Of a DNA stretch of 25,783 nucleotides, positions 1 to 25,783 are shown one piece after another; the stretch's first letter is position 1, and each line of letters opens with the position of its first letter. Under the pieces are notes generated by a model that saw nothing but the letters and a program-made list of their open reading frames with translations, ran no database searches and was not told the DNA's origin. The stretch lies in IMG/VR virus record IMGVR_UViG_3300045282_000016, positions 1-25,783 of that record; one strand, 5' to 3'. The stretch comes from a virus. The translations under genes were made by a program, and so were the position numbers.

Positions 1-87
1 AAGTTTGTTTCCCTGCTTGAAGACCAGTCCTTGATTGACGGCGGCAAAGTTCTTCAGGATTTCTACGGTACGGGCTTGAAGCTGCAT
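1..87 (-). CDS. 45: DNA polymerase sliding clamp, N-terminal fragment (T4 gp45-like)
   Basis: Only the first 29 codons are inside the window; the gene runs off the left edge. The start is an ATG at 87 preceded by GGAGT eight bases upstream. The residues LKNFAAVNQGLVFKQG match the conserved start of T4 gp45 (LLKNFATINSGIMLKSG in T4, from memory). In T4, gp45 is the trimeric clamp that tethers the replicative polymerase to DNA and also activates gp55-dependent late transcription. Its position directly after gene 46 agrees with the T4 order, but the small genes found in T4 between 46 and 45 (rpbA and others) are absent here. The identification rests on a short fragment plus synteny. Confidence 0.82.
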   Translation of the reverse strand, partial: MQLQARTVEILKNFAAVNQGLVFKQGNKL

Positions 88-168
88 AATCAAATTACTC
101 CGGTTGTATTTTCACAGACTTATGTTATAGGATGGATGACGCTGGTTCTAGTTCATTGGTATACATTA
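88..168 (-). promoter_or_regulatory. Intergenic gap before the clamp gene, possible promoter
   Basis: These 81 bases separate the stop of gene 46 from the start of gene 45. This is one of the few real gaps in an otherwise overlapping gene string, so separate transcription of the clamp is plausible. On the minus strand there is a -10-like TATAAC (about 126-131), but I see no convincing -35 at 17 bases, no MotA-type box and no TAAATA late motif. It is recorded as a weak candidate only. Confidence 0.25.
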
Positions 169-1881
169 TCAGACGATCTTACTGAAGCCACCCTCGCGGT
201 CGATCTTGATGACCGAGCGAACCTTGTCGAGGATCTTCTCTGGGGTGTGGGTCACGATGAACACATTCAGGTCTTGCGTGGAGGTCAAGAGATCTGCCAA
301 GACCTCCGCACCACCCGCATCTAGGGATGAGTCAGCGACTTCGTCCAGAATCAAGAGATTGGTCGAGACATTACCTTGGAGACGGGCAATCTCGCGCCAT
401 GCAAGAAGCAGAGCCATATCCATTCGAAGCTTCTCGCCCTCACTGTATGAGTGATAGCTGAGCTTGTCGATACCACGGCTCATGATCGTCTCTTCGAACT
501 GCTCGTCCAATTCAAACCGCACGAACAGACCCAGGTGGTTGAGGTACTTGTTCACGGCCTGATTGATGATCGGGATGAATCGCTTGATGATCGTCGCCTT
601 GATGCCTGCGTCCGAGAGCATAGAGCCAATAATCTGGAGCGACTCGAACGACTTGACCTCGCGTTCGAGCTTCACGACCATCTTGGTGAGCAAGTGTTCT
701 AGGTTGACCAGATCCTTCTTGGCATCCTTGATCTTATCGAGATGGCCGACGCGGTCTTGCGAGAGTTCTGCTTCGAGGCCGAGCTTATGTGCCTCGAGTG
801 ATTCAATCTTACTCTTGATCTCTGAAAGTGCTCGAGTGTGCTCGTTGTATGATTCGAACTTGGTCTCGAACTCTGCAATGCTAGCTTCGAGTTCAGCGAT
901 TGCTGTGGACAGATCAACCTTGGCCTGTTCGAGCTGCGTGAGCTTGGTGAGAGTCTCGGCCATCTGTCGAGCATTCTCTTCTGGCTCGATTGCCTGACCA
1001 CATGTGTAGCAGTGATCGCCAGAGCCAAGGATCATCTTTCGATCCTCGAGCGTCATGATCTTGGCATCGATCTTGGCGAGGACCTGTACCTTGGCCTTCA
1101 GGTCTTGGAGTGCGTGCTGGTGCGTGACATTGTCGAACTTGAGACCAGCATCATCTAGGATGTACTTCTGCTCGTACAATGAGTTCAGTTCCGTCTCAGC
1201 GGCCTTGATGAACGATGTGAGCTTGTCGCTCTCGGCGTCTTGAGCAGATTTGTCAGCCGACTCTAGATCTCGAATGTAGGCCTCGCGGAGCTTGAGCTTC
1301 TCTTTCAAGACCGATACGCCGTTCTTGAGTTCTTGGATCTTTGTCTTGAGTTCTGAGTTCCGGTTGAAATGGATCTTGCTCATCTTGCTGAACACAATCA
1401 GGTTCAACATGACCTCGACAAAGGCTCTGCGGCGCCAGGTCTCGAGCTGCATGAATGTCGTGTGCTGGGCCTTGCCGACGAACACTGTCTGACAGGCAGA
1501 CGCATAGTCCATTCGAATGATCGACTCGAGCTTCTTCTGGTAATCCTTGTTCGAGCCAGCGTTCTGTAGCTCGTCGTTCTTGTAGACTTCGAACGCGTCG
1601 GGCTTGATTGCTCTGCGAATCAAGTAATCGTCTTGGCCATCCGTGAAGGTGATCTCGACGATCGCACCGCCACCATTCTTTGTGTTGACGAGGTCGCCCT
1701 TCTTGATCTTTCGATATGGCTTGCCGAAGAGTCCATAGCAAAGGACTTCGAGCACCGACGACTTGCCGGAACCATTCTTACCCAAGATCATCGTCGAGGG
1801 TGAACGCGTCAGATCAAGTTCGGTCCACGAGTTTCCGTAGCTCAGGAAGTTCTTCCATCGAACGGTTTTGAATACAATCAT
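169..1881 (-). CDS. 46: SbcC/Rad50-like recombination nuclease subunit (T4 gp46)
   Basis: A 570-aa ATPase subunit of the gp46/gp47 nuclease complex, the phage counterpart of Rad50/Mre11. It resects DNA ends to start recombination-dependent replication. Visible motifs are a Walker A (GKNGSGKSS, about residues 34-42), long charged coiled-coil arms on both sides of a zinc-hook CxxC (CYTC, residues 291-294), an ABC signature region (SEGEKLRMD, about 480) and Walker B with D-loop (LLILDE, about 509-514, then SSLD). The T4 protein is 560 aa, so this is full length. The ATG at 1881 overlaps the stop of gene 47 by 4 bases (ATGA), which implies translational coupling of the two subunits. No frameshift or missing catalytic residue is seen. 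Confidence 0.95.
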   Translation of the reverse strand: MIVFKTVRWKNFLSYGNSWTELDLTRSPSTMILGKNGSGKSSVLEVLCYGLFGKPYRKIKKGDLVNTKNGGGAIVEITFTDGQDDYLIRRAIKPDAFEVYKNDELQNAGSNKDYQKKLESIIRMDYASACQTVFVGKAQHTTFMQLETWRRRAFVEVMLNLIVFSKMSKIHFNRNSELKTKIQELKNGVSVLKEKLKLREAYIRDLESADKSAQDAESDKLTSFIKAAETELNSLYEQKYILDDAGLKFDNVTHQHALQDLKAKVQVLAKIDAKIMTLEDRKMILGSGDHCYTCGQAIEPEENARQMAETLTKLTQLEQAKVDLSTAIAELEASIAEFETKFESYNEHTRALSEIKSKIESLEAHKLGLEAELSQDRVGHLDKIKDAKKDLVNLEHLLTKMVVKLEREVKSFESLQIIGSMLSDAGIKATIIKRFIPIINQAVNKYLNHLGLFVRFELDEQFEETIMSRGIDKLSYHSYSEGEKLRMDMALLLAWREIARLQGNVSTNLLILDEVADSSLDAGGAEVLADLLTSTQDLNVFIVTHTPEKILDKVRSVIKIDREGGFSKIV

Positions 1882-2936
1882 TCGGTCTCTACCATGTTCG
1901 TGGCTTCGTCATAGATGTCCAAGAATATAGCCGTGAGCTGGCCCTTGTCAACCGTGTCATCTGTCACGGCGTCTGTGATATAGGCCGAGATCAGTTCTCG
2001 GTTGCTCATGTGTGAATAGTTGTCATCGATCACTGAGTTCGCCGTGAGTTCTGTCTCTTGGACATCACAGGCGAACGTCACACTGTTCATCTGGTCTAGA
2101 AATAGGTTGAACTTGGACTGGTTAATCTTTGAGTAAGAAGGAACCAGTACCTTGACAATTTTCTCTCGATGTTGCTGAAAATCGTACGTCTCATCGAAGT
2201 TCTCATTGTAATAGACTTTGTGGTAGATGTCAACTGGATTCTTGATGTGATCCATGTGCAGAGTCTTGGTATCGAGAATCCAGAAGCCCTTGTCTAGATC
2301 CCAGTCGGACCAGTTGGTCTGGAAGGAGTTCGAGAGATATCTGATGCGTCCGTCGAACGATATAGTATGGAAATGGCCAGACAGGACCAGGTCAAAGCGA
2401 TCGAACATGTTCGGTGCAAAGCCGCCTGTGCAGACGCTGCCCTTGTGCATCTCGAAGCCGTTGACTTCGAAGTGTCCACAGAGCGCGGTGCAGTCTGCAT
2501 TCTCGATCCACTTGAGTGACTCTTCGAGGTTGCCCTTGTGGATCCAGCTGATAAAGCCAGTCTTGAGGCCGTCGAAGTCGATCACTTCGTTCTCACGAAC
2601 CACGTGAATGTTCGGATACATCTCTGCCAAGAAATCCACGCTGTTGACTTCGTTCGTGTTCTTGAACGCAACGTCGTGGTTGCCATAGATCATCGTGACC
2701 TTGATACCCTTCTGGAAGAGTGGCCTGAACAAGACGTCCATGGCCTTCTTCAAGGCCAGTGTTCCGATCTTTGTCCGGTATTCCCAAGTGTCGCCTAGGA
2801 TCCAGACGGTGTCGATGCCTCGCCGTTCTATCTCAGGGAAGAAGGTATCACGGAAGAATGTCTCGTACTTCTCGAGGAAGAACGATGAACCATTCTTCAC
2901 ATCAAAATGAATATCCGTGATGCACGCGATTTTCAT
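1878..2936 (-). CDS. 47: Mre11/SbcD-like nuclease subunit (T4 gp47)
   Basis: A 352-aa metallophosphoesterase that partners gp46 in DNA end resection. The five-part metal-binding pattern of the calcineurin-like phosphoesterase fold is visible: DIH (residues 8-10), GDTWE (48-52), GNHD (85-88), CGHFE (153-157) and SGHFHT (186-191). T4 gp47 is 339 aa, so the length fits. The ATG at 2936 has AGGA eight bases upstream. Its stop overlaps the gene 46 start. It lies downstream of gene 55 with one 58-aa gene in between, matching the T4 55-47-46 order. Confidence 0.95.
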   Translation of the reverse strand: MKIACITDIHFDVKNGSSFFLEKYETFFRDTFFPEIERRGIDTVWILGDTWEYRTKIGTLALKKAMDVLFRPLFQKGIKVTMIYGNHDVAFKNTNEVNSVDFLAEMYPNIHVVRENEVIDFDGLKTGFISWIHKGNLEESLKWIENADCTALCGHFEVNGFEMHKGSVCTGGFAPNMFDRFDLVLSGHFHTISFDGRIRYLSNSFQTNWSDWDLDKGFWILDTKTLHMDHIKNPVDIYHKVYYNENFDETYDFQQHREKIVKVLVPSYSKINQSKFNLFLDQMNSVTFACDVQETELTANSVIDDNYSHMSNRELISAYITDAVTDDTVDKGQLTAIFLDIYDEATNMVETE

Positions 2937-2964
2937 TTGGCGTTCCTAGTAATACAAGCAATCT

Positions 2965-3141
2965 TCACTCTTCAAGTCCAATATACTCAGCAAGTTCTTT
3001 ACGTGCGTCGACAAATCGGCCACGTAGTTCTTGAAACGTTTCATCTTCAATCTCCGAAAATTCAGAATAGAACACAAAGGCATATTCGAAGCCCTCAGTG
3101 TCCACACAGTCTAACACGAACTCTTTGTCTTTTGCTTTCAT
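2965..3141 (-). CDS. Small acidic hypothetical protein between genes 55 and 47
   Basis: A 58-aa reading frame that starts MKAKDKEFVLDCVD and ends EYIGLEE. Its ATG at 3141 overlaps the TGA of gene 55 in an ATGA junction, and its stop leaves 28 bases before gene 47, which then has its own Shine-Dalgarno. It fills an otherwise empty interval, uses the same strand and is translationally coupled, so it is probably a real gene. The product is acidic, with two hydrophobic/aromatic stretches (FVLDCV, YAFVFY) and a charged helical C-terminal half. I do not recognise a family. T4 and relatives also carry small genes in the 55-47 interval, but I cannot claim homology. Confidence 0.7.
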   Translation of the reverse strand: MKAKDKEFVLDCVDTEGFEYAFVFYSEFSEIEDETFQELRGRFVDARKELAEYIGLEE

Positions 3142-3617
3142 GAATTGGTATCCCAGAAGAATTGTCCAACGTCGGACTGATCGATGTCATAGTTCTCACC
3201 ATCGTCCGACGTATAGGTCTCGTAGGTCGGATCGATCATCATCGCAACCTTGGTCGCTTGTTTCTTGCGCTCGTTCAAGATGCGACTCGTGAAGCTGCGC
3301 CAGATGATCAGACTCAAGAAGCCGAACGGGTTGACCTCGCCCGCCTTGCCGAGGCGCTTGGGGTCGAAGGCATTCGTCGCTCGAACAGCGTCCACGATGC
3401 CATCAGAGATCATCTCGTCGATGAACGTGTAGTTTCGGAAGTTGCCTCGCGAACCCATGTGGCGGGCCATGTCCATGATGACTCGGCCCACCGAATCAGG
3501 TAGTTTGGGTTTCTGCAGACCTTCAGCTTGAGCAGCGTCTGCTCGAATCTTCCAGTCACACAGATCGTCGTAGAGTTTCTTCTTGTCTACGTAGTGGATC
3601 TTCGGTAGGTCTATCAA
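3138..3617 (-). CDS. 55: RNA polymerase sigma factor for late transcription (T4 gp55)
   Basis: A 159-aa protein matching T4 gp55 (about 185 aa) in several blocks: YVDKKKLYDDLCDWK at the N-terminus, then YTFIDEMISDGIVDAV and FDPKRLGKAGEVNPFGFLSL, then a basic ILNERKKQATK segment. In T4, gp55 replaces sigma70 on host RNA polymerase and recognises a TATAAATA -10 element with help from the gp45 clamp. The reading frame opens with TTG at 3617, overlapping the TGA of the previous gene (TTGA). The next in-frame ATG is near residue 48 and would delete the conserved N-terminus, so TTG is the best start. The gene is coupled at its 3' end to the 58-aa gene. Confidence 0.87.
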   Translation of the reverse strand: MIDLPKIHYVDKKKLYDDLCDWKIRADAAQAEGLQKPKLPDSVGRVIMDMARHMGSRGNFRNYTFIDEMISDGIVDAVRATNAFDPKRLGKAGEVNPFGFLSLIIWRSFTSRILNERKKQATKVAMMIDPTYETYTSDDGENYDIDQSDVGQFFWDTNS

Positions 3618-3961
3618 TTTAGGACTCTCTGGTTGTTTTCGTGATATTCGTTGAACGACTTGTCGGGCGCCACGAAGGCCATTTCTTTCATCGAAATGAT
3701 CTTTTCATAGTTCCGAATGACATGGTATTCTGGAATCATGACCGAGATGATGTTCGACGTCAAGAATGGGATCGGCGACTGTGCCAGTGGGTGACCGAGG
3801 TTCAGCTGATCTAAGTATGGGACAAGATCGTAACCAATGATCTCGTGGTGCTTCTGTGAATAGTTGTAGTGAATCTCGTAGGGCCTGAGGATACCAATGA
3901 ACACAGGCGTCTGTGTTACGACATAGCCGACGATGAAGCAACCATTCGAGAGATGCAACAT
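3614..3961 (-). CDS. Conserved T4-like hypothetical protein between uvsW and gene 55
   Basis: The ATG at 3961 gives 115 aa beginning MLHLSNGCFIVGYV. The N-terminal half looks like a small beta-barrel: short beta strands with glycine turns, then FIGILRPYEIHYNY. It ends in a polar helix with PDKSFNEYHENN. Proteins of this general look (Sm-like, ending near a KYY/EYH segment) occur in other T4-like phages, but that is from memory and I assign no function. The start is uncertain. The frame stays open far back into uvsW, and a TTG at 4051 would give 145 aa with a 29-base overlap. The ATG has no clear Shine-Dalgarno. The 3' end overlaps the TTG start of gene 55. Confidence 0.7.
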   Translation of the reverse strand: MLHLSNGCFIVGYVVTQTPVFIGILRPYEIHYNYSQKHHEIIGYDLVPYLDQLNLGHPLAQSPIPFLTSNIISVMIPEYHVIRNYEKIISMKEMAFVAPDKSFNEYHENNQRVLN

Positions 3962-4022
3962 CCGAACCAGCGGTCTGTCTGATACCGGCTCAGACTGCGG
4001 GGTTTCTTCGGGTTGTCGCGGC

Positions 4023-5537
4023 TTACGACTCTGGCTGTATTTCTTCAGCAACGGCTGATTTGACAATCCGATATTTGAATCGTTCACTTTGGTAGATCTC
4101 AAGCCTGTGAATAGAATGGAGTAGCGTGATGTTGTACTTCTTATTTCCGCCTCTAGTAGTATATGAGAGGTCGTCCGCGACATCAATGAGTTTACATGAC
4201 TGTTTCCCAATTACCGCACGAAGACCACGACCGATTGTCTGTAGGATTCGAATGACCGACTTAAACGGGTGACAGAAGATGATATTGTGGACCTGCTTCA
4301 AATTCAATCCCGTCGACGCCGTGCCGTAGCTGCAGAGCAGAATAGCATTCGTCTCGGTCTCGAGAGTCTTTCGGATAATCTCACGGGCTTCGGTATCTAC
4401 CGAACCGGCGATGTAATACAATGGCTTGCCAGCAGCTTCACAGAGCGGCTTCAACATCTCATACAGGATCTGACCGTGCTTCTCGATGAAGTTGAAGAAC
4501 ATCATCGTGTTGCCTTTCGCATTCAGGGCCAGTTCGCAGAGGCGCTTGTTCCGCTCTGGGTGCTGGACGATGAAATCGATCTCTTGCTGGTATTCGAGAT
4601 GCTTGACCATATCGATCTCTGCATCCGAATACTTGAACTGTCGGACTTCGATATCAAGGCCTGCTAGGTCTCCGCTGTCCTGGAGGTCTTTGGTCGTCGC
4701 TACTCTTTGGATAGCGCCGAACTTGGCTTGCATGTCGAGTTCGTGAAGCTTTGATCCTCTGAGTGTTCCCGTCAAACCAACTCTGAAAGGAGCATGGGCC
4801 AGCTTGTCGATGATTCCTGAAATGACCTTGGCGTCTGCCTGGTGGGCCTCGTCACAGATGTAGGCACCATAGTGAGTGAACCATTCTGGTGTCTGGTTCA
4901 TGAGCGACTGCCATGTGCTGATGGTTATCCGCTTGTTCGTGAACTTCTCTTTGCCACCATAGATTTTGTGGACGTTGTCCTCAACAACAAAGTCGTCGGC
5001 GACATAGTCTTGGAAGTCTGTGTAGAGCTGCTCGACCAGAGAGGTCGTCGGCACCGAGATCACCACATTGTGTTCTGAATGCTCCAAGAGGTATCGACAG
5101 ACGAGATACGTGATATACGACTTGCCACTCGCTGTCGGCGAGAGGATCATGATCTTCTGGTGCTTCAAGATCGCTTCGACGGCGTCCACCTGGTACCACT
5201 TCGGAACGAACTTGCCAGTGTCATAGATCGCTTCAACCAGAGCAGCATCATAGATGCGATTCTTCTTGAAGTCGGCTTTGTTGGCGAACTCGATTGTGTA
5301 TCCTGACTTCTGGCAGAAGTCTACCAGTTTCGGAAGCAGGCCTACAAACAACTGTCGTGTCTTCAGATAGAAGAGACGCAGCTTACCGTCCCAGATTCCT
5401 GCCTTGAATTTTGGGGAGAACTTGTAACCGTCGACATAGAATCCGAACTCTTCATAGAGCTCGTATGCGATTGATTGATCGCACTCTATTCGACACTTCA
5501 GTTCGTTGACATAATGGATCCTGACATTAGCTTCCAT
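4023..5537 (-). CDS. uvsW: UvsW-type DNA/RNA-DNA helicase
   Basis: A 504-aa superfamily 2 helicase matching T4 UvsW in length (about 500 aa) and order. An N-terminal DNA-binding region (GYKFSPKFKAGIWDG, about 37-51) precedes Walker A (PTASGKS, 134-140), the DEAH box (229-232), motif III region GLTGTL (254-259) and a C-terminal RecA-like lobe with motif VI (QTIGRGLR). In T4, UvsW unwinds R-loops and branched recombination intermediates and shifts replication from origin-dependent to recombination-dependent initiation. Its ATG at 5537 overlaps the end of uvsY by 11 bases, so the two recombination genes are co-translated. Confidence 0.94.
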   Translation of the reverse strand: MEANVRIHYVNELKCRIECDQSIAYELYEEFGFYVDGYKFSPKFKAGIWDGKLRLFYLKTRQLFVGLLPKLVDFCQKSGYTIEFANKADFKKNRIYDAALVEAIYDTGKFVPKWYQVDAVEAILKHQKIMILSPTASGKSYITYLVCRYLLEHSEHNVVISVPTTSLVEQLYTDFQDYVADDFVVEDNVHKIYGGKEKFTNKRITISTWQSLMNQTPEWFTHYGAYICDEAHQADAKVISGIIDKLAHAPFRVGLTGTLRGSKLHELDMQAKFGAIQRVATTKDLQDSGDLAGLDIEVRQFKYSDAEIDMVKHLEYQQEIDFIVQHPERNKRLCELALNAKGNTMMFFNFIEKHGQILYEMLKPLCEAAGKPLYYIAGSVDTEAREIIRKTLETETNAILLCSYGTASTGLNLKQVHNIIFCHPFKSVIRILQTIGRGLRAVIGKQSCKLIDVADDLSYTTRGGNKKYNITLLHSIHRLEIYQSERFKYRIVKSAVAEEIQPES

Positions 5538-5952
5538 TCAAGAATTTCCTGAAATCAATCGCATTCTTGATCAAGAAGTTCCTTGCGTTCAACGTCTTGA
5601 TGAAGTTCTCGAGCAATTCGCATTTCATCGTCTGGATCTCAACCTTGCCCTTCAGAGCACTGAGCTCTGGATCAGAGTTCAAGTAAAGATCGACATCACC
5701 ACGCAGGACCTTGAAGTCAAGTGGCCGCGCCTTGTAGACGGCATCAGCAGCCTTGCCCATGTAGTAATGGACAGTGTCCTTCTTCAGGATGGCATACTCT
5801 TTCTCGAGTCCTTTGAGAAGTCGCAGTTCGTCCGTGAAGAGTCGATAATACTTGGCGTGAACCATCGGAATCCGGAGGGACTCCGTGTCCAGCTGAGCAT
5901 TATCTATCACAGAATCGGATTTGATCTCCGAATGAATATCTTCTAGTCTCAT
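5527..5952 (-). CDS. uvsY: UvsY-like recombination mediator
   Basis: A 141-aa helical protein. It begins MRLEDIHSEIKSDSVIDNAQL, closely paralleling the start of T4 UvsY (MRLEDLQEELKKDVFIDSTKL, from memory; 137 aa), and ends with NFLIKNAIDFRKF, like the T4 RGFAIKHIQDMRAF. UvsY loads the UvsX recombinase onto single-stranded DNA coated by gp32; neither partner gene is in this window. The ATG at 5952 overlaps the stop of the gene 3-like gene (ATGA), and its end overlaps uvsW. The order 3-uvsY-uvsW differs from T4, where uvsW/uvsY are separated from 1-3. Confidence 0.88.
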   Translation of the reverse strand: MRLEDIHSEIKSDSVIDNAQLDTESLRIPMVHAKYYRLFTDELRLLKGLEKEYAILKKDTVHYYMGKAADAVYKARPLDFKVLRGDVDLYLNSDPELSALKGKVEIQTMKCELLENFIKTLNARNFLIKNAIDFRKFLNGS

Positions 5953-6425
5953 TGGGCCATTCGTATGAATTCGAACTTCTGATATCGGAATGTCATCGGA
6001 CAGGTCAGGTTCACGGCATCACCGATTGACGACTCAAACTGCAGAGATGTGATCTGCGTCGGATAGGCATAGAGGAATCTGATAGTGACGATGGCGCGCT
6101 TGTTCGAGTTCGTGATGATAAGATTCAAGTGCTTCATCTCATTCACGACCGGCTCGGTGTCATTGATTCGGTCCATCCAGTTCTTGATAGACTCATAGTT
6201 CTTGAAGTCTTCATCAACCAAGAGGACGACGTTCAAGGGATCATATTCAAGTCGATTGCTCGGCACGCTGAAGTTGATCTTCTGGAACGGAGTATCGACA
6301 CCCATTGCCGTCAGACCTGGAAGCTCCGAGGTCTGGACAAAGTAGTTGAACTCCTCCAACCCCGGAATCTCCATCTTGAAGCTGGTTCCCAGGGCGGGAT
6401 TGCGATTGATCTGTTTGGATGTCAT
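5949..6425 (-). CDS. 3: Tail completion / tube terminator protein (T4 gp3-like)
   Basis: A 158-aa protein with the look of the phage tail-tube fold. LEYDPLNVVLLVDEDFKNY (about 59-77) is a typical tube-family block, followed by a WMDRI helix and a C-terminal beta-rich part (VTIRFLYAYPTQITSLQF, then MTFRYQKFEF). T4 gp3 (176 aa) caps the tail tube and has this fold. Choosing gp3 rather than another tube-like baseplate protein (48/54) rests on context: it directly follows gene 1, as 3 follows 1 in T4, and sits beside uvsY. The ATG at 6425 lies 8 bases after the gene 1 stop, whose TGAGG also serves as Shine-Dalgarno. A structural role is likely; the exact homologue is moderately sure. Confidence 0.75.
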   Translation of the reverse strand: MTSKQINRNPALGTSFKMEIPGLEEFNYFVQTSELPGLTAMGVDTPFQKINFSVPSNRLEYDPLNVVLLVDEDFKNYESIKNWMDRINDTEPVVNEMKHLNLIITNSNKRAIVTIRFLYAYPTQITSLQFESSIGDAVNLTCPMTFRYQKFEFIRMAQ

Positions 6426-6433
6426 GCGTTACC

Positions 6434-7174
6434 TCAAGTGTAACTGATTAGTAGTACTAATTCCCAGCACCACGACTTGAATCGCTGCCAGAGAGTCTTC
6501 TTGGCAGGCTGTGCATTCGTCACCATGAATGCCAAGTCTCCTGGATCTGTCACGCCTACTGGCTTATCGCCCTTCGACTGACCTGCCAGGATAGCTTCGA
6601 GCTTCTCATAGAGAACGTCGACGCCTTCGTTGTTGTTGATGAATGCATCGTCTGGGTGGATGCCGACGCCGGCTTCTGATTTGTGAGCAGCGACTTCATC
6701 AGCTTCTTCGCGACGCAGATGAATGACGAGACCACCGTTCTTTCGTACCCAAGACGCTTCGTTCTCGAATCGTACATCGGAAACGATCAGGCCAAGAGCC
6801 GGAAGAACTTCCATTTCCACGAAGCCGATACCCGGAACATCTTCGAACGTCGGTGTCTGTGCCCCGGTTACCGTCTCGAGGTATTTATCGGCCGCTTTGA
6901 TCCAGACATCTTGACCACAGAGTTCGCGGCCGTATTCGGTTCCCAGCCACTGCATGGCTTGACGCGGGCTGAAACCCCAGAACGGATCCACGGTCTCTTT
7001 GGTGTCTCGATTGTCGATGAATTTCTGATCCCATCCGAACAGGACCTTGACGGCCTCTTTCAACGGACGAGCGAATGAATAGGACGTGTGTCGAGCGAGT
7101 TTGGTCTGGACGAATCCGGCCGCGGTGTCTTTTCCTGATCCTGCAGGGCCAGCAATTCCGATCACTTTATACAT
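6434..7174 (-). CDS. 1: Deoxynucleoside monophosphate kinase (T4 gp1-like)
   Basis: A 246-aa P-loop kinase that phosphorylates dNMPs for the phage DNA precursor supply. Walker A GPAGSGKDT is at residues 9-17. SFARPLKEAVKVLFGWDQ, FSPRQAMQWLGTEYGR and the IVSDVRFENEA block are typical of gp1-type dNMP kinases (T4 gp1 is 241 aa). I take the ATG at 7174 rather than the TTG at 7180, because GAGGA lies nine bases before the ATG. It is the first gene after the gene 23 terminator. A near-consensus sigma70-type promoter and a roughly 100-base leader with two hairpins precede it, so early expression is likely. The C-terminus (WQRFKSWCWELVLLISYT) is an unusual hydrophobic tail of unknown role. Confidence 0.9.
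   Translation of the reverse strand: MYKVIGIAGPAGSGKDTAAGFVQTKLARHTSYSFARPLKEAVKVLFGWDQKFIDNRDTKETVDPFWGFSPRQAMQWLGTEYGRELCGQDVWIKAADKYLETVTGAQTPTFEDVPGIGFVEMEVLPALGLIVSDVRFENEASWVRKNGGLVIHLRREEADEVAAHKSEAGVGIHPDDAFINNNEGVDVLYEKLEAILAGQSKGDKPVGVTDPGDLAFMVTNAQPAKKTLWQRFKSWCWELVLLISYT
6882..6889 (-). promoter_or_regulatory. Possible late promoter inside gene 1
   Basis: The minus strand reads GATAAATA, one base from the T4 late -10 consensus TATAAATA. It lies inside gene 1 about 460 bases upstream of the gene 3-like gene, which as a virion gene would need late transcription. It is inside coding sequence, so chance is not excluded. Confidence 0.35.
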
Positions 7175-7203
7175 AGTCAATTGTCCTCACGATTGTTCAC
7201 ACT

Positions 7204-7231
7204 GTATTGTATAGGGTGATCCCTACAATAC
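7204..7231 (-). other. Leader hairpin upstream of gene 1
   Basis: On the minus strand GTATTG-TAGGG is followed by loop ATCA and CCCTA-TA-CAATAC, an 11-bp stem with a 2-base bulge. It ends about 30 bases before the gene 1 start. No U-run follows, so it does not look like a terminator. mRNA stabilisation or a translational control element is possible. Confidence 0.6.
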
Positions 7232-7255
7232 CTAGTGGGTTGCGATATTGTTTCT

Positions 7256-7277
7256 AATGTCTGTACGGCATGACATT
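7256..7277 (-). other. Second leader hairpin upstream of gene 1
   Basis: AATGTC and GACATT on the minus strand pair across a 10-base interval. With the hairpin at 7204-7231 this makes a short structured 5' leader just after the predicted transcription start near 7281. Confidence 0.45.
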
Positions 7278-7287
7278 TCGCCGACGA

Positions 7288-7316
7288 AGTATAAGACATC
7301 AGACATCGATTGTCAA
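7288..7316 (-). promoter_or_regulatory. Strong sigma70-type promoter for gene 1 and downstream genes
   Basis: The minus strand has TTGACA (7311-7316), a 17-base spacer and TATACT (7288-7293), which is a near-perfect match to the bacterial housekeeping promoter. It points left into gene 1 with an expected start near 7281. It lies just downstream of the gene 23 terminator, so it begins a new transcription unit. This fits early expression of nucleotide metabolism and recombination genes by unmodified host RNA polymerase. Confidence 0.85.
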
Positions 7317-7322
7317 CCACTC

Positions 7323-7351
7323 AAAAAGAAGCCCAACCGAAGTCGGGCTTC
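7323..7351 (-). terminator. Intrinsic terminator of the capsid operon
   Basis: On the minus strand GAAGCCCGAC, tetraloop TTCG, then GTTGGGCTTC form a 10-bp GC-rich stem with one G-U pair, followed directly by five T. It lies 31 bases after the gene 23 stop. This is a textbook rho-independent terminator closing late transcription of the head genes. Confidence 0.93.
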
Positions 7352-7381
7352 CTTGTTCTTTGAACTCTGTCGATATCCCTA

Positions 7382-8620
7382 TTACAGGATATTGCTGACA
7401 GCTGCCTTGCGGTAGTAGAAGTTCACACCTGCGCCAACGTTCGTGCTGTTGCCGACGAACGGGTTTTCCGCGATCGCGTAACGCGACTTGAAGCCAATCG
7501 CGCTTGAGAAGTTCGACGGATCCGTTGCACGGAACAATTCCAACGGGATGTACGGAGCGTAGTAAATGCCTGCGTCCCAGCTCGAAGCACCTTTGTAACC
7601 GACCAAATAACCATCGGCACCGAGATACGGGTCGACATAGACCTTGAAGCGTCCAGCCGTACCAGCATAGGTTGCACCAGTAGCGTCGACATCCAAGCTG
7701 GTCATGCCAGCCAAGACCGGAGCGTAATCCAAGATGCCTGCCATTGCCAAGGCCGAAGCCACGTCAGAGCTGACGATCAAGAAGTTACCCTTACCACGAC
7801 GGCTTTCGAGGGCGATCTTGTTCGCATCACGTTCGATAGCGAACCATAGACCCTTGAAGCGTTCTGCACTCCAACGACCGTCTGCGTCAGCAGTCAAGTC
7901 GAAGGTACCTGGGGTTGAAGCAAACTGTGCACCGACCTTAGCAGCCTTGAAGGTCGTACGGACCACTTCACGGTTGAGTTCGGCGACCAATTCGTTGGTC
8001 AACACGTTGATCATTTCGCCTTCAGCGTCCAAGCCATGAACACGCTTCAAGTCCTGCGCGAGTTCGATGCTGTAGTCGGCACGCAACTGGCGGGTACCAG
8101 CAGCAATGCTTGCCTTGTCGATCTTGATACCGACAGATGCCCACGGGTCGGTTTCACCGACTTCACGAGCCTTGCCTACACCAGTGGTGTACGTACCAGA
8201 GAACGGGTTGTTGCCGGCATGGGTACCAGTACCGCTGTAACCAGTGTCAGCTTCATTGATTGCCAAGATTTCTGCACCACCCTGCGGAGCGGTGTTCGGC
8301 GGCGTACCGGCCGAAGTAGCGCGCAAGCAGAACAGCAAGCCAGTCGGCATGGTCATCGGCTGCACGCCGAGGAAGTCATACGCGATGAGCTTCGGAGCCA
8401 TACGGCGAACCATGCTCACCAAGACCGGGTCCCAACCTTGGAGCGGGCCAGAGCCAATCGAGCCAGCAACCGAGACGGCTTCCGGCAAGTACTTTTCGGT
8501 ATTCTCCAGGAGAACTGCGGTAACCTTGCGGCGATGCGGATCCTTGATCTCGTCAGCGGACGCTTCGTTCAGAACAGGTTCCCACTTCTCCAGAAGGGTT
8601 TGTTCAGTTTCATGAGACAT
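7382..8620 (-). CDS. 23: Major capsid protein (T4 gp23-like)
   Basis: A 412-aa HK97-fold major head protein (T4 gp23 is 521 aa; shorter versions are common in distant T4-like phages). Diagnostic blocks are TLLEKWEPVLNE at the N-terminus, DPHRRKVTAVLLENTEKYL, WDPVLVSMVRRMAPKLIAYD, GVQPMTMPTGLLF, and near the end YAPYIPLELFRATDP with SRYAIAENPF. The gp21 protease probably removes the first 47 residues at LPE|A (Glu47), which fits the L-x-E cleavage rule. The ATG at 8620 has AGGAGA five bases upstream. A late promoter stands at 8664-8671 and a strong terminator follows, so capsid mRNA can be made as its own unit. No gp24-type vertex gene is seen next to it. Confidence 0.97.
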   Translation of the reverse strand: MSHETEQTLLEKWEPVLNEASADEIKDPHRRKVTAVLLENTEKYLPEAVSVAGSIGSGPLQGWDPVLVSMVRRMAPKLIAYDFLGVQPMTMPTGLLFCLRATSAGTPPNTAPQGGAEILAINEADTGYSGTGTHAGNNPFSGTYTTGVGKAREVGETDPWASVGIKIDKASIAAGTRQLRADYSIELAQDLKRVHGLDAEGEMINVLTNELVAELNREVVRTTFKAAKVGAQFASTPGTFDLTADADGRWSAERFKGLWFAIERDANKIALESRRGKGNFLIVSSDVASALAMAGILDYAPVLAGMTSLDVDATGATYAGTAGRFKVYVDPYLGADGYLVGYKGASSWDAGIYYAPYIPLELFRATDPSNFSSAIGFKSRYAIAENPFVGNSTNVGAGVNFYYRKAAVSNIL

Positions 8621-8663
8621 TGTGTTCTCCTAGATCTCTCTAATAAATGAATCGGATTACTGG

Positions 8664-8671
8664 TATTTATG
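8664..8671 (-). promoter_or_regulatory. Late promoter for gene 23
   Basis: CATAAATA on the minus strand, one base from the T4 late consensus. It sits in the 58-base gap between genes 22 and 23, 44 bases before the ATG. Confidence 0.8.
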
Positions 8672-8678
8672 TTTTGAC

Positions 8679-9425
8679 TTATTTCTTACTAAGGACGCGC
8701 AGAGCACTTACGTACTTGCCTGTGTCCTCAGTCTGCTTCAGAGCTGCAGCCGCTGCCTTGGCATCGACCTGTTCGTTGAGCATTTCTTCTGCACCCTTGT
8801 CGGCCGGTTCCTTGACCTGTTCGAGCATCATGGTGACGCCTGCTTCGAACTCGTCCTTGCTGTCAAAGGTAACGGCTTCCATGAGCTGGCGAACCTTCTC
8901 GACCTGGGTGTCTGCCAAGTTGCGAGTCTTGTTCAAGAAGAACAATTCACGTGACTGGTTTTCGAGCAAGGTCTTGTTGGCCTCTAGCTCGCCGAAGATC
9001 TTTTCGTAAGCTGCAACGGACTCTTGGAGCTTGGTGGTCATTTCGGTCAAGCGTGCATCTTCATTGACCGAGAAGCCGTTCGACTCGAACGCTTCCTTGA
9101 TCATATCGAATGCACCCTTCATGCGGGCATACTCATCGGTCTTGACGAGCTGCTCTTTGTTCTCTTTGATGAACTCTTCAGCCACGTAATCGGTGTACTG
9201 ATCGAGCTTGGCGGTCAACTCGGCTTTGATACCGTCGCCGTAGGCCTGACCTTTTTCCGTCATTTCGAGAATCAGAGCATCGCCCCAAGTCTTGGTTTCT
9301 TCTTTGAGAGTCTCGATTTCTACCTTGTGGGCGTCAACCAAACCTTGAACCATTTCGTTCAACTTGGTGATGCCTTCCTCAGAGAGACCAAACTCTTCTT
9401 GGAGAGCCTTCAATTCTTCGTTCAT
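8679..9425 (-). CDS. 22: Prohead scaffold (core) protein (T4 gp22-like)
   Basis: A 248-aa, mostly acidic, highly helical protein in the fixed position between protease 21 and capsid 23 (T4 gp22 is 269 aa). LQEEFGLSEEGITKLNEMV opens it, long heptad-rich helices fill the middle, and it ends TGKYVSALRVLSKK, a C-terminal pattern shared by T4-like scaffolds. It forms the prohead core around which gp23 assembles and is then degraded by gp21; several potential L-x-E or M-x-E sites are present (for example LLE, MLE). Its ATG at 9425 overlaps the gene 21 stop (ATGA). A perfect late promoter lies 88 bases upstream, inside gene 21. Confidence 0.87.
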   Translation of the reverse strand: MNEELKALQEEFGLSEEGITKLNEMVQGLVDAHKVEIETLKEETKTWGDALILEMTEKGQAYGDGIKAELTAKLDQYTDYVAEEFIKENKEQLVKTDEYARMKGAFDMIKEAFESNGFSVNEDARLTEMTTKLQESVAAYEKIFGELEANKTLLENQSRELFFLNKTRNLADTQVEKVRQLMEAVTFDSKDEFEAGVTMMLEQVKEPADKGAEEMLNEQVDAKAAAAALKQTEDTGKYVSALRVLSKK

Positions 9426-10126
9426 AGCTGTTTAGCTCCGGTGTGTAATTTGATGAGACGTTGGAACAGTTCCAGCATCATCTCATCATCTAACTTTCTG
9501 GTTTTCACAAGTGTATTTATATCTTGTTTGATTTCTTTCTCGTGTTCAACGAGAAGACCGTTCTCCCAGACCCATTCCTTGTTCTCCATCAAGGCAGTCA
9601 GATATGCATCTGGTGCGCTTGGATCAGAGACGATGTCTCCTGGGCTGATGAGTTTGAATGTCTGGACGACACGGGTGGACTCACCACGGCTTTCGTAGAG
9701 CTTGGTCTTGCCAAGCGAACGGGTGCTGATACCCATCTGGACGCCAGCATCCATGAGGCCAGCCACGATGCCACCGTTCGGTGTGCCTGTGGTGACTTCG
9801 GCGCGAGCGATCCAGTCGTTGCCGTTCTCGAGAAGCGAGACGAACTTGTGCGAGACTTCTTTGTAGTCGTTACGTGGATCTGTCGGCGGATGGTTCAAGT
9901 GACCAACCGAACGACCAAGGGCCATATCCTCGCGGATGTAGCGCTCGATCTCTGGGTTGACCAGAGCCTTCGGATAAACACGACCGTTGCGATTCTTGAT
10001 CTCAGTCTGGATGGATACACCCTCTAGGATGTATTTCTTTTGGCGAGTGACCTTGCCAGCAACTTCGACTTCCTCGTAGAGGATTTCGTTCTTGATGTCG
10101 TCAATGCGTTCGACTAGAATTTCCAT
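9422..10126 (-). CDS. 21: Prohead core protein protease (T4 gp21-like)
   Basis: A 234-aa serine protease of the T4 gp21/herpesvirus assemblin-like family (T4 gp21 is 212 aa). It opens with beta-rich sequence including YILEGVSIQTEIKNRNGRVYP. The likely catalytic histidine is in GHLNHP (His76 or His79) and the nucleophile in MGISTRS (Ser134), matching the family pattern; a third residue cannot be assigned by eye. It matures the prohead by cutting scaffold, capsid N-termini and internal proteins after short motifs ending in Glu. The ATG at 10126 lies three bases after the stop of the 300-aa His-rich gene. Late promoter TATAAATA lies within its 3' end. Confidence 0.94.
   Translation of the reverse strand: MEILVERIDDIKNEILYEEVEVAGKVTRQKKYILEGVSIQTEIKNRNGRVYPKALVNPEIERYIREDMALGRSVGHLNHPPTDPRNDYKEVSHKFVSLLENGNDWIARAEVTTGTPNGGIVAGLMDAGVQMGISTRSLGKTKLYESRGESTRVVQTFKLISPGDIVSDPSAPDAYLTALMENKEWVWENGLLVEHEKEIKQDINTLVKTRKLDDEMMLELFQRLIKLHTGAKQL
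9514..9521 (-). promoter_or_regulatory. Late promoter for gene 22
   Basis: A perfect TATAAATA on the minus strand, identical to the T4 late consensus. It lies inside the 3' end of gene 21, 88 bases upstream of the gene 22 ATG. T4 likewise makes extra scaffold and capsid mRNA from internal late promoters. Confidence 0.85.
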
Positions 10127-10129
10127 AAC

Positions 10130-11032
10130 TTAATCTCTTGACCAGTAGTCTTTCTTCAAATGGTTCTCGAGGTGCTTCTTGGCATGTTCGAGTAGATGAT
10201 TGGCGTGGTGGAATGCTTCGTGGGCATGGGCACGATCGGTGTGCTTGTTTGCCATATCTTCGTGATGATCAGCTTTCGCTTTGTCTGGGTTCGGACCTGA
10301 CCAAGCCTTCTTGGCTTCTGCCTTATGGAAATCGGCTGCCTCGTGATGAGCCTTTGCGTGCTCTTCCTGTTGAGAAGACCAGGTAGAGCCACCGTGACCG
10401 CTTGTCACAGCGTGGTCGAGATGATGAACGCCCTTCGACTCATTCTCTCTCTTGTAATGATCGACAGCGTGATTACCATATTCTTTTGCCTTGGCCTCAT
10501 GACCCTTGGCGAGTTCTTTGTGATGCTCTTCGACTGGCTTGTGATCAGATGAATACGAAAGCTTCTTGTGCATCTCTGCAGCTTCATCGTGTTTCTTCTG
10601 TAGGCCACGAGCTTCTTCAGAAGTCGAAGTCTTCTTGACTGCTGTATGAGCCTCGTGGTCCATCTCGTGTGAACCGTGTGGTTCGAGCTTACCAGTGCCA
10701 TGGTGGATCTTGGCAACGACCTTGTGACCATCGTGGTAGGTCGATTCATGGCCGCCCCACTTGCGAACAGGTTGGAGACCTTTCTCGGCGACTTCTTTGT
10801 GTGCAGATTCGAGGTTCGACTTGTGCTCAGCCGGAGTCACATCGATCTTTTCTTTGCGTGAGTATCTCGAGTTTGCCTCGTGATTGGCATTGAACTTGTC
10901 GTCGTGGCCGCTCTCGTGCTTGAAATGCACGTCGCGCTTGCCTACCTTGGTGACCGTACCGTAGTGTTCACCCTGCTTGAAATGTTCGCCGGGCTTCCAG
11001 TCTTCTTTCATGAACTCTTCGAACGATTTCAT
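10130..11032 (-). CDS. Histidine-rich putative internal head protein (300 aa)
   Basis: An extremely hydrophilic protein with about 44 histidines (about 15%) plus many Lys, Glu and Ala. It starts MKSFEEFMKE|DW, strongly resembling the capsid-targeting sequence of T4 internal proteins (MKTYQEFIAE|A), which gp21 cuts after Glu. After residue 120 it is built from loose helical repeats of the form HH-x3-A-x2-H-x3-A, for example HHKELAKGHEAKAKE, HHEAADFHKAEAKKA and HHEDMANKHTDRAHAH. It occupies the T4 67/68 position and overlaps the 97-aa gene upstream (ATGA), directly before protease 21. I infer a core or DNA-associated protein packaged in the head, with histidines possibly binding metal or DNA. 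I do not recognise a named family; the function is unknown. Confidence 0.8.
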   Translation of the reverse strand: MKSFEEFMKEDWKPGEHFKQGEHYGTVTKVGKRDVHFKHESGHDDKFNANHEANSRYSRKEKIDVTPAEHKSNLESAHKEVAEKGLQPVRKWGGHESTYHDGHKVVAKIHHGTGKLEPHGSHEMDHEAHTAVKKTSTSEEARGLQKKHDEAAEMHKKLSYSSDHKPVEEHHKELAKGHEAKAKEYGNHAVDHYKRENESKGVHHLDHAVTSGHGGSTWSSQQEEHAKAHHEAADFHKAEAKKAWSGPNPDKAKADHHEDMANKHTDRAHAHEAFHHANHLLEHAKKHLENHLKKDYWSRD

Positions 11033-11322
11033 TTCAGGTCCTTCTTTTTCTTCTCGATTCTCATGAGAGACTCGTGATAGTGTTGTAGATGTTCGGCCGC
11101 AGAGCGATGGTGCTCACTCATCATGTGATGATTGTGAGCTTTGTTTGCATGAGCTTGAGCTTCACTGGCTGGGAGACCTTTTTCACGGGCCGCTGCCGAG
11201 TGCTTCTCATACTCTTGACGATGTGCGTGTTCTTCTTGCTTATGCTGCATGACATCGTAGCCGCTCTTGAAAGCGCCAGCACGATAGTTCTCAAGCATCG
11301 CAAATTCTTCGAATGACATCAT
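11029..11322 (-). CDS. Small histidine-rich putative internal head protein (97 aa)
   Basis: A 97-aa protein with 13 histidines. It starts MMSFEEFAMLE|N, which shares SFEEF and a nearby Glu cut site with the 300-aa neighbour. The rest is one or two amphipathic charged helices (HKQEEHAHRQEYEKH, then HHRSAAEHLQHYHESL) ending in a KKKK cluster. It resembles a single repeat unit of the neighbouring protein, so a duplication origin is plausible. The ATG at 11322 overlaps the stop of the preceding gene (ATGA); a second ATG follows directly at 11319. The position between portal and protease matches T4 genes 67/68, small prohead core proteins, but sequence similarity to those cannot be claimed. Confidence 0.78.
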   Translation of the reverse strand: MMSFEEFAMLENYRAGAFKSGYDVMQHKQEEHAHRQEYEKHSAAAREKGLPASEAQAHANKAHNHHMMSEHHRSAAEHLQHYHESLMRIEKKKKDLK

Positions 11323-12104
11323 AGTCCGAGACCCTTGCGGTAACGCATCGCCTTCTTGCTCTTGCGAGCGATTCGAACTTTGAACGACTGGCCCTTGGCT
11401 CTACGGGTGCGGACTGCTTGACGTAGCGCCTTGCGCATCGTCGCAACCTCTGCACCGGTGATCTTCTGGCATACCTTACCTTCCGGGTACCACTTGTATC
11501 CAGGAGCGCACTGCATTTTGATGCGCTTCTTGCCGCGGAAATTGACCTTCACCTTGCGGGTCACTTCAAGCATGGTGGCATCTTCCACCGAATCTTCTTC
11601 GTTGAGCGGTGCTTCGAAATCTTCGTCCACTTCCACTTCCGGCGAGTCATATGTGACCAGGTACGGTTGGAGATAGATGAACACGTCATAGACAAAGTCG
11701 TAATCGAATTCGATCTTGTCGAGGTCGATTGTGGTGTCGTCGACATAGCCTTCCGGACGATGCTCTGAATAGGCTTCGATGTCGTAGGTCAAGACATTGT
11801 CGTTGGCTTCGAGTTGATCGCAGAAATTGATAACTGCCAACTTGTTCGTGAACGTGACATTGAGGCAACCATTCTCATAGGTGCCATTGTCACCACCCGA
11901 AACCTTGGACAGTGCGTTCAAGTCGGCGACGACCTTCATCTCTTCTGGATTCGTCATATCATTGTCGTCGAGTTCCAAAGCCTGACGGCCTTCGTATTCG
12001 AGCAACGGAGAGTTCTGGATGGCTTCGTCAAGGCGCAATGCCAGCATATCTTTGAACTTGCGTCCAAAGTCTAGAGCATTCAGGTTATCTAGCGATAGTG
12101 TCAT
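11319..12104 (-). CDS. Head-cluster protein with acidic middle and basic C-terminal tail
   Basis: A 261-aa protein between portal 20 and the His-rich genes. Residues about 100-180 are strongly acidic (VEVDEDFEAPLNEEDSVED). From about 185 the chain becomes basic: VKVNFRGKKRIKMQCAPGYKW, a second Cys in GKVCQKI, then a tail dense in Arg/Lys (RQAVRTRRAKGQ, RIARKSKKAMRYRKG). Comparable Cys-x-GYK followed by an Arg/Lys tail is something I recall from T4-like genes beside 20/21. The tail suggests contact with DNA or the acidic scaffold. It is coupled to gene 20 by ATGA and to the 97-aa gene by another ATGA. The function is not known. Confidence 0.8.
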   Translation of the reverse strand: MTLSLDNLNALDFGRKFKDMLALRLDEAIQNSPLLEYEGRQALELDDNDMTNPEEMKVVADLNALSKVSGGDNGTYENGCLNVTFTNKLAVINFCDQLEANDNVLTYDIEAYSEHRPEGYVDDTTIDLDKIEFDYDFVYDVFIYLQPYLVTYDSPEVEVDEDFEAPLNEEDSVEDATMLEVTRKVKVNFRGKKRIKMQCAPGYKWYPEGKVCQKITGAEVATMRKALRQAVRTRRAKGQSFKVRIARKSKKAMRYRKGLGL

Positions 12105-13681
12105 TGATTTAGTTCCTGCTCTTCTACTGCGGCCTTGATCTTGAGATCAGGGAGTTCGTCGCGTTCCTTATCCATTCTCTTGCGCTCGTTCTGGATATCT
12201 TCGTCCGTCATTCTCAAGACCGTCTTCATGATGGTTTCTCTTGAGTAGTACTTGCCGATGAGTGGATCCACACGAGTGAGAACGTCTACTCGATTATTTA
12301 AGATCTCTGCCTCTTTGTACTCGACAAAGGCATTGTCCTCTGTGTACTGCCAGGCGAGCGATCCCTTGATCTCATCCCAATCAGACGCCGTGATGATGTT
12401 CTTCAGGATCAGTTGGGTTCTGAGCAAATCTTCCAAGAAGACCACGAAACGCGAACGCAAGAGTTGTAAGTATTTGGCGAAACGATATTCGTCGCGCTGA
12501 ATCTCAATACCCTTACCGAACTGGAAGGTTTGTGGTTGATCGCCGAAGCGACTTCTTGGAACGCCGAGTGCGCGCCAGAGTTTGTCGCGCAGATATGTAA
12601 CTTCTTCGAGAATGTCTTGTGACTGCTGGCCTTCGATCGTCTGGACTTCTGTACCACGTTCACCGTTGCGGCGCGGCAACCAGTAGTCTTCCATCATGGA
12701 AAGAACAGAGCGCTTGTCGGCCAAGGTACCAGTCTTGGTGTCGTAGACCATCTTCGACCTGAACTTACCCATCAGGTCCTTCATGTAGGCTTCGGCCTTG
12801 TTCTTCTGGAGACCAGAGACGTCGACGTAGAATGCACGACGAGCCGGTGCACGGACGATGCGGAAGATGACCATTGCCTCTTCCATCATTTTCAGGTTGT
12901 TGTATGGGACGATCGCTTTCTTCAAGTAGCCGACGTATTGCCCGAGATTACGGTCAAACTTGCCGGAATTGATGTAGGTGATCTGATCCTTGTCGATCTG
13001 GAGACCTTGAATCTGGACTCCGTAGTTCAACTGAATCGTCTGGCCAAGTGGATAGGCACGTGGATCGAATGCGCTGTAGATGAAGACTTCGCGCACCTTG
13101 GTCATGTCATAGGTGCCGTCAGTCGGGTTCGGCATCGGGAGGATGCGGACGAGACGGATCTTCAGAGGATCGATAACCGATACCTTCTGGATGCCGAGCT
13201 TCGGCTTCTTCTTGTCGATGATCTTGTGGAGATAGAGTTTGGCATCGACATACCAGTCGTCAAACCACTGAATGCCCTTTGAGTCGAAGTCAATCAACTC
13301 ATACAGATAGTCGTACTCCTCGGCGATCTTCTTTCGAATGCCTTCAGAGATTTCGGTTTCCTCTTTGAAATCGATCTCGATGGCCTTCTTTTCGGGCACG
13401 TCAAAGATGAGGATTTCGTTTCGAATCTCTTGGAGAGCTTCGTCGACTTCAGCCGCAGCGGCGAGATCACGATAGCTGCCGATGAGTGCGAGTTCATCAG
13501 CAGGTGTCTGTGATAGTTCGAAGGGAACAGATGCGACGCCGCCACCCGCTGCACCACGAAAGTGCATATCGGATAGAACGCGCTCGGACGTTGTCTCTTT
13601 ATCGAGGTTGAAAGTGAGCAGCTCTTGTGGAGACTGCTCTTCTGCTCGACTCTTGAGTTTGTAAGGACTAAACAGTTCCAT
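12101..13681 (-). CDS. 20: Portal vertex protein (T4 gp20-like)
   Basis: A 526-aa protein, almost the same length as T4 gp20 (524 aa). It forms the dodecameric portal through which DNA enters, on which the prohead is initiated and to which the neck binds. Family blocks visible include IQWFDDWYVDAKLYLHKII, ARRAFYVDVSGLQKNKAEAY, RSKMVYDTKTG, MMEDYWLPRRNGERGTEVQT and LGVPRSRF. The ATG at 13681 has GGAG five bases upstream and is preferred over the TTG just before it at 13684. The end overlaps the next gene by ATGA. No anomalies. Confidence 0.97.
   Translation of the reverse strand: MELFSPYKLKSRAEEQSPQELLTFNLDKETTSERVLSDMHFRGAAGGGVASVPFELSQTPADELALIGSYRDLAAAAEVDEALQEIRNEILIFDVPEKKAIEIDFKEETEISEGIRKKIAEEYDYLYELIDFDSKGIQWFDDWYVDAKLYLHKIIDKKKPKLGIQKVSVIDPLKIRLVRILPMPNPTDGTYDMTKVREVFIYSAFDPRAYPLGQTIQLNYGVQIQGLQIDKDQITYINSGKFDRNLGQYVGYLKKAIVPYNNLKMMEEAMVIFRIVRAPARRAFYVDVSGLQKNKAEAYMKDLMGKFRSKMVYDTKTGTLADKRSVLSMMEDYWLPRRNGERGTEVQTIEGQQSQDILEEVTYLRDKLWRALGVPRSRFGDQPQTFQFGKGIEIQRDEYRFAKYLQLLRSRFVVFLEDLLRTQLILKNIITASDWDEIKGSLAWQYTEDNAFVEYKEAEILNNRVDVLTRVDPLIGKYYSRETIMKTVLRMTDEDIQNERKRMDKERDELPDLKIKAAVEEQELNQ
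12295..12302 (-). promoter_or_regulatory. Possible internal late promoter in gene 20
   Basis: CTTAAATA on the minus strand, the same octamer found before genes 18 and 19. It lies inside gene 20, 191 bases upstream of the basic-tailed head protein gene, and could boost transcription of the 67/68-position genes and protease 21. It is inside coding sequence, so chance is possible. Confidence 0.4.
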
Positions 13682-13707
13682 CAAGGCTCCATAGTGTAGC
13701 CGGATGT

Positions 13708-14250
13708 TTAGTCAGTGAAGTCTGACGACCATCCGTTGATCGCGAAAGAGACCGACTGCTGCATCACGGTATCATTTTCACTGTATGACAACTGAATCTC
13801 ACCTACCGCGGTCGGGAACATTGCATCAATCTTGTAACGATTGGTGATCTGGTCTGCACGGTCAAGGGTGAAAATCTGTGCCGAGGCAAAGACGTTGATC
13901 GGGTTCACGCGATCTGGTGTCGTGACATTGGAATGGAATCCGAGGATACCATTGTGCCACTCTTCGAATGCCTTGCGACCGAGGAAGTCGTTGTCGATAA
14001 GAATGTTGACTTGCCAGTCATTGAACGTCTTGTCACCTGGAACCTTGACAGGGCGACCCATGAACGGGATTTCAACAATACCGATGGTGGACTCTGGGAT
14101 CGAGGCAGCGATGCACGTAAAAGAAATCTTCTCAGATGTTCTCAGTGCGTTGCTGACGAAGTTTGGAAACGCGATCTCAACTCTGTAGCGGTTCGGGCGA
14201 GCGCCGCCGCCACGGAACTGGGCCAAGAAACTCATAACATCTGCGGTCAT
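13708..14250 (-). CDS. 19: Tail tube protein (T4 gp19-like)
   Basis: A 180-aa tail tube subunit (T4 gp19 is 163 aa) that stacks in hexameric rings to form the DNA conduit inside the sheath. The N-terminal RPNRYRVEIAFPNFV, the PFMGRPVKVPGDKTFNDWQV block, and the C-terminal MFPTAVGEIQLSYSENDTV are characteristic of the family. The ATG at 14250 has AAGGAG eight bases upstream. A late promoter lies at 14315-14322, in the gap after gene 18. The gene stands alone between gaps rather than overlapping, as suits a highly expressed product. Confidence 0.95.
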   Translation of the reverse strand: MTADVMSFLAQFRGGGARPNRYRVEIAFPNFVSNALRTSEKISFTCIAASIPESTIGIVEIPFMGRPVKVPGDKTFNDWQVNILIDNDFLGRKAFEEWHNGILGFHSNVTTPDRVNPINVFASAQIFTLDRADQITNRYKIDAMFPTAVGEIQLSYSENDTVMQQSVSFAINGWSSDFTD

Positions 14251-14314
14251 TTGTGATACTCCTTAGTGGTAATGGTTGAATCCCCCAGGACTCAACCTAT
14301 ACCGGATCCTTTGA

Positions 14315-14322
14315 TATTTAAG
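14315..14322 (-). promoter_or_regulatory. Late promoter for gene 19
   Basis: CTTAAATA on the minus strand in the 78-base gap between genes 18 and 19, 65 bases before the gene 19 ATG. The octamer is identical to the one before gene 18. Confidence 0.75.
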
Positions 14323-14328
14323 CTCTTT

Positions 14329-16320
14329 TTAGAAGTTGATACCAACGAACTCTTCGAAAGCCACGTCTTGACGGACAGCGATTGCGTTCAGCTTCACGTA
14401 GTTGATCGAGTAGTTCGGCTTGACGAACACGTCGCCAACGAACTGACGAGCCATCACGACCTGCGGACCGTTATTTGAAACATCGCAACGGACCTTGAAA
14501 TCGTCCATACCGCCACGACCCTTGATCTCTTGCAAGAACGGCGACACGAGGGTTACGAAAGCTGCCTGAGCGAAGCTGTTGTTGGTCTCGAACAAGAATG
14601 CCTTTGCAGCCGCACTGATCGTCTTGCGTAGGAGGATGAACAAGCGACGAACACCGATCTGGGTGAACGCTGAGTTCTTACCGAGCAAGGTCTTGTCGCC
14701 GTACAACACTGTGCCGTCCGTGTTGAAAGTGACAACCGGGTTGATACCGACCTTGTAGATCGCATCACGGCTTGTCTTGTTCGGGTTGAACGCCAACGAA
14801 ACGACGTTGCGCAAGCGACCACGAGTGTAACCACCCGGGCTGACCCACGGATCGGTCGTGTTGTCGACCAATGCGCAGAGACCTGCGATGTCTGCGTTGA
14901 GCGGAACCCAACGGTAGACGTCGTTGTAAACGTCGTACTGGAACTTCCAACCAGAGTCCATGACTGCGAACGAGGTAGAGCGACCGATCAAGTTGCGTGT
15001 TGCAATGATAGCCGAGACTGCATCGCCCTGCGTCTTGTTCATGACGTCGGACTGTTTCGGGCTGAGGAAAGCGACCAAGTCCTTGCGCTGTTCTGCGAGG
15101 TTGTCGATGATCCACTGATTGACCACGGTGTGGTTGTCTTCGCCGCCAGCTGGACCAGAGAAAATCAACGAGACGTCGACTTCTTCCTGGTTCTGGAACA
15201 GTTCAAGAGCGGTGATCAACTCCTGTGCGCCAACCGTGGTGCTGTCTGCACCATTGGCCAACGGAGCGTTGAACGGAGCTGCGAGATCCTTGAAGATCAC
15301 GCCAACGCCATCCTGGACGAGCTCGGTTCCCCATGCTGCGCCGGTCGGAGTGACAGAGCCGATGGTCGAAGTAGCCGTTGCTGCGGTCGTGAAACCACCA
15401 CCTGCAAGAGTGACTGCCGGAGCGGAGATGTAGCCGTGACCCGGATCGGTGATTGTGATGCTGTCGACCGAACCAGAAACGAGAACTGCCTCACCCGTTG
15501 CGCGGCGACCACCAGACGGCGGAGCGCCAAAGGTAACGGTCGGAGCTTCGGTGTAACCTGCACCACCGGAAGCACCGATGACAGTGCCAGTGACACCATC
15601 TGCGTAGGTGTGATCAGCCAGACCTGTCATAACCTTGACAGCCCAGATGTGAGCCGAGTCGCGGTTGATGACATTCATGTAGTAGTTCGGCGCGTTGTTG
15701 ATGTCCTTCGAGTTCGATGCCTTCGACACGAACGGGTAGCGCTTGAGGACTGCACCAGCAACACCGGTGAACTTGCCAAGACGGTCGATAACGATGATAT
15801 GCATCTCGTCATTCTCGGCACCAACAGAAGCTGCGAACTCCGATGTACCCGGAGCAGCTTCGAACTCGTTGGCATAGTACCAACCAGAGAATGTGCTGGC
15901 GTCTGCAATGTGAACAGAGATCGAGTTACCCAATGCACCCGGGTAACGAGCTGCGAACTTGACTGGAGTGCTCGAATCCTTGACGATGTCGAAGTGCTGC
16001 TTGTTCTTGATGAGCAGACCACTGACGCCGCCGTTGCATGCGTTGATAGCATCTTCGTCGATTGCGCGGACGACCTTCAGGTTGCCGGTGTACGACAAGA
16101 AGTTGAAAGCCGAGAACCAATCAGCGTAGTTGACATTGTTTGGCTTGCCAAGCTGATCTTCTAGCTCGCGCGGATCGGACAAGGTCACGATCTCGCCGGC
16201 TGGACCCCAAACGAAATTACCTGCAAAAGCACCACCAGAAGCACCTGCAGTGCCAATGATACTAGTCAGGTCAACTTCTTGGAAATCGACCGCGACACTA
16301 GAATTGGTAGATTGTGCCAT
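14329..16320 (-). CDS. 18: Contractile tail sheath protein (T4 gp18-like)
   Basis: A 663-aa sheath subunit (T4 659 aa). The N-terminal GAFAGNFVWGPAGEIVTLSDP and, in the C-terminal domain, PGGYTRGRLRNVVSLAFNP, GDKTLLGKNSAFTQIGVRRLF and DDFKVRCDVSNNG are typical of phage sheaths. Residues about 248-324 hold two glycine-rich beta repeats (AGYTEAPTVTF... and HGYISAPAVTL...), followed by AT-rich-residue stretches, which look like an inserted surface domain. The ATG at 16320 has GGAG five bases upstream, and a late promoter lies 44 bases before it. Confidence 0.97.
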   Translation of the reverse strand: MAQSTNSSVAVDFQEVDLTSIIGTAGASGGAFAGNFVWGPAGEIVTLSDPRELEDQLGKPNNVNYADWFSAFNFLSYTGNLKVVRAIDEDAINACNGGVSGLLIKNKQHFDIVKDSSTPVKFAARYPGALGNSISVHIADASTFSGWYYANEFEAAPGTSEFAASVGAENDEMHIIVIDRLGKFTGVAGAVLKRYPFVSKASNSKDINNAPNYYMNVINRDSAHIWAVKVMTGLADHTYADGVTGTVIGASGGAGYTEAPTVTFGAPPSGGRRATGEAVLVSGSVDSITITDPGHGYISAPAVTLAGGGFTTAATATSTIGSVTPTGAAWGTELVQDGVGVIFKDLAAPFNAPLANGADSTTVGAQELITALELFQNQEEVDVSLIFSGPAGGEDNHTVVNQWIIDNLAEQRKDLVAFLSPKQSDVMNKTQGDAVSAIIATRNLIGRSTSFAVMDSGWKFQYDVYNDVYRWVPLNADIAGLCALVDNTTDPWVSPGGYTRGRLRNVVSLAFNPNKTSRDAIYKVGINPVVTFNTDGTVLYGDKTLLGKNSAFTQIGVRRLFILLRKTISAAAKAFLFETNNSFAQAAFVTLVSPFLQEIKGRGGMDDFKVRCDVSNNGPQVVMARQFVGDVFVKPNYSINYVKLNAIAVRQDVAFEEFVGINF

Positions 16321-16363
16321 GTTGTACTCCTGGATGAATCGGTTTGTAATAGATCTTCTGTTG

Positions 16364-16371
16364 TATTTAAG
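16364..16371 (-). promoter_or_regulatory. Late promoter for gene 18
   Basis: CTTAAATA on the minus strand in the 59-base gap between genes 17 and 18, 44 bases before the gene 18 ATG. The spacing to the start codon is the same as at gene 23. Confidence 0.78.
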
Positions 16372-16379
16372 TTTGGCAC

Positions 16380-17996
16380 TCAGAACATCGACGACGGATA
16401 TTGTATGAATTCACTGTCATCCGTGCCATCGTCAAGGAATCCAAACGGCACAGAATACTCATCCTGGTGGAGTAGATTGTCATGGACGAGGCGGCGGACA
16501 TTGACGTCGACCATCTCATGGAAGTATGGCTGTGATGCAAACCAGCCGAACATCACAAGCGTCATGACGATGTCATCTGTCTTACCATCCGAGGCCTGGT
16601 AGCTGTTGTTGCGCTTCACGAAGCTCGAAAGCTCGACAATCGTGTCGAAGTCTTGGACTTTGAGCTGATCCGACTCGATCAGACTCTTCAGAGATGAGCA
16701 ACCAAGGAGTTTCGTGCGCTTTGTGGTTCGAACACCGTACTCAATTTGCTTGATGTTGCCACCCTTGATCACGTTTTCGGCTCGCTGAGTTCTCGAGATC
16801 AAGACGTTCTCGTATTCGTAGTCGATCCAGAGTGCGTCGACGCACTGCTTACCGACGCTGTTCGTCTCGACAATGACCAGAGCTTCGTTGTATTCCTTGC
16901 CGGTCTTGTTCACGAGATCTGCCAAGAGCAACGGATCCATGATATTGGATCTCAACATGGCGACCTGTGTGAACGGAGGAGCCGTGCAGTCGATGACAGT
17001 ACAGACAGAGTAATCTCGACCCACGCCTTCTGAGACGTCGACAGTGATAACGTATGAGTTTCCTTTGACCGGTTCTGCATAGATCTTGAAGTCTCGGTTG
17101 TCTCCGAGAGTCTTGTATGGTTCCGCAAACGCGAGTTGCTGGAGTTTGGCACCAGATATGAGTGTGTCCGAACTGCCGAGGAACTCTGTCAAGAATTCCT
17201 GATTGAATTGGCGCTCTGACATGTTTCGAAGTTGCTGGTCTTTCCAGGCTTCGTCGCGCTTCGGGTGCTCGTACCAATGTGCCTCGTCGGTCACATACTC
17301 GTTCTTCTTGTTGATCGCATCTGTCCAGAGCTTGTAGAACAGATTCATACCATTCGGAGTCGAGGTGATGAAGATCTTGGTCGATGTACCTGAGGTGACT
17401 ACGGGATACGTACCAGTATAGAACTCGACGTCGTTCTCAACGAACGCGAATTCGTCTAGATAGAGGACGGAGATTGTGCGACCACGGACGCCGCTGCCGG
17501 TCGTTGCAGAGGTGAAGATTTCAGAGTGGTTGCCTAGGAGTACGTTACCCTTGTTCCATGTCTTGACACCCGGCTGCATCCACCACGGAAGCTCCTCATA
17601 CATACGTTGGATACGAGCCATGATTTCACGTGCCTGTGCTGCCTTGTGGGCCAGGATAGCGATCGTGAAGTCGAAGTTGAAGAGTGCGTACCAGAGAAGA
17701 ATCGAGGCAACCGAGACGGACTTACCGGACTGACGTGGCCATTTCCAGATCGAGAATCGATTGTCGATCAGCTTCTGGATTGCTCGCTTCTGGAAGTCGA
17801 ACATCTTGAAGTTGACCAGACCTTTGTCGAGGTCGATGATCTTGCAGTACGTTTCTATGAAGTACTGGTGATCCTCACGACACTTATCAATCTCGTCGAG
17901 TTGCCATTGTTCAAGTCGGAGATTGACCCCTGCGTTCTTGAGATTGATGTTGCCATTGTAGCAATCGCGCCGATTGCGTCCATCTTTGTACTTCAT
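16380..17996 (-). CDS. 17: Terminase large subunit, packaging ATPase and nuclease (T4 gp17-like)
   Basis: A 538-aa packaging motor (T4 610 aa; the N-terminus is shorter here). ATPase domain: Walker A PRQSGKS (87-93), Walker B VLYLDE (177-182) and coupling motif TSTPNG (211-216). RNase H-like nuclease domain: VDVSEG (Asp320), VIVETNS (Glu377) and KTDDIV (Asp474/475). It pumps DNA through portal gp20 and makes headful cuts. The ATG at 17996 has no strong Shine-Dalgarno (GGGA at about -15). The conserved Trp-rich/IETYCKIIDLDKGLV block starts only about 30 residues in, so no large 5' piece is missing. Unusually, about 500 non-coding bases separate it from gene 16. Confidence 0.97.
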   Translation of the reverse strand: MKYKDGRNRRDCYNGNINLKNAGVNLRLEQWQLDEIDKCREDHQYFIETYCKIIDLDKGLVNFKMFDFQKRAIQKLIDNRFSIWKWPRQSGKSVSVASILLWYALFNFDFTIAILAHKAAQAREIMARIQRMYEELPWWMQPGVKTWNKGNVLLGNHSEIFTSATTGSGVRGRTISVLYLDEFAFVENDVEFYTGTYPVVTSGTSTKIFITSTPNGMNLFYKLWTDAINKKNEYVTDEAHWYEHPKRDEAWKDQQLRNMSERQFNQEFLTEFLGSSDTLISGAKLQQLAFAEPYKTLGDNRDFKIYAEPVKGNSYVITVDVSEGVGRDYSVCTVIDCTAPPFTQVAMLRSNIMDPLLLADLVNKTGKEYNEALVIVETNSVGKQCVDALWIDYEYENVLISRTQRAENVIKGGNIKQIEYGVRTTKRTKLLGCSSLKSLIESDQLKVQDFDTIVELSSFVKRNNSYQASDGKTDDIVMTLVMFGWFASQPYFHEMVDVNVRRLVHDNLLHQDEYSVPFGFLDDGTDDSEFIQYPSSMF

Positions 17997-18017
17997 TTAG
18001 AAATTGTATCCCAATGC

Positions 18018-18094
18018 GGTAGATTCTACCCTATATGAGTATATACTCAGAAAGTAGTACTGGTCACAACAAGAACGGGGCAGCCGTCGGCTAC
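18018..18094 (-). other. Hairpins in the gene 17 leader
   Basis: Three inverted repeats lie between the putative late promoter and gene 17: GTAGCC/GGCTGC with loop GAC (18080-18094), the self-complementary GAGTATATACTC (18037-18048) and GGTAG/CTACC with loop AAT (18018-18030). They would fold in the 5' leader of gene 17 mRNA close to its weak ribosome-binding region and could limit large-terminase translation. Confidence 0.5.
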
Positions 18095-18124
18095 AAGTAG
18101 TCGCGACGTATCTTATACCCAAGA

Positions 18125-18132
18125 TATTTACC
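18125..18132 (-). promoter_or_regulatory. Putative late promoter for gene 17
   Basis: GGTAAATA on the minus strand, sharing TAAATA with the other late octamers. It begins about ten bases after a terminator-like hairpin and 129 bases before the gene 17 ATG. Confidence 0.6.
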
Positions 18133-18135
18133 AGG

Positions 18136-18160
18136 AAGAAAGACCATCGTCATGATGGTC
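18136..18160 (-). terminator. Possible terminator after gene 16
   Basis: GACCATC, loop ATGAC, GATGGTC (7 perfect base pairs), followed by TTTCTT on the minus strand. The stem is moderately GC-rich and the T-run is interrupted, so termination may be partial. Confidence 0.5.
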
Positions 18161-18179
18161 AGAGCGACCCGAGAAGCTT

Positions 18180-18272
18180 CTTAGAGCTACGGGTGTTATC
18201 TTTGAGGCCTGACTTGCTTCATTGATATGGCGGATTGTCTGTTTCATAGACCAAACGCAGAGCGACGGGTGT
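18180..18272 (-). repeat. Direct repeat pair in the structured region
   Basis: ACACCCGTCGCTCTGCG at 18256-18272 and ACACCCGTAGCTCTAAG at 18180-18196 match at 14 of 17 bases in the same orientation. A third partial copy (GTCGCTCTG) lies at about 18160-18168. Confidence 0.5.
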
Positions 18273-18282
18273 ACCGCAATCC
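18232..18282 (-). other. Possible three-way RNA junction
   Basis: GGATTG (18277-18282) pairs with CAATCC (18232-18237). It encloses a small CGG/CCG hairpin and a GTCT/AGAC hairpin (18237-18251). Such a closed multi-branch fold is not expected in simple spacer DNA. The pairing was found by eye only. Confidence 0.4.
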
Positions 18283-18329
18283 CACATCCTGTTCCTTGAT
18301 GAAAGGAATTACTCTGAAGTCGATTCATG

Positions 18330-18355
18330 TAGTTTGTGCCCGCTCGGCCAAACTA
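18330..18355 (-). other. Long GC-capped hairpin
   Basis: TAGTTTG-GCC, loop GAGCG, GGC-(A)-CAAACTA: a 10-bp stem with one bulged base, the strongest hairpin in the interval. No T-run follows. It contains GGCCGAGCGG, which resembles a tRNA D-arm but is explained by the stem. Confidence 0.6.
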
Positions 18356-18493
18356 TGACTGCTCGATAACGATCGACAGGAAGGGTAGCAGCGATTGATG
18401 TAGACGAAGTCTACAGAATGAGCTTGAAGCGAACGAAGTGAGATTCAACAGATTGCTTGATGTACCAGATGAAATCAATGGCTAGCTATGAGC

Positions 18494-18907
18494 TCATTGT
18501 TCTGAAACAATCTTGGCCTCTTCGGCTTTCTGCCTGAGGTAGTCTTCTGTGGATCCGATAAAGACGGCTGTCTGATGAATGGTCGGTGCATGTGGCGGAT
18601 CGTTCTTCGATTCCTTTCGAACATGCTGTTCACGAGACATCGTAACGAGTTGATTTTGTAGTTCAGCTGCTACCTTCAAAAGGGATGCACCTGCTTGGTA
18701 CATCTTATCCGATTGTGCCTCTCTCATGAGACTGAACATACCAGGTAGGGCTTCCATGGTCTGCTTGATCATCTCGTGCATGTTCTCTCGAGCAGACGTG
18801 AAATCTTCTGTCACATCTGGATGCATCTCAACTTCTGGTCTTGGAACCAAGGCCATCGGAGTTGCTGCATCTAGAGCCTGAGAAATGCTGTCAAGTTCTT
18901 GTGTCAC
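18494..18907 (-). CDS. 16: Terminase small subunit (T4 gp16-like)
   Basis: A 137-aa helical protein (T4 gp16 is 164 aa) that recognises phage DNA and stimulates gp17 in packaging initiation. The central region has two long helices (FTSARENMHEMIKQTMEAL, then a Met/Gln-rich segment). The C-terminal IHQTAVFIGSTEDYL closely parallels T4 NATVFMGSPTELM, which is the main basis of the call. The start is GTG at 18907, overlapping the gene 15 stop (GTGA), with an AGAAGAGA Shine-Dalgarno upstream. After its stop comes the long structured gap before gene 17, unlike T4 where 16 and 17 overlap. Confidence 0.87.
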   Translation of the reverse strand: MTQELDSISQALDAATPMALVPRPEVEMHPDVTEDFTSARENMHEMIKQTMEALPGMFSLMREAQSDKMYQAGASLLKVAAELQNQLVTMSREQHVRKESKNDPPHAPTIHQTAVFIGSTEDYLRQKAEEAKIVSEQ

Positions 18908-19647
18908 GATTCGGTCTCTTCTGCTACGTCGACAACGGTATACGTATCTGTCTTGTTCGCTAGGAACGGATCGACTGTTGATGTCAACTTGAAGAACTTC
19001 TGTGTGTAATCCTCATTCGTCAGGTTCATGATGGTCTGACGGATAGTCAAGCCGGACTTGACGTCTGGATAGAAGTAGCACTTCGCGGTGAACTGAAGTT
19101 CCCATGTGATAGCTCTCTGGGTCTCGTATGAACCTTCATATTCGATGTTCGATGACACGGAGTTCAAGATGAACGGAACGTTCGTCTCATATTCGAATTC
19201 GTTCAAGTCCTTGATCGTCAAGACAAGTTCCGGTGTATAGAACGGAATGATCTGCTCTACAATCTTCAGAGAGTCTTCGAGTTTGCGTGTACCAACAATC
19301 AGAGCGAACTGAAGATCGTAAGGGATTCGATTGTACATCGAGATCTCGTTTCCGGTCGAGTCTGTTCCTTCGATTGTGTTCAAGGGATTGGTATGACGTT
19401 CTGGTGCAAAGTTGAGACCAGAGAACTCGAAACCCATCTTCGGGAATTGTGTGTTGAAGTTTGAACCGTCGATATCCATCTCGACACCTTTGTTCATATC
19501 ATCAATGAACTTCTCACGTTGCGAGAACGTCAGAGGAACTGTGATGAAGCGTCCGTCGTCGAGTTGAATCTGGATCTCGTCAAACATAGACGCAAAGGCT
19601 ACGATCAGCTTCTTGATAGTTTCGTGATAGAAGTATGCACGTGCCAT
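18904..19647 (-). CDS. 15: Tail terminator / sheath completion protein (T4 gp15-like)
   Basis: A 247-aa protein (T4 gp15 is 272 aa) that forms the ring closing the head-proximal end of the sheath and docks the tail to the neck. MARAYFYHETIKKLIVAFASMF at the N-terminus parallels T4 GYFYNSSFRRYATLMGDLF. The middle LQFALIVGTRKLEDSLKIVEQIIPFYTPEL matches the T4 IYELSIFTRYEDDMFQIVEQILPYFQP block, and ITWELQFTAKCYFYPDV matches the T4 C-terminal region. It starts 3 bases after the gene 14 stop and overlaps gene 16 (GTGA). Confidence 0.92.
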   Translation of the reverse strand: MARAYFYHETIKKLIVAFASMFDEIQIQLDDGRFITVPLTFSQREKFIDDMNKGVEMDIDGSNFNTQFPKMGFEFSGLNFAPERHTNPLNTIEGTDSTGNEISMYNRIPYDLQFALIVGTRKLEDSLKIVEQIIPFYTPELVLTIKDLNEFEYETNVPFILNSVSSNIEYEGSYETQRAITWELQFTAKCYFYPDVKSGLTIRQTIMNLTNEDYTQKFFKLTSTVDPFLANKTDTYTVVDVAEETES

Positions 19648-19650
19648 GGA

Positions 19651-20286
19651 TCAAAGTTCCGCGAATGGATTCTGTCTGTCGAACTTGAGGAGATCTTGCT
19701 TGGCTTCGCCCACATCCGAATTGATACCTGTGGCGACTTCGAATGCATTGTCTGCATTCATCTGATCCAAGCCAGGAACAGCAGTCTGGAACTTCTCGTA
19801 GGAAGCATTGAACAATTCACAGGTCAGCTTGAAGGTGAACTCACGGCCTAGCTGCCAAGACGGTTTGTCGTGGTCAACGTAATTGACTTCCCAGAAGGCA
19901 TTCAAGAACGATCGTTCCGGATTCTCTGGATCGCCGATATAGATCAGATCGGATTCCTTTGGACGGATCCTGCCTGTTCCAAGCTCAAGGAAGCGTTTCT
20001 TTGAGAAGAGGATGGTTGTGGTCTGTTGTGTTCTGAAACCGAACCTTGACATGATGTTCAAGTCGGTACCGAGTTCAGTATAGTCAGGTAGGAGCACTTC
20101 AATCGGGAAGGAGCGCTTGAAGACGGTCTTCTTCGGTTCCTTCAAGATCGGATCGAGCTCGAAGTTCTCACGCGGAATGTACAGAGCCTCGGCTCCATAC
20201 ATTTGTATGACTTCGATAACCTGCGACTCCATGAGGTCTTGTTCGGACCTGTTCGAGACATTCTGGAAATACGGGTTGACTGGCAT
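19651..20286 (-). CDS. 14: Neck protein (T4 gp14-like)
   Basis: A 211-aa head-completion neck protein (T4 gp14 is 256 aa). ESQVIEVIQMYGAEALYIPRE parallels T4 AESIQMRGVECYYVPRE. RPKESDLIYIG and AFWEVNYVDHDKPSWQLGREF match the T4 KEGDLIYFP and FEINWVEPYDPFYQLGQ blocks. It ends NPFAEL. With gp13 it forms the gate under the portal to which the tail binds. The ATG at 20286 lies one base after the RyR-domain gene stop. Confidence 0.92.
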   Translation of the reverse strand: MPVNPYFQNVSNRSEQDLMESQVIEVIQMYGAEALYIPRENFELDPILKEPKKTVFKRSFPIEVLLPDYTELGTDLNIMSRFGFRTQQTTTILFSKKRFLELGTGRIRPKESDLIYIGDPENPERSFLNAFWEVNYVDHDKPSWQLGREFTFKLTCELFNASYEKFQTAVPGLDQMNADNAFEVATGINSDVGEAKQDLLKFDRQNPFAEL

Positions 20287-20287
20287 A

Positions 20288-20632
20288 TCAGAGATCTTTC
20301 ATTGTCCGAACAACGGTCATGAAGATTTCATCCTTCAGACGTTCGGTGAATGGTAGGTCGGTGTACGAAACGAGATTCGGGTGGGTCTTGTCGTCTGGAT
20401 CAATGAAAGCACCGGGACTCCAACCGGAATCGACCATGAATTCTACCCACGTGTCGTGGACAGTCTCTGGCGTCAGATTTGGATTGCTCAGGTATGAGTT
20501 GATCGCTGTGATGTACTCGCTCTGGGTGGCCGGATCTATATCATCCCAAGACGATTCGGACGCACGACAAAAAGTACGATTGACCGCATAACAAACCTTA
20601 GCAATTTGAACTTCATCAAATGTGCGTTCCAT
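20288..20632 (-). CDS. RyR-domain protein between neck genes 13 and 14
   Basis: A 114-aa protein from the ATG at 20632 (116 aa if the GTG at 20638, which overlaps the gene 13 stop, is used; GGGGTGA lies just upstream of the ATG). Residues about 61-108 fit the RyR domain (Pfam PF02026): WVEFMVDSGW, then DKTHPNLVSYTDLP and ERLKDEIFMTVV, matching the usual W-x-G-x-KD-x-KTHP-L-PY-LP-KD-F pattern. The N-terminal AKVCYAVNRTFCRA is also typical of single-domain RyR proteins in phages. The family is known as a repeat in ryanodine receptors; its role in phages is not established. Position inside the neck operon suggests a virion or assembly role, but that is inference. Confidence 0.85.
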   Translation of the reverse strand: MERTFDEVQIAKVCYAVNRTFCRASESSWDDIDPATQSEYITAINSYLSNPNLTPETVHDTWVEFMVDSGWSPGAFIDPDDKTHPNLVSYTDLPFTERLKDEIFMTVVRTMKDL

Positions 20633-20634
20633 AA

Positions 20635-21402
20635 TCACCCCATGTAGAAATCGACGGGCAGTTCATAATCCGATCTCAACTCTTCTTCGAGATCCTTGAT
20701 CTGCTGGGCTGCTTCATCGGAGATGCGTTCTCCATTCGAGGTCACTCCGCCGGGCAGAGTAATGTTTGTGAACTTGGTGAGATTCGAACCCCATTGCTTC
20801 TTGAATAGTGCCGTGACATACTTCTTGAGCCAGCGATCGTTGTAGACTGGTCCGACCTTCTCTGGATTGATTGCGCGGTATGCTTCGACGGCAATGAAGT
20901 CACCGAGTTGAACACGTGGCCAGTCTGCCAAGAGGTCAAGACGACCGTGGTGCATGTTGTAGTTCAAGCGAGTCGGGCCGCCGAACGTGTTGTTCATCAG
21001 AGTCAAGTAGGACTGTGTGATGTACCAGGTACTCAAGCCACCTGCCGTCATCTTGGATGCGCTGAGTAGTTCACTGAAATACATCTTGTATTGCAGATTG
21101 TTGGTGTTCGCGATTCCGTTCGCCATATCACCTGCCGTCATTACAGAGACGACAGAAAGCGTGCCGTCTGGTAAGGTGATATACTTGTTGTCGAGATCGT
21201 CCTGGGTAACCGCGTGATTCAGGAAAACGAGTTCTGAGCCGTCTGCGTGATACTCCCAGAACATGTCCAGGGCATCGTCGATTCGATCTTCGAGCTGAGT
21301 GTCTTCGACATTGATGACGATGACAGGAGCACCTAGAGCACGGAGTGCGTAACCCTTCAGTTCATCTCGTGTTTTGATTCGAGCTGTGAGAGCGCTACCC
21401 AT
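20635..21402 (-). CDS. 13: Neck protein (T4 gp13-like)
   Basis: A 255-aa neck protein (T4 gp13 is 309 aa). The N-terminal RDELKGYALRALGAPVIVIN and VEDTQLEDRIDDALDMFWEYH with DGSE are the hallmark of T4-like gp13. The C-terminal RWLKKYVTALFKKQWGSNL and EELRSDYELPVDFYMG are also conserved. It seals the packaged head together with gp14. The ATG at 21402 has AGGAAC upstream, and a late promoter stands 30 bases before it, so this gene opens the 13-RyR-14-15-16 late unit. Confidence 0.93.
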   Translation of the reverse strand: MGSALTARIKTRDELKGYALRALGAPVIVINVEDTQLEDRIDDALDMFWEYHADGSELVFLNHAVTQDDLDNKYITLPDGTLSVVSVMTAGDMANGIANTNNLQYKMYFSELLSASKMTAGGLSTWYITQSYLTLMNNTFGGPTRLNYNMHHGRLDLLADWPRVQLGDFIAVEAYRAINPEKVGPVYNDRWLKKYVTALFKKQWGSNLTKFTNITLPGGVTSNGERISDEAAQQIKDLEEELRSDYELPVDFYMG

Positions 21403-21417
21403 GTTGTTCCTAACCTA

Positions 21418-21645
21418 TTATGTCAACTGAGTATTTAGCGCGCTTTCCAGAAGGCCAATAATTCTGTCGAATTTCGTGTCGAGCATTTCCATCTTGGAGC
21501 TCATGCGGACATAACCCTCTTCGAGCTTGCCTAGGCGATCACGTTCGCGTGCGCGCTGCTTTGCACGGAAGTATTCGTCGGAACTGACATTGATGATGCC
21601 GGCGTCAGCTCTGCGTAGGTTGCTGTAATCTTGTACTTTGATCAT
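21418..21645 (-). CDS. Small coiled-coil protein before neck gene 13
   Basis: A 75-aa protein. It begins with a short polar segment (VQDYSNLRRADAGIINVSSDEYF), followed by a continuous charged helix with heptad-like hydrophobic spacing (LGKLEEGYVRMSSKMEML, then IIGLLESAL). Small proteins of this layout, a DY-x-NL-x-R-D start and a coiled-coil end, occur beside neck genes in many T4-like phages (recalled, not searched). It sits where T4 carries the fibritin gene wac, but it is far too short and has no foldon, so it is not fibritin. It starts one base after the giant gene's stop; the role is unknown. Confidence 0.75.
   Translation of the reverse strand: MIKVQDYSNLRRADAGIINVSSDEYFRAKQRARERDRLGKLEEGYVRMSSKMEMLDTKFDRIIGLLESALNTQLT
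21432..21439 (-). promoter_or_regulatory. Late promoter for the gene 13 unit
   Basis: GCTAAATA on the minus strand, inside the last codons of the 75-aa gene and 30 bases before the gene 13 ATG. It shares TAAATA with the other late octamers. Confidence 0.7.
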
Positions 21646-21646
21646 A

Positions 21647-24600
21647 TCAGGTCACCGCGATGATTCGGAGAGAACGGAACAATGGCGGCTTGGCCGAATT
21701 CTTTGTGCGGCCGACCAACTTCACCTTCAGAGATGAGAACGGTTCAGCAGCCCAAGCCGGGTAGGTGACAGCATGGTCGATGTAGCTTGTGACGTGTTGC
21801 GATGCAATCACCTCGTATTCGATGAAGTCGGTCAAGTCGAAGCTTGAGCGGCTCTTGTCCACAGTCGCCTTGAGCCATGGCTGGTCGTCAATCGTGCCGG
21901 TTGCGTAGATCGGCTTGACCTTGACGAAGATGTCAAAGTCTGCGTAGAGGTCTTTGTAGACGTCAAGGAAGATGTGAAGATCTTCAGCGGGATTAGCCAG
22001 GTTGACAGTGCGTGTGACATACTTGTAGGTCTCCGATCCGCCGACATTGGTTTCTTCAGCGACCCAGAATGTCGATCCGGTCGGGTGCTGATCCATTGCC
22101 GTCTTGTCCATCCACTCTGCTCTGTTACCGATGACAGAGATCGAGAAGGCGTCGAGGTTGATGACCGGCGAGGTGTAATCAGAATCGGTCGTGAACGAAC
22201 CAGTGACAGTGATTGACTTGTCGCCCGGAGCCAAGTTGTTGGTCTCGTTGAGCGCACCGGCGATCTTGTACGGCTGACCGAGGAAGCGGTCTTCCTGTGG
22301 CTTGAACGGTAGGGCCGGCATCGTGTTGTAGTTGACAGAGGTGAACACCGACCACGGATCACCGTGACCGATGCCGACCATTGTCCAGGCTTCTGTTGAA
22401 CGGTACGGTGCATAGACACCCGCGACGTTGAACACATCATACTTGACATTGCCTTGTGCAACCTTGAGACCGGTTCCACCGAAGCGACCAGTTGTGTTGG
22501 CAGCAGTCGTTGTCTGGATGATGAATGTGTCTTGTGAGTCGACGGCAAAGACCTGCTTGGTCGCAATCAATTCGCTGAGCGGAACACCCGAAACCAATCC
22601 ACTCGGGAATCTGGTATCGTAAGAGTTCTGGGAAACTGTACCCGTGCTGCTGGTCAAGATGATCGAGCTAGAACGTGAGCTACCGAGGGTCGTTAGGACG
22701 AACGGATCACGGACGAACTTGGTCAATGAATCGCAAGTGTATGACTGACCTGTAGTGAACACGCCCGCCATGTGCTTGACGGTGATGGCATATTCGTTGG
22801 TGACCATTGTCGGAGTGACCGAAGTCAAGGTACCTGAACCCGTCGAGGTGTGGAAGTACTGTCCGACCTGTGGCGGCATTGAAGCAGCCAACACATTGAA
22901 CACTGCGCCATCTGTCAACGACAGCTTGACGTTGTCCAATGGAACCAAACCGTGGTTCGGGTGGTAGACGCGAACATTGTTGCTACCTGCCTCGAACTGC
23001 AACGGGTTCTCGATGAGATCGAAGTCGTCTGCAGTCGAGTCGTTGTTGAACACGACATTCATCGTACCTGCGGTGAACTTGGCACGGTAGAGATTGAACT
23101 TGATCTGTTCGAACTGCTCGGCGTTCCAGGTTGTTCCATTCAACGAACGGAAGCTGACACCCGATAGAGCTGGGGTTTCGACGATCTTGCCTGGGATGAA
23201 GACATCTTCCTGACCCAAGTGAGCAACCCAGACACGAGTGTTCGGGGATGCGCCACCGATGACAACGCAATAATCGTTGTTCGACTGAACAAAGACCGGC
23301 ACGTCAAAGAGGACCTTGAATGCAGTCTGGCCAGTGTCGCTGACATACGGTGCGATCTGAGCCGGTAGGAAGTTGCGAACGGCGATGCGCTGTGTACCCG
23401 GGTAGCCGTTGACCATGTTGCGGACTTCAACGAAGATACGATCGCTGACCAAGTCGACTGACTTGAAGAACAGATCGAATCCAGAGATGAACATGTCTGT
23501 GGTGACAGTGAATGCTTGTGCGATCGGATCGCTGCATAGCCATGAACGACCCGTGGTGCAAGCGCAACGACGGTTCCACATTGCCTGGCGCTGGATGTCT
23601 TCCGGCTGGAAGCATGTACGAGGAACCGGGTTCGGTGTCGGAGTAGTAACCGGAGTCGGCGGAATCACTTCCGGAGTCGGATCGGTCACGTCAGTAACCG
23701 GTGGGCTGGTCGGAGTCGGCGGATTCTGGACAGTCGTTACAGACTTGGTGATGTCGATACCACCAGCATGGAAGACGGCCTCGGCATAGGTTGTCTGGAC
23801 GTCCGGATCACCTGATAGGGTCGAATCATCTGTGAGGACGAACTTACGGTCGCCGACAAAGAAACGTCCGCCTGGGATCTTGAACTCGCCACCAATTTCA
23901 CCATTCGAATCGGTGATGAGCGGTGAACCATAGGCAACCAACTGCGCAGTCTGGCTGAGGTTTCCGGTTGTGATCTGGGTGCTGGTGTTGCGGCAGAACT
24001 CGCTTACCGCCTGACCATCGAAGAAAGCATAGACACGAGTGTTCGGCTTCAACTTGGTGACGGTGAACTCGACGGTTGTCTCTCTGACATATGGGATCAG
24101 TCTGACATCTTTCAGAGCGGTGTCGCCGTTGTGTGTATCGGTACGCGAATCGACGGTGGTCGCAACGCCTGGAGTGGTTGTCGTTGTAGTGACAGTCGTC
24201 TGACGCTGACGAGTGTTGACACTGATACCATCACGGACGATACCGAAGGCATTCTGGTATGCAATCAAATCGTTGCCGCGCACGTAGAGCGGAGCACCGA
24301 CGATTGTGTGGTTCCAGTTGGTCCAAGAACCCCAGTCAGTTGAAGCGAGTAGGGTAGTGGTCGTTGTGGTCTGAGTCGTGTTCTCGGTCAAGTTGTTGAT
24401 CGGAGTGAGACCCGAGTCAACGTCTGTGATGACCTGCGGAACCAAGGTCTCGTCTGCCCAGAAGTCGTTGTTCGGAGACAAGACCATCTGGCCGAGCTGG
24501 TTGTACTGCAGATACGGGTTGACACTGAGGTGCTTGGTAGCGTACGGCTGTGTGATCTCAACGACTTCGGTGAACGGACGGACAGCCACGTTGCCGAGCA

Positions 24601-25780
24601 ATTGAACACCAGAAGATGCAGCCGCGTTGTACTTGAGCTTACGGCTCGATGCCTTGAACTGTGGACGAAGCTGGCGCTTGTTACGGTCGGCAGCTGCTCT
24701 GAACTCAGAGTTCGCTAGGTCAGCAGCCTGGAAGTCGCGGAAGTCGTCTGCGATGAATCCGTTCTTGAATCGGTCGAGACCATTGACATCCTTGATGGCC
24801 ATGTCTGCTGCCGACTTCTCGACAACATTCAGAACCGTGATGTACTCGACATTTTCGATACGCTTCTCGAGCGCACCAATATCGCGCATCGTGTAACGAC
24901 GGTTGTCGATATAACGAGTGCTGACATCTTTCAGGGTGTATGTGTACGGAGTCAACCAAACTTCGTACAATGCCATTGCATCGGCATCTGGTCGTGGAAG
25001 ATACGGAGTATCAGAAGGCGTTCCCTTCTTCATGTACAGAGCGCCGTCCTTGTTGATCTGCAACAAGTCTGCGCGTGAAAGGTAATACGAGACGTCGAAG
25101 ACGGCCGTCGATTCATTTGCCGGGAGCAATGAATTGTTGGTCGAGCCGATGATGTCTGGACGGAAGTCGATGCTCGATCCGACCGGATACTTGACACCAG
25201 TCGATGCAGTATAGACCGGGAGAGTTTCGTAGGTGATACCAGAGCTTGTGTTGCTGATCACAGTCGAGTATGAGTCGATAGTGAAGTAGCCCTCGTTGCC
25301 GGTGTGAGCCAAGTAGTCGAGATCGATAGCCAAACGGTGAGTCGAGAGGATTGTTGTCGATCCAACCTTGGTACGGATCAACTTCGATTCAGTGTATGCA
25401 ACGTCCGTGATACCATTGTCGAGCCTGTACTGGTTGGTCATGTCTTCGATTGTAACAGACGGCGCACTTGTGTCATACAAGTGGATGCTGTTGATTCGCA
25501 CGACGTCGACCTTGCCCAAGAGGACAATGTCGTTGATTGCTGCGCCAGGCATGACAGTGGTCTGGACGATCTGGTTCGCGAAAGTCTTGGTCTTCTCTTC
25601 CTGTGCGGTCAAGATGACATTCGCGATCAAGTAGACATTGTCACCGGAAACGATACCTGAGTTGAACACAATGTCAGTCGGCGAGAACGATGCAGTTGCT
25701 GGGTTCAACGGAGTCACGGTCGAACCGTTGACTTTCCATGCGACCAAGGAGATCGGGCTGTCGAATGCACCACCGGCCAT
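21647..25780 (-). CDS. Giant virion structural protein (baseplate/tail periphery), probably 5'-truncated by the window
   Basis: At least 1377 aa. The frame is still open at the right edge and the first Met in view (25780) lies in beta-rich sequence (SPISLVAWKVNG) with no ribosome site visible, so the real start is probably outside. In order: a beta-rich N-terminal part, a helical segment (YTMRDIGALEKRIENVEYI), two Thr-runs (near 24360 and 24190), a Pro/Thr linker (about 23620-23735), a Cys cluster (CFQPED...CAC...WLC), a DPIAQAF motif and C-terminal beta domains. DP-[IL]-AQ-x-F followed by VNGYPGT is a combination I recall from large tail/baseplate proteins of T4-like marine phages. The position matches the T4 gene 10-12 area; the exact homologue is not assigned. 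Confidence 0.8.
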   Translation of the reverse strand: MAGGAFDSPISLVAWKVNGSTVTPLNPATASFSPTDIVFNSGIVSGDNVYLIANVILTAQEEKTKTFANQIVQTTVMPGAAINDIVLLGKVDVVRINSIHLYDTSAPSVTIEDMTNQYRLDNGITDVAYTESKLIRTKVGSTTILSTHRLAIDLDYLAHTGNEGYFTIDSYSTVISNTSSGITYETLPVYTASTGVKYPVGSSIDFRPDIIGSTNNSLLPANESTAVFDVSYYLSRADLLQINKDGALYMKKGTPSDTPYLPRPDADAMALYEVWLTPYTYTLKDVSTRYIDNRRYTMRDIGALEKRIENVEYITVLNVVEKSAADMAIKDVNGLDRFKNGFIADDFRDFQAADLANSEFRAAADRNKRQLRPQFKASSRKLKYNAAASSGVQLLGNVAVRPFTEVVEITQPYATKHLSVNPYLQYNQLGQMVLSPNNDFWADETLVPQVITDVDSGLTPINNLTENTTQTTTTTTLLASTDWGSWTNWNHTIVGAPLYVRGNDLIAYQNAFGIVRDGISVNTRQRQTTVTTTTTTPGVATTVDSRTDTHNGDTALKDVRLIPYVRETTVEFTVTKLKPNTRVYAFFDGQAVSEFCRNTSTQITTGNLSQTAQLVAYGSPLITDSNGEIGGEFKIPGGRFFVGDRKFVLTDDSTLSGDPDVQTTYAEAVFHAGGIDITKSVTTVQNPPTPTSPPVTDVTDPTPEVIPPTPVTTPTPNPVPRTCFQPEDIQRQAMWNRRCACTTGRSWLCSDPIAQAFTVTTDMFISGFDLFFKSVDLVSDRIFVEVRNMVNGYPGTQRIAVRNFLPAQIAPYVSDTGQTAFKVLFDVPVFVQSNNDYCVVIGGASPNTRVWVAHLGQEDVFIPGKIVETPALSGVSFRSLNGTTWNAEQFEQIKFNLYRAKFTAGTMNVVFNNDSTADDFDLIENPLQFEAGSNNVRVYHPNHGLVPLDNVKLSLTDGAVFNVLAASMPPQVGQYFHTSTGSGTLTSVTPTMVTNEYAITVKHMAGVFTTGQSYTCDSLTKFVRDPFVLTTLGSSRSSSIILTSSTGTVSQNSYDTRFPSGLVSGVPLSELIATKQVFAVDSQDTFIIQTTTAANTTGRFGGTGLKVAQGNVKYDVFNVAGVYAPYRSTEAWTMVGIGHGDPWSVFTSVNYNTMPALPFKPQEDRFLGQPYKIAGALNETNNLAPGDKSITVTGSFTTDSDYTSPVINLDAFSISVIGNRAEWMDKTAMDQHPTGSTFWVAEETNVGGSETYKYVTRTVNLANPAEDLHIFLDVYKDLYADFDIFVKVKPIYATGTIDDQPWLKATVDKSRSSFDLTDFIEYEVIASQHVTSYIDHAVTYPAWAAEPFSSLKVKLVGRTKNSAKPPLFRSLRIIAVT

Positions 25781-25783
25781 GAC

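Follow-up and report, generated by a model that had tools for sequence, protein, structure and literature searches.

Our analysis indicated that the interval between the two terminase genes of this viral sequence is a noncoding RNA gene, a reading to which we assign a probability of about 0.68: it would encode a multi-helix RNA, probably on the plus strand, with its own promoter and a paralogue elsewhere in the genome, acting in trans and probably made early in infection. The predicted RNA, of ~400-500 bases, appears conserved, folded, and previously uncatalogued, and is best read as a new family of structured phage noncoding RNA.

The window (the whole stretch of DNA that we analyzed) is a 25.8-kb viral fragment, in which PHROG matches identify the genes on both sides of the gap:

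16380-17996, minus strand: terL (gp17), terminase large subunit (E 4e-59), the downstream flank
18494-18907, minus strand: terS (gp16), terminase small subunit (E 3.5e-13), the upstream flank

The spacing between them is exactly 497 nt and holds no credible gene, in agreement with the original prediction, which had also correctly noted that genes 16 and 17 overlap in T4. TerL of the window is 52-64% identical to that of the other RNA-bearing phages. Elsewhere in the window, amid structural genes (10130-11322), two neighbouring predicted proteins of 300 and 97 aa are very rich in His, Lys, and Glu.

A terS-terL gap of ~500-620 nt is common to Menderavirus (phages of Stenotrophomonas; gp16-gp17 spacing, 506-507 nt), Xanthomonas phage X1 (497 nt), Variovorax phage V45v66 (~620 nt), and Acidovorax phage ACP17 (~590 nt), making five lineages with the window. 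Among ~200 other T4-like loci (freshwater and marine IMG/VR contigs, cyanophages, Pelagibacter phages, pf16, and T4), terS and terL abut or overlap in most, are 65-200 nt apart in a few, and are farther apart at one locus with a very distant TerL. The freshwater IMG/VR relatives L065, L109, L166, L175, L193, and L197 have terS-terL gaps of 188-194 nt. L129, pf16, and the cyanophage and Pelagibacter phages that we checked lacked either the gap or the RNA. In the TerL tree, the five lineages with the gap group together as a single clade (support, 0.983), so a single gain of the element is probable. Homologues were located by position and motif, because blastn with the window gap gave no match in phages. 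Scans of IMG/VR with TerL, TerL sub-regions, and motifs recovered only the known clade, and scans of genome_contigs and plasmids revealed no homologues.

The elements of the copy in the terminase gap (copy A) are given below, with P values that are not strict probabilities, as the nine divergent copies compared are few and related; the effect is large and was reproduced in two subgroups.

18040-18425, plus strand: proposed noncoding RNA copy A (folding z -3.47), its start set from the putative promoter and its end uncertain, maybe ~18490
18082-18109, plus strand: helix E, near-invariant AGCCGTCGGCT-N4-5-GTAGTCGCGACGT in the window, Menderavirus, and X1
18142-18160, plus strand: hairpin D, 7 bp, kept in position with differing sequence in the window, Menderavirus, and X1 (arm-swap P 0.008, five sequences)
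18166-18196, plus strand: helix S5 (ACCCG/CGGGT; arm-swap P 5e-6), with a middle pair that is A-U, U-A, or C-G across copies
18197-18228, plus strand: helix S4, the strongest covariation (arm-swap 0/200,000 permutations)
18232-18282, plus strand: closing stem S1 (18232-18237/18277-18282; arm-swap P 5e-6), with S3 (18237-18251) inside
18166-18289, plus strand: match to covariance model R1 (core S5-S4-S1; 90 bits, E 1.9e-21), the window being among the five training sequences of R1
18326-18357, plus strand: helix H1 (TAGTTTG...GGC hairpin; arm-swap P 0.0003-0.001, eight copies)
18399-18415, plus strand: 7-bp hairpin TGTAGAC/GTCTACA, recognized by inspection only, with hairpins of other sequence at a like place in Menderavirus A and X1A

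Since plain MAFFT alignment of whole gaps followed by RNAalifold did not align the structure, we used anchored arms and trimmed segments. In the arm-swap test, arms were set only by their position relative to invariant anchors, and the 3' arms were exchanged between sequences, whereupon pairing was lost. S1 is paired in 9/9 copies, its arms being GGATTG/CAATCC in the window, GGGAG/CTCCC in Menderavirus A, GGAAG/CTTCC in Menderavirus B, GTGAA/TTCAC in X1B, GTCAT/ATGAC in V45A and ACPB, GCTGC/GCAGC in V45B, and GCTAC/GTAGC in ACPA; in S4, both sides changed in 7 of 9 pairs. Trimmed alignments gave both-side changes in 16/26 pairs in clade I (five sequences; covariation score 0.581 versus 0.204 in shuffles, 0/500) and in 13/19 pairs in clade II (four sequences; 0.798 versus 0.340, 0/500), and covariation collapsed in both clades when the partners were slid. 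S3 gave no signal in the fixed-window test, its one line of backing being the aligned clade I segment, and a long-range inverted repeat of the window (I1) was not conserved in relatives.

These comparisons bear on several earlier claims. The stems reported at 18330-18355 (within H1), 18142-18160 (hairpin D), and 18399-18415 are all present, and the possible three-way junction at 18232-18282 was confirmed by the covariation of its closing stem, S1, across nine homologues. A 17-base direct repeat was not recovered as such; what we found instead, one repeat of 16 nt (75% identity) and another of 14 nt (93%), is unremarkable. The covariation proposed as a check on related phages was borne out, with helices that covary and no shuffle reaching the observed scores. 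Selection on RNA structure is thereby strongly supported by the nine copies, although the ground first offered for it, the density of pairing, did not hold: inverted repeats alone are insufficient, and the case rests on comparison with relatives.

Using blastn with the Menderavirus and X1 gaps, we detected second sites on the opposite strand within the same genomes. This copy B is a paralogue of copy A with identical motif order, and it lies in the following places:

L277 2594-3127, antisense to neighbours (terL-sense orientation): Mendera B, in an otherwise empty gap
L276 2713-3197, antisense to neighbours (terL-sense orientation): X1 B, in an otherwise empty gap
L293 ~383-861, antisense to neighbours (terL-sense orientation): V45 B, in an empty gap whose neighbours are ORF calls only, V45 being unannotated
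L305 2303-2811, antisense to neighbours (terL-sense orientation): ACP17 B, in an otherwise empty gap

Copies A and B were found tens of kb apart, B being distant from both terS and terL; in the window, a second copy would lie beyond the reach of the fragment. Covariance models R1 and R2 (one per subgroup, with training genomes matching by construction) gave exactly 2 matches per genome in 9/9 complete clade genomes. They found neither a third copy in clade genomes nor a copy in outgroups, although such copies were detectable, and gave no convincing match in 21 other records. With filters off, R1 ranked V45 B first (E 0.043) and ACP17 B second (E 0.13), with place and strand correct, which supports the homology of the two subgroups; the reverse filters-off search with R2 returned nothing convincing. 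The copies are flanked by terminase genes or by hypothetical and NAD-salvage genes, the latter (nicotinamide/nicotinate phosphoribosyltransferase and NadR-like) lying near copy B in Menderavirus (L277 2594-4992) and X1 (L276 2713-6162). Between Menderavirus genomes, substitutions in copy A (L033, L042, and L044 versus L037) are concentrated in the final 30 nt before terL and those in copy B (L278, L043, and L045 versus L277) at the copy ends, with nearly invariant cores, a distribution that again points to the RNA.

Searches against known families yielded no counterpart. Rfam cmscan at permissive E-values found no relevant match in the window gap, the A copies, or the B copies, nor did the GOLLD and ROOL covariance models; the Rfam group I and group II intron models were likewise without a match, and ARAGORN detected no tRNA or tmRNA in the 25.8-kb window. 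Parts of X1A resemble group I intron motifs, which we dismissed as chance, given the wrong motif order and the negative Rfam result. The Menderavirus paper (PMC9025141) is silent on any noncoding RNA, and the literature that we searched, including the Ps15 genome paper, contains no description of this one.

We consider it likely that the RNA is encoded on the plus strand, opposite terL. The original prediction had taken the minus strand as the folded one, but across the whole gap that strand was not more stable than its shuffled versions (z -0.88, matched by 18/100), and the plus strand was (z -2.48, matched by 0/100); thus, the folding-energy comparison suggested at the time came out favourably for the plus strand only. 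Within 18040-18425, z was -3.47 on the plus strand versus -0.80 on the minus strand. Whole-gap folding z in the nine copies did not separate the strands, and neither did counts pooled over the tested helices (43 G.U versus 51 A.C on the terL strand, near the swapped-arm baseline). The non-Watson-Crick positions of S4 in the window, Mendera B, X1A (twice), and X1B read as A.C on the terL strand and as G.U on the plus strand, as does one position of S1 in X1A. In copy B of Menderavirus, the variant 317T>C converts U-A into U.G on the plus-equivalent strand only, and the mean probability of the comparative pairs favours that strand in 7/9 copies (P 0.07).

A candidate start for such a transcript lies just outside the folded region:

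18004-18032, plus strand: putative weak sigma70-like promoter TTGTAT-17-TACCCT, with its -10 start 55 nt before helix E

This site is nonsignificant alone, its sole backing being a position common to Smp14, Mendera B, X1A, and V45B. On the plus-equivalent strand upstream of helix E, these copies carry sigma70-like sites with a 17-nt spacer and a -10 hexamer 53-66 nt from the helix: TTGTTT/TATAAT in Smp14 (P 0.003), TTGTGA/TACAAT in Mendera B (P 0.007), CTGATA/TAGAAT in V45B (P 0.003), and TTGTCC/TACCAT in X1A. The joint score for this band was 55 versus 24.5 ± 9.1 (1/150), the band having been picked after looking. No good site was found in X1B or ACPB, and a scan of the terL strand of eight copies revealed no comparable aligned sites. 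A search for a clear terminator of the RNA found none. On the neighbours' strand, a G+C-rich TTCG hairpin is present at the E end of copy B in Menderavirus (L277 3055-3079) and ACP17 (L305 near 2303-2330); if the RNA is on the plus strand, its first stem-loop could be the very hairpin that carries a terminator annotation next to Mendera B.

We therefore favor a model, built from these sequence comparisons, in which the site near 18004-18032 would start a plus-strand RNA that runs through helices E, D, S5, S4, S1/S3, and H1 towards terS, with the diverged copy B forming a unit of its own at another locus in every complete genome. That one fold persists at two unrelated loci, with promoter-like sites of its own, argues for a trans-acting RNA, working as a folded RNA or a ribonucleoprotein, over a gp17 leader or a packaging site. 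The host-type promoter suggests that expression is probably early.

We weighed this model against several others. Rather unlikely in our judgment is an RNA on the terL strand, with copy A processed from a late terS-terL transcript and copy B made from its own promoter. In this arrangement copy A would be read in the same direction as terS and terL, a promoter-like TTGACC-17-TATTGT is also present just upstream of Mendera B on the terL strand, some pairs of S3 and S5 are G.U on that strand, and a convergent unit would be shielded by the terminator-like hairpins that lie on the neighbours' strand by Mendera B and ACP17 B. However, on the terL strand S4 is broken by A.C mismatches in 4/5 clade I copies, folding and pair probabilities are weaker, and aligned promoters are absent. 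That 60-70 aa ORFs are annotated in the gap by some Menderavirus records might suggest a small protein gene or its remains; this is hardly credible, as the nine copies share no ORF in length, frame, or sequence on either strand, and the terL strand of X1A lacks any ORF of ≥35 aa.

We regard as improbable both of the more specific functions originally offered for the gap. A leader controlling translation or stability of the terL message would fit the position of the element, which adjoins terL in five lineages, but it leaves unexplained a second copy of the fold, tens of kb away and antisense to its neighbours; the RNA is moreover probably encoded opposite to terL, and relatives with abutting genes manage without it. 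A DNA-level site, such as a gp16-bound pac site or a replication origin, could account for a location beside terS and for two copies per genome in inverted orientation, and T4-like genomes are packaged by a headful mechanism. Compensatory changes in many helices of drifting sequence nonetheless indicate single-strand folding rather than a protein-bound duplex, the G.U/A.C asymmetry of S4 is unexpected for DNA, the element is missing from most relatives that have the same terminase, and a packaging site next to gp16 would leave the second copy, distant from both genes in every complete genome, unaccounted for.

Of the known systems, homo-oligomeric RNA cages are a feature of ROOL/GOLLD-like nanocage RNAs, and the phi29 packaging RNA (pRNA) is a phage RNA tied to DNA packaging. 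Copy A resembles pRNA in sitting between packaging genes, but the gap RNA is much larger, has a second copy away from such genes, lacks an Rfam match, and is absent in relatives with the same kind of terminase. GOLLD and ROOL are large structured phage RNAs of unknown function (PMC12286853). Like GOLLD, the gap RNA is a large structured phage RNA, yet it measures ~400-500 nt rather than over 800, occurs in two copies per genome without matching the GOLLD model, and has no tRNA gene in its 25.8-kb window, whereas GOLLD often lies beside tRNA genes. With ROOL it shares a large multi-helix form, and it differs in lacking an Rfam match, in its genome context, and in its two copies per genome. Since the element combines a covarying multi-helix structure with the absence of a conserved ORF, it is best read as belonging to the same broad kind as GOLLD and ROOL, namely large structured phage noncoding RNAs, while being unrelated to either.

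More tentatively, two paralogous early structured RNAs per genome may constitute a new class of trans-acting RNA machine, with a mechanism unlike that of other families, vertically kept in a clade of T4-like phages that infect Stenotrophomonas, Xanthomonas, Acidovorax, and Variovorax and directed, for example, at host transcription, translation, or defence, or working as an RNA assembly; we hold this possibility to be less likely than not. Large structured phage RNAs are rarely found, and what they do has yet to be explained. The present RNA was apparently overlooked in at least nine sequenced genomes, where its loci are annotated as empty or as small ORFs, and its presence in cultured phages with tractable hosts makes deletion and pull-down directly feasible. 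On this reading, a gap between terminase genes can itself be a gene.
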